From a virus: a DNA stretch of 52,749 bases. The translations under genes were made by a program, and so were the position numbers. The number at the start of each line of letters is the position of its first letter. The stretch's first letter is position 1. The stretch spans positions 1 through 52,749 of the IMG/VR virus record IMGVR_UViG_3300044617_001342; one strand, written 5' to 3'. Below the pieces are notes generated by a model. The model did not search any database, was not told the origin of the DNA, and saw only the letters and a list, made by a program, of their open reading frames with translations. Of the stretch, positions 1 through 52,749 are shown piece after piece.

Positions 1-1367
1 GTGCGGTATCTGGTGGTTCGGGTTCAGGCTTGATTTTAAACATCACTACAGGAAAAGTAGGAAACGTAGTTACAGCAGTAAATCACGATTTCAGGAATGG
101 TGAATTTGTTACTATTGCTGGTTGTACCGCAGAAACAACATTTAATAATACATTTGCAGTAATAGGAACTAATTCTCAAACCGCATTTAGCATTGCTGCA
201 AATTCTGCCGCAACCCAAAGCCCAACTGCGGCTAGCTCACTCACAACGACTTTGATTGTAGATGCTTCTCAAAACTGGAATACCAACGAGCATGTCGGAA
301 GAGTGGTATTCGTACAAACACAGGGAACGTCTCCAACTAACGCAGGTGCCAGACGTATTACCGCAAATACTGCAACAACATTAACTTTGTCGTCTGTAAT
401 TTCAGTGATGGCAAACGGACAATCTCGTTATGTGATTCAAGAAGCACGACCATTCGGTGCGATGTGCATAGATAAAGTTGCAGAACGCTCACCAAACGGA
501 TGGACAACTTCCGGTACAGCAACTACGCTAGTTGACACAACCAAAAACTGGAGAATAAATCAATATCAAAACTGCCGTGTTAGAATTGTTTCAGGAACGG
601 GAGAAGGAAATGATGTTGTAATCACTTCCAATACTGCAACGACTCTAACCGTGGCTTCTTGGAACGTTGCAACACCAGATGCAACTTCAAAGTATCAGAT
701 TATGGACTCGTATGGAATAGTAACTACTGGTGCAGGAACAACAACTGTTACTGATGCAAATAAAAATTTCCCAACAAACTATCTGGCAGGAAAAAGACTC
801 CGTTATATTGCGGGAACCGCTTCTTCTTCTGCTGGTACAGCAACAGTAGAAGTTTCAGTAACATCAAATACTGCAACAGTAATTACTGTACCTGCATTGA
901 CTTCCAACGCCACAGATACATTCTATGCAATTTATGAAATTCCAGCAAGAAGCACAGGTATTAATATAAAATGGCTGTATGGTGTTTCCGATGTAGATAA
1001 GAAAGGAAGATGGTTGATTTCTCCCCGTGGCGGTGGTTCAAATATCTTTGATATATTTGACATCCCAACATCAACTTGGGAACTCACGCCATTCGTTACA
1101 CCTATAACAACTACTTTGACTACGGGTTCCATGTATGCATATGACGGAGTTGATTCGTATTACTTCACCAAAGACGCTACAAACCGTATTTATCAACTAG
1201 ATCTTTCTAAGTTCCAAGTAGAAACAGCAACATCTATTCCATATGCTCATAGCACAGCAACCCTCAGCAATAAATTTGAAATTGTAAAAACTGTTGATGG
1301 TTTAACATATCTGTACGTCATGCGTCATACTGGTCAGGAAATGTGGCGTACTCTTAAGTTCTGGTAA
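1..1367 (+). CDS. Virion/fibre-like beta-repeat protein (5'-truncated)
   Basis: The reading frame is open to the left edge (frame starts at base 3), so the N-terminus is missing. The visible 455 residues hold at least three degenerate repeats of about 70-90 residues, each with a Thr-rich 'TTLIVDASQNW / TTLVDTTKNW / TTVTDANKNF' start and an 'NTATTLTLSS / NTATTLTVAS' end. This is typical of beta-structured phage surface proteins. It lies directly upstream of a collagen-like fibre gene and ends just before a late promoter. A role as fibre, adhesin or baseplate decoration is inferred; I recognise no named family. Confidence 0.75.
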   Translation, partial: AVSGGSGSGLILNITTGKVGNVVTAVNHDFRNGEFVTIAGCTAETTFNNTFAVIGTNSQTAFSIAANSAATQSPTAASSLTTTLIVDASQNWNTNEHVGRVVFVQTQGTSPTNAGARRITANTATTLTLSSVISVMANGQSRYVIQEARPFGAMCIDKVAERSPNGWTTSGTATTLVDTTKNWRINQYQNCRVRIVSGTGEGNDVVITSNTATTLTVASWNVATPDATSKYQIMDSYGIVTTGAGTTTVTDANKNFPTNYLAGKRLRYIAGTASSSAGTATVEVSVTSNTATVITVPALTSNATDTFYAIYEIPARSTGINIKWLYGVSDVDKKGRWLISPRGGGSNIFDIFDIPTSTWELTPFVTPITTTLTTGSMYAYDGVDSYYFTKDATNRIYQLDLSKFQVETATSIPYAHSTATLSNKFEIVKTVDGLTYLYVMRHTGQEMWRTLKFW

Positions 1368-1380
1368 GTATGCAATATAA

Positions 1381-1388
1381 CATAAATA
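1381..1388 (+). promoter_or_regulatory. T4-type late promoter for fibre gene
   Basis: CATAAATA, one mismatch to the T4 late box TATAAATA. Only 7 nt separate it from the ATG of the fibre gene, so the transcript should have almost no leader. Confidence 0.65.
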
Positions 1389-1395
1389 TTAACAC

Positions 1396-4167
1396 ATGGC
1401 ACTAGATTTTCCTACATCACCAACACTTAATGAAATTTACACATTTGGTGGTCGTTCATGGCAATGGAACGGTACCGCATGGGATGTTTATAGTCCTGCA
1501 GGCGGTCTGACGCAATATGTTTCAAAATTAAATGGTCTTTGTGGATCAATTAATATTGCTGCAGGATCTTCTATATCTGTAACCCCAACAGGTAATACTC
1601 TAACAATTGCCTATACTGGTGGAGGTGGTGGTGGAGCTACTGGTGCTACTGGTGCTACGGGAGCCACTGGAGCAGGTGGAGCTTTAGGATACTGGGGTAG
1701 TTTCTGGTCAACTCAAGACCAAGCAGCAGCAGGTACAACACTTGCTTATGCAATTACTTACAATAATACAGATCCAAATTCTAATGGTGTAAGTATTGTT
1801 TCCAATTCAAGAATTACATTCAGTAATTCCGGTGTATATAACATTCAGTTTTCAGCACAGGCAGACAGAATTTCTGGTTCTGGTACTGATACGATAGAAA
1901 TATGGTTCCGTAAAAATGGATCAGATGTTCCAGATAGCAACAGTATCGTAACTGTTTCTGGTAGTGCAGCAGCAGCCAAAACAATTGCTGCGTGGAACTA
2001 TATGTTTAATATTACTGCTAATGATTATGTTGAATTAATGTGGAGAACATCTGATACTCGTTTAGAATTTATCGCAGATCCAGCAGGAACAAACCCAACT
2101 AGACCGGCAATTCCTTCTGTAATTCTTTCAGCAAATCAGGTTATGTATACTCAGCTTGGTCCCACGGGTCCCGCAGGTCCAACTGGTCCACAAGGAAATA
2201 CAGGAAATACAGGAGCCACTGGTTCTCAAGGTATTCAGGGAAATACAGGAAACACTGGTGCAACTGGTCCACAGGGAAACACTGGTGCTACTGGTGCTAC
2301 TGGTTCTCAAGGAAACACTGGTGCTACTGGTGCCACTGGTCCTGTTGGTCCTTATGTAATTTCAATTCGTGGTCTTACTGGCGCTGTTGGTTTGACCAAC
2401 GGTTCTGGAATAGGTCTATCAGTTTCTGGAAACACTCTGACTGTTTCGAATACTGGGGTACTGAGTATTGACGGTAGTACTGGGGCTATTACAAATGTTG
2501 CTCGTACAAATGTAGATAATAATTTTAGTGCATCACAAACTACAGTAAGTACAATAACTGCAAATTCTACGTCTTTACAGCCTACTTCAATATTTCATTA
2601 TTATGATTCTAGTACAAATTCACAGTTGTGGCAATCTGCTGATGCAAATTCAACAATAACATTTCCAAATTATACCACAACTCTTGCAGGACTTGCAGGA
2701 ACTCAAACCTTTACAGGTACAAATACTTTTAGTACTTTAACAAACTTTACTTCAGGAATCAGTGCAGCAGGAGGAACCTTCAGCGCACTCACAAGATTCA
2801 ATTCAGGTATTAGTTCAGCAGGAGGAACTTTCACCGCACTCACAAGATTTACTGCGGGAATTAGTGCTTCTGGAGCAACCTTTAGCGGCAACATCTCTGC
2901 ACCAAATATTGTTAACAGTTTCAACGGAATCACAGGTGCAGTCACAGGTGTAGCATCTATTCGTGGTCTTACTGGTACTGTTGGAATCACCAATGGCAAT
3001 GGAATTGGTCTGAGTGTATCTGGTCAGACTATGACCTTCAGTAATACTGGAGTGTTGAGTATTGATGGGAGTACTGGTGCTATTACAAATGTTGCTCGTA
3101 CAAATGTAGATAATAATTTTAGTTCTGCTCAAACCATAGAAGCACCAGGTGCATATCTTGAAATAATTAATAGTGCTACCTCTACCGCCTTTACTCTTAC
3201 TCCTGGTTTGGGTATTGCAGTTAGTGATTCAATTAATTCTCCTCAAACATTACAGTTTAATCAGACATTTACTAATACTACAGTTACTCTTCCTAATTAT
3301 ACTACAACTTTAGCAGGTCTTTCTGGTAATCAAACCTTCACCGCACTCAATACCTTTAATGCAGGTATTAGTGCTGCTGGTGGTGTTACTCTTTCAGGAA
3401 CTTTGCGGGGAACAACTGCAAACTTCACAGGTCTTGTATCCTCTACTGTTGGGTTCTCTGGTGCAGCAACCAATCTTACAGGAAATGCAACTGGATTGAC
3501 TGCGGGAACTGCTTCTAGAGTTCAAATCGCAGAAGGAGCAGGATCAAATTACTATTTGGCTCTTGTTGGAGGTACGGGAAACACAGGAATATTCGTAGAC
3601 ACATCCGTCCCAAGATGGAACTACAATGCATCAACAGGTGCGCTGACAACAACCACGGGATATGTAGAGGCTGCAAATTTATATGCAACTACTGCAATCT
3701 ATGCAAATACTTTGGAAGGGTTTGACGGCACCTCACAACTAAACATTCGCGCTCCATACTTTGATGGAACATATCAGCCAATATATATTGGTGATACTAA
3801 TGGTTCGGGGGACGGAACATTAATTACAGTAGACGATGCCGCAAGTAAGATTGAATTCGCCGCAGGTAATATTGACGCTTACGGAAGCCTGAATGTAAAA
3901 AATAGTGGCTATTTGACATTCTTTGATGCAGATGCATCAAACTATGTTGCATTCAGAGGAGCAACGGCTCTTGCTGCTAATACTACTTGGACACTCCCGT
4001 CTGCTGATGGCTCTGCAAACCAAGTCCTGACCACAAACGGTTCAGGAACTTTGAGTTGGAGTACTCCAAGCGGTAGTGGAATAACACAATATGTTTCTAC
4101 TTTAAATGGTTTAACAGGTGCTGTTCAATATATCGTAGACTTCAAGAGAGGGTGGTTCTTATCATGA
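1396..4167 (+). CDS. Tail-fibre protein with collagen-like Gly-X-Y segments
   Basis: A 923-residue structural protein, probably a trimeric fibre or adhesin. Two collagen-like Gly-X-Y tracts are visible, a short one near residues 79-93 and a long one near 254-319, rich in GPTGPAG, GNTGATG and similar triplets. Between and after them lie beta-rich repeats; '[21 protein letters not shown]' and '[23 protein letters not shown]' each occur twice. The start of the protein contains [12 protein letters not shown], and a copy, [14 protein letters not shown], sits at the very end followed by an unrelated short tail ([10 protein letters not shown]). This suggests loss or swapping of a C-terminal domain. 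The next gene overlaps by ATGA. Late promoter immediately upstream. Confidence 0.85.
2158..2350 (+). repeat. Collagen-like triplet-coding repeat tract
   Basis: Tandem 9-bp-based repeats (ggtgctact, ggaaacact and variants) encoding Gly-X-Y triplets within the fibre gene, near residues 254-319. It is prone to slippage and recombination, and is coding, not a CRISPR array. Confidence 0.85.
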
Positions 4168-4955
4168 GAAGATGGCGACTCAATTCAGGATACTGCGGCA
4201 ACACAGACCAACGCCGTACAAAGGCAGGAACTATTCCTATTCTGAAGCACTACATTGAAAGAGATTTAGGGACGTTCTTTACCTCAAGTGATGAGTATTA
4301 CAGTTTTGTTACTCTTTTGCTGCATTGCGATGGAGCCAACAACAGCACCACAATTACTGATAGTAGTTCATCACAAGTAACCGTAACTCCTCAAGGTGAT
4401 GCAAAAATCAGCACCGCACAAAGTAAGTTTGGCGGATCGTCTTTGCTGCTAGATGGCACAGGAGATTTTGGTCTAATCGATACTCAAATGACCAACTTTG
4501 AATATTCTGGTGATTTTACAATTGAGGGTTGGTGGCGGTTTAATGCGAACAATGTGGGCTATCAGGGTCTTATTGGTTCAGCAGCAGGTGGAGATCAAAC
4601 AGGTTGGGCTTTGATTGCCGAAACCAATAACACATTGAATTTTTATGGATCTAGCACAACTGCTTGGAATACTGTTGTATCTAGTACTCAGGTTCCCACA
4701 ATAAACACTTGGCATCATATTGCTGTTTGTCGTTCAGGAAGCACAGTTCGTTTATTTTACAACGGCACACAAATTGGGTCATCAACATCGTCCAATTCCA
4801 TTCGTTCTGGAACCTCATTACGAGTCGGTGGCTATCAATTTTTTCCGGGTGGTGCGAGAAGTTTCAATGGTTATATTGACGAACTTCGGATTACCAAAGG
4901 ATTTGCCAGATACACAGCCAACTTTACGCCGCCAACACAAGCACCAACACCATAA
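4164..4955 (+). CDS. LamG/concanavalin-A-like lectin-fold virion protein
   Basis: A 263-residue protein starting at an ATG that overlaps the fibre stop (ATGA). From about residue 50 it shows a laminin-G/ConA-like glucanase pattern: [59 protein letters not shown], and [15 protein letters not shown] near the end. Such domains bind carbohydrate or support adhesion in phage tails. The first 45 residues look unlike the family, which fits a rearranged junction with the preceding fibre. The start is uncertain; a GTG at 4152 is possible. Confidence 0.75.
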
Positions 4956-4958
4956 ATA
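4951..4958 (+). promoter_or_regulatory. T4-type late promoter
   Basis: CATAAATA overlapping the stop codon of the LamG gene. An AGAAGGA Shine-Dalgarno lies between it and the ATG at 4977, so this late transcript has a normal short leader. Confidence 0.6.
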
Positions 4959-4976
4959 TCATAGAAGGAACATCGT

Positions 4977-5297
4977 ATGCCAGACATATACACAAATTAC
5001 GCAACTTCAGTCGGTGTCACGGCAGCCACCACAATTTATGCGGGGATCACAGGAACCGCAATAGTGAATGCTATTCATGTTGCCAACAGTAACACCACAA
5101 TAGCCAATAGTGTATCTGTTCAGTTGTTCAAGGGAGCAACAGGTTACTACATTGTTCGTGCAGCAGCAGTTCCAATTCAATCAACATACCAAGCACTTGA
5201 TGCACCAATTCCACTCGTAACAGGAGACACTCTCAAAGTTACAGCAGGATTCACTGCGGGACTTGATATCATCGTATCGGTATTGGAGTCAACCTAA
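4977..5297 (+). CDS. Small beta-rich virion protein
   Basis: A 106-residue protein rich in Thr, Val and Ala (TAATTIYAGITGTAIVNAIHVANS, LVTGDTLKVTAGF). It looks like a compact beta-sandwich decoration or head-fibre protein as found in T4-like phages. Good Shine-Dalgarno (GAAGGA). Its TAA overlaps the ATG of the next gene (AATGG context), suggesting coupling. No named family recognised. Confidence 0.7.
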   Translation: MPDIYTNYATSVGVTAATTIYAGITGTAIVNAIHVANSNTTIANSVSVQLFKGATGYYIVRAAAVPIQSTYQALDAPIPLVTGDTLKVTAGFTAGLDIIVSVLEST

Positions 5298-5599
5298 TGG
5301 CACTACAGCAAATCATACAGCACCCAACGGGAACCTATTCGCAGTATTGGAAGATTCGTACTCTGAATCTGAATCATACCGCCAAGACAGGTACAGTTAT
5401 TTTGGATGGATATGTTTCTGAACAAGCAAGAATAGACAATAAGATTCCTCTTGATGAAAGAACCATCAATGTGTTTGATTTTGATGTGTGGTTTGCACCA
5501 GATGTCATTGATGCTGAGGGAATGAATCAGGTAAAATCTGCATATACCTTTACAAAGTCCATTCCGAATGGTGAGTTTGTTGGATCGACAGACGTTTAA
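5297..5599 (+). CDS. Conserved-looking phage virion-associated protein
   Basis: A 100-residue protein beginning MALQQIIQHPTGTYSQYWKI, with a beta-rich body (TGTVILDGYVSEQARID). Translationally coupled to the preceding virion gene and last in this late unit. Small proteins of this size next to fibre genes in T4-like genomes are usually structural. Function not recognised. Confidence 0.7.
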   Translation: MALQQIIQHPTGTYSQYWKIRTLNLNHTAKTGTVILDGYVSEQARIDNKIPLDERTINVFDFDVWFAPDVIDAEGMNQVKSAYTFTKSIPNGEFVGSTDV

Positions 5600-5614
5600 A
5601 ATCTATATTTTTAA

Positions 5615-5642
5615 TTGACATATGAATATTATATGATATAAT
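5615..5642 (+). promoter_or_regulatory. Early sigma70-like promoter for dUTPase
   Basis: TTGACA, 16-bp spacer, TATAAT. The ATG of dUTPase follows the -10 box by only 6 nt, so the start codon should coincide with the transcript 5' end. Confidence 0.8.
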
Positions 5643-5648
5643 ACTTAT

Positions 5649-6170
5649 ATGCTTTTAGAATATTTTAAAGATAATCCGTACATCCCAGATCCAAATTTTC
5701 AGACCAAGATGGCAGCATGTTTTGACCTTGCCGCATACATTCCAAAGAATGAAAAAGTCAAAGTTTACTCTGGCAAAGAATGTATGGATGTCTCCCCAAT
5801 ATATGACTCCGAAAAGGAAGACTCCTATGTCTGCCTAATGCCCGGAGAAAGGGCTCTAATTCGCACAGGCTTGACTTTTAAGCTGCCCGATGGATATTCC
5901 CTCCGTCTACACCCCCGGTCAGGGATGGCTCTTAAATACGGTCTTACGCTGACAAATTGCGAAGGCGTGGTTGACGAAGATTATACCTACGAAACCAAAC
6001 TTATTATGATGAATACCAATAGCAAGGATTCTATCAAAATTTATAATAAGGACCGTGTAGCACAGGCAGAACTAGTTCCCTATGAGCAGCCTTTACTTGC
6101 TGAAATTCAATTTCGTCCGACTCTAAAGTCAGACAGAATCGGTGGGTTCGGTAGTACTGGTGTCAGATGA
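5649..6170 (+). CDS. dut: dUTP diphosphatase (trimeric type)
   Basis: Hydrolyses dUTP to dUMP and pyrophosphate, keeping uracil out of phage DNA and feeding ThyX. At 173 residues it is slightly longer than typical because of an insertion after motif I. Motifs in order: I, CFDLAAY near 26-32; II, PRSGMALKYGL near 88; III, GVVDEDYTYETKL near 106; IV, KDRVAQAELVP near 136; V, GGFGSTG near 165-171. Predicted leaderless early mRNA. Its 3' end overlaps the convergent lipoprotein gene by about 40 bp. Confidence 0.93.
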   Translation: MLLEYFKDNPYIPDPNFQTKMAACFDLAAYIPKNEKVKVYSGKECMDVSPIYDSEKEDSYVCLMPGERALIRTGLTFKLPDGYSLRLHPRSGMALKYGLTLTNCEGVVDEDYTYETKLIMMNTNSKDSIKIYNKDRVAQAELVPYEQPLLAEIQFRPTLKSDRIGGFGSTGVR

Positions 6171-6395
6171 TTTCTTTGGAAATTTAATTGATTTAAATTC
6201 TTTCCAAGCAAACCATATCACAACAGCCAAGATAACCACATACCAAAAACTCCATTCGGAGGCTTGGTTGGGAGATCCAAAGAATGGTTCTTTAAGAACG
6301 CTGTGAATTGGATTTCCCTTTTTGTCTAAAGGGGAAATAATCTGAGGAGTTGTGCATGATACTAGAAATAGAACCATTGGAATCAAATATTTCAT
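6129..6395 (-). CDS. Small membrane lipoprotein of the lysis-like cassette
   Basis: An 88-residue protein with an N-terminal signal ending in a lipobox-like LVSC (MKYLIPMVLFLVSC), then a transmembrane helix (FWYVVILAVVIWFAW) and a Lys/Ser-rich tail. Its start overlaps the upstream holin gene by four bases. The combination suggests an envelope protein acting at lysis, possibly spanin-like, but the architecture is not a standard spanin and the role is inferred from context. Convergent overlap with dut. Confidence 0.7.
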   Translation of the reverse strand: MKYLIPMVLFLVSCTTPQIISPLDKKGNPIHSVLKEPFFGSPNQASEWSFWYVVILAVVIWFAWKEFKSIKFPKKSSDTSTTEPTDSV

Positions 6396-6826
6396 GATTT
6401 ATTTCCTCCTGCGGCTGTGCCAAAGTAGAATCCAACCACAGCCAAAAGAACTTGGCGATTTTCTTCAGCAAACAAGTATCCAGGAATTTCTACAAAGTAT
6501 TTCCGTGTTGTTTCTGGAACCAATCCAAAGAAACTTTCAGGTTGTTTTTGAGTAAACTCGGCAAAGGTTGAAATTCCAAAAAATGGTAAGACAAATGGAG
6601 CAGCAACTACGGCAAATAGACAGGCCAATACGATCAGTTGTCTTACTCCCTTTCCAAGATCAATTGGAACTCTTTGAGCAGCCTTATCTTGGTTGTCTGT
6701 GGTTTGTTTATTGGCCTCAATTGCCATCTTAAACATGTCTTTTTGATCTTGGGCTCTTTGTGCCCAATAACGAAACAGGAATCCCGTGACTCCTCCACCT
6801 AGCAAAGATATTAATTCTGTTGGCAT
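6392..6826 (-). CDS. Holin-like membrane protein
   Basis: A 144-residue protein beginning ISLLGGGVTGFLFRYW, then a charged amphipathic stretch (AQRAQDQKDMFKMAIEANKQ), a strong hydrophobic helix (LIVLACLFAVVAAPFVLPFFG) and a last helix (VLLAVVGFYFGTAAGG). This resembles three-TM holins of phages and gene-transfer agents, which permeabilise the inner membrane to release endolysin. No endolysin is seen nearby. Late promoter upstream of the cassette. Confidence 0.7.
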   Translation of the reverse strand: MPTELISLLGGGVTGFLFRYWAQRAQDQKDMFKMAIEANKQTTDNQDKAAQRVPIDLGKGVRQLIVLACLFAVVAAPFVLPFFGISTFAEFTQKQPESFFGLVPETTRKYFVEIPGYLFAEENRQVLLAVVGFYFGTAAGGNKS

Positions 6827-6832
6827 ATTACC

Positions 6833-7426
6833 TCAATTCTTTTGATGTGAAAGTTGTAGTTCAATCGAATTACGAATAGATTCAAAAATATCCATAAAAT
6901 TCTTTTCTTGAATTAGTATTGGTTCAAAATCTTTGTGCCATTGCATCAACACAAATCCAACATTTGTTCCCTTGCTTTTCAAAGGTAAGCAAGAAAAATG
7001 AGAAATGTTTTCATCATCAAAAAAATGTCTTGCATGGCTGTCTGTTGGCAAAGACTCAATTGAATGAATGACTGCACTGTTTTGTGTGACTTTATTCAAT
7101 AAAGGAACAAATAAAGAACATTGAGTTCCTTTGAGTTTTCCTACTTGTGAAACATATCCTTTATGGGAAGATTCGTGAGTTATTGAAAACTTTAACATAG
7201 AGATGCCATCCATGAAATATTCTCCATTATGCAGTTGCAAAACGGTGGATCTCATGCTGCGGCCTTCAAGACGAAGTTCTGTAAGTAGTTCGTGGATTTC
7301 TGTATGGATTGTATTAAAACTGTAATTTGTTTTATCTTTATTCCAAAATTTTTTAATTCCGTATCCGAGTCCCGCCAATCCGGCTACTCCATACGCTGAA
7401 AGTTCAAATATTTTAGAAAAATCCAT
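6833..7426 (-). CDS. Membrane-anchored GAF-like domain protein
   Basis: A 197-residue protein with an N-terminal membrane segment (AYGVAGLAGLGYGIKKFW), then a soluble domain with 'HELLTELRLEGRSMRSTVLQLHNGEYF' and 'FSCLPLKSKGTNVGFVLMQW', which reads as a GAF-like fold. First gene of the leftward holin cassette, downstream of a late promoter. A sensory or structural role in lysis timing is possible, but function is not established from sequence. Confidence 0.65.
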   Translation of the reverse strand: MDFSKIFELSAYGVAGLAGLGYGIKKFWNKDKTNYSFNTIHTEIHELLTELRLEGRSMRSTVLQLHNGEYFMDGISMLKFSITHESSHKGYVSQVGKLKGTQCSLFVPLLNKVTQNSAVIHSIESLPTDSHARHFFDDENISHFSCLPLKSKGTNVGFVLMQWHKDFEPILIQEKNFMDIFESIRNSIELQLSHQKN

Positions 7427-7446
7427 TGATAAACTCCATGTCTTAA

Positions 7447-7454
7447 TATTTATA
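7447..7454 (-). promoter_or_regulatory. T4-type late promoter for lysis-like cassette
   Basis: Perfect TATAAATA on the minus strand, 20 nt before the ATG at 7426 with TGGAG as possible Shine-Dalgarno. It lies back to back with the early promoter at 7456-7483. Confidence 0.7.
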
Positions 7455-7455
7455 T

Positions 7456-7483
7456 TTGACAGGGTGTTAATATATGATAGAAT
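7456..7483 (+). promoter_or_regulatory. Early sigma70-like promoter for replication block
   Basis: TTGACA, 16-bp spacer, TAGAAT. The ATG at 7492 is 8 nt after the -10 box. Confidence 0.72.
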
Positions 7484-7491
7484 GTTAATCT

Positions 7492-7815
7492 ATGATGACC
7501 AGAGAAGAATTATTTAAATTACACGAAGAAATTTGCAAAGAAGCCATCGAACTCATGCGTAAAAAGAACAATGACTACGCATCTGGCGCAGATCCTTTCA
7601 TGAATTTCCGAAGAGCGGAATATTTAGGTTTTGCAACGGCAGAACTTGGTGTTCTCATTCGCATGACTGACAAGATGTCAAGAATCTCCACTTATTTGAA
7701 TAAGGGAGAACTTTCATTGCAGAATGAGAGTGTTTATGATGCAATTGTTGACCTAATTAATTACAGTGTTATACTTGCAGGGCTTCTCAAAGATAGAGAA
7801 CCCAAGAAAGACTAA
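7492..7815 (+). CDS. DUF1599-like (nucleotide-modification-associated) protein
   Basis: A 107-residue protein with KKNNDYASGADPFMNFRRAEYLG, ELGVLIRMTDKMSRI and NESVYDAIVDLINYSVILAGLL. This is the conserved layout of the DUF1599/Nmad1 family, a MazG-like all-alpha group linked to nucleotide metabolism. Two possible starts are adjacent (ATGATG). The TAA overlaps the DNA polymerase ATG, so the two are coupled. Biochemical activity is not known. Confidence 0.8.
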   Translation: MMTREELFKLHEEICKEAIELMRKKNNDYASGADPFMNFRRAEYLGFATAELGVLIRMTDKMSRISTYLNKGELSLQNESVYDAIVDLINYSVILAGLLKDREPKKD

Positions 7816-10322
7816 TGAAATTTTATACTGCCTGTGCTTTGAAGGGGAACAAGGTTCTTGTTCGTGGTTATGACAATGGTGTTCGGTTTACCGACACCAT
7901 TGCTTATAAGCCATCCCTATACATTAAATCTGATAGCCAATCCAAGTACAGGACTCTCAACAATGTCAACGTCAAACGTATGAAGTTTGACACGTTGTAT
8001 GATTGCCGTCAATTCCTAGACCAATACAGAGACCTAGATGATTGCCCGATTTATGGAAACACTGATTTCGTCACTCAATATCTCATGGAGACTTATCCGA
8101 CTGAGGTGGAATACGATCTTTCCAAGATCAAAGTAGCCTACCTAGACTTGGAATGTGAGACTGAGGGAGGCTTCCCAGACCTAGACAATCCCAATGAACG
8201 AATCAATCTTGTGACTATTCGTATCTGCGGTGTCAACTATGTTCTTACTATGAAGCCACTTACCTTGCCAGACTGCAAGGTTGTTATGGTTACATCAGAG
8301 AAGGAACTGATCAAGAAAATCTTTGATATCCTTGCTAAGGAAGACATAGATATTCTTACCGGATGGAACATCAAACTCTTCGATATGCCCTATATAATAG
8401 GTAGGGCAAAGCTTTTCTTTGAGGAAAAAGAGATTCAGAGTTGGATGCCGTTTGGTTTGATGAAGATGCGTGAGACTAATATTGGTGGCAAGGATTACAA
8501 ACTCTTTGAGTTTCCCGGCTACACGATTCTAGACTACATGGATCTTTACAAGAAGTTCAGGCTTGTTCCCAGAGAAAGTTACGCTCTTAACTTTATTGCA
8601 AAGGCGGAACTAAATGCTCAAAAACTGGATTACAGCGAGTATGGATCTTTGCGGGAGTTCTATACAAAAGATTTTCAAAAGTTTGCGGAGTATAACGTAC
8701 AAGATGTCGTGCTGGTTGAACAGCTTGACAATAAGCTCCGACTGATTGATTTGGCGATCTCCATTGCCTATGAGGCAAAGATCACATTTGATACGGTCTT
8801 CTTTGCCACTCGGATCTGGGAGACCATTTGCTGTGACTATCTTGCAAAGCAATACATTGTTCCACCTCTAAAGACCAAGTATGCCAAGGATGAGCAGTTT
8901 GTTGGTGCATATGTCAAGGAAGTTGTACCGGGACTCTACAAGAACATAGTCAGTTTTGACGCAACTAGCCTGTATCCATCCATCATCATGTCATGGAACA
9001 TTTCTCCTGAAACTTGCATTCACAAAGATTCATCACTCAATGCTGATGATTTCCTTCGCAGCAAGCGTAAGGAGATTCCAGATATTATTGAAGATGCTGA
9101 AAGCCAGAATGCATGTGTTACATGCAATGGTTCTTTCTTCACCCGTAAAGTCAAGGGCTTTATTCCAATACTAATTGAGACCACTTTCAATCAGCGTAAG
9201 GAAGCCAAGAACAAGATGATGGAACTGAAAAAGGAATATGAGGAAACCAAGAACGCCGATCTTCTTCCACGTATCTCTGCTCTAGATATTCGTCAGACCG
9301 TAAAGAAAATTTTGGCAAACAGCCTGTATGGTTGCCTTGGTAATCCTGCATTTACATATTCATCTCCTGAACTGGCTACGGCTGTTACCGTGACTGGACA
9401 GGTGATTATTCGTACTGCTGAGAATTCCATGAATGACTATATCAACAAGGTAATGAAGAATGAAGAACCCAAAGATTACGTTATTGCAGTCGATACTGAT
9501 TCGGTCTATTTGAATCTTGATGAAGTTATCACAAAGGTTTCCAGCAAGACTCCGATTGAAGATATCACTTCTTTTGTAGATGACATTTGTGAAAACAATA
9601 TTCAGAAACAACTAAACAAGGTCATGAAAGATCTTACTGGTATGTTGGGCTGCAAAAATAATAAGATTTCTTTCAAGCGTGAAGCCATTGCTTCTGCCGG
9701 AATGTTTATTGCCAAGAAGCGGTATGCATTGCTTGTGCACGACAATGAAGGAATTAGATATGCCGAACCTCAATTGAAGATCATGGGACTGGAGACTGCA
9801 CGGAGCAGCACTCCTGCAGTAGTCCGCGATAAATTGAAGGATTGCATCATGATCATCCTGACCAAGACCCCCGAGGAGTTACGCGACTTTGTGAATATAT
9901 TCTCTGATGAATTTATGAAGATGCCTATAGAAGATGTCGCTGCTCCTCGGGGTGTCAAGGGTATTAGTAAATATACTGATTCCTCTGACATCTATAAGTC
10001 TGGTACTCCAATTGCCACCAAGGCTGCATTGTTACACAATGCATACACAAAGAAGATAAAGCTTGACAAGGAACTTCCACCCATCAAGGAAAACGATAAG
10101 ATCAAGTTTGTATTTGTTCGTGTTCCAAATCCATATGGCATGGGTGGCAGAGATGCCGTGATGGGATTCATTGGCAAGCCTCCTCCACAATTTAATCTTG
10201 AAAAGTATATTGATCGAAAGAAACAATTTGAAAAAACTTTTGGTGAGCCCCTAGACAATATTTTGCAGGCCATCAAGTGGTCGATAAATGAACAAGTCAC
10301 ACTTGAATCCTTCTTTGGTTGA
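7815..10322 (+). CDS. 43: Family B DNA polymerase (T4 gp43-like)
   Basis: Replicative DNA polymerase with 3'-5' proofreading, 835 residues. Exonuclease motifs: Exo I, YLDLECE near 108; Exo II, GWNIKLFDMPY near 183; Exo III, YNVQDVVLV near 292. Polymerase motifs: A, FDATSLYPS near 381; B, KKILANSLYG near 497; C, VDTDS near 559. All catalytic acidic residues are present. It opens the gp43-uvsX-gp41-gp61 replication run seen in T4-like phages. The next early promoter is embedded in its last codons. Sliding clamp and clamp loader are not in this window. Confidence 0.96.
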   Translation: MKFYTACALKGNKVLVRGYDNGVRFTDTIAYKPSLYIKSDSQSKYRTLNNVNVKRMKFDTLYDCRQFLDQYRDLDDCPIYGNTDFVTQYLMETYPTEVEYDLSKIKVAYLDLECETEGGFPDLDNPNERINLVTIRICGVNYVLTMKPLTLPDCKVVMVTSEKELIKKIFDILAKEDIDILTGWNIKLFDMPYIIGRAKLFFEEKEIQSWMPFGLMKMRETNIGGKDYKLFEFPGYTILDYMDLYKKFRLVPRESYALNFIAKAELNAQKLDYSEYGSLREFYTKDFQKFAEYNVQDVVLVEQLDNKLRLIDLAISIAYEAKITFDTVFFATRIWETICCDYLAKQYIVPPLKTKYAKDEQFVGAYVKEVVPGLYKNIVSFDATSLYPSIIMSWNISPETCIHKDSSLNADDFLRSKRKEIPDIIEDAESQNACVTCNGSFFTRKVKGFIPILIETTFNQRKEAKNKMMELKKEYEETKNADLLPRISALDIRQTVKKILANSLYGCLGNPAFTYSSPELATAVTVTGQVIIRTAENSMNDYINKVMKNEEPKDYVIAVDTDSVYLNLDEVITKVSSKTPIEDITSFVDDICENNIQKQLNKVMKDLTGMLGCKNNKISFKREAIASAGMFIAKKRYALLVHDNEGIRYAEPQLKIMGLETARSSTPAVVRDKLKDCIMIILTKTPEELRDFVNIFSDEFMKMPIEDVAAPRGVKGISKYTDSSDIYKSGTPIATKAALLHNAYTKKIKLDKELPPIKENDKIKFVFVRVPNPYGMGGRDAVMGFIGKPPPQFNLEKYIDRKKQFEKTFGEPLDNILQAIKWSINEQVTLESFFG

Positions 10323-10330
10323 GGTATAAT
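10303..10330 (+). promoter_or_regulatory. Early sigma70-like promoter
   Basis: TTGAAT, 16-bp spacer, TATAAT, embedded in the 3' end of the polymerase gene. The downstream ATG (10337) is 6 nt from the -10 box. Confidence 0.72.
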
Positions 10331-10336
10331 ACAAAT

Positions 10337-10588
10337 ATGGGTAAAATTAAATATACACAAAGTCCGCAATTGACTAAACAAGACATTGATTTTGATGAAC
10401 TTCTTACAGACATCAGAAAAGACATGAAGAGACCTAGATATCAGTCAAAGCATACTCATGTAGATTTTGAAGTATTCAAACTAAAAGATGCAATAATTAA
10501 ACAGTTGCAAGAAGAAGTTAAAAATTTGAAAGAAGAAATCGAAGATCTCAAGACTGATCTAAAGTCTATGATTGAAATGGAAAGTTAA
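10337..10588 (+). CDS. Small coiled-coil early protein
   Basis: An 83-residue protein with a C-terminal heptad-rich Lys/Glu helix (KQLQEEVKNLKEEIEDLKTDLKSM) predicted to form a coiled coil. Start MGKIKY is chosen because it sits 6 nt after a TATAAT box; a more upstream TTG is less likely. It lies between polymerase and recombinase genes. Function unknown. Confidence 0.7.
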   Translation: MGKIKYTQSPQLTKQDIDFDELLTDIRKDMKRPRYQSKHTHVDFEVFKLKDAIIKQLQEEVKNLKEEIEDLKTDLKSMIEMES

Positions 10589-10591
10589 GAA

Positions 10592-10876
10592 ATGATAAAG
10601 AAATTTAAATCTAGATACGGTGATGAACGAATTCTCACACTTCTTGAAAACGGATCTTACAAGGTCGAAGGTCGGACTATATATACTCGCCACGGTGATG
10701 GGCTATTTGATTTTGAAGGTGGTCCATGCTATATGGTTGGGGATAGACTACTTGACGTTGATGATGACTTAATCATTGAATCACTAACAATTGATCATAG
10801 CATAGACAAAGAAGACTACGCTGCTGTTATTATTAATACAAGAAAGGCAAAGCGTGGAAAATCAAAAATTTGCTGA
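10592..10876 (+). CDS. Early hypothetical protein
   Basis: A 94-residue acidic protein (MIKKFKSRYGDERILTLLENGSYKVEGRTIYTRHG..) that starts three bases after the preceding stop. Its end overlaps the next gene in another frame. The 'GSYKVEGRTIYTRHGDG' segment looks beta-rich. No family recognised. Confidence 0.65.
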   Translation: MIKKFKSRYGDERILTLLENGSYKVEGRTIYTRHGDGLFDFEGGPCYMVGDRLLDVDDDLIIESLTIDHSIDKEDYAAVIINTRKAKRGKSKIC

Positions 10877-11093
10877 TGAAAACCCAATAATAAAATTTTC
10901 TAATGATGAAGTTAGCAAAATAATGTTGGCCAAGTATGATACTGAATCATTAGAAGATAGACTAGATGTTGTTGCTATGTCGCAAATGTTTTCTTTTTGG
11001 TTGCATGTCCAAGAAGTTTTACTAGATGCTTCGGCAGAAATTAAAAAACTTAAACAACAAATTAAAGAATTGGAAGAAAAAAATGGCAAGTAA
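10854..11093 (+). CDS. Early hypothetical protein with C-terminal coiled coil
   Basis: A 79-residue protein with a GTG start at 10854, overlapping the previous gene by 23 bp. The C-terminus is a Lys/Glu helix (SAEIKKLKQQIKELEEKNGK). The preceding small protein also ends in a coiled coil. Function unknown; the start codon is the only one that gives full length. Confidence 0.6.
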   Translation: MENQKFADENPIIKFSNDEVSKIMLAKYDTESLEDRLDVVAMSQMFSFWLHVQEVLLDASAEIKKLKQQIKELEEKNGK

Positions 11094-11442
11094 AAAGAAG
11101 AAGATGCCTAAGTTGCTTAGATATCGTCGTCTATATGATGTCCTCACAGAATCTGAAACAGATTTTAAGAGTCGCATTACTGGGATGCCCGTATATCTTT
11201 TATTGAGTGAACATAGGTTGATTAGTGAGCAATATGGTGTAGAATCATTTAAGGTTAATGATCAGTTGACAGACAGAGTATCTAAAATTTATGATAGACT
11301 GTCTCTTGTTCAAAAAGAAATCATGCAGACCTTTCATAACATGAATGATCAGTTGATGATATCCGATTATTATGCTGATCAAGCATACACAAAGAAAGAA
11401 AAGGAAAAGAATGTCGAAGTATCTACAAAATCTACTAAGTAA
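11083..11442 (+). CDS. Basic early hypothetical protein upstream of uvsX
   Basis: A 119-residue protein starting MASKKKKMPKLLRYRRLYDVLTE, overlapping the preceding gene by 11 bp and the uvsX start by 32 bp. The Lys/Arg-rich N-terminus could bind nucleic acid; the rest is helical. Its position inside the recombination/replication run suggests a replication accessory, but I recognise no family. Confidence 0.65.
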   Translation: MASKKKKMPKLLRYRRLYDVLTESETDFKSRITGMPVYLLLSEHRLISEQYGVESFKVNDQLTDRVSKIYDRLSLVQKEIMQTFHNMNDQLMISDYYADQAYTKKEKEKNVEVSTKSTK

Positions 11443-12439
11443 AATTAACAACCCCGATGCATCAATTGTTGCCGATGGCATTGATGGTGCAGACGTAACT
11501 GGGTTCATTGACACGGGCTCATATGTATTGAATGCCCTACTGTCTGGATCTATATATGGTGGGCTTCCAAATAACAAGATTTCTTGTCTGGCTGGAGATC
11601 CCGCAACTGGAAAGACTTTTTATGCAATTGGAATGGCTACGCAGTTCCTTAAAGACCACAAAGACGGGCTTGTCATGTACTTTGACACGGAGCAAGCAGT
11701 CACTTCAGACATGTTTGAATCCAGAGGGATTGACACCAAAAGAATTGCGGTTGTTCCTGTTGCAACAATCGAAGAATTCAGGACACAGGCTCTCCAGATC
11801 GTCAATGAAGTTAATGAGACACCTGAAGAGGAACGCAAGCCAATCTTTATGGTTCTTGATTCTCTGGGAATGTTATCGACAAAGAAGGAAATGAGCGACA
11901 CTGCTGAAGGCAAGGATGTTCGTGACATGACCAAGGCTCAGGTCACCAAGGGTGCTTTCCGTGTTCTTACAATTAAGCTTGGTAAGGCCAAGATTCCTCT
12001 TCTTCTTACCAACCACACTTATCAAGTAATTGGTTCTTATGTTCCTACCAAGGATCTCAGCGGTGGCGTTGGCCTGAAGTATGCAGCCAGTAACATCATC
12101 ATGCTTTCTAAGAGCAAGGATAAGACAGACGAAGGCGTAGTTGGAAACTTTATTAAGTGCACAAATTACAAAAATCGTTTTGTTAAAGAGAACATGCACG
12201 TTGAGACACGCTTAAACTATACTTCAGGTCTCAGCCGTTATTATGGCTTGACTGAATTTGCAATCAAGTATGGTATCTTCAAGAAGGTATCCACTCGCGT
12301 AGAACTTCCCGATGGCAGCAAGGTCTTTGAAAAAAATATTGATGAAGAGCCTGAGAAGTACTTCACCAAGGATATTCTAGATAAGTTGGACGCACAGATT
12401 CAAAAGGAATTCAAGTATGGAAAAGGCTCCGAAGTATAA
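11411..12439 (+). CDS. uvsX: UvsX/RecA-like recombinase
   Basis: Strand-exchange ATPase for recombination-dependent replication and repair in T4-like phages. 342 residues from MSKYLQNLL. Walker A, GDPATGKT near 62; Walker B, IFMVLDS near 146; a RecA-like 'LSGGVGLKYAASNIIML' DNA-binding loop region follows near 216. The start is the ATG within the end of the preceding gene. The next small gene begins inside its last codons. Confidence 0.95.
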   Translation: MSKYLQNLLSKINNPDASIVADGIDGADVTGFIDTGSYVLNALLSGSIYGGLPNNKISCLAGDPATGKTFYAIGMATQFLKDHKDGLVMYFDTEQAVTSDMFESRGIDTKRIAVVPVATIEEFRTQALQIVNEVNETPEEERKPIFMVLDSLGMLSTKKEMSDTAEGKDVRDMTKAQVTKGAFRVLTIKLGKAKIPLLLTNHTYQVIGSYVPTKDLSGGVGLKYAASNIIMLSKSKDKTDEGVVGNFIKCTNYKNRFVKENMHVETRLNYTSGLSRYYGLTEFAIKYGIFKKVSTRVELPDGSKVFEKNIDEEPEKYFTKDILDKLDAQIQKEFKYGKGSEV

Positions 12440-12740
12440 ATTTTTATCAGAAGTATCCACTGATGTTTCACAGACTTGTCCGATTTTAATTATTGAAGGA
12501 AAGTTTGAAGGAATTGTTTATCGATATGGACAAATTTCTTTTAAAGAAACTGATGATGGTGATTTGAATGTTATGATGGATATTGAAATGATTACAGCAC
12601 CTGAAGGTTTCAATCAGCAAGATAAAGATTTTACAGATGTTGCTGGTGAAATATTTGTTAATATTGTAGAGAATCAAGTAGAGTCGGAACCGAGCGATCT
12701 TGAAGCCGATGTTCATGAAGATTCTCTGGACAAACCCTAA
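12417..12740 (+). CDS. Conserved-looking early phage protein
   Basis: A 107-residue acidic protein (MEKAPKYKFLSEVSTDVSQTCPILIIEGKFEG..) overlapping the uvsX end by 23 bp. An N-terminal beta domain ends near residue 85, followed by an acidic tail (ESEPSDLEADVHEDSLDKP). Co-location between recombinase and helicase suggests a replisome accessory. Family not recognised. Confidence 0.65.
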   Translation: MEKAPKYKFLSEVSTDVSQTCPILIIEGKFEGIVYRYGQISFKETDDGDLNVMMDIEMITAPEGFNQQDKDFTDVAGEIFVNIVENQVESEPSDLEADVHEDSLDKP

Positions 12741-12754
12741 ATCAGTGATATACT
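12727..12754 (+). promoter_or_regulatory. Early sigma70-like promoter for helicase
   Basis: TGGACA, 16-bp spacer, TATACT. The helicase ATG (12761) is 6 nt from the -10 box. Confidence 0.7.
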
Positions 12755-12760
12755 AAAAAC

Positions 12761-14179
12761 ATGGAAACAGTTATTCTAAAGAACTTGGTCCTCAATGAGG
12801 ACTATGCTCGCAAAGTTGTTCCGTTCCTTCAGGATGAATACTTTCACGACAAGGCCGAGAAAACGGTCTTTAATATCGTAAGCAAGTTCATTCTAAAGTA
12901 CAACAACATTCCAACCAAGGATGCTATTCTCATCTCTCTAGGAGATGAGAAGGGCCTTGGAGAAATGGAATTCAAGAAGTGCTCGTCTATTGCAGACGAA
13001 ATGTACAAGGAAGGTGAGAAGTCAGACACTAACTGGCTTGTGGAGAACACCGAAAAGTTCTGCAAAGAAAAGGCCATCTACAATGGTATCATGGCCTCCA
13101 TCGGTATCATTGAAGGTAAAGATAAGGAGCAAACCCAAAATGCAATTCCTGAGATTATGTCTAAAGCCCTTTCAGTATCCTTTGATACAAGAGTTGGGCA
13201 TGATTTCCTTGAAGATGTGGATGAGCGGTATGAATATTATCACCGCGTCGAAGAGAGAACTCCATTCGATCTGGAAATGTTTAATGTCATTACCAGAGGT
13301 GGTGTACGCAAGAAGACGCTGAACGTTGTCATGGCAGCATCTGGTGTTGGTAAGAGTGCATTCCTCTGCCATCATGCAGCAGCCTGCCTATCTCAAAACA
13401 TGAATGTTCTGTACATCACGCTTGAGATGGCTGAAGAGGAAATCGCCAAGCGAATTGATGCCAATCTTTTAGATACAGACATGCATGTTCTTGAGCAGAT
13501 GCCTCTTAAGCAGTACGAGAGCAAGGTTGATAATCTTAAGCGCACTTGCCGGGGTAAGCTTATCATCAAGGAATATCCTACTGCTGCTGCAAACGTGACT
13601 CACTTCAGAGTTCTCATGGAAGAACTGAAGATCAAGAAAAAGTTTGTGCCTGATGTTATCTTTGTAGATTATCTGAACATCTGCTCCTGTGCTCGTTTCA
13701 AGATGGGCAACGGAATGAATAGTTACACTTACGTCAAGGGCATTGCAGAAGAACTTCGTGGTATCGCCAAGCAGTTCAATGTTCCTCTCTGGACGGCTAC
13801 TCAAGTCAATCGTGAAGGTGCGAAGAGCAGCGACATGGAGATGACAGATACCTCGGAAAGCTTTGGTCTGCCTCAGACTGCAGACTTCTTCTTTGCTCTG
13901 ATTGAGAATGAAGAACTCGCTGAAGCCGGCCAACTGGTTGTCAAGCAACTAAAAAACCGTGGTAATGATACCACAAAGAATCGTAAGTTCCTAGTTGGCG
14001 TAAACAAATCCAAGATGAAATTTTATGATGTTGACAACTCCAGCAATAATCTTGTTGAAGCCAACAACACAGGTGAAGAAGGATTTGGTTCGGGTTCAGA
14101 TCCGATTACGTTTGATCCAAAATTTGGTAAGAAGAAGAACAAGGCAGTCAACTGGACTTTTGAAGACGCTGCAAAATGA
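12761..14179 (+). CDS. 41: Replicative DnaB-like helicase (T4 gp41-like)
   Basis: Hexameric 5'-3' DNA helicase that moves with the primase at the fork. 472 residues. RecA-like core with Walker A AASGVGKSAFL near 192, ITLEMAEEEIAKR near 223, Walker B VIFVDYLN near 299, and a switch/arginine region WTATQVNRE near 345 (DnaB-type motif 4). The N-terminal helical domain is short, as in gp41. Its last codons overlap the primase start (ATGA). Confidence 0.93.
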   Translation: METVILKNLVLNEDYARKVVPFLQDEYFHDKAEKTVFNIVSKFILKYNNIPTKDAILISLGDEKGLGEMEFKKCSSIADEMYKEGEKSDTNWLVENTEKFCKEKAIYNGIMASIGIIEGKDKEQTQNAIPEIMSKALSVSFDTRVGHDFLEDVDERYEYYHRVEERTPFDLEMFNVITRGGVRKKTLNVVMAASGVGKSAFLCHHAAACLSQNMNVLYITLEMAEEEIAKRIDANLLDTDMHVLEQMPLKQYESKVDNLKRTCRGKLIIKEYPTAAANVTHFRVLMEELKIKKKFVPDVIFVDYLNICSCARFKMGNGMNSYTYVKGIAEELRGIAKQFNVPLWTATQVNREGAKSSDMEMTDTSESFGLPQTADFFFALIENEELAEAGQLVVKQLKNRGNDTTKNRKFLVGVNKSKMKFYDVDNSSNNLVEANNTGEEGFGSGSDPITFDPKFGKKKNKAVNWTFEDAAK

Positions 14180-15162
14180 GCATATATATTGATAAGAAAT
14201 ATGTGAACATGGTTTCTGGAGCCCTTCAGAAGTTTAAGTGGAAGAAAGACAACCTAGCCACATGCAGATGTTTCGCATGTGGTGACTCAAAGAAAAATAG
14301 ATCCAAGACAAGGGGATATTTCTTTGAGAACAAGGGAAAATATGTTTACAAATGTCACAATTGCGGTATTGCTTGTAATTTATATTCTGTTCTTGAAAGT
14401 GTCAGCCCATCTCTCTGCAAGGAGTATGCGTTTGAAAACTTCAAAGACAAAAATCCAGAGCCGATTGAACGAGAGGAAACAGTTGTGCGTCAGCCTATGT
14501 TCACGAATCTCGGAACCCGGCTCGACTTGCTCGACCCAACTCATAAGGCAGTAAAATATGTTAAATCTAGAGAAATTCCTGAAGAAAAGTATTGCAATTT
14601 TTATTACTGCTCTGATTTCAGTCGGATCATGGCGGATTTTGACCGTGAAGGAACCAAGGAAGACAGACTCGTCATACCGTTCTATGACGAGGATGGGTCA
14701 CTACTTGGCGTACAGGGGAGATCCTTTGAAGAAAAGAAAGACTCCATTCGATACATCACGCTCAAGAAAGACGGCGAAGAACGGCTTTGGTACAACCTAG
14801 ATAAAGTAGACCCTCGGGAAACTGTATATGTTACTGAGGGTCCGATTGACTCCATGTTCATTCCCAATGGAGTGGCAATGCAAGGTGCTGGCTGGCTTGA
14901 TACGATGCCTGCAAAGATTGCAAAGTCAAAGATTGTGTTTGTGTTTGACAACGAGCCTAGAAACTTTGAGATTGTCAACCTGATTGGTAGATATATTGAC
15001 GCCGGACGAAATGTAGTAATCTGGCCAGATGAAATAGAAAAGAAAGATGTCAATGACATGGTAAAGGTTTATGGAACAAATCTTACCATGAAGCTGATTA
15101 TCAACAATGTTTATTCTGGACTAAAAGCCAAAATGAAGTATACTTACTGGAAGAAGGTTTAA
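14176..15162 (+). CDS. 61: DNA primase (T4 gp61-like, DnaG type)
   Basis: Synthesises RNA primers for lagging-strand replication. 328 residues. An N-terminal zinc-binding domain is seen near 29-60 (CRCFACGDSKK, YVYKCHNCG). Then comes a Toprim core with YVTEGPIDSMF near 216 and a metal-binding FVFDNEP near 255. Coupled to the helicase gene by a four-base overlap, matching the functional primosome pair. Confidence 0.92.
   Translation: MSIYIDKKYVNMVSGALQKFKWKKDNLATCRCFACGDSKKNRSKTRGYFFENKGKYVYKCHNCGIACNLYSVLESVSPSLCKEYAFENFKDKNPEPIEREETVVRQPMFTNLGTRLDLLDPTHKAVKYVKSREIPEEKYCNFYYCSDFSRIMADFDREGTKEDRLVIPFYDEDGSLLGVQGRSFEEKKDSIRYITLKKDGEERLWYNLDKVDPRETVYVTEGPIDSMFIPNGVAMQGAGWLDTMPAKIAKSKIVFVFDNEPRNFEIVNLIGRYIDAGRNVVIWPDEIEKKDVNDMVKVYGTNLTMKLIINNVYSGLKAKMKYTYWKKV
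15117..15144 (+). promoter_or_regulatory. Possible early promoter inside primase end
   Basis: TGGACT, 16-bp spacer, TATACT, with the same geometry as the other early promoters. Here the ATG (15164) is 19 nt away and is preceded by an AAGAAGG Shine-Dalgarno. Confidence 0.5.
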
Positions 15163-15163
15163 A

Positions 15164-15391
15164 ATGGATGATAACGAAGACATGACAGAAGAAGATATCT
15201 TAAAGGCTAGTGAAGCCTATCTTACTTTTGTGCAGCGATTCGGTGAATACGTAAAAGAGATGGACCCAGGTCTGTGGTCCCGAGCACGAGAATACGCTGC
15301 GGACTTCACAAAGATTGATGGTGTGAGAGTTGAACTTGTAGATGAGGATGAAGATGACCGAGATACAGAACATAAAAATGGAGCAGACTAA
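15164..15391 (+). CDS. Small acidic early protein
   Basis: A 75-residue acidic, helical protein (MDDNEDMTEEDILKASEAYLTFVQRF..) with a strongly acidic C-terminus (VDEDEDDRDTEHK). The clear Shine-Dalgarno AAGAAGG is 8 nt upstream. It overlaps the ThyX start. Function unknown; acidic small proteins in this position are often regulators or inhibitors, but that is speculation. Confidence 0.65.
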   Translation: MDDNEDMTEEDILKASEAYLTFVQRFGEYVKEMDPGLWSRAREYAADFTKIDGVRVELVDEDEDDRDTEHKNGAD

Positions 15392-16088
15392 GTACTTTGT
15401 CCTAGATCACGGACACGTTGATCTAGTGGACTATATGGGCTCTGATCTGAGTGTTGTTAATGCTGCAAGAGTTTCTTTCAATAAAGAAAGTTCTTGGCAG
15501 AGCGATCCTAATTGGACAGGCTTCAATAAAAAAGAACTGTCTGAGAGAGACGCAAAGCTTATTCGTTATCTTGCAAAGCACAATCACTTCACTCCATTCT
15601 GCCATGCACAAATTAGTTTGCGCATCAAGTGCCCAATCTTTGTTCGTGCACAACTTGGCAAGCATCAGATTGGTCTTGTGATGAATGAGGTCAGTCGTAG
15701 GTATGTCACCTATGAGCCTGAGATCTATACTCCACTGTGGAGAAGTTCTCCTACTGATGGAGCAAAGCAAGGCAGCAGTGGTCCAATCGAAGATATGGAT
15801 ACATGCATCAAACTTCGTCAGGAGTATGATGGCGTTGCAAAAGAATGTTTGGATCTTTACAATAAACTTTTGGCCGATGGTGTTGCTCCTGAACAGGCGC
15901 GTTCAATATTGCCACAAGGAACTTATACGGAATTTGTGTGGACTGGTTCTCTCTATGCATTTGCCCGCGTTTATAACTTGAGAATCGATGCACATGCCCA
16001 ATGGGAAATTCAAGAATACGCAAAAGCAATTGATAAATTAATTGCTCCTATTTTCCCGGTTTCGTGGCAAACTCTAACAACTAAATAA
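15378..16088 (+). CDS. thyX: Flavin-dependent thymidylate synthase
   Basis: Makes dTMP from dUMP using methylene-tetrahydrofolate and reduced FAD, working downstream of dUTPase. 236 residues from MEQTKYF. The signature loop near 94-108 reads KHQIGLVMNEVSRRY. In the ThyX consensus RHRxxSxNExSxRY the first residues are Arg-His-Arg and the sixth is Ser; here they are Lys-His-Gln, but the NExSxRY part is intact. HFTPFCHAQ and the C-terminal DAHAQWEIQEYA also fit. The start was chosen to limit overlap with the previous gene. Confidence 0.9.
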   Translation: MEQTKYFVLDHGHVDLVDYMGSDLSVVNAARVSFNKESSWQSDPNWTGFNKKELSERDAKLIRYLAKHNHFTPFCHAQISLRIKCPIFVRAQLGKHQIGLVMNEVSRRYVTYEPEIYTPLWRSSPTDGAKQGSSGPIEDMDTCIKLRQEYDGVAKECLDLYNKLLADGVAPEQARSILPQGTYTEFVWTGSLYAFARVYNLRIDAHAQWEIQEYAKAIDKLIAPIFPVSWQTLTTK

Positions 16089-16111
16089 GACACCCACTTA
16101 AGGATTTAACT

Positions 16112-18001
16112 ATGGCCGAAATTTTATCACCATTTCAATCGTTTATTTTCATCTCTCGCTACTCTCGCTGGCTCAACGACCAAAATCGTCGTGAGACTTG
16201 GGATGAATGTGTAGACCGTTGGTGGAAATACTTTACTGGTAAAGTTCCGCAACTCGCAGAACGCCCGGATGTCAAAGAAGCAATTCTCAATCTAGAAGTT
16301 CTTCCTTCCATGCGCAGCCTGATGACTGCTGGTCCTGCATTGGATCACGACAACACTTGCTTATACAACTGCTCATACTTGCCAATCGATAGTCTTGATT
16401 CGTTCGCAGAACTTTTTGTTGTTCTTATGAATGGCACTGGTGTTGGATATTCAGTTGAACATCAATATACCGACAAGCTTCCACAAGTTGCTAACAAGAT
16501 TGAAAAGTCTTTCAACATAACTTATGTTGTTGAGGACTCCAAGGAAGGTTGGGGCAACGCAATCAAGTTCATTATGGATCACCTCTATGCGGGTCGTCAC
16601 GTTAAATGGGATTTAAGCAAGATTCGTCCTGCTGGAGCAAGACTCAAGACCTTTGGTGGTCGTGCTAGTGGGCCTGCTCCTCTAGACAATCTATTCAAGT
16701 TTGTCGTTAAGATTTTCTACAATGCACAAGGACGCAGACTAACTGCTCTTGAATGCCATGATGTTTGCTGTGCTATTGCAAATGCCGTCATCGTTGGTGG
16801 CGTTCGTCGCTCTGCTATGATCTCCTTGAGCGATCTTGCTGATCGTGAGATGGCACTCTGCAAGAGTGGTGCATGGTGGGAGCAGGCTGGCTTCCGTTCA
16901 TATGCCAACAACTCTGCTGTTTATCGTGGCCGTCCTCCAATGGGTCAATTCCTTGAAGAATGGACCTCACTCTACAACAGTCACAGCGGTGAACGTGGAA
17001 TGATCAATCGCAAGGCACTACAGGAACAGGCTGCTAAGTCTGGCCGTGATCCAGACTGCGAGTATGGTACAAACCCATGCTCAGAGATCATTCTCAAGCC
17101 ATTTGAATTCTGCAATCTTTCTACAGTCGTAGTTCGTCAAGACGATACTGCTGCAACACTGAAGAAGAAGATTGAGATCGCTACAATCATTGGTACTGTT
17201 CAATCTACCTTTACCAACTTCCCATATCTTCGTCCAGAGTGGAAGAAGAATTGTGAAGAGGAAAGACTGCTTGGCGTATCTATGACAGGTATTTTTGACA
17301 ACAAGCTTACCAGTGGTTTGGAAGGCAAGCCAAAGCTTGTTCGTCTTCTTGAGACTCTTCGTGATCATGCGACCGCGACCAATCTCAAGTGGGCAGAGAA
17401 GTTGGGAATCAATCCTAGCAAGTCAGTTACTTGCGTGAAGCCTGAAGGCACTACATCGTGTTTGGTGGACTCTGCCTCGGGTCTGCATCCTCGCTATGCG
17501 GATTATTATTACCGCAGAATTCGTCTGGACAAGAAAGATCCTCTGTACAATTTAATGAAGGATCAAGGCGTCCCGTGTGAGGATGATGTCATCAACCCAA
17601 CTTCTACTGCCGTCTTTACGTTTGCTATGAAGGCTCCAAAGGGAACTATGACCACTGAGGAACTTCGTGCACTTGACCATCTTGATCTGTGGAAAACTTA
17701 TCAAGAGCACTTCTGCCATCACAAGCCATCAATCACCGTCAACTACAAGGACTCTGAATTCCTTGAAGTCGGTAACTGGCTCTGGGAAAACTTCGATGTC
17801 GCAACAGGCATCTCGTTCCTTCCCGGTGGTGACAGTCATACCTATGCTCAGGCACCCTTTGAGCAGATTGATTCTGCAACCTATTCAGCACATCCTAAGG
17901 TTAAAGTTAACTTTAAGGACTTGTCTAAATACGAGGCAGAAGACAATACCGAATCTGCAAAAGAATATGCTTGTAGTGCAGGCGGATGTCAGATAGTCTG
18001 A
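16112..18001 (+). CDS. nrdJ: Adenosylcobalamin-dependent (class II) ribonucleotide reductase
   Basis: Reduces ribonucleotides to deoxyribonucleotides with a B12-generated thiyl radical; a single gene suffices and oxygen is not needed. 629 residues. Family signatures: RRETWDECVDRWW and LPSMRSLMTAGPAL near the N-terminus, NPCSEIILKPFEFCNLS near 320, CVKPEGTTSCLVDSASGLHPRYADYYYRR near 440, and the C-terminal redox cysteines in CSAGGCQIV. It resembles the monomeric RTPR subclass but is shorter than bacterial enzymes. It closes the nucleotide block before tRNA-Asn. Confidence 0.9.
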   Translation: MAEILSPFQSFIFISRYSRWLNDQNRRETWDECVDRWWKYFTGKVPQLAERPDVKEAILNLEVLPSMRSLMTAGPALDHDNTCLYNCSYLPIDSLDSFAELFVVLMNGTGVGYSVEHQYTDKLPQVANKIEKSFNITYVVEDSKEGWGNAIKFIMDHLYAGRHVKWDLSKIRPAGARLKTFGGRASGPAPLDNLFKFVVKIFYNAQGRRLTALECHDVCCAIANAVIVGGVRRSAMISLSDLADREMALCKSGAWWEQAGFRSYANNSAVYRGRPPMGQFLEEWTSLYNSHSGERGMINRKALQEQAAKSGRDPDCEYGTNPCSEIILKPFEFCNLSTVVVRQDDTAATLKKKIEIATIIGTVQSTFTNFPYLRPEWKKNCEEERLLGVSMTGIFDNKLTSGLEGKPKLVRLLETLRDHATATNLKWAEKLGINPSKSVTCVKPEGTTSCLVDSASGLHPRYADYYYRRIRLDKKDPLYNLMKDQGVPCEDDVINPTSTAVFTFAMKAPKGTMTTEELRALDHLDLWKTYQEHFCHHKPSITVNYKDSEFLEVGNWLWENFDVATGISFLPGGDSHTYAQAPFEQIDSATYSAHPKVKVNFKDLSKYEAEDNTESAKEYACSAGGCQIV

Positions 18002-18008
18002 TTCACTT

Positions 18009-18081
18009 TCCTCTGTAGCTCAGCTGGTAGAGCAGAGAGCTGTTAACTCTCGGGTCACTGGTTCAAATCCAGTCGGAGGAG
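18009..18081 (+). tRNA. tRNA-Asn (anticodon GTT)
   Basis: Full cloverleaf: a 7-bp acceptor (TCCTCTG/CGGAGGA with one G-U), D-arm GCTC/GAGC, anticodon stem GAGAG/CTCTC with loop CTGTTAA (GTT at 18042-18044), and T-arm ACTGG/CCAGT. The discriminator is G, as expected for Asn. The 3' CCA is not encoded. The only tRNA on the plus strand. Confidence 0.95.
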
Positions 18082-18089
18082 CATAAAAT

Positions 18090-18115
18090 AACCCCTAGGA
18101 GCAATCCTGGGGGTT
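18090..18115 (+). terminator. Hairpin terminator after tRNA-Asn
   Basis: An 11-bp stem AACCCCTAGGA / TCCTGGGGGTT with a GCAA tetraloop. The last T of the stem is also the first base of the next late promoter, so there is no long T-run. Confidence 0.7.
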
Positions 18116-18122
18116 ATAAATA
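18115..18122 (+). promoter_or_regulatory. T4-type late promoter
   Basis: Perfect TATAAATA fused to the preceding terminator. The ATG follows after only 5 nt, implying a leaderless mRNA. Confidence 0.75.
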
Positions 18123-18127
18123 TTGGT

Positions 18128-18991
18128 ATGCTATCATTTAAACAATATTTAATTCTAGAAAACGATGCTAAAACAGGTTCCTTTAACATGGGTCAATGGT
18201 CTAAAAATTATAAAGATGAGGTTGATAGAATTTATAAAGAATTATATCAAAAACATAAAAATGACATCGATCCACATATTTTACGTACCTCTTTTGGGGG
18301 AAACATGGAAGAATATATACGAACTAAATTTATGAATCCAGAAGAAAGGGAAATGGCTACACGGGCATCAAGTTATTACTATAGTCCATTGGATATAGAT
18401 GACCCGAAATATAATGATAGTCTTGTTAAACTAAGAAAGGATCCGGCTCCTCCAGATACTTTTAACAGACAATTATATACATCCCGAGAACCTGTTGATG
18501 TAATATTCGGTAAAACTCCAAATGAAAAACCTGTAATAGATTATACAAAACCTGTATTGGATCAAGATTTGTCTACGACATATCCTGCGCCCGGTGAAAT
18601 AGAACCAAGTACATCATCAATACAACAAAAAAATCTAAAAGGTGATCCAAATATAATAACAAACCCACCACAATCGGATGCATCTAGATGGCAGGCACGT
18701 CTAAGTATAGGCAAAGGCGTTGGAAAAGCTGTTCTAAAAGCTCTACCAGTCATCGGAACCGCAGCTTCTGTAGCAGCCATGACACAAAGAGCCCAAGCAG
18801 GAGATTATGTGGGAGCTGGATTGGAGGCAGCATCTGAACTAGCAGATTATATTCCGGGTGTTGGTACAGCTGCTTCTATGGGAATTCAAACATATCTTGC
18901 TGATAGAGATACACCAGAAGAAGAAAAGAAAAAACAAAAAAGTACTATGGCAAGACAAAATCTTAGAAGTCTTGGTCAGGGTATTCAATAA
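18128..18991 (+). CDS. Putative encapsidated protein with capsid-targeting-like leader and Gly/Ala membrane segment
   Basis: A 287-residue protein starting MLSFKQYLILE, which matches the MKsFKqFLxE leader found on several late proteins here and resembles the capsid-targeting start of T4 internal protein III. The middle is polar. Residues near 195-260 form a Gly/Ala-rich hydrophobic region (GKGVGKAVLKALPVIGTAASVAA, then GDYVGAGLEAASELADYIPGVGTAAS) like glycine-zipper membrane-active segments. Predicted leaderless late mRNA with a terminator after the gene. Injection into the host and membrane action are inferences. Confidence 0.72.
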   Translation: MLSFKQYLILENDAKTGSFNMGQWSKNYKDEVDRIYKELYQKHKNDIDPHILRTSFGGNMEEYIRTKFMNPEEREMATRASSYYYSPLDIDDPKYNDSLVKLRKDPAPPDTFNRQLYTSREPVDVIFGKTPNEKPVIDYTKPVLDQDLSTTYPAPGEIEPSTSSIQQKNLKGDPNIITNPPQSDASRWQARLSIGKGVGKAVLKALPVIGTAASVAAMTQRAQAGDYVGAGLEAASELADYIPGVGTAASMGIQTYLADRDTPEEEKKKQKSTMARQNLRSLGQGIQ

Positions 18992-19000
18992 TAAAATAAA

Positions 19001-19029
19001 AAATTCCACCTCACAAGGGTGGAATTTTT
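19001..19029 (+). terminator. Rho-independent terminator
   Basis: A 10-bp stem AAATTCCACC / GGTGGAATTT followed by TTTTT-type sequence, directly after the 287-residue late gene. It insulates that gene from the RNA element downstream. Confidence 0.88.
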
Positions 19030-19030
19030 A

Positions 19031-19038
19031 CATAAATA
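19031..19038 (+). promoter_or_regulatory. T4-type late promoter for structured RNA
   Basis: CATAAATA placed between a terminator and the pseudoknotted RNA. The first base of the 14-bp stem follows after 5 nt, the same spacing at which start codons follow other late boxes here. Confidence 0.65.
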
Positions 19039-19043
19039 TTTTA

Positions 19044-19129
19044 GGCAGAGGTGGTGGGTATTCCACGCAGTCCTTTTGGAATGGTCGAAGTATATTTCAT
19101 CAGACTGCTAAGGAACCACCACTTCTGCC
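19044..19129 (+). ncRNA. Structured RNA: 14-bp stem enclosing an H-type pseudoknot
   Basis: Bases 19044-19057 pair with 19116-19129 over 14 consecutive positions (one G-U). Inside, ATTCCA (19060-19065) pairs with TGGAAT (19077-19082), and GCAGTC (19067-19072) pairs with GACTGC (19103-19108). The order a-b-a'-b' is an H-type pseudoknot with loops of 1, 4 and 20 nt. The element sits 5 nt after a late promoter, with a terminator upstream and a second late promoter downstream. No T-run ends it, so it could be a free small RNA after processing or a structured 5' leader of the 19155-21627 structural operon. I recognise no known RNA family. Confidence 0.8.
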
Positions 19130-19134
19130 CAAGG

Positions 19135-19142
19135 TATAAATA
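19135..19142 (+). promoter_or_regulatory. T4-type late promoter for structural operon
   Basis: Perfect TATAAATA, 12 nt before the ATG at 19155. It starts 5 nt after the end of the structured RNA stem. Confidence 0.7.
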
Positions 19143-19154
19143 TATAGTAATTAT

Positions 19155-19889
19155 ATGACAATAAATGAAAACAATTTTATTGATAGGTTTACTCCAAAAA
19201 CACCTAAACAAGTGCAAAAAGAAATTTCTTTAAAAGAGAGAAAACAAAAGCAATTAGAGCAGCTTAATTATCTTGAAGCAATGAAGCCTCTTACTCTCTT
19301 AAAAGAAGATTTGAAAAATGCAACAGATAGATTTTTTAATCTTCATCCCGAAACTCAATTTAAGAAAACTGTAGAACTAGATCAACCTATAGAAAAAAAA
19401 GCTCTATTAGAACAATTGCAGGTAGCAGACCCACTTGTTGTAATAGATGGCAAAATTACAATCGATCCTTCTAAACTAGAAGAGATGATAACATCTCAAG
19501 CAGCTGTTTTGGCACAAAAGGCTTTTGAAAAATTTAACAGTGCAAACATGGCAAATAGTAATATTGGTGGAGGTGGTGGTGTTGGGATCAAACTTAAAGA
19601 TTATCAAGGAAATATTACATCAGTTTTAAAGTCTGTTAATGATTTAATAATCACGGGCGATGGTGTTACGGTGACTCAAAGAGGCAAAAATGTTGAAATA
19701 AACATTCCAGGAGTATCTGTTCAGGCTGGAGATCCAACTATTGATTTTGCAAGAGAATCTACTGCTTTGAGTATTATGCAATCACTGTATACAATTAATC
19801 AAACAGTAGATAGTTTGGAACAATTGACTCTACCATCTGAATATTCCGAAGGTATTGGTGGAAGCACAGGAAGCTGGACTGCAATATAA
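19155..19889 (+). CDS. Late structural protein, first of a three-gene operon
   Basis: A 244-residue protein. The N-terminal half is highly charged and helical (KQVQKEISLKERKQKQLEQLNYLEA). A Gly-rich hinge (NIGGGGGVGIKLKDYQGN) follows near 138, and then a beta-rich part (DDLIITGDGVTVTQRGKNVEINIPGV type). This helical-stalk plus beta-head layout fits a fibre, whisker or neck protein. Its stop overlaps the next ATG. No named family recognised. Confidence 0.75.
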   Translation: MTINENNFIDRFTPKTPKQVQKEISLKERKQKQLEQLNYLEAMKPLTLLKEDLKNATDRFFNLHPETQFKKTVELDQPIEKKALLEQLQVADPLVVIDGKITIDPSKLEEMITSQAAVLAQKAFEKFNSANMANSNIGGGGGVGIKLKDYQGNITSVLKSVNDLIITGDGVTVTQRGKNVEINIPGVSVQAGDPTIDFARESTALSIMQSLYTINQTVDSLEQLTLPSEYSEGIGGSTGSWTAI

Positions 19890-21094
19890 TGTATTATAAA
19901 AATTATGATCCAAATATTCATGATGTTTATTTATATGGTCCCGGAAACATTGGTTATCCAATAGGAATCAATCCAACAAGTTTAATAGCAGGTGCGTCAG
20001 CAGATTTTGCATCTATATCACCACGATATAGAGCTTTTACTGGAACTGGACCTATTCCAATTCCTCCTGGTACTGGAGTTACTGGTTTACCAAATTATTA
20101 TAATATAAAAGACAATCCATTATATCTTGTTTTTGGAGATAAAACATTATCTTCAAATATTCATTATATAATAAATAAAGCATCTGACAGTTTTACAACT
20201 TTAGCAAAGTATACAGGAACTACAACGGCATATCCTGCATTATCTGTGGCCCTATGGAATAAAAATTTATCTGGATTTTGTTATTTTGGACCTTTTACTG
20301 GATTTTATAATTGTGTTCCATTAAATCAAATTTCTGGTAATACATCTTATATGCCTCCAATTTATTTTCAAGGTTCTCCAGAAATTCCTGGCTTTGGATT
20401 GGGTGCAACTTTTTATCAAGTCTTACCAAATGACAATGGAATTATGGATTTAATGGGAGCTGGTCTTGGCATAACAATGAATCAGCCTGTAGCAAAAAAA
20501 ATTCATCCATCGGTTTATATAAAAGAAATAATTGATCAAGGAATAACTCCAACAATTACGCCTGTATCGAATAACCCATCAGCGTTTACAGTAAGAGTAC
20601 CGGGTATAAATTTATATATTTGGGATGGAAATGATAAAATTATACCAATATCAGCATTTGAAGTTGGTTATTCATATCAAACAATTAATAATTTTAACTA
20701 TATGAGCCCATTTGCTTTTTATGCTGTATTTCCAAATAATAATCTAAATAACTTAGATTATGCTATATGGGTAGGTGATTCTTCTTCTCAAATAATTTAT
20801 AAAAAAAATAATTCTTTATTTTTTTTAGGAAGTGTTTATGGTTTACTTACACTGCCGATTATACAAGAGAATTTAGAAGAATTATTAGGAGTTGGATCTC
20901 TATATTGTACCGAAGCTATGCCGTTATACACATTTTTAAAAAATAGTTTTATAGATAAAAATCATTTTTGGTATCCATTAAATCAAGGATTCACATTAAG
21001 TACACAAATTGATTTTGATCGAATTGAGACCGATATAAATAATCTTAATTCTTCAGTAAATTTTAAATATCAAGAATGGAATAATAATATATGA
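19889..21094 (+). CDS. Late structural protein, aromatic and Asn-rich
   Basis: A 401-residue protein rich in Tyr, Phe, Asn, Pro and Gly (MYYKNYDPNIHDVYLYGPGNIG..). Base composition is even more AT-rich than its neighbours. Coupled to both flanking genes by short overlaps. The composition is typical of beta-rich phage surface proteins or receptor-binding tips. No family recognised; a tail or fibre role comes from context. Confidence 0.72.
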   Translation: MYYKNYDPNIHDVYLYGPGNIGYPIGINPTSLIAGASADFASISPRYRAFTGTGPIPIPPGTGVTGLPNYYNIKDNPLYLVFGDKTLSSNIHYIINKASDSFTTLAKYTGTTTAYPALSVALWNKNLSGFCYFGPFTGFYNCVPLNQISGNTSYMPPIYFQGSPEIPGFGLGATFYQVLPNDNGIMDLMGAGLGITMNQPVAKKIHPSVYIKEIIDQGITPTITPVSNNPSAFTVRVPGINLYIWDGNDKIIPISAFEVGYSYQTINNFNYMSPFAFYAVFPNNNLNNLDYAIWVGDSSSQIIYKKNNSLFFLGSVYGLLTLPIIQENLEELLGVGSLYCTEAMPLYTFLKNSFIDKNHFWYPLNQGFTLSTQIDFDRIETDINNLNSSVNFKYQEWNNNI

Positions 21095-21627
21095 CAGTTG
21101 ATAGAATCTATGCACCGGTTATTCCTAATACAAATCAATCTCCAACTTCTTTACCAGGAGTAACTTTATCAGGAGATCTTCCTTATATAACTCTTACTTC
21201 TTCTGGTAAATCAGGAGAATTATATACACGAACTCCTTTTATATCTAATATCTCTGGAAACACAGCAGATTATCTTGGTCAATTATTTTTAAATTCAACT
21301 TTTGATCTTTCATATAATTATCTACATTTGATTTATGGATTTATTCCAAATTATTATATTGATGTACATAAAAATATAGAAGTTTCAATGTCTCGGACAA
21401 CTGGTCCTTTTTACTTACCAAAAGGAGCATCAAGACCTGGTGGAAATAAAGAAATTCGTTGGGAAGTTATAACTATTTCCTATAATACTGCTTCTTTTTT
21501 AACAAATCTTTCTGGTGCGTCATCTACCGCAATAACTGGTTTAAATATTATACATGATATTGTTCCCGGTGGTCAAACATTAACAGGTGAGTATATTTTT
21601 TATAGAAAAATAGGCGAACTTTCTTAA
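21091..21627 (+). CDS. Late structural protein, last of operon
   Basis: A 178-residue beta-rich protein (MTVDRIYAPVIPNTNQSP..) overlapping the previous gene by four bases (ATGA). It contains TSSGKSGELYTRTPFISNISGNTADYLGQLF and a C-terminal GQTLTGEYIFYRKIGELS. Similar composition to the 401-residue protein suggests the two form one complex. Function not recognised. Confidence 0.7.
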   Translation: MTVDRIYAPVIPNTNQSPTSLPGVTLSGDLPYITLTSSGKSGELYTRTPFISNISGNTADYLGQLFLNSTFDLSYNYLHLIYGFIPNYYIDVHKNIEVSMSRTTGPFYLPKGASRPGGNKEIRWEVITISYNTASFLTNLSGASSTAITGLNIIHDIVPGGQTLTGEYIFYRKIGELS

Positions 21628-21632
21628 TAAAG

Positions 21633-22181
21633 ATGTTTCATATGTTAATCGGCATTGATTACTCCATAACCTGCCCATGTCTTTGTCTTTATGATGAACG
21701 CAAAGAATTTAAATTTGATAATTGTTTTTTCTATTATCTGACCAACACCAAGAAATATGCTGATAAGATTGCTCCAAATATTACTGGAGAATCTTTTCAG
21801 GAATATATTCAAGATGTCGATAGATTTGATACCATATCCCAATGGGCTTCCAATCTTTGCATAGGGGCTGCAGATATAGCCGTAGAAGGGTATTCATTCG
21901 GTTCCAAAGGCCGAGTTTTCAATCTGGCTGAGAATATGGGAATCCTGAAGCATAAGCTTTATAAGCTCGCCATTCCTGTGACCATCATTGAGCCATCCAG
22001 AGTCAAGAAATGCGCCACGGGCAAAGGTAATGCTGATAAACAGGCAATGTACGAAGCCTTCACCAAAGAAACAAAAACCGATCTTTTGTCGGTCTTTGAT
22101 CAGAAAACTTTGAGCAATCCTGTTACGGATGTTATTGACAGTTATTATATTTTAAAGGCAATGATTCAGTCCAGAAATTAA
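21633..22181 (+). CDS. RuvC-like Holliday-junction resolvase
   Basis: A 182-residue RNase H-fold nuclease. Catalytic pattern: an Asp in IGIDYS near 8, a Glu in AVEGYSFG near 86, and a C-terminal acidic pair in VTDVIDSYY near 165-172. A Lys/Gly-rich loop KKCATGKGNADK near 128 matches the phage RuvC-like family. It would resolve branched recombination intermediates before packaging, the job of endonuclease VII in T4. Start could be MFHM or the ATG at 21642. Convergent with the zinc-ribbon gene. Confidence 0.82.
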   Translation: MFHMLIGIDYSITCPCLCLYDERKEFKFDNCFFYYLTNTKKYADKIAPNITGESFQEYIQDVDRFDTISQWASNLCIGAADIAVEGYSFGSKGRVFNLAENMGILKHKLYKLAIPVTIIEPSRVKKCATGKGNADKQAMYEAFTKETKTDLLSVFDQKTLSNPVTDVIDSYYILKAMIQSRN

Positions 22182-22483
22182 CGGACAATACGTCCAGCAT
22201 TCATTTTGGCACTGTTGTCCAATTTTTCATGGAATCTTTTTGGAACCTGACCGCTACTCTTAATTTTGTCAATTACTTCTTTAAACTGACTTCCAACGAC
22301 CTTTGAAGGGGTCAGAGTAGCATCCATTGCTAGTGATGGTGTGCTGGCTTGCCAATCTTTTATAATTTTCTTTTTTTTGCACTTTGGGCAGGGTTTCTCT
22401 AACGGAGTATTACGCTCTGAAAGACTTAATATCTCATCAAAGGTATGGTCACAATTTTCACACTTAAAGGCATAATTAGGCAT
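22178..22483 (-). CDS. FmdB-type zinc-ribbon protein
   Basis: A 101-residue protein. The N-terminus MPNYAFKCENCDHTFDEILSLSER, followed by CPKCKKKK, gives the CxxC...CxxC zinc ribbon of the FmdB family (regulatory or nucleic-acid-binding, often seen in T4-like phages). The rest is basic and helical. Overlaps the upstream HNH gene start/stop by 8 bp. A role in late transcription is possible but unproven. Confidence 0.82.
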   Translation of the reverse strand: MPNYAFKCENCDHTFDEILSLSERNTPLEKPCPKCKKKKIIKDWQASTPSLAMDATLTPSKVVGSQFKEVIDKIKSSGQVPKRFHEKLDNSAKMNAGRIVR

Positions 22484-22970
22484 TTTTTTTCTTTCTAAAG
22501 GTAATTAGCATAGAATCAAACAAGAAGCCATAGGATGGTTCTTTTGGCTTTGATTTTAATTCCATTTTGGCTTCCTTAGGAGTTCTGTTTCCTTTAAGAA
22601 GATTACAATCTCTGCAAGCAGCCACCATGTTAACCCATGATGATGCACCACCCTTAGACCTTGGTATAACATGATCGACTGTGGCGTCTTTATTGTTTAA
22701 TTCAATTCCACAATACTGACAGCAAAATTGATCTCTTCGCAGAATATTTTGACGAGAACAAGAAGCTTTTTTATATGGCAACTTTACATAATACTTTAAA
22801 ATTAAAATTTTGGGAATTTTAACAATTTTAGAAACAGATTTAACTTCATAGCACTCGTTTGAGTCATCACCCCAAACCTTATCCCTGCTTATGAGTTTAT
22901 AGGCTTTATTAATGGTAATGATATTCAGAGGGGTATTATCTTGATTTAGCAAGAGTACCTGTTTCTTCAT
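22476..22970 (-). CDS. HNH endonuclease
   Basis: A 164-residue protein from MKKQVLLLNQDNTPLNIIT, the usual start of this family. It contains zinc cysteines CQYCG near 98, then TVDHVIPRSKGG, NMVAACRDCNLLKGNRTP, giving a complete HNH active site (His-Asn-His) with a CxxC pair. A more upstream ATG at 23012 would overlap the divergent gene; a minus-strand late box at 22981-22988 favours 22970. Could be a homing-type or packaging-linked nuclease. Confidence 0.87.
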   Translation of the reverse strand: MKKQVLLLNQDNTPLNIITINKAYKLISRDKVWGDDSNECYEVKSVSKIVKIPKILILKYYVKLPYKKASCSRQNILRRDQFCCQYCGIELNNKDATVDHVIPRSKGGASSWVNMVAACRDCNLLKGNRTPKEAKMELKSKPKEPSYGFLFDSMLITFRKKKNA

Positions 22971-22980
22971 ATTCTTTAAG

Positions 22981-22988
22981 TATTTATG
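22981..22988 (-). promoter_or_regulatory. T4-type late promoter for HNH gene
   Basis: CATAAATA on the minus strand, 10 nt before the ATG at 22970. It supports the shorter start of the HNH gene. Confidence 0.55.
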
Positions 22989-22992
22989 TAAA

Positions 22993-23000
22993 TCTAAATA
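22993..23000 (+). promoter_or_regulatory. Late-like promoter
   Basis: TCTAAATA, two mismatches to the late octamer, 10 nt before the ATG at 23011 and divergent from the HNH late box. Confidence 0.5.
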
Positions 23001-23010
23001 TTTCATAGCC

Positions 23011-25389
23011 ATGGATAATAAACAAGATAGACAATTTTATTGGGAAGTCAAGGATTTCTTGGGAAAAAATAATCAATCTAACTCTTCAAAAGTTAGTAAA
23101 CCAGAATCCTTAAAGGAATGTATCTCAAAGACCATCATCAAAAATGATGCTCTCTATAGACCTTCCATCATTCCACCCGTACCATTGACCGAGGATATTA
23201 TTTCCAGCGTCAATTCGTTGCTATCCTTGAATGAATCACATATAAAAAATAATTCCCACAACATTACAAAAAGTATGTTCAATTTGACAGAAGCCCCTGC
23301 GCCAGCATTTGGTGGTGGTAGCCTTAGCGGTGGAGCAAGTGGAAGATCATTTGATTCTTCTCGTAGATCTGGTTCATCATGGAGAGAACGTAATCCAGAA
23401 GAATATCAGCAAAATGTTGAGATGAGATTGGCAAGACAAAGAGAAGCTGAAGAAAATAGAAGAAAAGTTGCAACAGACAGTCAACGCAGAAGAGCTGAAG
23501 ATGAAACTTACCAGTATGGGCAGGCTATGAAAGATGCAGGTTCTGATGCCCAACTTGAAATGGATTCTAATAGACCTGGTATTGCTGCAGATACAGCAGC
23601 AAACCGAGCCAAACTTCAATCATGGCGTGGTGAAAAAGACAGAGAAAAAAGAGCTACAAGTATTGCCAAAACCATAGAAACAGTATCTGGTAAAGATCCT
23701 GCTTCGCTGACTTCTAAAGAAGCCAGTGAACTTCAGATGGCAAAAATTTATATGGGTGGTGGTCAATATTCCAAAGGAGACGCCAGCCTAGAAGGTAGAG
23801 TAAAAGATAAATTAACAAATAGCCAAGCATTGAAAAATAAAGCTGAGGCCCTACAAGGACCAACTCCAGATGGCGGAAATGTAACCGATTCATTTGCTAC
23901 CCCTGATGCTGCCATGAAGTCAACTTTAGGAAGAAGTGTAGAAGATCTTGCACAAACAACTCAAACTGCTTTCTCACGTGAAGCAGCAATTAAGAGACAA
24001 GAAGATAAAGCTTTTGATGATAGAGTTAAAGAAGAACGTTATCAAAGCATGAAAGATAAAGTAGTTCAAGGTACCAATATGACTTATGGTGAATTTGAAG
24101 CTAAGACTGGAAGAAGATTCAATGCTACTGATGCCCGTGACAGTTCATTGATTAGTAACTTGGCTGGTGCTGGTAGCAGAGGAAGATCAGAACAAGCTAA
24201 ACAACTTGATCTTACTACTGATCAATTTAACAGCAGATATGCTGAACAAAATAAAGATCTTGCACAACGACAAGGTACAGCAGATCGTGCATATGATCAA
24301 TCTAAGTTTGAATCGGATAAATTCAAAAATGATCCTGCGTATAGAAAACAAGTCCAAGATGCGGAGACAGCAAAACTAATGCCACAAGTTAAAGCTCAAA
24401 TTGCAGCCGATGAAGCAAAACGTGTTGCAGCAGAAACTGCAGGCAGAGAACAAGCAAGAATAGCAAAAGATAAAATAACAAAAACTGATCTTGAAAAATC
24501 TAAAAATCTTATCCCAAGTCTTTCTTCTTTTTCTGATAAAGATAAATTGGCAGCTAAAATTGATGCTATGCAAGGACCAAATCCAGATGGTGGAAACGCA
24601 TCAAGTAAATTCTTACCACCAGCTGAAGATTTTGTTTCTCTTAAGCCCGAAGAAGAAAGCATAATTCCTTATCGCAGTGAAGAAGCAAAAGCCGCCAGTA
24701 ATGCAGAAGTACAAAAACAAGCAACTTATCGACAATACGCTGAAACACAAAAACGATTAGATGCAGAAAGAGAAAAATCAAATGCAGAAAGACAAAAATT
24801 AAATGCAGAAAATGAAAGAAAACAAAAAGAATTATCAAATCCACGTTACCAACCTGGATTGAGTTCTCGTTTGGAAGGACCCCCTTCACCAGAAACTCAA
24901 AAAATTATTGATCAAGAAATGTCAGATCGTGCCGGTCTTCAATCATATAGAACTCAAAGAGATTTAGAAGGACCAATCAGAGATTTAATTGGTGATGTTC
25001 CATTGAGTAAAGATGATTTTACGCGCAACAGAAATCAAGCAGCTGCCGAAAAACTTGCAACTCAAGCAGAATATAATGAATACGTGATACAAAAGAAAGA
25101 TGCCGAAAAAACAGCAAGAAGCAGAGGTGTAAATCCTTCTGCACTAGAACCAATTCAAAGTTTTGATGAATGGAAAAAATCAAAACAAAAACAATCATCT
25201 GATGCTGCTTTTGCTAATCAGCCGAGACCTGAATTTACTCAAAATGTTTCAAGTGCTTCCAAAGCACCAAACGAATATGTATCTCTAATAAATAGTTTTA
25301 CTTCTCCTAAAGTTGGCCGCGAACCAATCGAACCTGGAAGTAAACAAGATGTTGATAGACAATTAAAGAGACTAAGGGGAGGACAATGA
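23011..25389 (+). CDS. Large Lys/Glu/Gln-rich coiled-coil virion or internal protein
   Basis: A 792-residue, highly charged protein starting MDNKQDRQFYWEVKDFLGK. A Gly/Ser-rich linker is near 95-115 (APAFGGGSLSGGASGRSFDSS). Long helical stretches follow, rich in Arg, Glu, Gln and Ala. Two near-identical segments, ALQGPTPDGGNVTDSFATP and AMQGPNPDGGNASSKFLPP, sit near 285 and 515 and mark an internal duplication. The extended helical composition suits a scaffold, internal head or ejected protein. Coupled to the next gene by overlap. No family recognised. Confidence 0.75.
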   Translation: MDNKQDRQFYWEVKDFLGKNNQSNSSKVSKPESLKECISKTIIKNDALYRPSIIPPVPLTEDIISSVNSLLSLNESHIKNNSHNITKSMFNLTEAPAPAFGGGSLSGGASGRSFDSSRRSGSSWRERNPEEYQQNVEMRLARQREAEENRRKVATDSQRRRAEDETYQYGQAMKDAGSDAQLEMDSNRPGIAADTAANRAKLQSWRGEKDREKRATSIAKTIETVSGKDPASLTSKEASELQMAKIYMGGGQYSKGDASLEGRVKDKLTNSQALKNKAEALQGPTPDGGNVTDSFATPDAAMKSTLGRSVEDLAQTTQTAFSREAAIKRQEDKAFDDRVKEERYQSMKDKVVQGTNMTYGEFEAKTGRRFNATDARDSSLISNLAGAGSRGRSEQAKQLDLTTDQFNSRYAEQNKDLAQRQGTADRAYDQSKFESDKFKNDPAYRKQVQDAETAKLMPQVKAQIAADEAKRVAAETAGREQARIAKDKITKTDLEKSKNLIPSLSSFSDKDKLAAKIDAMQGPNPDGGNASSKFLPPAEDFVSLKPEEESIIPYRSEEAKAASNAEVQKQATYRQYAETQKRLDAEREKSNAERQKLNAENERKQKELSNPRYQPGLSSRLEGPPSPETQKIIDQEMSDRAGLQSYRTQRDLEGPIRDLIGDVPLSKDDFTRNRNQAAAEKLATQAEYNEYVIQKKDAEKTARSRGVNPSALEPIQSFDEWKKSKQKQSSDAAFANQPRPEFTQNVSSASKAPNEYVSLINSFTSPKVGREPIEPGSKQDVDRQLKRLRGGQ

Positions 25390-27485
25390 TGCCACGCAAA
25401 CTCCACCCACTAACAGAAGTTCTTCTAGAACAAAGATACCAACAGAATTTTCTTCAAGAAAGAATTGATGATGGTGGAGATGGTGCGTTTTCTTGGAATA
25501 GATTAGCCAAAGCCAAAGGTAAAACTGCAGAAGATTTGCTGCAAGATTATGCCGATGCCAGTATAAAATACACACCGGGCGTAGAAGGTATGTCTTATGC
25601 AGAAGTTCCTTTTGCCAGAGAAGATCCTGAAGCATATGGTAAACTAAGATCAGAATTGGCCAAGGAAATGGTACTTGCCCGTAAAAAAGCTTTTGATGAC
25701 CGTCAAAAAGCTATTGCAGGTGGAATTCCAGATCCTATTCAGGTTGATGATACAGAAATATTAAAAAGAGCTCTTGCAAATAAACCAAAACTAGCTCAAA
25801 TACTTACACGCGATGAGTATGAAAGTTTGGCGGGAGAGATTACCAATCCACTAGAAATACAATCTACTGTAAAAGACGAAACAGGAAAAGAATATTCTAA
25901 AGCACCTATTTCAATGGAAAAATGGGGTGGCATAAGTGATAATTCTGCTGCACTTTATGATTTTTTGCGTGGTGCTCAAGAAAGTTTAACCACACCTGAA
26001 GGTCTTGCAAAAGGTGCAGCATTTGGAGCAGGATTTAAAGCATTAGGAATGGGTGCAGGTGCACTTGGTAAAGTTGTTGCACCAAAAATTGCAAAGTTTG
26101 TTCCTAAATTCTTGCCATCTATTACCAAATATTTTCCCGGTGCTATTGGAAAAGCAAGAGATGCTGCTGAAATGGGATCGGCTGTAGGACAATCTGCTGT
26201 AAACCTTGCTGGACTTGGTGCAATGGGTTATGGTGCATATCAAGCCGGCCAAGAAGGAAAGCTTTCAAGATTTGCTGGTGAAGTTGCTGGTGGTGTTCTT
26301 CCTTTTGGTGTTGGTAGAGATGTTACAGGTGTAGCAATTCCAGCAGGAATCAAAGCAGCACCCGCAGCATATGCCAAAGGAAAAGAAATTGCTGGAGATG
26401 TAGGCGCAGTTGCCAAAGGTACTGCAGAATCTTTAGGAGCAGCAGGTGGTAAAGTGGCAGGGGCAGCTCGTTCCGTGGCTCGCGGTATTGCAGATACTCC
26501 ATGGAGTGAAATTCCTTCAAATGTAGGAACTGCAGCTAAAGATTTGGTTTTTTCTGCAAAAGAAATGTATCCTTTTAATTATAAAATTATTAAAGGAAAA
26601 GCAGGAACAGTACCTACAAATAGATCTTGGGATCTACCAACTGGTGAACGTTCATGGGAGACTGGACTAGGTTATGATATTATAGCTGATGCTGAAGGTA
26701 ATATTGTAGGAGAAAGACCAACAATACCGACTGATCCATCTTCTCTTACAGTTAAACCTTCAAATGTATCTTCATCTGAACCAGTAAGCCGTGCCAAACA
26801 AGGTGCAGCAGCTACTGTAGCCCTTGCTATGGCTGCACGTGGTACAGGTGTACCCAGCCCCGCCGTTGATGTAGTTAAACCCTCTGAGTCTATGGTTTCT
26901 ACAGAAACAGCTCCCAGAGAAACTATGGGAAATATTGAGATGAGAAACCCAACTGCACCTCCTGAATCTGGAGCATCAACTTCCAGAACAACTACTGCAC
27001 CTGCAGCAGAATCAGGAGCAAAAGGAGCAGATACAGGATCTTCATCCAGAATTCCTGTAACAACAAGTTCTTCAGATAAAACTACTTCAACAACTAGTTA
27101 CAGTACTAAAGCTTCCAATAAATTTCAAAATGATTGGTGGAAGAAATTAGACAATAAAAATACATCAACATCAACTGCGCCTGCTAAAGGCAAGGTAAAC
27201 TTTAATACTGTTGATCAAACCAATACCAATAGAATAAGTCAAGCCAATACTGTTGGTGGTACCCCATTTGTTCCTCCTGTAGTTCCAATGACAACTACTC
27301 CTCCAAAGGAACCGCCATCAACTCCTCCAACAGTTCCACCAACATTGCCAACTTTGAAATTTGGTGGTGGTGAAAGCCGTGGTAGTGATCTTGATGATTC
27401 TCGTCGTAGACAAATGGCAGGAACTGATATCAATGCCATATTGAGAAGTTTGTTCCCATCTTCTCAAACAATTTCAATTGAATAA
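25386..27485 (+). CDS. Large internal/ejected-protein candidate with Gly/Ala membrane region and Pro/Thr-rich tail
   Basis: A 699-residue protein. N-terminus MMPRKLHPLTEVLLEQRYQQ. Near 195-330 lies a long Gly/Ala-rich hydrophobic region (AFGAGFKALGMGAGALGKVVAPKIAKFV, VNLAGLGAMGYGAYQAGQ, GEVAGGVLPFGVGRDV). The C-terminal third is Pro/Thr/Ser-rich and probably disordered. Similar Gly/Ala zones occur in the proteins at 18128 and 41375. Membrane insertion during genome delivery is a plausible role, but inferred. Confidence 0.72.
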   Translation: MMPRKLHPLTEVLLEQRYQQNFLQERIDDGGDGAFSWNRLAKAKGKTAEDLLQDYADASIKYTPGVEGMSYAEVPFAREDPEAYGKLRSELAKEMVLARKKAFDDRQKAIAGGIPDPIQVDDTEILKRALANKPKLAQILTRDEYESLAGEITNPLEIQSTVKDETGKEYSKAPISMEKWGGISDNSAALYDFLRGAQESLTTPEGLAKGAAFGAGFKALGMGAGALGKVVAPKIAKFVPKFLPSITKYFPGAIGKARDAAEMGSAVGQSAVNLAGLGAMGYGAYQAGQEGKLSRFAGEVAGGVLPFGVGRDVTGVAIPAGIKAAPAAYAKGKEIAGDVGAVAKGTAESLGAAGGKVAGAARSVARGIADTPWSEIPSNVGTAAKDLVFSAKEMYPFNYKIIKGKAGTVPTNRSWDLPTGERSWETGLGYDIIADAEGNIVGERPTIPTDPSSLTVKPSNVSSSEPVSRAKQGAAATVALAMAARGTGVPSPAVDVVKPSESMVSTETAPRETMGNIEMRNPTAPPESGASTSRTTTAPAAESGAKGADTGSSSRIPVTTSSSDKTTSTTSYSTKASNKFQNDWWKKLDNKNTSTSTAPAKGKVNFNTVDQTNTNRISQANTVGGTPFVPPVVPMTTTPPKEPPSTPPTVPPTLPTLKFGGGESRGSDLDDSRRRQMAGTDINAILRSLFPSSQTISIE

Positions 27486-27505
27486 TAAAAAACCTGTGTT
27501 ATAAT
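27478..27505 (+). promoter_or_regulatory. Early sigma70-like promoter
   Basis: TTGAAT, 16-bp spacer, TATAAT at the end of the 699-residue gene. ATG at 27528, 22 nt downstream. Confidence 0.65.
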
Positions 27506-27527
27506 GTAGGTTATATATTGTGTACAT

Positions 27528-28178
27528 ATGAATAATTTTTTACATAAACCTATTGTTATTGATAATGAATTAAAAGAAGTAACCATCGAAGGAAAACGTT
27601 TCTATGAAACGCCCGGTGGTATATTTCCCAGTGTAACTACCGTAGTTGGCTGGGATAAACAAAATTTTTTTGCTGACTGGAGAAGAAAAAATCCAGAAGA
27701 AAGCAAAAGAGTTACTTCTCGTGGAACAAAATTTCATAGTTTGATTGAAAATTATCTCAACAATGAAGAGATTGATTTTGATAATATGATACCAAACTTC
27801 AAGGTTTTATTCAATCAATTAAAACCAGAAATTGATAAAATTCAAAATATCGTAGCCCTTGAAACTCCACTCTGGTCACAGACTTTGGGCTTGGCTGGAC
27901 GAACAGACTGCATTGCAGAATACGATGGAAAACTTTCCATTATCGATTTCAAAGCAAGCAGCAAAGAAAAAAGAAAATCGGATATTGAAAATTACTTTAC
28001 ACAGGCTACAGCATATGCCTTGATGTTCCAAGAAAGAACTGGCATTATTGTTGAGAATTTCGCCATTCTTATTTCATGTGAAGATGGAATGAAGCAAGTG
28101 TTTCAAGACAAACCGATTAATTATGTCAAAAAATTAAAACAAGCCATTACGAGATACAAAACCCATGCATTATCGTGA
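27528..28178 (+). CDS. PD-(D/E)XK exonuclease (MGME1/Cas4-like)
   Basis: A 216-residue nuclease of the RecB-like fold. Catalytic Asp in LAGRTDCIAEYDG near 125, and the D-x-K pair in SIIDFKASS near 139-144; the downstream Gln in YFTQATAYALMF completes the motif set. The N-terminal half contains SRGTKFHSLIENYL, typical of MGME1-like enzymes. T4-like phages often carry such an exonuclease for end processing or host DNA degradation. Overlaps the next gene by 14 bp. Confidence 0.85.
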   Translation: MNNFLHKPIVIDNELKEVTIEGKRFYETPGGIFPSVTTVVGWDKQNFFADWRRKNPEESKRVTSRGTKFHSLIENYLNNEEIDFDNMIPNFKVLFNQLKPEIDKIQNIVALETPLWSQTLGLAGRTDCIAEYDGKLSIIDFKASSKEKRKSDIENYFTQATAYALMFQERTGIIVENFAILISCEDGMKQVFQDKPINYVKKLKQAITRYKTHALS

Positions 28179-28755
28179 ATTAAAAACACTTGAACAAATC
28201 GTCAATACTAGAGGCAGCAGACTCTGGTTGAAGATGAATGACAATTCAAAGGCAGCAAAGCAAAGACATATGTTTGTGGAAGCACATGGTGGTTTCTTTA
28301 AACAAGAAGGACGATACTGGATATGGGTTTGTCCAGAGGATGAACAGAACGGTTATTGGCTAAAGCGTGTCGATACAGATGAAAAGACATTTTTTAGCAA
28401 TATGTCTGAATTTGCCGCATCTCAGGGAATGACCGCTGTAAAAATTTGCGAACTTTTAAATGGAAAGCGCAAGACCTACAAAGGGTGGACTGCTGTTGAA
28501 ATCCGAGAAGTAAAGGAAACTGAAGGTTCTCACGTAAAAGTTAAGAAAAAACCCCCTGAAAAGATAGCAATAACTAAACAGGTGGTATTCCAAGATAGAA
28601 CCACGAAACAACTCTATATCGTGGATAATATTAATAAATTTGCCAAAGAAAACAATTTAGATTCACATGCCTTATATAAGGTAGCCCGTGGAAAGAATAA
28701 AAGTTATAAAAATTTGGTAGTTTATAACCCTTTAGACAATATAGGGAATTCCTAG
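28165..28755 (+). CDS. NUMOD/IENR-type DNA-binding protein
   Basis: A 196-residue basic protein with two related helix-turn-helix-like units: FFSNMSEFAASQGMTAVKICELLNGKRKTYKGW near 105-140 and LYIVDNINKFAKENNLDSHALYKVARGKNKSYKNL near 152-187. Such modules are the DNA-binding part of intron-encoded and homing endonucleases. No nuclease motif is visible, so this may be a free-standing regulator or the partner of an HNH domain lost nearby. Co-transcribed with the exonuclease gene. Confidence 0.72.
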   Translation: MHYRELKTLEQIVNTRGSRLWLKMNDNSKAAKQRHMFVEAHGGFFKQEGRYWIWVCPEDEQNGYWLKRVDTDEKTFFSNMSEFAASQGMTAVKICELLNGKRKTYKGWTAVEIREVKETEGSHVKVKKKPPEKIAITKQVVFQDRTTKQLYIVDNINKFAKENNLDSHALYKVARGKNKSYKNLVVYNPLDNIGNS

Positions 28756-28758
28756 AGT

Positions 28759-28766
28759 GATAAATA
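28759..28766 (+). promoter_or_regulatory. T4-type late promoter
   Basis: GATAAATA (one mismatch), 7 nt before the ATG at 28774. Confidence 0.62.
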
Positions 28767-28773
28767 ATTTAAG

Positions 28774-31167
28774 ATGAACTTCAAGGATATTATCAAACTT
28801 ACAGAAGCCGCCAGCACTTCCGCAGATTCTTTCAGAACTACTGGAGAAGCCATGCGTAAAGATTCAGCCAAATCGGGTGCATCCAACGATAGGGCCAAGG
28901 ACGCTGCACGTAAGCGTGCAGAGCGTGCCAAGCAGGTCCCAAGAGATAGAAAATCCAAGGGTGAGCTCGTAAGAGAGATGATTGCGGTAAAGACTCAATC
29001 TGGAAGAGTTCAGTTGATCTTCAAAGATTCCTTCAATAAGAATCTTCACACCAAGCTCAATAAAAGCGATGTGTTAACTGAAGATGAAGCAAAGCAATAT
29101 ACTGGTGATGCAAACTTTGAACAGACAAGAGCATCTAAATTATTGTTTGGAGATGTAAAATCCAAAGAAAAGAAAGAGCCAGAAAAGAAAAAGGGCAGGG
29201 AAGAGGAAACCAAGGAAAAGAAAGCAAAGCCATCTGAAGATGATGCTGAAGCACAAGGTCAACCTCAAAAAGCCAGAAGACTTTCAAAAGAAGAAATTCT
29301 TCAAGCCATGCAAGGTATGAATGGCGAACAATTGGCTGGAATGCCAAAAGAACTTCAACAAGAATATTTTCAAAGTATCCGAGCACCAATGGCATCAAAA
29401 GATTTTGATGTCCTTAACTTTGAAAATTTGAGCGTTGAGTTTGGTATCAATTCTCTTTCCAGCACCCCATACAATCAACAAGTACTGAATGCTTTGTTGT
29501 TTGTTGCAAAGCTAAAGGCTGGAGCAAGCGAACAAGAATTACAAACACTAATGGCTACCAGTGCAGGATCCATGGATTTTACCAAGACTGCATTCTTGCA
29601 AGCCAGCAAGATTCTATCACAGATTGGTGATGAGTGCATTCAAAATCTAGTATCTAGCATCGAAGCCGGAACCAGTGGAATGTATTCGGAAGGAACACCG
29701 GAACTTCAATGCGGTGAATACAAATTCAAGATTTCTGCTGGTGGTGAATTCACGATCAACACCAATTCATTGAATCAAAGCGGTAAGATAATTCGTGGAA
29801 TTATCGGTGGTGCCATCTCAAGAACATTGATGGATCCAAAAATCGCCGCATCAGATCCGACAGTCAAGAAACTATTGAATGATGTTGAAGCATCTGGAGA
29901 AAATTATTCTGCTCAATTGCTTCCAGACGAGTCAGTTGCAGCTATTTTGACTAACCCAGAATTGGTAAAACAATTCCAGTCTTATGAAGTTTTTTCACCT
30001 TCCGGCAAAAGTCTTGGTTTTGCAATCGATGCAAATGGAAATGTAAATCCCGCAATTTCTGTATCTGCTTATCAGAATTCCATAAACAAAGCAGGCCAAG
30101 AGTTGTTCAAGGGTGGCAAGAAAAATACATTCTTGAAATCCTTGACTGCAAACGTTATGAAGACTTCACTTCGTGGTGATGGTATGACTGATCCCAAGAT
30201 GTCACCAAACCATGTCATTACAGCGAATGGTATTTTTAAACTTACAGATGATTATATCGATGAAGTTTCAAATAATGCCATTGTAACCGTAAAGAAATCA
30301 GATGATCTCATTGATAATTCTAATTTGTCTTCTTATAAGAAATCTGCAATAAACAATCTACAAAAATGGCGTACAGTTGTAGAAGAAACCGAGCCTAAAG
30401 CAGCCAAGAAGACAGATATTAAAAAGCTTTTTATAGACAGAAAAACAATTGATCCACTGGGATTAATCGTACAGAATTCTATTCGAAATCTTTCTTTTGA
30501 TATCAATGCAAGCCTTTTGCCCGGATTCAAGCCTGAAGATATCAATGCCGTAGAATATAACTATGTAACGATTGGTAAAAAGACAACAAAGATTCCAGTT
30601 GTAAGAAGTGAAAAACTTTCTACCCAATTGATTGGTGAAAATTATTCTGTAATCAATGAAATGCTTGTAGAAGCATTAACAAATAATTTCTTATTGTCAA
30701 GATTGAATCAAGTAAAAATACTTGATGATGGTGAAAGAAATCTTATTGAAAAATATGGCCCACTTCTTTTGGAAGAAGAAGATCTAAAAGTAGGATGCTT
30801 AATTCCTATGTTGAATAAGATCTATTCTCTTACAGAAAAAAATTCAGATTATCTTGTTCCACTCTTTGAAGAAATAATTGATTCGGATCTAGAAGAAGAA
30901 TACAAGAGAGATTATAAAAAAGAATACCGAAATTATCACGGTAAGAAAAAGCAGAAAAAAGAACGTGCTGCTAGAACAGCCGCAAGAGAATTGATGATTC
31001 GCAAAGGAGTCGTCAAAAAGGGATCTAAGAAAGATATAGATCACAAGAAGGCTTTGCGCAATGGTGGTTCCAATGGTATAAATAATTTGCGTCTCAGAGA
31101 TAGATCTGACAATAGATCAGACAATGGTCATAAAAAAGGCGAGAAGCAAAACAAGGATTGGAAATGA
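28774..31167 (+). CDS. Large late protein with HNH-like C-terminal domain
   Basis: A 797-residue protein. It starts MNFKDIIKLTEAAS, a variant of the capsid-targeting-like leader with a LTE/A cleavage-type site. Residues near 115-185 are extremely Lys/Glu-rich. The C-terminus near 755-797 reads KKDIDHKKALRNGGSNGINNLRLRDRSDNRSDN, a compact HNH-type signature (DH...GG..N..NL). A virion-borne nuclease or a self-contained structural protein are both possible. Its TGA overlaps the next ATG. Late promoter with a very short leader. Confidence 0.75.
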   Translation: MNFKDIIKLTEAASTSADSFRTTGEAMRKDSAKSGASNDRAKDAARKRAERAKQVPRDRKSKGELVREMIAVKTQSGRVQLIFKDSFNKNLHTKLNKSDVLTEDEAKQYTGDANFEQTRASKLLFGDVKSKEKKEPEKKKGREEETKEKKAKPSEDDAEAQGQPQKARRLSKEEILQAMQGMNGEQLAGMPKELQQEYFQSIRAPMASKDFDVLNFENLSVEFGINSLSSTPYNQQVLNALLFVAKLKAGASEQELQTLMATSAGSMDFTKTAFLQASKILSQIGDECIQNLVSSIEAGTSGMYSEGTPELQCGEYKFKISAGGEFTINTNSLNQSGKIIRGIIGGAISRTLMDPKIAASDPTVKKLLNDVEASGENYSAQLLPDESVAAILTNPELVKQFQSYEVFSPSGKSLGFAIDANGNVNPAISVSAYQNSINKAGQELFKGGKKNTFLKSLTANVMKTSLRGDGMTDPKMSPNHVITANGIFKLTDDYIDEVSNNAIVTVKKSDDLIDNSNLSSYKKSAINNLQKWRTVVEETEPKAAKKTDIKKLFIDRKTIDPLGLIVQNSIRNLSFDINASLLPGFKPEDINAVEYNYVTIGKKTTKIPVVRSEKLSTQLIGENYSVINEMLVEALTNNFLLSRLNQVKILDDGERNLIEKYGPLLLEEEDLKVGCLIPMLNKIYSLTEKNSDYLVPLFEEIIDSDLEEEYKRDYKKEYRNYHGKKKQKKERAARTAARELMIRKGVVKKGSKKDIDHKKALRNGGSNGINNLRLRDRSDNRSDNGHKKGEKQNKDWK

Positions 31168-32033
31168 AATCAAAGATTGCCAAAGTTTTAGTTGAAAAGA
31201 TTTTTTCAAAGTATAGCCATTCTTCTTCAAAGAAGAGAGATATCATTAGAAAAGATATCAATGAAAGCAAGGGCGATAGACCTGTTTTTGTAAAACCTGG
31301 TTTACTGGAACTAAAAGAAGCACATGATTTGTTCTTAGTAGAAGGTGCATCTAAAGTATTCAAGATGACTTTTGATTCCATCGAAGTAAAAAATTTACTT
31401 CCATGCGATATAATAATTAATGAGTCGGGTGACATGTTTGAAGTAGATTTGGTAGAACAGAATGAAGGAATTTATACTGTAACTTTTGTTGATCAGAACA
31501 ACTGCGAACTAAAAGAAGTCTTCACACCTGATACTGTTATGGGATTTGTTGATAACGTTGAGAGCACTTCTTATAATCAATTTGATGAAAAGATTGAAAT
31601 ATATGAAGATTCTGATAAAAAAGTCAAGTTGAATAAGATTATGCGCGGAGATGTAAAGAAATACAAAGTTTATGTAAAGAATGATAAAGGAAATGTTGTC
31701 AAAGTAAACTTTGGTGATCCTAACATGGAAATAAAGCGGGATAATCCTGCTAGACGTAAAAACTTCAGAGCAAGACACAATTGCGATAATCCAGGGCCCA
31801 GATGGAAGGCCAGATACTGGGCTTGCAAGACTTGGAGCAGCAAGCCTGTATCATCAATGCTCAAGGAAGAAACTGAATCACCAAAAGATGTAAAGTGGAA
31901 GACGATCACAGAAGAAATTTCTAATAAAACTTTAAATTCATTGCTAGAAAAAACTTATGATCCCAATCTATATGGTCTTGTAAATAACAAAACAAATTTA
32001 CATCTAAATATAAAGGATAGCCATGAAATTTAA
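31164..32033 (+). CDS. Late protein with RHxC / RYWxCK cysteine motif
   Basis: A 289-residue protein; the start is the ATG overlapping the preceding stop. The N-terminus is basic (MKSKIAKVLVEKIFSKYSHSSSKK). A beta domain lies around 75-150. Near 190-225 is a basic motif RRKNFRARHNCDNPGP...RYWACKTWS, a Cys/His-containing element seen in several T4-like virion proteins, perhaps metal-binding. A structural or internal role is likely; exact function unknown. Confidence 0.7.
   Translation: MKSKIAKVLVEKIFSKYSHSSSKKRDIIRKDINESKGDRPVFVKPGLLELKEAHDLFLVEGASKVFKMTFDSIEVKNLLPCDIIINESGDMFEVDLVEQNEGIYTVTFVDQNNCELKEVFTPDTVMGFVDNVESTSYNQFDEKIEIYEDSDKKVKLNKIMRGDVKKYKVYVKNDKGNVVKVNFGDPNMEIKRDNPARRKNFRARHNCDNPGPRWKARYWACKTWSSKPVSSMLKEETESPKDVKWKTITEEISNKTLNSLLEKTYDPNLYGLVNNKTNLHLNIKDSHEI
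32003..32010 (+). promoter_or_regulatory. Late-like promoter
   Basis: TCTAAATA inside the end of the previous gene. An AAAGGA Shine-Dalgarno separates it from the ATG at 32023. Confidence 0.45.
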
Positions 32034-32568
32034 ACAATTATTATCAAAAATCAGCGTATTAAATGAAAATGCCCCAGAGCACACCTTTGGCGGTGGCCTT
32101 TATATCGGTGACCCTCAAGGAAAGTTGGGCCAATCTGCCCTAACTGACAAGGGAACCCACAACATCAAGCTCCCTCACTCTCTAGACGCAATCAATGCGA
32201 TGCTTTATGGTCTATCCTCCAGAGAATACATTGATCCAGATGGTCTTTTGGGAATAATCAAGCAAAAACTAAATCATTTTGGTTTTGATTTTGCTCCCAA
32301 GGGTTCATTGCAAGAAGGACCAAATATGTTTGAGTTGGTTCAATATGGCAGTCCTCAATTGGGCGTTTATGGTCAAAATCCATATGATGATGTCAATAAA
32401 AACGGATTCAAACAAGGTGATGGCATCAAGGAAAAGATTGGCCACTCACTAGCTCTTTCAATTACGGTTGTCAAGCAACCAAATCATCTAAAGAAGCTAT
32501 CAATAGTCATTGTACCAACTGGTGATTCATCTTTAAATAGTGGTTCTGACTGTGGCTGCATGCACTAA
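32023..32568 (+). CDS. Late protein with capsid-targeting-like leader
   Basis: A 181-residue protein beginning MKFKQLLSKISVLNENAP. It combines the MKxFKqLL leader type with an LNE site. The rest contains HTFGGGLYIGDPQGKLGQSALTDKG and a C-terminal GSDCGCMH with three closely spaced Cys/His residues that could bind a metal. Good AAAGGA Shine-Dalgarno. Family not recognised; an internal virion protein by analogy with its leader. Confidence 0.7.
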   Translation: MKFKQLLSKISVLNENAPEHTFGGGLYIGDPQGKLGQSALTDKGTHNIKLPHSLDAINAMLYGLSSREYIDPDGLLGIIKQKLNHFGFDFAPKGSLQEGPNMFELVQYGSPQLGVYGQNPYDDVNKNGFKQGDGIKEKIGHSLALSITVVKQPNHLKKLSIVIVPTGDSSLNSGSDCGCMH

Positions 32569-32575
32569 TTCCATA

Positions 32576-32974
32576 ATGCAAGAAAAAATAGTACCTCTGA
32601 CAGAAGATAATTTTCTCGACTTCTGTCAGAGATATTATTTTAACTCAGAGTGTTCTGGAAAAAATGAATTCATGGATGATCTCAAGCGTATCAAATACGT
32701 AAAAAGATTATTACAAAAAGTTCATAAGCACAAGACTTTGAAATCAATTCGTGAAAGATTGATTATAAATCACATAATCATTTTAAAGAATGTTTTTGGT
32801 GAAGAGAATTGCACAAGAATTCTATTTTTTAGACTAGAACCAAGATTACACTCTTATCTCAAATCTTTCTTGGTATTCCTTGAATTTAACATTAAGTCAA
32901 TACCAGAAGTTCATTATCATAAGATTAATTGTGACCCTAGAGTCGATAGGAAGCTCCAGCAGGCTGAAAACTAA
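32576..32974 (+). CDS. Conserved T4-like phage protein (DUF7207-like)
   Basis: A 132-residue, mainly helical protein from MQEKIVPLTEDNFLDFC. The core FMDDLKRIKYVKRLLQKVHKHKTLKSIRERLIINHIIILKNVFG is the pattern of a small protein I associate with many T4-like genomes, ending in LKSFLVFLEFN. Function unknown. The start was chosen over an upstream GTG because it avoids a long overlap. Confidence 0.75.
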   Translation: MQEKIVPLTEDNFLDFCQRYYFNSECSGKNEFMDDLKRIKYVKRLLQKVHKHKTLKSIRERLIINHIIILKNVFGEENCTRILFFRLEPRLHSYLKSFLVFLEFNIKSIPEVHYHKINCDPRVDRKLQQAEN

Positions 32975-32977
32975 ATA
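32970..32977 (+). promoter_or_regulatory. Late-like promoter
   Basis: ACTAAATA at the end of the preceding gene, 7 nt before the ATG at 32985. Confidence 0.55.
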
Positions 32978-32984
32978 TTAGTAT

Positions 32985-34649
32985 ATGCCATCTTCATCAG
33001 CCTATATTCCTTCTTTCTCCATATCAAATTTTGCACAATCTGTTTCTGCTCCATATACTTCATTTGGAGCATATGCCTCAGGTGTAATTGATGCCAGTGG
33101 TAATTTATTAAAGCCCGAAAGTAGCATAGATCCTTATGAATATTTTGTAATAAAGTTAAAGAAAATATTTGAAGAGTTGCCAACAAACTACACTAAAGCT
33201 AGATTGAATAGCTACATGTCTGCATTCCAGATCTTTAATGAAGAAGCTGAGTCTTTTGGAATTCCTGAAAATCATTTTTTAATGTTTGTTGAAGGTTATC
33301 TTCAAGGTGGTCTGTTGTTGAACGAAGATATGGGAGCAGGAATGGCAACAGGTGGCTCTCCCGGAAGCATTGGAACCGCACAGGTTGTTCCAAACACAGG
33401 AACTGTAATGGGATATGACAAGCCAATGGATCTGCCATTGTTTAGAAGATCTCCTGTTGAAATGTTTGATGTAGATAATAACGAATTCCAAAATTTTAAA
33501 AATGCTAAAGCATGGAAGCATATTCCAGATAGCCCTACAAAAAAATATCTGAAGCGTTTTCAGCAAAGAAATCCAAACGGCAAAATGGCTATTAGAACTA
33601 AGAAGCCTGATACAGATGAGCATGATCTCTATTGGATCACATATCCTGCCAAGAATTTTATGGAAGAGTATGGACTGGATGTTATGGATTTTTTATTTGA
33701 AGAAACAGAAGCATTAACAAAAGCTTATAATGACGCCGATGATCGTTCTGGAGAACCATCGGTAGCAACATTGACAGATGCAGAAGAATTGGAATCCATT
33801 GGAAAAAAGACAATGGTTTCTTTGACTGCCAGAACTAAAAAAGAAACTGCTCAAAAAGAAATAGATAATGGTTCTGCTTTGTTTGGAAACACTAAAATAG
33901 TTGGTAGCAATGTTCAAAAAGAACAAGCTTTGTTGGATGCGATAACAAAAAAATTGCATGCCGCTGGATATAAATTAAAAACCGGAGTTAAATCAAAAGA
34001 AGAACTTGGAATTGGAGAGTTTGGTATTTTTGGAGAAGGTGGTAGAGGAGTACACTCCGATGTCCATGTCGGTATGGAACACCCTGAGAAAAAAGGTACA
34101 GTGCATCATATAGGTATTGAATCTGGATATAATAGAAAAATGCAGAAACAATATTTAATTCCCAGAGGAACAAGAGTTTCCATGACCAAATTTTTTAGTA
34201 ACATTGGCGTGCAACCTACTTCTTCAAACATATCTACCCGTGAAGGGGAAATTGATGTTGGTGAAGAATTGATTAAACGTGGAACTGTTTCTGGATCAAG
34301 AAAAAGATATGGTCTATGGCCAACATTGGAAAGATTATTTCCACGTACAATAGAGAGAGTAAAAGAAAAATTTAGGCAACCAGCATATCAAGCAATTCGA
34401 ACAAAATCAGATGATTTGAGTATTATAGGTCATGAAGGTAGGATTGCAACAGTTCACCACAGAGGTGGAGATTTAGTTCAAAGAAAACTTTCTCAACAAT
34501 TGATGGATCAAATGGGTTTGCACCACACACATGAATTAGATGAACTTACTTTTTCAAGATCACCATTTTATGGTGGTTCTAAGAAAAAGAAAGGTATTGC
34601 AAAAAAGAAGAAAAAAAAAGGTATTGCAAAAAAGAACAAAAAGAAATAA
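32985..34649 (+). CDS. Large late protein with Lys-rich repeat tail
   Basis: A 554-residue protein. The N-terminal 130 residues include a helical DPYEYFVIKLKKIFEELPTNYTKARLNSYMSAFQIF. The middle has MGYDKPMDLPLFRRSPVEMF and EHDLYWITYPAKNFMEEYG. Near 340-390 is a His/Gly-rich stretch (GEGGRGVHSDVHVGMEHP, VHHIGIESGYNRKMQKQYL) that could be an enzymatic core, though I cannot assign one. The C-terminus is a poly-Lys repeat (KKKKGIAKKKKKKGIAKK), suggesting DNA binding inside the head. A terminator follows immediately. Confidence 0.7.
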   Translation: MPSSSAYIPSFSISNFAQSVSAPYTSFGAYASGVIDASGNLLKPESSIDPYEYFVIKLKKIFEELPTNYTKARLNSYMSAFQIFNEEAESFGIPENHFLMFVEGYLQGGLLLNEDMGAGMATGGSPGSIGTAQVVPNTGTVMGYDKPMDLPLFRRSPVEMFDVDNNEFQNFKNAKAWKHIPDSPTKKYLKRFQQRNPNGKMAIRTKKPDTDEHDLYWITYPAKNFMEEYGLDVMDFLFEETEALTKAYNDADDRSGEPSVATLTDAEELESIGKKTMVSLTARTKKETAQKEIDNGSALFGNTKIVGSNVQKEQALLDAITKKLHAAGYKLKTGVKSKEELGIGEFGIFGEGGRGVHSDVHVGMEHPEKKGTVHHIGIESGYNRKMQKQYLIPRGTRVSMTKFFSNIGVQPTSSNISTREGEIDVGEELIKRGTVSGSRKRYGLWPTLERLFPRTIERVKEKFRQPAYQAIRTKSDDLSIIGHEGRIATVHHRGGDLVQRKLSQQLMDQMGLHHTHELDELTFSRSPFYGGSKKKKGIAKKKKKKGIAKKNKKK

Positions 34650-34671
34650 AAAACCCCCTTTCGGGGGTTTT
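34650..34671. terminator. Bidirectional terminator
   Basis: A 9-bp stem AAAACCCCC / GGGGGTTTT with loop TTTC between convergent genes. T-runs on both strands. Confidence 0.9.
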
Positions 34672-34672
34672 C

Positions 34673-34888
34673 TCAATCCTGAATAAAGTTCTTACAACAC
34701 TTCGGTTTAGTGCAACCAGAGTTTGCTCTGGCTTCATTAATGATCTTGGTGTGAGCATCTTCCCAACCAGCAAGCCATTCCTGCCAATAAACTGAATTAG
34801 ATTCAAAAATATTGGAAGCCTTATCACCCCCATTCATTCTAGTGTCATAGCCTTTCTTATAGGCTGAACCTGGAACATAATCTGTCAT
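34673..34888 (-). CDS. RMF-like (ribosome modulation factor-like) small protein
   Basis: A 71-residue protein whose central AYKKGYDTRMNGGDKASN...YWQEWLAGWEDAHT follows the layout of ribosome modulation factor (AxxxGYxxGxxG...W..GW..A). RMF dimerises ribosomes in stationary phase. A Cys-rich tail (GCTKPKCCKNF) is unusual. The similarity is by eye and short, so a general phage 'GYxxG' protein remains possible. It shares four bases with the preceding gene. Confidence 0.6.
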   Translation of the reverse strand: MTDYVPGSAYKKGYDTRMNGGDKASNIFESNSVYWQEWLAGWEDAHTKIINEARANSGCTKPKCCKNFIQD

Positions 34889-35316
34889 TGTTTATCCTTT
34901 GGATCAATAGGAACAATTACGATTTGACTGATAAGCTTGTCAAGAGCCTTAACGTGAGCACGTTGCTCAGTAATGTTTAGATAACCACGAATCTCAATAA
35001 GCTTCTCGTAATCTTCACGAGAGAAAGTAGTCGTGGTCTTGGCAGGCTGTTGCTTCTTCATAGGACGACGATTGTTCATGGGATTCTTGGGGCGAGGGTT
35101 CTTGCTCCATTCCTTCATGATGTCATCAATGTTAAGATACTCTTTCATGCTCTCGGTGAAGTCTTGCCCACTGTTGATGTCATTCCACATCTTGCGGAAC
35201 TCTGGGCCCATGTTGCCATAGAAGAAGAACCCATTAGGGTTGTTGTTTGGATTGTTGGCGTCATCATCGTCGCCGTTCTGCCAGTTCTTGAAATCATTAT
35301 AATCAGAATTATTCAT
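34885..35316 (-). CDS. Asn/Asp-rich hypothetical protein
   Basis: A 143-residue protein with a disordered Asn/Asp-rich N-terminus (NGDDDDANNPNNNPNG), a middle 'FRKMWNDINSGQDFTESMKEYLNIDDIMKEW', a basic linker and a helical C-terminus (EDYEKLIEIRGYLNITEQRAHVKALDKLI). Part of a leftward operon with short overlaps. Function unknown. Confidence 0.65.
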   Translation of the reverse strand: MNNSDYNDFKNWQNGDDDDANNPNNNPNGFFFYGNMGPEFRKMWNDINSGQDFTESMKEYLNIDDIMKEWSKNPRPKNPMNNRRPMKKQQPAKTTTTFSREDYEKLIEIRGYLNITEQRAHVKALDKLISQIVIVPIDPKDKQ

Positions 35317-35324
35317 ATCTTTCC

Positions 35325-35624
35325 TTAGTTAGTGTCAAAAATTTGTTCGTAAACTACCTTGCCCCGATTGTCCGTAACGGATACATATCGAACGTGACGG
35401 CTCATTGCATCACTGATATTTAGGGGATCCTTTGGACCGAATGCCATGTGCTTGATCCAAGCAGGGCACCCACCAAGGGAAATACGAACTTCGGCACCAG
35501 TTGCATCAGTACCATAAAAATCAAATGCAGCCTTCTCACCATCATAATAGGTGAAGAAGCAATCAATAGAATCATACTTCTTGCGAACATCCGCAAGAGT
35601 CATTTCTGTAGCGGTCTTAGCCAT
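35325..35624 (-). CDS. Hypothetical protein
   Basis: A 99-residue protein (MAKTATEMTLADVRKKYDSIDCFFTYYDGEKAAFDFYG..) with an alpha/beta look. Its ATG overlaps the stop of the 57-residue basic protein upstream (ATGGCTAA), implying coupled translation. No family recognised. Confidence 0.65.
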   Translation of the reverse strand: MAKTATEMTLADVRKKYDSIDCFFTYYDGEKAAFDFYGTDATGAEVRISLGGCPAWIKHMAFGPKDPLNISDAMSRHVRYVSVTDNRGKVVYEQIFDTN

Positions 35625-35790
35625 TAGGCAATCTCACTTGCTTGATTAAAATAGGTAGTTGGCCATTCGCGTCAAGCGCACGAAGAGTACCAACTTTAGC
35701 CTCCATGAGGCTCTTGTGACGGTTATTACGAAGACGGGTTTTGCGCTTTCTATGCGCCCGAGCAGTTACACGTTGTTTTGAATTAGGCAT
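35617..35790 (-). CDS. Small highly basic protein (57 aa)
   Basis: Reads MPNSKQRVTARAHRKRKTR and continues with further Arg/Lys, then a hydrophobic C-terminus (LPILIKQVRLPNG). First gene after an early promoter; its ATG is 6 nt from the -10 box, giving a predicted leaderless mRNA. The Arg-rich first half suggests RNA or DNA binding. Missed by length-filtered ORF calling. Confidence 0.7.
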   Translation of the reverse strand: MPNSKQRVTARAHRKRKTRLRNNRHKSLMEAKVGTLRALDANGQLPILIKQVRLPNG

Positions 35791-35796
35791 ATGAAT

Positions 35797-35824
35797 AGTA
35801 TACTCCTTATTTATGGTCTGTCAA
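35797..35824 (-). promoter_or_regulatory. Early sigma70-like promoter
   Basis: TTGACA, 16-bp spacer, TATACT on the minus strand. The spacer contains CATAAATA, so early and late activity could overlap here. Confidence 0.78.
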
Positions 35825-35829
35825 ATAAC

Positions 35830-35853
35830 AAAACCCCCTTTGAAGGGGGTTTT
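35830..35853 (-). terminator. Terminator of the tmRNA transcript
   Basis: An 11-bp stem AAAACCCCCTT / AAGGGGGTTTT with a 2-nt loop; T-run on the minus strand. It ends the tRNA-Tyr/tmRNA transcript just upstream of the next early promoter. Confidence 0.88.
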
Positions 35854-36175
35854 GGGTCGATTCAGATGCGGGAGACCAAACCCCACTGCTTTAAGCAGCC
35901 ATTGCCATATAGTTGGCAATTATTTTTGCAACTGTTTATTTACGACACTTGTTACCCGTGTCGGGTATCTCCTTCTTCATTACTTTGCGCCAATCGATTC
36001 CTTTCGACCCCGGTGACCCGAAGCCTAGGACTTCGGGAAATGCCCCGCTGCTACGAGGACTTAATTCGCCGTTTTCAGAGGATTGCAGATTCTCTGACTT
36101 AGGCTAATGGAGTCGGGGGGATTCGAACCCCCGTCTTGTACGCATTTCAATCCAATATCAACAATACCATTTTTA
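35854..36175 (-). ncRNA. ssrA: Circularly permuted (two-piece) tmRNA
   Basis: Read on the minus strand, the acceptor piece comes first. It has a P2 strand (ATTG..TGCGT), AGAC, a T-arm GGGGG-TTCGAAT-CCCCC (36116-36132), acceptor CGACTCC (36109-36115) and discriminator A (36108). After about 96 nt of hairpin-rich intervening sequence, the coding piece begins with GGGGTCG (36011-36005). This pairs with the acceptor strand over 7 bp with G3-U70, the alanine identity pair. GGAATCGATTGG resembles the conserved tmRNA 5' region. P2 re-forms as GCGCA/TGCGT plus TAAT/ATTG. A pseudoknot (ACCC/GGGT with loop GACAC pairing GTGTC) sits before the tag frame, as PK1 does. CCA is not encoded. Rescues stalled ribosomes with SmpB (presumably host). 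The 5' end of the acceptor piece is uncertain. Confidence 0.88.
35891..35929 (-). other. tmRNA tag reading frame (AKIIANYMAMAA)
   Basis: Resume codon GCA at 35929-35927, then codons for KIIANYMAMAA and a TAA that sits in the palindrome CTGCTTTAAGCAG. With the charged alanine, the predicted tag is (A)AKIIANYMAMAA. It lies about 19 nt after the PK1-like pseudoknot. The C-terminal -MAA is a hydrophobic-Ala-Ala end, as ClpXP-type degrons require. Confidence 0.8.
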
Positions 36176-36180
36176 TTTAG

Positions 36181-36263
36181 TGCGAGCGGAAGGATTCGAA
36201 CCTTCGTAGACATAAGCCAGCAGATTTACAGTCTGCCCTCGTTGACCGCTTGAGTACACTCGC
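36181..36263 (-). tRNA. tRNA-Tyr (anticodon GTA)
   Basis: Class II tRNA with a long variable arm: acceptor GCGAGTG/CGCTCGC, anticodon stem GCAGA/TCTGC with loop CTGTAAA (GTA, complement of 36227-36229), T-arm GAAGG/CCTTC, discriminator A. CCA not encoded. It lies directly upstream of the tmRNA on the same strand, probably in one transcript. Confidence 0.95.
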
Positions 36264-36413
36264 TAAAGTCGGGCATTGAATCCTTTTTCCAGCCCTGATC
36301 AAGGTCTGGGAAGTATAGTACTAGCCCTGCGCGTTCTTCTAAGGTATCCCGCGCCCCACCTCTGATTACTGCTAGGGTATCAGTTATCCCTATACAGTTT
36401 TATAGATTGTCAG
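36264..36413 (-). other. Hairpin-rich leader/intergenic segment before tRNA-Tyr
   Basis: 150 bp without a credible gene. On the minus strand it contains at least three hairpins: TAGGG/CCCTA, GGCGCG/CGCGC-type, and CCAG-ACC/GG-CTGG. It separates the 41-residue ORF from tRNA-Tyr. It may be a processed spacer or an unassigned small RNA. Confidence 0.45.
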
Positions 36414-36539
36414 TTATTTAGTCTTCTTTTTTGATTTCTTCTTTTTCTTGAAAATTGCATCAAAATTCTTACCGTACTGTTCCATGTTCACGGGACGGGG
36501 AGAACTTCCTTTTCCAGCACCATGTGATCCGTAATCCAT
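36414..36539 (-). CDS. Small conserved-looking phage protein (41 aa)
   Basis: Reads MDYGSHGAGKGSSPRPVNM, then EQYGKNFDAIF and a Lys-rich tail. The GKGSxPRP...Y..N(F/W)D.IF pattern recurs in tiny proteins of many phages and bacteria, of unknown function. The ATG is 6 nt from an early -10 box, so leaderless translation is predicted. First gene of the tRNA-Tyr/tmRNA transcript. Confidence 0.72.
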   Translation of the reverse strand: MDYGSHGAGKGSSPRPVNMEQYGKNFDAIFKKKKKSKKKTK

Positions 36540-36545
36540 GCCAGC

Positions 36546-36573
36546 AGTATATACCATATATAACGGAAGTCAA
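36546..36573 (-). promoter_or_regulatory. Early sigma70-like promoter for tRNA-Tyr/tmRNA unit
   Basis: TTGACT, 16-bp spacer, TATACT on the minus strand, back to back with the plus-strand late box at 36575-36582. Confidence 0.77.
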
Positions 36574-36574
36574 A

Positions 36575-36582
36575 TCTAAATA
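36575..36582 (+). promoter_or_regulatory. Late-like promoter
   Basis: TCTAAATA, 5 nt before the ATG at 36588. Confidence 0.55.
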
Positions 36583-36587
36583 TTGAT

Positions 36588-37433
36588 ATGAAGAACAATA
36601 AAGGTAGATACAACTGGATTCATTCTCTAAACGAGGCTGGCCTTCAAGCCCAACAAAATGGCTTTAATATGCTTAATGAAGCTACAGCCAAAAAAATTAC
36701 TGATCCTGCTAAAATAGCCCAATTAATGGGTCAAATGCCTCAACCGACTGTAATTGATCCCGAATCACCAAGCGCTCATCCTGCCGATGTTATGGATGCA
36801 ATTAGCCGTCTTGGTGCTCATTCTGCCGGAACAATTAAACTGGCCGATGGTGATGTTGGTGCTTATGTAGATCTTGAAAGAATGAAACGGGCTGAAAGAC
36901 TTGCTCAATTGGCACGAAATACAGGTCCAGTTGACGCCAAACCAGCTGGAAATGCCAATGATGTTGCTGCAGACGGACAAGATGGTGTTATGGCTGATCC
37001 AGAAGATTCAGATTTCGAAGATGAAATCGCTCAGGCTGCAGACATCCGTGCAGTTGCACTTGCAAATAGAGCAAGACGCGAACAAGAAGAATATCCTGAA
37101 GAACCCGAAGATGATTATCGTTATACGGCTCCAACTGCAAATTGGCAGACAGTAAGAGAATCAATTAATTCTAAGATTTCAAGAATGATGAATGAGGCTA
37201 AAAAAGCTGTTCGTGGACGTATAGTCACTGGAGCCGATTCTGAAATTCCTACTAGAAGTCCAAATAGTTTAGATGCTCCAAGAGGAATATTTAGAGGTAC
37301 AGAAACTCCCAGCGAAAAGCTTGGAAAGATTTTAGAAATTGTTCGTGATGGTCCAGAAAAGCATGGTGAAGAAAAACATAGTTGGGCTTCTAATGCTTTA
37401 GAAGTAATGCAAAAACAATTGCGTAAGGGTTAA
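36588..37433 (+). CDS. Late putative internal protein with LNE/A processing-like sites
   Basis: A 281-residue polar, acidic protein. Within its first 35 residues lie two LNE/A sites (IHSLNEAGL, NMLNEATA), with another near 200 (MMNEAKK). These resemble the (I/L)xE cleavage sites of T4 prohead protease gp21. The rest is low in structure (DPEDSDFEDEIAQAADIRAVALANRARREQEE). This suggests a protein packaged in the prohead and trimmed on maturation. Predicted leaderless late mRNA. Confidence 0.68.
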   Translation: MKNNKGRYNWIHSLNEAGLQAQQNGFNMLNEATAKKITDPAKIAQLMGQMPQPTVIDPESPSAHPADVMDAISRLGAHSAGTIKLADGDVGAYVDLERMKRAERLAQLARNTGPVDAKPAGNANDVAADGQDGVMADPEDSDFEDEIAQAADIRAVALANRARREQEEYPEEPEDDYRYTAPTANWQTVRESINSKISRMMNEAKKAVRGRIVTGADSEIPTRSPNSLDAPRGIFRGTETPSEKLGKILEIVRDGPEKHGEEKHSWASNALEVMQKQLRKG

Positions 37434-37636
37434 AGGTCGGGATACCCGATCTCTCGGGACCATTCCCATTCTTTCCATAACAATTTAGCAAATTCGTCGT
37501 CAGGATCATGACGACGAATTTCTATTTCTGCGATACCTTGTGCTGAGATGGCAGCATCCATTTCCCACGATAGCCAAAACCATTCACCCTTTTTAAGAAG
37601 GTTGTTGGTAATCAGACATCGAATGTCTTTAGGCAT
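37430..37636 (-). CDS. Small Trp-rich hypothetical protein
   Basis: A 68-residue acidic protein with six Trp (KKGEWFWLSWEMDAA, LLWKEWEWSREIGYPDL). Its start lies one base from the upstream gene's stop. Convergent four-base overlap with the preceding plus-strand gene. Function unknown. Confidence 0.6.
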   Translation of the reverse strand: MPKDIRCLITNNLLKKGEWFWLSWEMDAAISAQGIAEIEIRRHDPDDEFAKLLWKEWEWSREIGYPDL

Positions 37637-37637
37637 A

Positions 37638-37883
37638 TTAATTTATATAGAATGCAGTAAGACCAGCTGGTAATGCACTTGGGATAGCATATACTTGCAT
37701 AGGTAAAATAAATGGACTGCTATTAACTGTAATAGCTGTATTAAAAGTTCCACCGGCACCAGTAACCAAACTTAAAGTAATGCCAGTTCCTGCTGACAAC
37801 GCACCAGAGATTAAAAGACCTTTATGCTTAGGAATTCTGGAACCGACTGTAATTGGAGTTGCTTGAAAGTATTTGTCGTACAT
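37638..37883 (-). CDS. Small beta-rich virion-like protein
   Basis: An 81-residue protein MYDKYFQATPITVGSRIPKHKGLLISG, then a Gly/Thr/Val-rich beta segment (ALSAGTGITLSLVTGAGGTFNTAITV) and ILPMQVYAIPSALPAG. I associate this pattern with small structural proteins of T4-like phages. A minus-strand late-like box lies 8 nt upstream, which supports late virion expression. Confidence 0.68.
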   Translation of the reverse strand: MYDKYFQATPITVGSRIPKHKGLLISGALSAGTGITLSLVTGAGGTFNTAITVNSSPFILPMQVYAIPSALPAGLTAFYIN

Positions 37884-37891
37884 GTTACAAA

Positions 37892-37899
37892 TATTTAGA
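37892..37899 (-). promoter_or_regulatory. Late-like promoter
   Basis: TCTAAATA on the minus strand, 8 nt before the ATG at 37883. Confidence 0.5.
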
Positions 37900-37901
37900 C
37901 T

Positions 37902-38180
37902 TTATTTTATAGACCAAAATTGATCCAATTCTTCTTTGGTTTTGGCATAATTGATCATCCAAATGCAATGATATCTTCCATAAGGAATGGATTTACAGAC
38001 ACCCACATGGTACCCAGAACCTTCATTATATTGAGAGGCCACTACTTTATATGAAGTTTTGGTTTCTACTTCATCTATAAAATTTTGAACATATTCAGGA
38101 TAGATCTTTTTGGGGATCACCACTGGCTTTTTATTATATTTGCGCTTGGGCTGAGTAGAAGTTTTACGGTGTCTGGGCAT
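37902..38180 (-). CDS. Basic hypothetical protein next to tRNA-Gly
   Basis: A 92-residue protein with a strongly basic N-terminus (MPRHRKTSTQPKRKYNKKPVVIPKK) and a small alpha/beta domain (TSYKVVASQYNEGSGYHVGVCKSIPYGRYHCIWMINYAKTKEELDQFW). It begins 3 nt after tRNA-Gly and is probably on the same early transcript. Function unknown. Confidence 0.65.
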   Translation of the reverse strand: MPRHRKTSTQPKRKYNKKPVVIPKKIYPEYVQNFIDEVETKTSYKVVASQYNEGSGYHVGVCKSIPYGRYHCIWMINYAKTKEELDQFWSIK

Positions 38181-38183
38181 AAA

Positions 38184-38255
38184 TGCGGCTGGAGGGAATC
38201 GAACCCTCGTGACGGGTTTGGAAAACCCGCGTAATGGCCGTTATACGACAGCCGC
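38184..38255 (-). tRNA. tRNA-Gly (anticodon TCC)
   Basis: Acceptor GCGGCTG/CAGCCGC, anticodon stem CGGGT/ACCCG with loop TTTCCAA (TCC), T-arm GAGGG/CCCTC, discriminator A. An early promoter lies 10 nt upstream of its 5' end. CCA not encoded. Confidence 0.95.
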
Positions 38256-38265
38256 AGATTAAATT

Positions 38266-38293
38266 AGTATAATACATAAATATTAGTATGCAA
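38266..38293 (-). promoter_or_regulatory. Early promoter for tRNA-Gly
   Basis: TTGCAT, 16-bp spacer, TATACT on the minus strand. A plus-strand late box lies inside the spacer. Confidence 0.6.
38275..38282 (+). promoter_or_regulatory. T4-type late promoter
   Basis: CATAAATA, 5 nt before the ATG at 38288, overlapping the opposing early promoter. Confidence 0.65.
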
Positions 38294-38992
38294 GAACTAA
38301 ATGAAGGAAATATTTTTGATATTCAAGATGTTTTTGGTGCAAATTTAAATGCATCACAAATGGGTATTAAAAAACAAAAGAATGCTGTCAAATCTCAATT
38401 ATTTGATTATTTGAAAAGAAATAAAGTTCAAAATCCAGAACAAGTTATTAAACAAACTTTTGGTGATTTGGTGGAAAAAGCGGGTGGTGGTATGGGTGTA
38501 GGTGAGGCTGGTTTTGGTCCACCAGAAAACGTTGGTGATGCGTTGCCATTCTTAGATCCTTCAAATAAAACAGGTGCGGAAGTCGTAGTGGTTGCAAATA
38601 AAAATGGAAAAGCATATACATCTCCTTCTTCTGGATTTGGTATGGGTTTTGCCTTGGATCCAATGTTGGTTCCCAATGTAAGTCAATTTGTTAATTTTCA
38701 TGCCGATAAAGGTGATCAAGGAGCTGTAAGTGATTCTTTTGAACAAGAAAGATTAGAAGATACAGATACTCCAGAAGAATTGTCACATATTACATGGCAA
38801 AAAATGAATAATGCTGTTGCGAATTATGTTTATAAAAATTTAAAACAGACTCTTCAACAGTATCATGCTTACTTGCCAGATGAAATGTATCAGAATCAAT
38901 CTGGGACTCCCGCAATAAATTCACATCATTATGATCCATATTCTAGACAAGTATATATGCCTAAGAAATTTAATAGCGAACCTCAAATATAA
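38288..38992 (+). CDS. Late protein with N-terminal LNE site
   Basis: A 234-residue protein starting MQELNEGNIFDIQDVFG, with an LNE site at residues 4-6. It has a helical KSQLFDYLKRNKVQNPEQVIKQTFGDLVEKAGGG, a Gly-rich loop, and a C-terminal YKNLKQTLQQYHAYLPDEMYQNQ. Predicted leaderless late mRNA. Probably an internal or minor virion protein; no family recognised. Confidence 0.68.
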   Translation: MQELNEGNIFDIQDVFGANLNASQMGIKKQKNAVKSQLFDYLKRNKVQNPEQVIKQTFGDLVEKAGGGMGVGEAGFGPPENVGDALPFLDPSNKTGAEVVVVANKNGKAYTSPSSGFGMGFALDPMLVPNVSQFVNFHADKGDQGAVSDSFEQERLEDTDTPEELSHITWQKMNNAVANYVYKNLKQTLQQYHAYLPDEMYQNQSGTPAINSHHYDPYSRQVYMPKKFNSEPQI

Positions 38993-38995
38993 ATA
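38988..38995 (+). promoter_or_regulatory. T4-type late promoter
   Basis: Perfect TATAAATA overlapping the stop of the previous gene. AAAAGGA Shine-Dalgarno before the ATG at 39011. Confidence 0.65.
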
Positions 38996-39010
38996 AATTA
39001 AAAGGACACC

Positions 39011-39358
39011 ATGAATCACATCACAAATTATTATAAAAACAAATGCGAAATTTTGAATGAACAACTCAATTCATTGCAAAATACAATCAATACATTACTT
39101 ACAGAAAAATCAAGAGGATTTGATGTTGCTCAAGAGCAACAAAACCTTCTACATCCTCCTAATTGGTACAGGAATCGTGGATTACCAAATCCATGGGATG
39201 CAATGGATCCAAAACAACGTTCCAGAGAATTGCAACGCCTTTTAGATTATTGGAGCTCAATGGATATCGGAGCACCGGGTTTACAAACCGTGCCTAACAT
39301 GCCTTTCCTTAACCCCAGACCAGCAGAATTTTCTATTGGTGAACGTTTACATTTATAA
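39011..39358 (+). CDS. TNYYKN-leader late protein 1
   Basis: A 115-residue protein starting MNHITNYYKNKCEILNEQLNSLQ, a leader shared with the genes at 44464 and 49938. It forms an amphipathic helix with an LNE site at 15-17. The remainder (LLHPPNWYRNRGLPNPWDAMDPKQRSRELQRLLDYW) is unrelated to the other two family members. This shows a modular leader rather than full-length paralogy. Probable encapsidated protein. Confidence 0.7.
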   Translation: MNHITNYYKNKCEILNEQLNSLQNTINTLLTEKSRGFDVAQEQQNLLHPPNWYRNRGLPNPWDAMDPKQRSRELQRLLDYWSSMDIGAPGLQTVPNMPFLNPRPAEFSIGERLHL

Positions 39359-39366
39359 TTTAAAAA

Positions 39367-39543
39367 TTAATTTTTACGGAAGAACTCATCAAACTTTTTG
39401 GTGAGTTCTTCCCTTTTTTTAGTATATTGATTATAATCTTTTTGACTCTCTTTACCATCGGTCTCAAGTCTTCCCAATTTATACATTACTTGGCCAAACT
39501 CATAAATTGCATTTTCAAGTTCTTTGTTTGATATACTAAACAT
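39367..39543 (-). CDS. Small coiled-coil protein (58 aa)
   Basis: Begins MFSISNKELENAIYEFGQVMYK and ends with a Lys/Glu helix (KKREELTKKFDEFFRKN). Its C-terminal codons form a 16-bp hairpin that also works as terminator for the plus-strand gene. Early promoter 7 nt upstream of the ATG. Function unknown. Confidence 0.65.
   Translation of the reverse strand: MFSISNKELENAIYEFGQVMYKLGRLETDGKESQKDYNQYTKKREELTKKFDEFFRKN
39378..39420 (+). terminator. Terminator embedded in a minus-strand gene
   Basis: Arms 39378-39393 and 39397-39412 pair over 16 positions (one T-G) with a short CTT loop, followed by seven T. It ends transcription from the 39011 gene while encoding the C-terminus of the opposing 58-residue protein. 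Confidence 0.8.
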
Positions 39544-39550
39544 GATGTAT

Positions 39551-39578
39551 ATTATACATCCATTTTAAGTAAAAACAA
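39551..39578 (-). promoter_or_regulatory. Early promoter (weak -35)
   Basis: TTGTTT, 16-bp spacer, TATAAT on the minus strand, back to back with the late box at 39583. Confidence 0.55.
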
Positions 39579-39582
39579 ATAT

Positions 39583-39590
39583 TATAAATA
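39583..39590 (+). promoter_or_regulatory. T4-type late promoter
   Basis: Perfect TATAAATA, 13 nt before the ATG at 39604. Confidence 0.68.
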
Positions 39591-39603
39591 GTTTAAGAGT
39601 ATA

Positions 39604-39984
39604 ATGAGAAAACAATTTTTATCTTTTAAAGAATTTTTAAATGAAGCATTGGCTTTGGTTGGACCTCCCGGTGGACCAGGAATGCCACAACAGGGGATGC
39701 CTCCGGGTGGTATGCCTCCGATGCCAAAAGGCAAAGGAAAAAAGATGCCAATGCAACCTCAACAAGATCCGTTGAAGCCTCAAAATTATCAAGGATTTAC
39801 TAATAGCCCCGAAGAAGAAGCAGACTTAAGAAATCTTATTGCAACTCAATATGATGATCCAGACACAATGGAACAAGAACAAGCACAAGATGCTTCATGG
39901 CAGACTCTGAATACAGCACAACAAAATGCATCTCAAAGAGCATTAGAACAATTAAAAGCCAAACAAGGAATGGTAACAAGATAA
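39604..39984 (+). CDS. Late protein with SFKEFLNE leader and Pro/Gly/Met-rich segment
   Basis: A 126-residue protein. MRKQFLSFKEFLNEALAL combines the FKxFL leader with an LNE/A site. Residues 20-55 are Pro/Gly/Met-rich (GPPGGPGMPQQGMPPGGMPPMPKGKGKKMP), and the C-terminus is Gln/Ala-rich helix. Very likely an intrinsically disordered internal head protein. Function in the host unknown. Confidence 0.7.
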   Translation: MRKQFLSFKEFLNEALALVGPPGGPGMPQQGMPPGGMPPMPKGKGKKMPMQPQQDPLKPQNYQGFTNSPEEEADLRNLIATQYDDPDTMEQEQAQDASWQTLNTAQQNASQRALEQLKAKQGMVTR

Positions 39985-39996
39985 AGGACAATAAAA

Positions 39997-40434
39997 ATGG
40001 CAAATTTTAAAAATAAAAAAGTATCAATCAATGAAGGTAGAAATGTAACTGACGGAAAGTTTACTTTTGGTGGATTTCCAAGAATTTTGAATGAAGTAAA
40101 ATATGATATTCCAGCTAAAGCTAGTGATATAGAAGGCGATCGTGGTGCTGTTGGAATTGACGAGTTTGAAGAGTTAATGAATAATAGATTTTCACATCCT
40201 TTGATGGCAGGACAAACAGAAAATGGTAAACGAGGAGTGCCCCCAGAAATTCGTGCTGAAGCTTTGATGCATATAAAAAAATTAAGGAACCATCCTCAAG
40301 GAAAAGTTGAAGGATATGGTAGTGATCATCCAATATATCAAGAAGCAAAAGCTGCACACGAATTTTTTATCACACATTTTCCAGCATTTGGCGTAGAAGA
40401 TCAAATTGCTCAAGATTATAACCTTTCTCAATAA
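39997..40434 (+). CDS. Late protein with INE/LNE sites
   Basis: A 145-residue protein MANFKNKKVSINEGRNV. It carries INE at 11-13 and LNE near 31-33 (PRILNEVK), then a helical domain (EIRAEALMHIKKLRNHPQGKVEGYGSDHPIYQEAKAAHEFF). The SINEG and RILNE sites fit prohead-protease trimming. AAAGGAC Shine-Dalgarno. Same late unit as the preceding gene; terminator downstream. Confidence 0.68.
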   Translation: MANFKNKKVSINEGRNVTDGKFTFGGFPRILNEVKYDIPAKASDIEGDRGAVGIDEFEELMNNRFSHPLMAGQTENGKRGVPPEIRAEALMHIKKLRNHPQGKVEGYGSDHPIYQEAKAAHEFFITHFPAFGVEDQIAQDYNLSQ

Positions 40435-40467
40435 ATAAACCCCTGTAAAGATCGCAAGGTCTTTCGA

Positions 40468-40499
40468 CCCCTTCTAATCTCTGCGCAGAAGGGGTTTTT
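40468..40499 (+). terminator. Rho-independent terminator
   Basis: An 8-bp stem CCCCTTCT / AGAAGGGG followed by TTTTT. Confidence 0.85.
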
Positions 40500-40504
40500 C
40501 TTTC

Positions 40505-40512
40505 CATAAATA
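40505..40512 (+). promoter_or_regulatory. T4-type late promoter
   Basis: CATAAATA, 5 nt before the ATG at 40518. Confidence 0.65.
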
Positions 40513-40517
40513 ATTGT

Positions 40518-41378
40518 ATGATCAAGGCTGTAGGCGACAAATTCTATGTTATGGACTCCACAGGAAAGAAAGTTCTTGGAAAACATTCTTCCAAGAAGAA
40601 AGCAGTTGCACAGCTTCAAGCTATTGAGATATCAAAGCACGAAAGAAATGAATCCAGAATAATTAAATTTTCTGATTTTCTCAAAGAAGAACTGACATCG
40701 ACTCTCCAATATCACCAAGATCTAAATCCAACTATTTGGGATGGATTTGAATTAAAAGATGATGTAAGAAATAAACTTATTGAAATTGGACGTACATGGG
40801 CTACATGGGCCAACATTCCAGTTGAAGCAGTTAAAGATATGATTCTTGTTGGTGGTAATGCAAACTATAATTACACACCACAATCAGATATCGATCTACA
40901 CATTCTTGTAGATGTAGATGCAATTCCAAATTGCCCGGAATTCATAGATGACTATCTTAAAGACAAGAAACAACTTTGGTCATTGACACATGATATTAAA
41001 ATTCGTGGCCATGATGTAGAGATATATGCTCAAGATATGAACGATGGTTTTACCAAAGATCAAGGTGTCTTTAGTTTAACTGATAACAATTGGATTGCTG
41101 AACCGGTTAATCAAGAAATAAATCTTGATAATCCACATATTCTGAAGAAAGTTCAAGAATACATTGAAAAGATTGATTCTCTTATTGCTTCGAATGCTGA
41201 AGAAGAATCATTCCAAAAACTCAAAGAGAAGTTTAAAGATATGCGTTCAACTGATATAAAGAAATACGGTGAGTTTTCACACGGAAATCTCATATTCAAA
41301 GAACTTCGCAATCTTGGTTATCTTGACAAGATGAATAGTTATATCAAAACAAAACAAGATAAGGAATTAAGTTTATGA
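40518..41378 (+). CDS. Nucleotidyltransferase-fold late protein
   Basis: A 286-residue protein. Residues 1-42 form a small domain with KKVLGKHSSKKKAVAQLQAIE, known from T4-like structural proteins. Near 46-62 follows a leader-like RIIKFSDFLKEELTS. The catalytic core has LVGGNANYNYTPQSDIDLHILVD near 110-131, the GG...(S)DxDxH signature of Pol-beta/MNT nucleotidyltransferases, with a third acidic residue in HDVEIYAQD. It could transfer NMP to a host protein or RNA. Coupled to the next gene by ATGA. Confidence 0.8.
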   Translation: MIKAVGDKFYVMDSTGKKVLGKHSSKKKAVAQLQAIEISKHERNESRIIKFSDFLKEELTSTLQYHQDLNPTIWDGFELKDDVRNKLIEIGRTWATWANIPVEAVKDMILVGGNANYNYTPQSDIDLHILVDVDAIPNCPEFIDDYLKDKKQLWSLTHDIKIRGHDVEIYAQDMNDGFTKDQGVFSLTDNNWIAEPVNQEINLDNPHILKKVQEYIEKIDSLIASNAEEESFQKLKEKFKDMRSTDIKKYGEFSHGNLIFKELRNLGYLDKMNSYIKTKQDKELSL

Positions 41379-42178
41379 AATCATTTAAACAATTTTTATT
41401 TGAAAGATTAGAAGATGATATTGAAAGAACAAAAACTGTTCCAGTTACTGTTAAACCTAAACAATCACTTCCGCCATCAAGAAAAAATTATCCAGATACC
41501 GAAGAAGGTACACAGCAATGGAAAACGGACGTAAATTCTTGGGTTCCCCAAGCACGCAAAGATGCTGAATCAATGACAAATAATGCAGAGTCCGCTGCCA
41601 ACACTTTAGGCAAAATAGAAACTGGATTAAAAGTTGCCGATGCTGTTACTGACACAGCACTCTCTGCTGGAGCGGTTGCTGTTCCTGGTGTTGGCACAGC
41701 ACTAAATGCTGCAGTAAAAGGAGTAAAAGGTGGAATAAACGCCTCACAAGGAAATTATGTAGCAACTGGTTTAAATGCTGTTGATGCAGTATTGCCTGTG
41801 GCCGGACAACTACAAACTGCTGGAAAAGTTGCTTCAACAATTGGTAGTTTAGTAAAATCTCCAGTTACTGCTGTTTTAGAAAAAGGAGCAGAAGCTTTAG
41901 GAGTTACAAAAGCTTTAGCGGGAGAAACTGTAAAAGCGATTCCAGCAGCAACAGAAGTTTTAAGTAATACTGGTGCTCAATTGGCTAGAAATGTTGCTGC
42001 AAAAGCTGGTGTAAAAGTTGCATCAAGATCAGCCGAGAGCCCTATCAAATCTACGGTGTCTGATGTAATGGGTTCTATGGTTTCAGATACAGATACTTCC
42101 AAAACATCCAAATCACCATCAACAACGCTAGCATCGTCTCATAATTCTAAAGGACGAACAAATATGCCAAAAATGTGA
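41375..42178 (+). CDS. Putative encapsidated protein with MKSFKQFL leader and Gly/Ala membrane segment
   Basis: A 267-residue protein beginning MKSFKQFLFERLEDD. From about 70 it is Ala/Val/Gly-rich (ALSAGAVAVPGVGTALNAAVKGVKGG; NYVATGLNAVDAVLPVAGQLQ), parallel to the protein at 18128 (GDYVGAGLEAASELADYIPGVGTA). The Ser/Thr-rich tail is probably disordered. Leader and membrane-active composition suggest a protein delivered with the DNA to act at the host membrane. Co-translated with the nucleotidyltransferase. Confidence 0.72.
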   Translation: MKSFKQFLFERLEDDIERTKTVPVTVKPKQSLPPSRKNYPDTEEGTQQWKTDVNSWVPQARKDAESMTNNAESAANTLGKIETGLKVADAVTDTALSAGAVAVPGVGTALNAAVKGVKGGINASQGNYVATGLNAVDAVLPVAGQLQTAGKVASTIGSLVKSPVTAVLEKGAEALGVTKALAGETVKAIPAATEVLSNTGAQLARNVAAKAGVKVASRSAESPIKSTVSDVMGSMVSDTDTSKTSKSPSTTLASSHNSKGRTNMPKM

Positions 42179-42191
42179 TATGTTAAAACAA

Positions 42192-42443
42192 TTATCTTTC
42201 AACCATCTCAACCCAATCTTGATGGATCACATGGTTTCCACCATAGCCATCTTTGATCTTGCTGACATCCCACCAGATGGTATCACCAACCTGAATGTCT
42301 TCGGTGAGTTTGTTTCCAATAGCCAAAACCTTTGCAGGAATAATCTTTGATTTAGATTTTTCCTGATAAATGATTCCTGCTTCAGATGTTTTTTCTCCAC
42401 CAATCGACGCTTTTGCAACAATCCATTTTCCTACTGGTTTCAT
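42192..42443 (-). CDS. GroES-like co-chaperonin (T4 gp31 analogue)
   Basis: An 83-residue protein MKPVGKWIVAKASIGGEKTSEAGIIYQ, then IIPAKVLAIGNKLTEDIQVGDTIWWD and a short C-terminal strand. The order of beta strands, the mobile loop region (GGEKTSEAGI) and 'V.A.G....I..GD' match Cpn10. T4-like phages use such a protein with host GroEL to fold the capsid protein. Start chosen at the second Met, one base after the upstream stop. Confidence 0.85.
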   Translation of the reverse strand: MKPVGKWIVAKASIGGEKTSEAGIIYQEKSKSKIIPAKVLAIGNKLTEDIQVGDTIWWDVSKIKDGYGGNHVIHQDWVEMVER

Positions 42444-42444
42444 A

Positions 42445-42555
42445 TTATTTCTTTCTTGAATCACTAATCATGCACCAGATGCCATAACCGATTAACCAAA
42501 AACCAGGAATGGATGCAAGAGCACATATAGACAATACTATAATTTTTTCAGTCAT
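42445..42555 (-). CDS. Tiny single-pass membrane protein (36 aa)
   Basis: Reads MTEKIIVLSICALASIPGFW, then LIGYGIWCMISDSRKK: one transmembrane helix with a basic tail. Its Shine-Dalgarno (GAGGA, 4 nt before ATG) is the 3' acceptor strand of tRNA-Gln. The stop lies one base from the GroES start. Function unknown. Confidence 0.65.
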   Translation of the reverse strand: MTEKIIVLSICALASIPGFWLIGYGIWCMISDSRKK

Positions 42556-42557
42556 AA

Positions 42558-42628
42558 TTCCTCAGATAGGATTCGAACCTATACAAAGAGATCCAAAGTC
42601 TCTGGTGCTACCGTTACACTACCGAGGA
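42558..42628 (-). tRNA. tRNA-Gln (anticodon TTG)
   Basis: Acceptor TCCTCGG/CTGAGGA with weak U1-A72, as in Gln tRNAs; anticodon stem AGAGA/TCTCT with loop CTTTGGA (TTG); T-arm ATAGG/CCTAT. Its first 15 bases overlap the 3' end of the SpoU gene, whose stop codon falls in the D-arm. Confidence 0.94.
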
Positions 42629-43162
42629 GTGAATTTTAGCGCAATAATTATTCATGATAATTGAACTTGCGCAACCAACATTGATGCTTCTTACAGATCC
42701 GTACTGCGGGATATACAAGACATCATCACACATACTTAGCACATCCATAGGAACCCCAATCTGTTCCTGACCAAAGATCATAATATAATGCACATTTGGA
42801 TCAAAGTCAAATGCATTTACATCCTTGGCTTCAGGAATGTTGTCTATTCCAATTAGTCGGACTGACCCCGATTCTTGCTTGGATTCAAAATAAGATCCAA
42901 GATTATCAATGCTTCGTACATGATGAAAATTGGTATAATGGTGAGTACCAACAGTACCACGACGATCATATTTTTTATGCCCATAGATTACTACTTCTTT
43001 CGCAAGAAACGCATTAGCATTTCTAATGACCGTGGCGATATTAAAGTCATTGCCAATATTGCAACACACAACACTGAAGTTATGTCTTTTAGTATTAAGA
43101 TCAGCCCTGATTGCATCGTCGTTCCAATAATGGTAATGATCAATAATATTACGAGTTTCCAT
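42614..43162 (-). CDS. SpoU/TrmH-family RNA 2'-O-methyltransferase
   Basis: A 182-residue SPOUT methylase. Motif 1 is NIGNDFNIATVIRNANAF near 35. Then VVIYGHKKYDRRGTVGTHHY, MIFGQEQIGVPMDVL near 130 and IPQYGSVRSINVGCASSIIMNNY near 152-175, the AdoMet-binding trefoil knot. It methylates ribose in tRNA or rRNA. Its 3' end runs into tRNA-Gln, so phage tRNAs are likely substrates, by inference. It shares its first 17 coding bases with the neighbouring membrane-protein gene. Confidence 0.88.
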   Translation of the reverse strand: METRNIIDHYHYWNDDAIRADLNTKRHNFSVVCCNIGNDFNIATVIRNANAFLAKEVVIYGHKKYDRRGTVGTHHYTNFHHVRSIDNLGSYFESKQESGSVRLIGIDNIPEAKDVNAFDFDPNVHYIMIFGQEQIGVPMDVLSMCDDVLYIPQYGSVRSINVGCASSIIMNNYCAKIHSSVV

Positions 43163-43164
43163 GA

Positions 43165-43509
43165 TTAAAGCTTGGTAATAAGAACACCAACAATAGCAAG
43201 AATTCCACCAATCAGAGTCTTCATATCCATCTTTACATTATACATGAAAAGAGGAACTAAAATGGTAATCATGCTGACTACGACATCCCAGATCACGTTT
43301 ATGACAAATATATCTTTCTTTTCATCATAAGTTCTAACAAGATATAACCACATTGCAGTTGCAACCACTGCTGCGATTATTGAAATGCTATATGCCAGTA
43401 CGGGTCTGTTGTCAAAGTAAGTATCATAACTGATTACAGAAAATGCTCCGTAACAAATGATTACCAATATAATTGTTATTGTGAATAATAGCATATTACG
43501 AGTTTCCAT
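43165..43509 (-). CDS. Four-TM membrane protein (SMR/EamA-like)
   Basis: 114 residues from METRNMLLFTITIILVIICYG, with four hydrophobic helices ending in DMKTLIGGILAIVGVLITKL. Size and last-helix pattern (GGxLxxxGV) resemble small multidrug-resistance or EamA half transporters, but the catalytic Glu of SMR pumps is not evident. Start chosen at the second Met to match the SpoU gene's identical 17-bp start. Overlaps the upstream gene by 14 bp. Confidence 0.65.
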   Translation of the reverse strand: METRNMLLFTITIILVIICYGAFSVISYDTYFDNRPVLAYSISIIAAVVATAMWLYLVRTYDEKKDIFVINVIWDVVVSMITILVPLFMYNVKMDMKTLIGGILAIVGVLITKL

Positions 43510-43951
43510 TATCCACAACCTCATATTCATTTTTAATACGAACTTCTTCGCAGAACGTATGGTAATGCATTCCAGATCGGCAAAGATTTCCGGGCTTTCC
43601 GGTTACCTCACAAATCTTGTATGAATTGTCTTCTGCCGTATCAATCAACTTTCGAACATCATGATACAGTTTGTCATTGTCCGTGTTCATCATGTAATAG
43701 AACCGAAGACCACCAAACTTTTCTTTGATCTGAAGAAGCATGAACATAGGCTGTTCAGGATCTTCCTTGATATTCTTTCTCTCTTCATCAAGAAGAACAG
43801 AAAGATCGGAGCACAATTTATCAACAAGAATATACCAACCACTTGGAAGATCATATGAAGAACTATGAACCATACCCTTGAAAACAGAAGGATAATCTTC
43901 AATCAACTTATCGATTGGATCTGCATACTCTTTTAGTTCAATAGGATTCAT
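43496..43951 (-). CDS. Conserved-looking phage protein with CxxTG and HxxxC motifs
   Basis: 151 residues from MNPIELKEYADPIDKLIEDYPSVF. The C-terminal part IKEKFGGLRFYYMMNTDNDK, then KICEVTGKPGNLCRSGMHYHTFC, has three Cys plus His that may bind zinc. I have seen this KEKFGGLRFY..CE.TG pattern in phage proteins of unknown role. Coupled by overlap with the 66-residue gene upstream. Confidence 0.68.
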   Translation of the reverse strand: MNPIELKEYADPIDKLIEDYPSVFKGMVHSSSYDLPSGWYILVDKLCSDLSVLLDEERKNIKEDPEQPMFMLLQIKEKFGGLRFYYMMNTDNDKLYHDVRKLIDTAEDNSYKICEVTGKPGNLCRSGMHYHTFCEEVRIKNEYEVVDNGNS

Positions 43952-44148
43952 TCGTCTTTTCCTTTCCCCCAACCAGTTCCATGGTTGTAAGCGGTGATTA
44001 TAGATTCCTTAGTCTCCAGTGCACAGTTACGCTGTATGCGCAACACACGAATTTCCTCTGCAGCATCTCTGCAAACTTCAAATACTTCTCGGTTTGCATC
44101 GTGCCACTTATCGGCCATGTTTCTCAAACGTAGTTCAATGTCTTTCAT
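43948..44148 (-). CDS. Small helical hypothetical protein
   Basis: A 66-residue all-helical protein (MKDIELRLRNMADKWHDANREVFEVCRDAAEEIRVLRIQ..). It begins 8 nt after tRNA-Glu and overlaps the next gene by four bases. Function unknown. Confidence 0.62.
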   Translation of the reverse strand: MKDIELRLRNMADKWHDANREVFEVCRDAAEEIRVLRIQRNCALETKESIITAYNHGTGWGKGKDE

Positions 44149-44156
44149 AAGTTTAG

Positions 44157-44231
44157 TGATCCTGACGGGATTCGAACCCGTGTTGTGGCCTTGAAAGGGC
44201 CGCGTCCTTGACCAGACTAGACGACAGGACC
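44157..44231 (-). tRNA. tRNA-Glu (anticodon TTC)
   Basis: Acceptor GGTCCTG/CAGGATC (one G-U); anticodon loop CTTTCAA (TTC); T-arm ACGGG/CCCGT; discriminator A. The anticodon stem has a mismatch at its outer pair. Lies 6 nt after the stop of a membrane ORF in the same early transcript. Confidence 0.93.
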
Positions 44232-44237
44232 GTTGTA

Positions 44238-44402
44238 TTAGTCAAACTTTGCGCGAATCTCGTTAGCAAGGAAGGCGACCATCATACCAATGATGCTGCC
44301 AATCAATGCACCTTCGTAGTTGTAATGGTATGCCATGCCAATCATGTTAATTAAGGCAAGAATAGTTAGCGGAATGGTAAGTTTGTTTATTACAGTTTTC
44401 AT
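44238..44402 (-). CDS. Small two-helix membrane protein (54 aa)
   Basis: Begins MKTVINKLTIPLTILALINMIG, with a second hydrophobic helix (ALIGSIIGMMVAFLANEI). First gene of an early leftward cluster; ATG 6 nt after the -10 box, so leaderless. Too short for standard ORF calling. Function unknown. Confidence 0.68.
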   Translation of the reverse strand: MKTVINKLTIPLTILALINMIGMAYHYNYEGALIGSIIGMMVAFLANEIRAKFD

Positions 44403-44408
44403 GATTGT

Positions 44409-44436
44409 ATTATACATGATATATACGTTTTGTCAA
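44409..44436 (-). promoter_or_regulatory. Early sigma70-like promoter for tRNA-Glu/SpoU/GroES cluster
   Basis: TTGACA, 16-bp spacer, TATAAT on the minus strand: consensus. The plus-strand late box begins 2 bp away at 44438. Confidence 0.85.
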
Positions 44437-44437
44437 A

Positions 44438-44445
44438 TATAAATA
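44438..44445 (+). promoter_or_regulatory. T4-type late promoter
   Basis: Perfect TATAAATA. AGAAGG Shine-Dalgarno precedes the ATG at 44464. Confidence 0.72.
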
Positions 44446-44463
44446 TAGCAGAAGGTACATAAT

Positions 44464-45171
44464 ATGAACTACGTAACAAACTATTACAAAAATTTATCAG
44501 AACAACTTCAACAAAGAGTACAAATTTTATCTGAAGCATTGGCTACCTATGGCAATGTAAATAGAAATCAAGATGAAATTGGTTATGCTCCACAAGCATT
44601 TAGCGGCCAACAACTAGGTCAAATGCTTGGTAGCGGTAATGTACATGGTGCTCAAAACTATGTAAATTCTTATGCTCCAATGCAAGTTGCTGGTCAAGCC
44701 TCTTACCGTATGGCTCCATCTCCCCGTTCAAACCGTGGTCGTCGTGGTGCAGAATCTATGGGTGACAGCCAAGGTGGTTTTGTTGCTGGCGATTATAATG
44801 GAGATGGCATCGTAGACGGTGCTGATCTTGGTCTCGCACTAGGTTCAGGTCAAAATCCTTCTAACGTTGTTAACAACTACTCAACTGGTATGCAAGTTGG
44901 TGGTTATGCCAATCGTTCTATGATGGGTCCTAGCCGTGGTAGTAATCGCGGTATGGGGGCTGAAGACGCTGGTAGCCAAGGTAATCCCTTCGGTGTAGAT
45001 GGTCAAGCAGGTGGTTACGGTGGTGAAGCATCTAGCCAAGGTGGCTATGATGGTGCAGTTCTAGGTCGACTTTTAAGCAATGGTGATATGAATGCCGTTA
45101 ATAATTACCTATCACAATTTGCTCGTAAACCAGGTGTCTCTGGCAAAAATCAAAGAAAGCGTAAAGCTTAA
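44464..45171 (+). CDS. TNYYKN-leader late protein 2 with dockerin/EF-hand repeat
   Basis: A 235-residue protein starting MNYVTNYYKNLSEQLQQRVQILSEAL (shared leader). Near 115-135 is DYNGDGIVDGADLGLALG, a calcium-binding dockerin/EF-hand loop with ligands D-x-N-x-D-G-x-V-x-x-x-D. The body is built from about three repeats: LGQMLGSG..NYVNSYAPMQVAG..SNRGRRGAE, LGLALGSG..NNYSTGMQVGG..SNRGMGAED, and a truncated LGRLLSNG..NNYLSQF. The basic tail is GKNQRKRKA. The same dockerin wording is common in Phycisphaerae proteins. Possibly injected or displayed and binding a host cohesin-like partner; this is inference. Confidence 0.75.
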   Translation: MNYVTNYYKNLSEQLQQRVQILSEALATYGNVNRNQDEIGYAPQAFSGQQLGQMLGSGNVHGAQNYVNSYAPMQVAGQASYRMAPSPRSNRGRRGAESMGDSQGGFVAGDYNGDGIVDGADLGLALGSGQNPSNVVNNYSTGMQVGGYANRSMMGPSRGSNRGMGAEDAGSQGNPFGVDGQAGGYGGEASSQGGYDGAVLGRLLSNGDMNAVNNYLSQFARKPGVSGKNQRKRKA

Positions 45172-45195
45172 TAATTAAAAATTAAATTTTTATAG

Positions 45196-45227
45196 AAAAC
45201 CCCTTTTTAACGAAGGGGTTTTTCTTT
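45196..45227. terminator. Bidirectional terminator
   Basis: A 10-bp stem AAAACCCCTT / AAGGGGTTTT with a T-rich 3' side. The leftward 37-residue ORF ends inside it. Confidence 0.88.
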
Positions 45228-45320
45228 TATATAAATTAATATTTCTGCAATTGCCAACGCAATCACTGGCAGAAAAGTAGCAACAGCAAAGCACCAAAAT
45301 GGTACGGTATGTTCTACCAT
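45207..45320 (-). CDS. Tiny membrane protein (37 aa)
   Basis: MVEHTVPFWCFAVATFLP, then VIALAIAEILIYIKEKPLR: one transmembrane helix with a basic tail. Its ATG overlaps the preceding stop (TAATG). Its stop codon is inside the terminator hairpin. Last gene of the leftward early operon. Function unknown. Confidence 0.6.
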   Translation of the reverse strand: MVEHTVPFWCFAVATFLPVIALAIAEILIYIKEKPLR

Positions 45321-45475
45321 TAGACTTCACATCCAGTCTTTTTTTTATTTGTAAGAAGATACTTTATCATTCCTTCGATCATTCCAAAAATCATCAAAGG
45401 AAATATAATCATAAAACAAAGAGTAAGTACAGATACTCTTTTAAATTCTTCAATGAAAAGATCAATGGATCGCAT
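45320..45475 (-). CDS. Small membrane protein (51 aa)
   Basis: Begins MRSIDLFIEEFKRVSVLTLC, continues through a hydrophobic helix (FMIIFPLMIFGMIEGMI) and ends in a basic tail with one Cys. Overlaps the end of the LpxH-like gene by 14 bp. Missed by length filters. Function unknown; could anchor or assist the phosphoesterase. Confidence 0.6.
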   Translation of the reverse strand: MRSIDLFIEEFKRVSVLTLCFMIIFPLMIFGMIEGMIKYLLTNKKKTGCEV

Positions 45476-46220
45476 AGGTGTCCAGTTTCAAAGATCCATC
45501 TGAATCTTCATAAAGAAATGTGCAGTTGTCTTTTTCTGTCCAGCAGCCACAGTTGGCATATGTAATATTATTTACAGTATACAACTTTGGTTCGTGCAAA
45601 TGACCACAGACAATGCCATCATATTTCTTTTCTTTGGCGTATTTAATAACAACGCTTTCAAAGCTTTCGATGAACTGAGCTGCTCTCTTTACTTTAATCT
45701 TCACATACTTTGAGATAGACCAGTATCTCATTCCCATCATTCTTCTGCACCAATTGAACCAATCATTGATTTCCAAGATCAGTTCATATGCATAGTCACC
45801 TAGTTTGTAGATATAGGAACTGACAGGAAACTTTGTGAGAAAGTCAAACTGATGTCCATGAAGAATAAGAAACTTTTTTCCTGAAGAAGTAGTATATTCT
45901 TCTCGTTCACTTAAACTGATATTACCAAAGATATGATGTCCTGAAAACTTTGCCATGAACTCATCATGGTTTCCATAGATGTAATGAATCTTTGTTCCCT
46001 TGCGAGAAAGTTTGAGCAATCTTTCAATCACTTCCATATGGTGATTTTGTTTTTCGGCATTCATTGAGAATGCCTGTTTGAATCTCCATATATCGATAAT
46101 ATCTCCCACAAGGAAGATATTATCAAATTCATTATTTTTTAAAAATGCAATAAGAGGCTTTGTCTTTGCTTTCTTGGAAGCCAAATGAAAGTCTGAAAGA
46201 AAGACAGTCTTGTAATGCAT
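45462..46220 (-). CDS. LpxH-like metallophosphoesterase
   Basis: A 252-residue calcineurin-type phosphoesterase. Motifs: FLSDFHLAS near 7, VGDIIDIW near 37, YGNHDEFM near 81, LHGHQFDFL near 119, CGHLHEP near 205. The order and the HGHxxD motif fit the UDP-2,3-diacylglucosamine pyrophosphatase (LpxH) branch, which acts in lipid A synthesis. In a phage it might remodel the outer membrane, or have changed substrate. A late-type box lies 6 nt upstream, although the gene sits in an early operon. Confidence 0.82.
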   Translation of the reverse strand: MHYKTVFLSDFHLASKKAKTKPLIAFLKNNEFDNIFLVGDIIDIWRFKQAFSMNAEKQNHHMEVIERLLKLSRKGTKIHYIYGNHDEFMAKFSGHHIFGNISLSEREEYTTSSGKKFLILHGHQFDFLTKFPVSSYIYKLGDYAYELILEINDWFNWCRRMMGMRYWSISKYVKIKVKRAAQFIESFESVVIKYAKEKKYDGIVCGHLHEPKLYTVNNITYANCGCWTEKDNCTFLYEDSDGSLKLDTYAIH

Positions 46221-46226
46221 TTCTAA

Positions 46227-46234
46227 TATTTATC
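46227..46234 (-). promoter_or_regulatory. T4-type late promoter for LpxH-like gene
   Basis: GATAAATA on the minus strand, 6 nt before the ATG at 46220, overlapping the end of the PEP-CTERM gene. It suggests separate late expression. Confidence 0.58.
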
Positions 46235-46667
46235 GCCGTCTAGAGAAGGCAACCAAAGTTGCCATCGCCACAAGCAAACCCATTCCCGGAGCAGGAACGG
46301 GAGGACGCACAGGCCCATCGTAAGGAATGCTTTCAGTCGGAAATTTTATACACACGCTCTCAATACGATCATAGTGCATGGGAATGAACATATCCTGATC
46401 TACAGTCTGCACAGTCATCACAAGGTTTCCTTCACGATAGATCTTGTGAACCCAAAAGCCATCAAAAGAACCCATGAAAAAATTATGAGAAACCTGTGGG
46501 TAGTTGGAAACTGTTGGCTGTACGATTGCTTCACCAATAGGCTCCGTAATGGTTAGGGTATTGTCAAAGGTTAGCGGCTTGGTATAGGACACTTCAACAT
46601 ACATCGAACCTTCGTTGATGGAGGTTGAGAAAATATTGCCCTGTCCGTAAATCAAAGACACGCTCAT
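46230..46667 (-). CDS. PEP-CTERM-like protein
   Basis: A 145-residue beta-rich protein (MSVSLIYGQGNIFSTSINEGSMYVEVSYTK..). Its C-terminus is PVPAPGMGLLVAMATLVAFSRRR: a Pro-rich motif, hydrophobic helix and Arg cluster, the tripartite PEP-CTERM sorting signal (PAPG variant) cut by exosortase in EPS-producing Gram-negatives. No N-terminal signal peptide is visible, which is odd for a sorted protein. It sits in a leftward early operon just before the LpxH-like gene. Confidence 0.75.
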   Translation of the reverse strand: MSVSLIYGQGNIFSTSINEGSMYVEVSYTKPLTFDNTLTITEPIGEAIVQPTVSNYPQVSHNFFMGSFDGFWVHKIYREGNLVMTVQTVDQDMFIPMHYDRIESVCIKFPTESIPYDGPVRPPVPAPGMGLLVAMATLVAFSRRR

Positions 46668-46981
46668 TAGATCCCGTCCATTTCATTGTTATCATCGGGC
46701 GCAAAGAATCCCAATGCGTTGTCATTGTCTGCCTTATCGTCCAAAGCCTGTTGCTGCTTCATCTTCTCCATGCGCTCCGATGTACGGAACTTCTTCATGA
46801 AGTCACACTTGCAATGGTCAAACTCACGGTCATCAGCGTGAATGAGAAGCCCGTCCCATTCATCGCACCAATGCCATCCATCGTCAAGTTCCTGTGCGGT
46901 CAGCATGACGCTCTCATCGCCATCAAAGGGCTGCATAAGGTAGTACCAACGCTCTTGGGTCATTTTGTGTTTGTCGCTCAC
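46667..46981 (-). CDS. Acidic Trp-rich hypothetical protein
   Basis: A 104-residue protein (MSDKHKMTQERWYYLMQPFDGDESVMLTAQELDDGWHWCDEWDGLLIH..) with a HCKC motif and an acidic tail. Both ends overlap neighbours by one to four bases. Function unknown. Confidence 0.65.
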   Translation of the reverse strand: MSDKHKMTQERWYYLMQPFDGDESVMLTAQELDDGWHWCDEWDGLLIHADDREFDHCKCDFMKKFRTSERMEKMKQQQALDDKADNDNALGFFAPDDNNEMDGI

Positions 46982-47232
46982 TTGCCGTCCTCCTTAAAGC
47001 AGTCCCACTTTCGCAGTTCTGCGTATCCCTTTGGGGAAATTACACAACAACGATCTAGACTTTTAAGAGAGCATACCTCTTGTCTTGCCTCATCACGTTC
47101 GGCACGGAGTTCCTTGATATGCTCAACTACCTGATGAAAAACATCTTCTGTCACGCTGAACTGCATGAACCTTGACTTATATGCCAAGAAGCGATCAAGA
47201 ATATCTACACCATTTGAATCCACATCAGGCAT
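46978..47232 (-). CDS. Hypothetical protein with helical middle
   Basis: An 84-residue protein (MPDVDSNGVDILDRFLAYKSRFMQ..) with a charged helix (HIKELRAERDEARQEVCSLKSL) and a C-terminal CCVISPKGYAELRKWDCF. Part of the tightly packed leftward early operon. Function unknown. Confidence 0.63.
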   Translation of the reverse strand: MPDVDSNGVDILDRFLAYKSRFMQFSVTEDVFHQVVEHIKELRAERDEARQEVCSLKSLDRCCVISPKGYAELRKWDCFKEDGK

Positions 47233-47259
47233 TGGTGTTCCTTTTCTTGGTAGGCATGT

Positions 47260-47490
47260 TTATTTCTTTTCTGAATGTTTGATATAGTCGATTTCGTGCT
47301 TGAGGAAGTCATCTTCAACCACATAGATGTTATGCGAGATCTTGTCCAACATATCTTCAATCTCAACCTGCGAGATGGTTCCATCTCTGACATCATTACG
47401 CAAAAGATCAATCTGTTCAATGACAATAGAAAGTTTGTCCATTGCTTTGAAGAAACGCTTCGGGCTCTTGGTCTTGGTCTTGGTAGCCAT
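47260..47490 (-). CDS. Small helical hypothetical protein
   Basis: A 76-residue protein (MATKTKTKSPKRFFKAMDKLSIVIEQIDLLRND..), with a basic N-terminus and acidic helical body. Starts one base after the upstream gene's stop. Function unknown. Confidence 0.62.
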   Translation of the reverse strand: MATKTKTKSPKRFFKAMDKLSIVIEQIDLLRNDVRDGTISQVEIEDMLDKISHNIYVVEDDFLKHEIDYIKHSEKK

Positions 47491-47491
47491 A

Positions 47492-47761
47492 TTAGTCCTT
47501 GTTGTATTCCTGCTTGGTCATGCGAGTGATGCTATGAATATAGCCGTAACGACGACGAGCGCAAGCAACTATGCGCTTGTATTCCTTGGCGGTGCAGTAG
47601 AAGTGCAGGTCGAATGACTTGCCTTCCAACATCATACCGGACCCAACGAACATTCGGCTGTAACGTTTTTCCAGTCCACGGGAAATTTCAAAATAGTTTC
47701 CACGGTTGTACTGGAAGAAGTAGTGGTACTTGGTTTCTTTCTTGGTCTTGAGCATTGTCAT
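47492..47761 (-). CDS. Basic hypothetical protein
   Basis: 89 residues from MTMLKTKKETKYHYFFQYNRGNYFEIS, with a C-terminal KEYKRIVACARRRYGYIHSITRM. Basic and aromatic. Start chosen because a longer frame would overlap the upstream gene by over 60 bp. Function unknown. Confidence 0.62.
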   Translation of the reverse strand: MTMLKTKKETKYHYFFQYNRGNYFEISRGLEKRYSRMFVGSGMMLEGKSFDLHFYCTAKEYKRIVACARRRYGYIHSITRMTKQEYNKD

Positions 47762-47766
47762 GTTCC

Positions 47767-48015
47767 TCAATCTTTTGTGGGTTGGACTTTGTTCTTCTTG
47801 GAAGACTTGTATATCTGCTGTTCTCCCATCCATTCAGATGCTTTTACAAGCCATGCTGCAAACTTAAATGCCATGATGGGATCGTAAATCTGTGCCTTGG
47901 CAGGCGTGTAGGTTGTCAAATTTTTATTGTAGATTTTGATACCTCTTTCGCCGTTGCCATATTCATAGCATTCGGCAATAAGGTTTTTGTTTTTGAATGG
48001 TGCTGGGGTTTTCAT
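47767..48015 (-). CDS. First gene of leftward early operon, hypothetical
   Basis: 82 residues from MKTPAPFKNKNLIAECYEYGNGERGIKIYNKNL. The ATG lies 9 nt from the -10 box; a further ATG at 48024 directly abuts the -10 and would precede the transcript start. Alpha/beta look; function unknown. Confidence 0.65.
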   Translation of the reverse strand: MKTPAPFKNKNLIAECYEYGNGERGIKIYNKNLTTYTPAKAQIYDPIMAFKFAAWLVKASEWMGEQQIYKSSKKNKVQPTKD

Positions 48016-48024
48016 TGTGCCCAT

Positions 48025-48052
48025 ATTATACCCCTTACCCAGCCAAAGTCAA
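48025..48052 (-). promoter_or_regulatory. Early sigma70-like promoter
   Basis: TTGACT, 16-bp spacer, TATAAT on the minus strand. It drives the operon 48015 to 45207 and faces away from the late box at 48079. Confidence 0.8.
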
Positions 48053-48078
48053 ACAAATACAAGTGATTTAAACAGACG

Positions 48079-48086
48079 TATAAATA
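48079..48086 (+). promoter_or_regulatory. T4-type late promoter
   Basis: Perfect TATAAATA. The ATG at 48119 is 32 nt away with AAAGGGA as Shine-Dalgarno, so this late mRNA has a leader. Confidence 0.7.
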
Positions 48087-48118
48087 TTTTTACCAACTAA
48101 AACTAAAGGGATGATACT

Positions 48119-49531
48119 ATGCATAATCAAGAAAATTTAGAAGAAGGATACTTTGGAGATTTAGCAAAGAATATTATAGGAAGACCAGTCTATGCCAAAG
48201 CTTCAAAGGTTGCACAAAAAGCTTCTGATTATGTTCGTGCTGCAGCCGATAAATTAAGTGGCGTTTCTCAATCATTGGGAAAAAAACCAGAAATATTATC
48301 ACCCACAAAATCTTGGCGAGTTCCAACAGATGCCGAAGAAGGACGTAGGCAGGTTGCAGAACATCACGCCCGTACTGCGTATTTCTTAGTACCCGAAATA
48401 CAAAAACATGCAAAACGTGCTGATTGGGAAATGGCATATGCAAACAGAACGTCAATTCCAACTCCCAGACAAATAGAAGAAATTCGTGATGATTTAACCA
48501 AACAAAGAACAGAGACAGCAGGAAAGAAAAAACCAAAGGCAGTAACTGACAGGGATATTCAAAAAGCATGGGAAGAAAAAGCTAAGCCGCAACAACAAAA
48601 ACAAGCAGTAATTTCATCATTGCTTGGTAGAGCCCATAATCTTCTTTCGGGATCTGTATTGAATGCCATAGATTCTGTATACGAAGGAAAACCATCTCAT
48701 TCAGGTGTTCATTTGAATACAGGTTTTAGTGGAAATTTTGCAGATAAAGATCATATAGGTGTTCAGTATGCAAAAGCATGGGAATCTGCAGGTGAAGCCC
48801 AAGCCTCAATGCCTAAACCAGAAGATCTGTTTGGAGAGCATACTCACCATGTAGGAGAAGGACATGAGTGGATTATTCATAAAGATAATATTGGTGACAG
48901 TCTTGCCAAAGATGTTGCAAAAGCAAACAAACAAGCAAGAGCAGCATATGCAGATGCCGTAAAAATTGCTACAGGCCATGTGGAAAATTTAAACGCAAGA
49001 AGAGCCGAACAAAGAGCAACCAATGCTGCGGGGACACAACTTAAATTGGTTGAGGCATATAATAATCACCATGTAAAATTGGACTACGGGATGATCTACG
49101 GTGGATTTCCCAGCAAAAAATCAAAATTTTTAACTGAAGTAGCGGATACCGGTGATGGCGGACTGCAGCCCGGAAATCCTAACCAACCAAATATCCCAGT
49201 TCCACCACCCGGTGGAGACTACCCACACCCACCCGGATTACCTGCGTTCTGGTATAGACCCGGAACTGGTATTGGATTTAATGGTGACAGCGAAATGCCC
49301 GGCACCCCACCCGGACCAAATGATCCTCGTTGGAGGGAATGGGATAGACAATGGCAAGAAAGTAATCCTAAACCTACAAGACAACCTAATGAATCTGATA
49401 AAGATTTTAGAAAAAGAGTAGATGATTATCGTAAGTTATTGGAACAATATAGAATTTGGAAATACCAATACTTAAAATGGTGGCAACGAACTTATGGCCC
49501 AAATGCTAATCCGCAACAACCAACTGTATAA
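48119..49531 (+). CDS. Large late protein with Pro-rich C-terminal part
   Basis: A 470-residue protein (MHNQENLEEGYFGDLAKNIIG..). The N-terminal half is helical and basic. Near 210-270 is VHLNTGFSGNFADKDHIGVQYAKAWESAG and FGEHTHHVGEGHEWIIHKDNIG. Near 340-390 is a Pro/Gly-rich segment (GNPNQPNIPVPPPGGDYPHPPGLPAFWY). It ends in an aromatic helix (YRIWKYQYLKWWQRTYGPN). Probably a virion or injected protein; no family recognised. Confidence 0.7.
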   Translation: MHNQENLEEGYFGDLAKNIIGRPVYAKASKVAQKASDYVRAAADKLSGVSQSLGKKPEILSPTKSWRVPTDAEEGRRQVAEHHARTAYFLVPEIQKHAKRADWEMAYANRTSIPTPRQIEEIRDDLTKQRTETAGKKKPKAVTDRDIQKAWEEKAKPQQQKQAVISSLLGRAHNLLSGSVLNAIDSVYEGKPSHSGVHLNTGFSGNFADKDHIGVQYAKAWESAGEAQASMPKPEDLFGEHTHHVGEGHEWIIHKDNIGDSLAKDVAKANKQARAAYADAVKIATGHVENLNARRAEQRATNAAGTQLKLVEAYNNHHVKLDYGMIYGGFPSKKSKFLTEVADTGDGGLQPGNPNQPNIPVPPPGGDYPHPPGLPAFWYRPGTGIGFNGDSEMPGTPPGPNDPRWREWDRQWQESNPKPTRQPNESDKDFRKRVDDYRKLLEQYRIWKYQYLKWWQRTYGPNANPQQPTV

Positions 49532-49536
49532 TTAAA

Positions 49537-49941
49537 ATGAAAAGTTTTAAACAATTTTTAATTGAATCAACCGATCTCTACGAAGAGAAAGATGCCTGCT
49601 ACTACAAGATCATGAAGTCATACGGCAAGTGGTCAGCAAGAGCAGCCCAAGCCACCGCCAAGTGCCGTAAGGGCAAAGGAAAGGTGCGTAAGAGCAAAGA
49701 AGGGGCTAACCTTAAGCGTTGGGGGGCAGAGAAGTGGAAGGACACCAAGTCAGGTAAAGCCTGTGGTGCAGGAGGCAAGAATGAGTATTGCAGACCCACA
49801 AAGCGAGTCAGCAAAGAAACCCCCAAGACAGCCAGCGAGATGTCATCAAAAGAATTGAAGAGCAAGAAGGCCGAGAAGTCAAGAGTCGGAATGCATGGGG
49901 CATCAGGAAAGAAAGTTTCCCCAACAAAGAGAAAACAATGA
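49537..49941 (+). CDS. MKSFKQFLIE-leader protein with DUF5872-like Cys/Lys domain
   Basis: A 134-residue protein. MKSFKQFLIESTDLYEE is nearly the same leader as at 41375. The body EKDACYYKIMKSYGKWSARAAQATAKCRKGKG...KWKDTKSGKACGAGGKNEYCRPTKRVSKETP is a Lys-rich domain with conserved Cys that I associate with DUF5872, found in T4-like phages and giant viruses. Strong positive charge suggests DNA binding in the capsid. It overlaps the next gene by four bases. Confidence 0.75.
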   Translation: MKSFKQFLIESTDLYEEKDACYYKIMKSYGKWSARAAQATAKCRKGKGKVRKSKEGANLKRWGAEKWKDTKSGKACGAGGKNEYCRPTKRVSKETPKTASEMSSKELKSKKAEKSRVGMHGASGKKVSPTKRKQ

Positions 49942-50357
49942 ACCACATAACAAATTATTACAAAAATTTATGCGAACAACTAGAAGCCCAAATTAGATTT
50001 CTTGAAGAGAAGATCAAGGAAAAGAAACTTGACAAAGTGGGCAAAGAGGACAAAGATATCAACAATGATGGCAAGGTGAACAAGAGTGACAAGTATCTAG
50101 CCAATCGCCGTAAGAAAATAGCCATGGCAATGAAAAACAAGAAAATTGTCAAAGAGGCAACTTCTACGCAAGTAGAGGGAGATTACGAAGGAGAGATGGC
50201 AAGAGGGGAACTTGAGTACACAATTCAAAATGCTCAAGAAATTTTAAATTCTCTCAATGATGGGGATGAATTAGAAGCATGGGTACAGAGCAAAATCACC
50301 AAGGCTGCTGATTATATTTCTACAGTAAGAGATTACATGGCTGGTAGAAAAGGATAA
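49938..50357 (+). CDS. TNYYKN-leader late protein 3 with EF-hand-like loop
   Basis: 139 residues from MNHITNYYKNLCEQLEAQIRFLEEKIKE, the third member of the leader family. Near 38-60 is DKDINNDGKVNKSDKYLANRRKK, an EF-hand-like DxNxDGxVxxxD loop common in T4-like virion proteins. The C-terminal domain MARGELEYTIQNAQEILNSL...LEAWVQSKITKAADYISTVRDYM is helical and conserved-looking. Start set at the ATG overlapping the upstream stop. Confidence 0.75.
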   Translation: MNHITNYYKNLCEQLEAQIRFLEEKIKEKKLDKVGKEDKDINNDGKVNKSDKYLANRRKKIAMAMKNKKIVKEATSTQVEGDYEGEMARGELEYTIQNAQEILNSLNDGDELEAWVQSKITKAADYISTVRDYMAGRKG

Positions 50358-50364
50358 GAAATAC

Positions 50365-50904
50365 TCAACGCTCCCAATAGACTGTCTCGCCTCTTTCGTA
50401 AAATTTTAAATTATTCTTGGATTCTTCTTTCACGAAGTGCTTATCCGTCACCGTGAAGTGATTATTGGGAACAAGGGCAAAGTAGCCACAGTCAAGCGTT
50501 ATCAGACTCAAGGGCTTGTGTTCGGCTGGGTAACGGGAATATCCATCCCCCCAGTCAATTATAATACCTGTATGTCTACCATTCAACCCCGTATGAAAGA
50601 CACTCACAGGTAGCCCTTCCAAGTAGGTTGTCATAAAAGTTTCAATATTATTGCCCATTCCACCCCAAGGTTGAATATTATTATTTTCGCCTGAATCAAA
50701 GACAGCAGTAGTGGACAAGGCACATAACGGAAGCCCAGACCAATGCGCACCAGATTCAAGAAGCACATGGCAACATATCAACTGACCCGGACGAGAATAC
50801 ACACCATGCCATATAGCAGGAGTATATCCATCAGGCATTTTAGGCCCAAGAAATGAATTTTTAACATTTACATAAAAATGGTATGGTAAAGAAACATTTC
50901 TCAT
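50365..50904 (-). CDS. Conserved-looking early phage protein
   Basis: A 179-residue protein (MRNVSLPYHFYVNVKNSFLGPKMPDGYTPAIWHGVYSRPG..) with ICCHVLLESGAHWSGLPL and HTGIIIDWGDGYSRYPAEHKPLSLITLDCGYFALVPN. The many conserved-type His, Cys and Trp residues suggest an enzyme fold, but none is identified. Early promoter 8 nt upstream of the ATG. Confidence 0.7.
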   Translation of the reverse strand: MRNVSLPYHFYVNVKNSFLGPKMPDGYTPAIWHGVYSRPGQLICCHVLLESGAHWSGLPLCALSTTAVFDSGENNNIQPWGGMGNNIETFMTTYLEGLPVSVFHTGLNGRHTGIIIDWGDGYSRYPAEHKPLSLITLDCGYFALVPNNHFTVTDKHFVKEESKNNLKFYERGETVYWER

Positions 50905-50912
50905 AGTATGTA

Positions 50913-50940
50913 ATTATATACCATAATAGCAATAAGACAA
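50913..50940 (-). promoter_or_regulatory. Early sigma70-like promoter
   Basis: TTGTCT, 16-bp spacer, TATAAT on the minus strand, facing away from the late box at 50947. Confidence 0.68.
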
Positions 50941-50946
50941 GCAATC

Positions 50947-50954
50947 AATAAATA
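50947..50954 (+). promoter_or_regulatory. T4-type late promoter
   Basis: AATAAATA (one mismatch), 7 nt before the ATG at 50962. Confidence 0.6.
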
Positions 50955-50961
50955 TTATACC

Positions 50962-51153
50962 ATGAAGAAATTTAAAGAATTTTTAGAAGATTATGATGTA
51001 TATCTTGATATGCCCAAAAAGAAGAAAAAGAAAAGATCAAAGAAGAAGGCAAAGAAATATACATTACCATATTATGGGTTTAGTCTTTATGGATATAATA
51101 ACAATAATACAGATGGAGAGAGTGGTGGAGGAGATGGTGGTGGAGGAGAATGA
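50962..51153 (+). CDS. Small Lys-rich protein with MKKFKEFLE leader
   Basis: A 63-residue protein MKKFKEFLEDYDVYLD, then a poly-Lys run (PKKKKKKRSKKKAKK), an aromatic stretch (LPYYGFSLYGYNNNN) and a Gly-rich acidic tail. The shortest member of the capsid-targeting-like leader set; its charge suits a DNA-associated internal peptide. Predicted near-leaderless late mRNA. Confidence 0.7.
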   Translation: MKKFKEFLEDYDVYLDMPKKKKKKRSKKKAKKYTLPYYGFSLYGYNNNNTDGESGGGDGGGGE

Positions 51154-51452
51154 GTTTTGTGGGTAAAGATGGGGGAGAGTGGGAGTGTGTGGGGTAAAGA
51201 ATTTTTAAGAATATTTTGAAAGATTTGAGTTAGAGACCCACCCTCAAACACCCTCTAATCCCATCTATACGCCTCTATACGGCCTTCCAAGGCACAAAAC
51301 GACCCTAGAGACCTCCAATACAACCAAGAGCCTATAAAGGATCGTAGCCTGTCAAGCAATACTTGACAGGTTTTTAACAATTTTTAAGAAATTTTAGCAA
51401 TTTTTGAATCCCGTCCCTCTCAGGACCCTCAAACAATTACAATTTTATTAAA
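51154..51452. other. Non-coding transition segment
   Basis: About 300 bp with no credible gene. The composition changes from Lys/Asn-coding AT-rich DNA to short CT- and CC-rich words (ccctctaat, cctctatacg). One terminator lies at 51348-51375. Confidence 0.6.
51348..51375 (+). terminator. Rho-independent terminator
   Basis: A 9-bp stem CCTGTCAAG / CTTGACAGG, loop CAATA, then TTTTT. Probably ends the late transcript of the 63-residue gene. Confidence 0.88.
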
Positions 51453-51836
51453 TTATTGACAATCCGTGTACAATATCTCTCTATTGCGTTCTAGAGCTCC
51501 AACCAGTCCAGGTGTATCCAGTCCGCCTTTCTGGATCCCGTCCAGAGCTCTAGGGGACCTGCGTCCCATCCGTATCATGTCCAGGATCCCCCCTCTGTCA
51601 CCCCCCTGATAGTAGCCATTAATATTTTCAGGAATTTTTGAAACCCGTCCAGAATCCCGTCCGCTAATATTTTCAAATTTATTTGAAACTTTGAAGAGTC
51701 CGATAACCATGGCACCGGCCAGACCGATAACCGAGAGTCCGATAAGTATGGCCACGATAACCATAAACGTCCGATAACCCCCTGCCCACCCTCTCACGAT
51801 TATAGGACACAGGGGCTGGGGGGTTATCGGTCGCAT
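51453..51836 (-). CDS. Possible single-pass membrane protein
   Basis: A 127-residue frame (start could also be the ATG at 51764) with one strong helix FMVIVAILIGLSVIGLAGAMVIGLF and a polar C-terminus. Its VIG repeats arise from TTATCGG DNA repeats, so the frame may be a by-product of repeat structure rather than a gene. No Shine-Dalgarno or promoter of the usual type is seen. Confidence 0.35.
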   Translation of the reverse strand: MRPITPQPLCPIIVRGWAGGYRTFMVIVAILIGLSVIGLAGAMVIGLFKVSNKFENISGRDSGRVSKIPENINGYYQGGDRGGILDMIRMGRRSPRALDGIQKGGLDTPGLVGALERNREILYTDCQ

Positions 51837-51900
51837 GAACAGTCCTATAACTATACACCAGATATGGGGGGAGTCAAGTAACTGACCACAAGTCCGATAA
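51698..51900. repeat. Cluster of CCGATAA repeats
   Basis: GTCCGATAA occurs at 51698-51706, 51737-51745, 51769-51777 and 51892-51900. Variants are accgataa at 51723, acgataa at 51754, and the inverse TTATCGG at 51824. Spacing is irregular, in a 200-bp segment; one copy lies outside any ORF. Could be binding sites or iteron-like repeats. Confidence 0.65.
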
Positions 51901-52020
51901 GCCGGCCAGAGCTAAGCACGCAGCTACCTGGATCCTGGTTCAGTGTTTAATTAAATTATTATTATTGTCCCAGAAGCGCTCGACGGCCTCTCGACAGCTC
52001 CAGGTAACGTCCCGTCCAAT

Positions 52021-52075
52021 CTACTATCAGGCTGTCCGAATAAATCAAATTTCCTCGGAGGAAATTTGATAGTAG
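52021..52075. repeat. Nested inverted repeat
   Basis: Inner palindrome: 52044-52056 is the exact reverse complement of 52058-52070 (13-bp arms, one central base). Outer arms CTACTATC (52021-52028) and GATAGTAG (52068-52075) can also pair. No T-run follows. Confidence 0.8.
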
Positions 52076-52091
52076 TCTAGGTACACAGCCA

Positions 52092-52123
52092 CCCAGGACT
52101 GGCTCTCTCCTTCCAGTCCTGGG
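52092..52123. repeat. Perfect inverted repeat
   Basis: CCCAGGACTGG / CCAGTCCTGGG, 11-bp arms with a 10-nt loop, GC-rich. It could be a terminator for the leftward truncated gene or a protein-binding cruciform. Confidence 0.75.
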
Positions 52124-52149
52124 CGACCATGTATGAATTAAAAACGATC

Positions 52150-52749
52150 TTATCTGTCCCGGCGATCCCGGAACTTCATGCCCTCCGGGAAGCAGGGGAG
52201 TCCGTAGATCCCGGAGTCCATCTTGCGGATGGGCTGACCCGCCACGATGTCCACATACCGGGTGAGGAACACGCGGCTACCTGCCCGCTTGCCCATCGTC
52301 TTGATGAACTGGTTCTTCACCTTCGTGAAGTTACCTCCGGTGGCAATCGCCTCCTCGTCCTTGACGGGCTTCGGGGTCTGAATGAGGAAGTACGAATCGT
52401 AGCCGGGGAAGGTATCTTCGTGCAGGACGAGGCATCCCTCCTTGAACGCTTCCGCCGCAGCCTTGTACCGCTCCGAATCTCCAACGGTCACACCACCCTT
52501 GAAGTGATGGGAGATCGAATCGGCATTCTTCTGCTTCTCCTGTTCGCTCAAGCAGAACTGCTCAAAGCAGCGTTCCGTCAGGATACGAGTGGGCATCACA
52601 TACATTCCAACGCATCGGGCGTTCAACTTGGTGCGGAGGGAATTGAGCATGGCGTAGATGACACCATCGGGCAGATTCGTCCTGCCGTTCTTGTTGTCGA
52701 TGACGGTGACCGTATCAAGGATCTCGTTCGTCACGGTGAGGGAAGTACC
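52150..52749 (-). CDS. GC-rich truncated protein of unknown function
   Basis: An ORF open to the right edge, so the N-terminus is missing; about 199 residues are visible. Codons prefer G/C at the third position, in contrast to all phage genes to the left. Visible segments: RTNLPDGVIYAMLNSLRTKL, VGMYVMPTRILTERCFEQFC, GKRAGSRVFLTRYVDIVAGQ. GRTNLPDGV followed by hydrophobic strands faintly resembles the MIDAS region of a VWA domain, but this is weak. It may be a host gene, a recently acquired gene, or a contig-join artefact. Confidence 0.55.
   Translation of the reverse strand, partial: GTSLTVTNEILDTVTVIDNKNGRTNLPDGVIYAMLNSLRTKLNARCVGMYVMPTRILTERCFEQFCLSEQEKQKNADSISHHFKGGVTVGDSERYKAAAEAFKEGCLVLHEDTFPGYDSYFLIQTPKPVKDEEAIATGGNFTKVKNQFIKTMGKRAGSRVFLTRYVDIVAGQPIRKMDSGIYGLPCFPEGMKFRDRRDR

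Follow-up and report, generated by a model that had tools for sequence, protein, structure and literature searches.

We very probably deal here with a permuted tmRNA gene of an uncultured T4-like phage clade, the two pieces of which would be matured by the host for trans-translation, and the intervening sequence (IVS) of which is a conserved RNA. Judging by its covariation, the IVS is not a passive spacer but has a pseudoknotted fold of its own. A first-pass annotation of this DNA had recognised the complete permuted gene in a T4-like phage, but missed its most unusual part, the conserved structured IVS.

The window, that is, the whole stretch of 52,749 bases analysed here, is an IMG/VR virus record with replication genes of the T4 type. 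The T4-type set comprises the gp43 polymerase, UvsX, gp41/gp61-type helicase and primase, phage thymidylate synthase, and ribonucleotide reductase. In the Rfam scan, RF04321 (tmRNA_permuted) matches positions 35891-36168 of the minus strand over the full model (1-213) with 82.3 bits (E 2.5e-14; gathering cut-off 47 bits). Independently, ARAGORN calls a permuted tmRNA (tmRNA*) with the tag ANYMAMAA*. Together with the T4-type genes, these calls bear out the first-pass annotation, which had described a permuted tmRNA with all core parts in a T4-like phage. The adjoining tRNA-Tyr that it had reported is also called by ARAGORN and matches RF00005. Verification by ARAGORN and by the Rfam models of permuted tmRNA subtypes had been suggested at that stage; RF04321 is above its cut-off, but the subtype models are not. 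The betaproteobacterial model beta_tmRNA (RF01850) is the best of the older subtype models for the window and the homologues (56 to 33 bits): it gives 56.0 bits in the window against a cut-off of 84, i.e. 28 bits short, and 53 to 33 bits in the homologues. As all these scores are below the cut-off, neither the window gene nor its homologues are members of the beta subtype. Neither alpha_tmRNA (RF01849) nor cyano_tmRNA (RF01851) reaches the gathering threshold in the window; in a scan at E up to 10, of the tmRNA clan only beta_tmRNA is displayed, lower-scoring clan members being omitted.

The gene limits given earlier, 35854-36175, were close; the gene in fact starts at 36168 and ends with the terminator at 35854-35829. 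The early promoter claimed upstream comes down to a weak match to sigma70-type promoters (36573-36546), some 280 bases upstream of tRNA-Tyr. A small, very basic protein (MPNSKQRVTARAHRKRKTRLRNNRHKSLMEAK..., 35626-35790, minus strand) is encoded directly after the tmRNA terminator. Its composition is ribosomal-protein-like, and it has no match in Pfam or PHROG.

Table 1. Features of the permuted tmRNA locus and of the proteins with shared N-termini (window positions)
Feature	Positions	Strand	Details
tRNA-Tyr (GUA)	36180-36263	-	just upstream of tmRNA; CCA not encoded; ARAGORN and RF00005
Acceptor piece	36108-36168	-	P2 strands, T-arm GGGGG-UUCGAAU-CCCCC; RF04321 alignment and sequence
Acceptor 3' strand CGACUCC	36115-36109	-	followed by discriminator A36108; CCA not encoded
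IVS	36012-36107	-	96 nt, conserved structured RNA; core 36107-36041 and third hairpin; IVS covariance model R1, 108 bits
IVS P1	36068-36104	-	GCC 36104-36102 : GGC 36070-36068; encloses UAA and IVS hairpin P2
IVS hairpin P2	36097-36092 : 36080-36075	-	variable; two-sided changes in 6/6 pairs
IVS loop-loop pseudoknot	36088-36083 : 36053-36048	-	CUGCAA : UAGCAG; covariation
IVS P3 hairpin	36042-36060	-	GUCCUCG...CGGGGC; loop is the pseudoknot partner
IVS third hairpin	36017-36037	-	CCCGAAGUC-CUA-GGCUUCGGG; palindrome CCUAGG; two-sided changes in 5/7 pairs
Coding piece to terminator	35829-36011	-	P2 strand 35968-35964, PK1, tag, P5, PK2
Acceptor 5' strand GGGGUCG	36011-36005	-	pairs with CGACUCC, 7 positions, G3-U70
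PK1	35928-35963	-	CGACAC:GUGUCG (35963-35958 : 35948-35943) and GUAAC:GUUGC (35955-35951 : 35932-35928)
Tag frame	35891-35917	-	GCC AAC UAU AUG GCA AUG GCU GCU UAA = ANYMAMAA; ARAGORN
P5 hairpin and PK2	35868-35898	-	P5 = CUGCU-UAA-AGCAG, loop holds the stop codon
PK2 (proposed)	35885-35882 : 35872-35869	-	UGGG:CCCG
Terminator	35854-35829	-	3' limit of tmRNA gene
Proteins with shared N-termini	18128, 28774, 32023, 39604, 41375, 49537, 50962; 39011, 44464	+	

Helix P2 is re-formed between the two pieces by the pairings GGUAU:AUACC, GCG:CGC and CAA:UUG, and PK1 lies before the resume codon. Relatives were collected by scanning IMG/VR, and the tmRNA alignment contains 33 distinct genes. The acceptor stem, P2, T-stem, PK1, P5 and PK2 hold in the homologues. 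In 36 pairs, the acceptor stem being left out, 98.7% of the cells are paired in the 33 homologues; two-sided changes occur in 13 of these pairs versus 6.0 in shuffles, and controls with slid partners give at most 50% pairing. P2 and PK1 have 96.5-100% of cells paired, and two-sided changes occur in P2 as well as in the PK1 stem. The two PK1 helices are paired in 97% and 99.4% of cells, with such changes in three stem pairs. The acceptor position 4-69 is seen as G-C, A-U and C-G, and G3-U70 is constant. The acceptor-stem variants CGACTCC/GGGGTCG, CGGCTCC/GGGGCTG, CGGTTCC/GGGACCG and CGGGTCC/GGGCCTG are pre-selected for pairing, as the script demanded seven pairs, the loci themselves coming from RF04321 or from patterns. 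Compensatory pairing in related phages, named beforehand as a point on which the gene could fail, is observed (the 13 two-sided pairs versus 6.0). The same holds for the elements described at that stage, namely the acceptor stem of seven pairs with G3-U70, P2 across the pieces, PK1 and the tag frame, which are present and show compensatory changes among homologues. The PK2 pairs are invariant, and thus PK2 is only proposed.

All tags of the homologues have eight residues, with Ala first and (M/I/V)AA last, and vary between these ends (e.g. ANYMAMAA, ANELAMAA, AEELAIAA, AAPMRMAA). Longer tags given by ARAGORN for L112, L085 and L104 were rejected as misreadings, the eight-residue frame being common to all homologues. 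In the window (35901-35920, minus strand) and in the homologues the tag frame folds into a hairpin of its own, AUUGCC...GGCAAU, or CCGC...GCGG in the AAPMRMAA variant, and thus the tag sequence may be under RNA-structure constraint. A near relative, G008 (the contig of L015, 135,768 bases), shows no match to either the permuted tmRNA model or that of the IVS; some members of the clade may thus lack the gene.

In the phage clade, 72-100 nt lie between the discriminator and the coding piece, with no encoded CCA. This stretch begins, directly after the discriminator, with an invariant UUAG, and its part before the coding piece varies in sequence and length. The core, which makes up the first two thirds of the IVS, is conserved to about the same degree as the functional pieces: its mean pairwise identity is 80.6%, versus 86, 82 and 88% for the functional pieces (86% being that of the acceptor piece in the homologue alignment) and 35% for the 19-base upstream flank. 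About 30 positions of the IVS are invariant, many of them in joining segments.

The IVS helices were initially spotted by eye and then counted on 21 distinct sequences. The 28 pairs are formed in 94.0% of cells, and 15 of them show two-sided changes versus 6.9 in shuffles; slid controls give at most 44.6%. P1 survives a two-sided change in L112 and is also kept as GGU:GCC. The loop-loop pairing CUGCAA:UUGCAG changes to CUGUAA:UUACAG (L104) and to CUGCGA:CCGCAG (L112), and CUGUAA...CAACAG stands at these positions in three further contigs. The closing pair of P3 is G-C, A-U, U-A or G-U. The third hairpin is missing from 7 of the 29 distinct IVS; where present, symmetric changes keep its loop a 6-nt palindrome (CCUAGG, GCUAGC, CCCGGG). 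A pairing between AGCCUA of the IVS and UAGGCU of hairpin 3 was dropped, as it is broken in L268 and impossible without hairpin 3.

The IVS is linked to the tmRNA. Among 42 records sampled by polymerase only, mostly fragments, R1 matches the same 10 as RF04321 and none of the 32 others. A pattern search of IMG/VR, which itself demanded UUAG beside the discriminator (a requirement from which only the polymerase-based sample is free), found the core inside a tmRNA with the T-arm upstream in all 61 contigs; the tRNA-like 5' domain follows downstream in 60, and the remaining one stops at the contig edge. Rfam scans of the window (E up to 10) and of six homologues (E up to 5) gave no convincing match to the IVS; the sole small match in this region beside the tmRNA models is raiA-hairpin (E 2.1, below cut-off). 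R1 has no match in 399 Pseudomonadota genomes, a set without a positive control, and among the matches listed for a loose IVS pattern over the genome collection none has tmRNA context. The structured IVS appears to be undescribed in the literature searched.

The first-pass annotation had named only bacterial groups as known carriers of permuted tmRNAs, but a phage-borne one is not unprecedented: a 2022 report (PMC9004378) describes phage Melnitz and lists 53 phage genomes, 50 of them from marine or aquatic sources, in which ARAGORN calls two-piece tmRNAs. In the 2025 tmRNA database, 79 unique phage tmRNA sequences are listed (PMC11915505). What is new is this member and, as far as the literature searched goes, the structured IVS; the clade has no close relative in INPHARED. 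The ssrA gene of Methylophilales phage Melnitz (MZ577097) is likewise a permuted gene of a T4-like phage, with one transcript predicted to yield an acceptor and a coding piece (PMC9004378); it scores 113 bits in the present analysis. However, it is of the alpha type (RF01849, 106.7 bits), has the tag ANDNYVPVDYALAA, encodes CCA, and carries a glutamine riboswitch (RF01739, 52.8 bits) directly behind the tag; in the IVS of the window, a glutamine riboswitch was sought and gave no match. In Melnitz the IVS measures about 140 nt and lacks the core of the window clade: over the first 100 kb of the Melnitz record, where the tmRNA lies, R1 yields nothing better than E 0.8. That IVS (L404:46127-46270) seemingly contains a small open frame with GGAG before ATG, unlike the structured IVS of the window.

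The genes of Alphaproteobacteria (RF01849) have the same order of acceptor piece, IVS and coding piece, and the same P2, PK1 and tag. In 30 genomes measured, 29 of them alphaproteobacterial, the IVS is 8-62 nt long (median 33), with ACCA encoded at its start, whereas that of the window has 96 nt, is structured and lacks CCA. A structured RNA within a permuted-tmRNA IVS is also found in GCA-2688965__sp002688965.2 (PMC11915505); this, however, is a single nominally archaeal gene with an ordinary tRNA-Ala inside, not a clade-wide new fold.

The following scheme would account for these observations. A single precursor would be transcribed, and its middle removed by the host tRNA-processing enzymes. 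The two pieces would be joined by pairing in P2 and the acceptor stem, and the acceptor piece would receive CCA and then, given G3-U70, alanine. With host SmpB, the RNA would rescue stalled ribosomes, adding an eight-residue tag that ends in AA. No SmpB was found in the 33 phage records, mostly fragments, and thus the host protein would be needed. The earlier suggestion that the phage takes over ribosome rescue is not supported, either by this SmpB search or by any sign that the host gene is replaced.

As for the IVS, our first, if tentative, choice is a cis-acting maturation element that would direct or guard formation of the acceptor 3' end. Its core abuts this end but lies at a variable distance from the coding piece, and no CCA is encoded, which points to a role at this very place; all 30 bacterial genes measured encode CCA and none of the phage clade does, which we also count for this role. 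The IVS might recruit or orient a 3' nuclease, block exonucleases, or cut itself. Covariation proves the structure of the IVS, not a role in maturation. On the other hand, such a role is not demanded, since host RNase Z could form the 3' end unaided and different spacers serve in other phages and in bacteria. A broader possibility, which we regard as doubtful, is that the IVS represents a new functional RNA class, catalytic or ligand-binding, built into the tmRNA gene, by which the phage would control the timing and manner of making its two-piece tmRNA independently of host processing.

It is unlikely that the excised IVS acts as a separate small RNA, possibly dimerised via the third-hairpin loop, on a target in the host or the phage. 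The preserved palindrome of this loop would fit such a role; however, the IVS was never met outside the tmRNA (61 of 61 contigs), the hairpin is lacking in a quarter of the set (the 7 of 29 noted above), and no target is known.

Two further readings are each improbable. The compact pseudoknotted fold, the invariant positions, many of them in joining segments, and the constant junction with the acceptor 3' end might suggest a self-cleaving ribozyme cutting the precursor, making maturation independent of host nucleases. However, even at permissive thresholds the IVS of the window and those of six homologues match no Rfam ribozyme family, and CCA could not be added to a 2',3'-cyclic phosphate end unless this was healed first. 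A by-eye resemblance to the twister ribozyme (CCUAA, CAAG.CC, GAGGG) was also considered and rejected, since the topology differs and there is no Rfam twister match. The aptamer-like conservation pattern, with the riboswitch beside the Melnitz tmRNA (PMC9004378) as precedent, could equally suggest a ligand sensor tuning tmRNA production or folding, but no Rfam riboswitch matches in the same searches, the IVS has neither a terminator nor a start site to control, and the third hairpin lacks a U-tract and is frequently missing. Finally, that the whole tmRNA is a decaying host-derived passenger retained by chance is most improbable: in its favour, the gene was seen in only 10 of the 42 polymerase relatives, most of them fragments, but this reading is contradicted by the compensatory changes in the acceptor stem, P2, T-stem and PK1, and the eight-residue tag frame keeps its ends throughout the clade.

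A planctomycete host, considered earlier, finds no support: of the 199 genomes in the phylum to which a Kuenenia (planctomycete) MAG belongs, one passes RF04321, and the contig concerned (L410) encodes a T4 gp33-like protein and thus is probably a misbinned phage contig. In INPHARED, the best gp43 match has 41.6% identity and is to cyanophages, so there is no cultured close relative; a DNA search with the tmRNA gave only short T-arm matches. Many otherwise unrelated proteins of the window share short N-termini such as MKSFKQFLIE or MNHITNYYKN (Table 1). These resemble the sequence that targets internal head proteins of T4 to the capsid, and the proteins are possibly a large set injected with the DNA.

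Permuted tmRNA genes have so far been portrayed as two functional pieces around a discarded spacer, whereas here the spacer is conserved. The IVS is a candidate RNA family for Rfam. With about 70 nt and more than 30 natural variants, it offers a test system for the maturation of two-piece tmRNA and for the control of this maturation by the phage.
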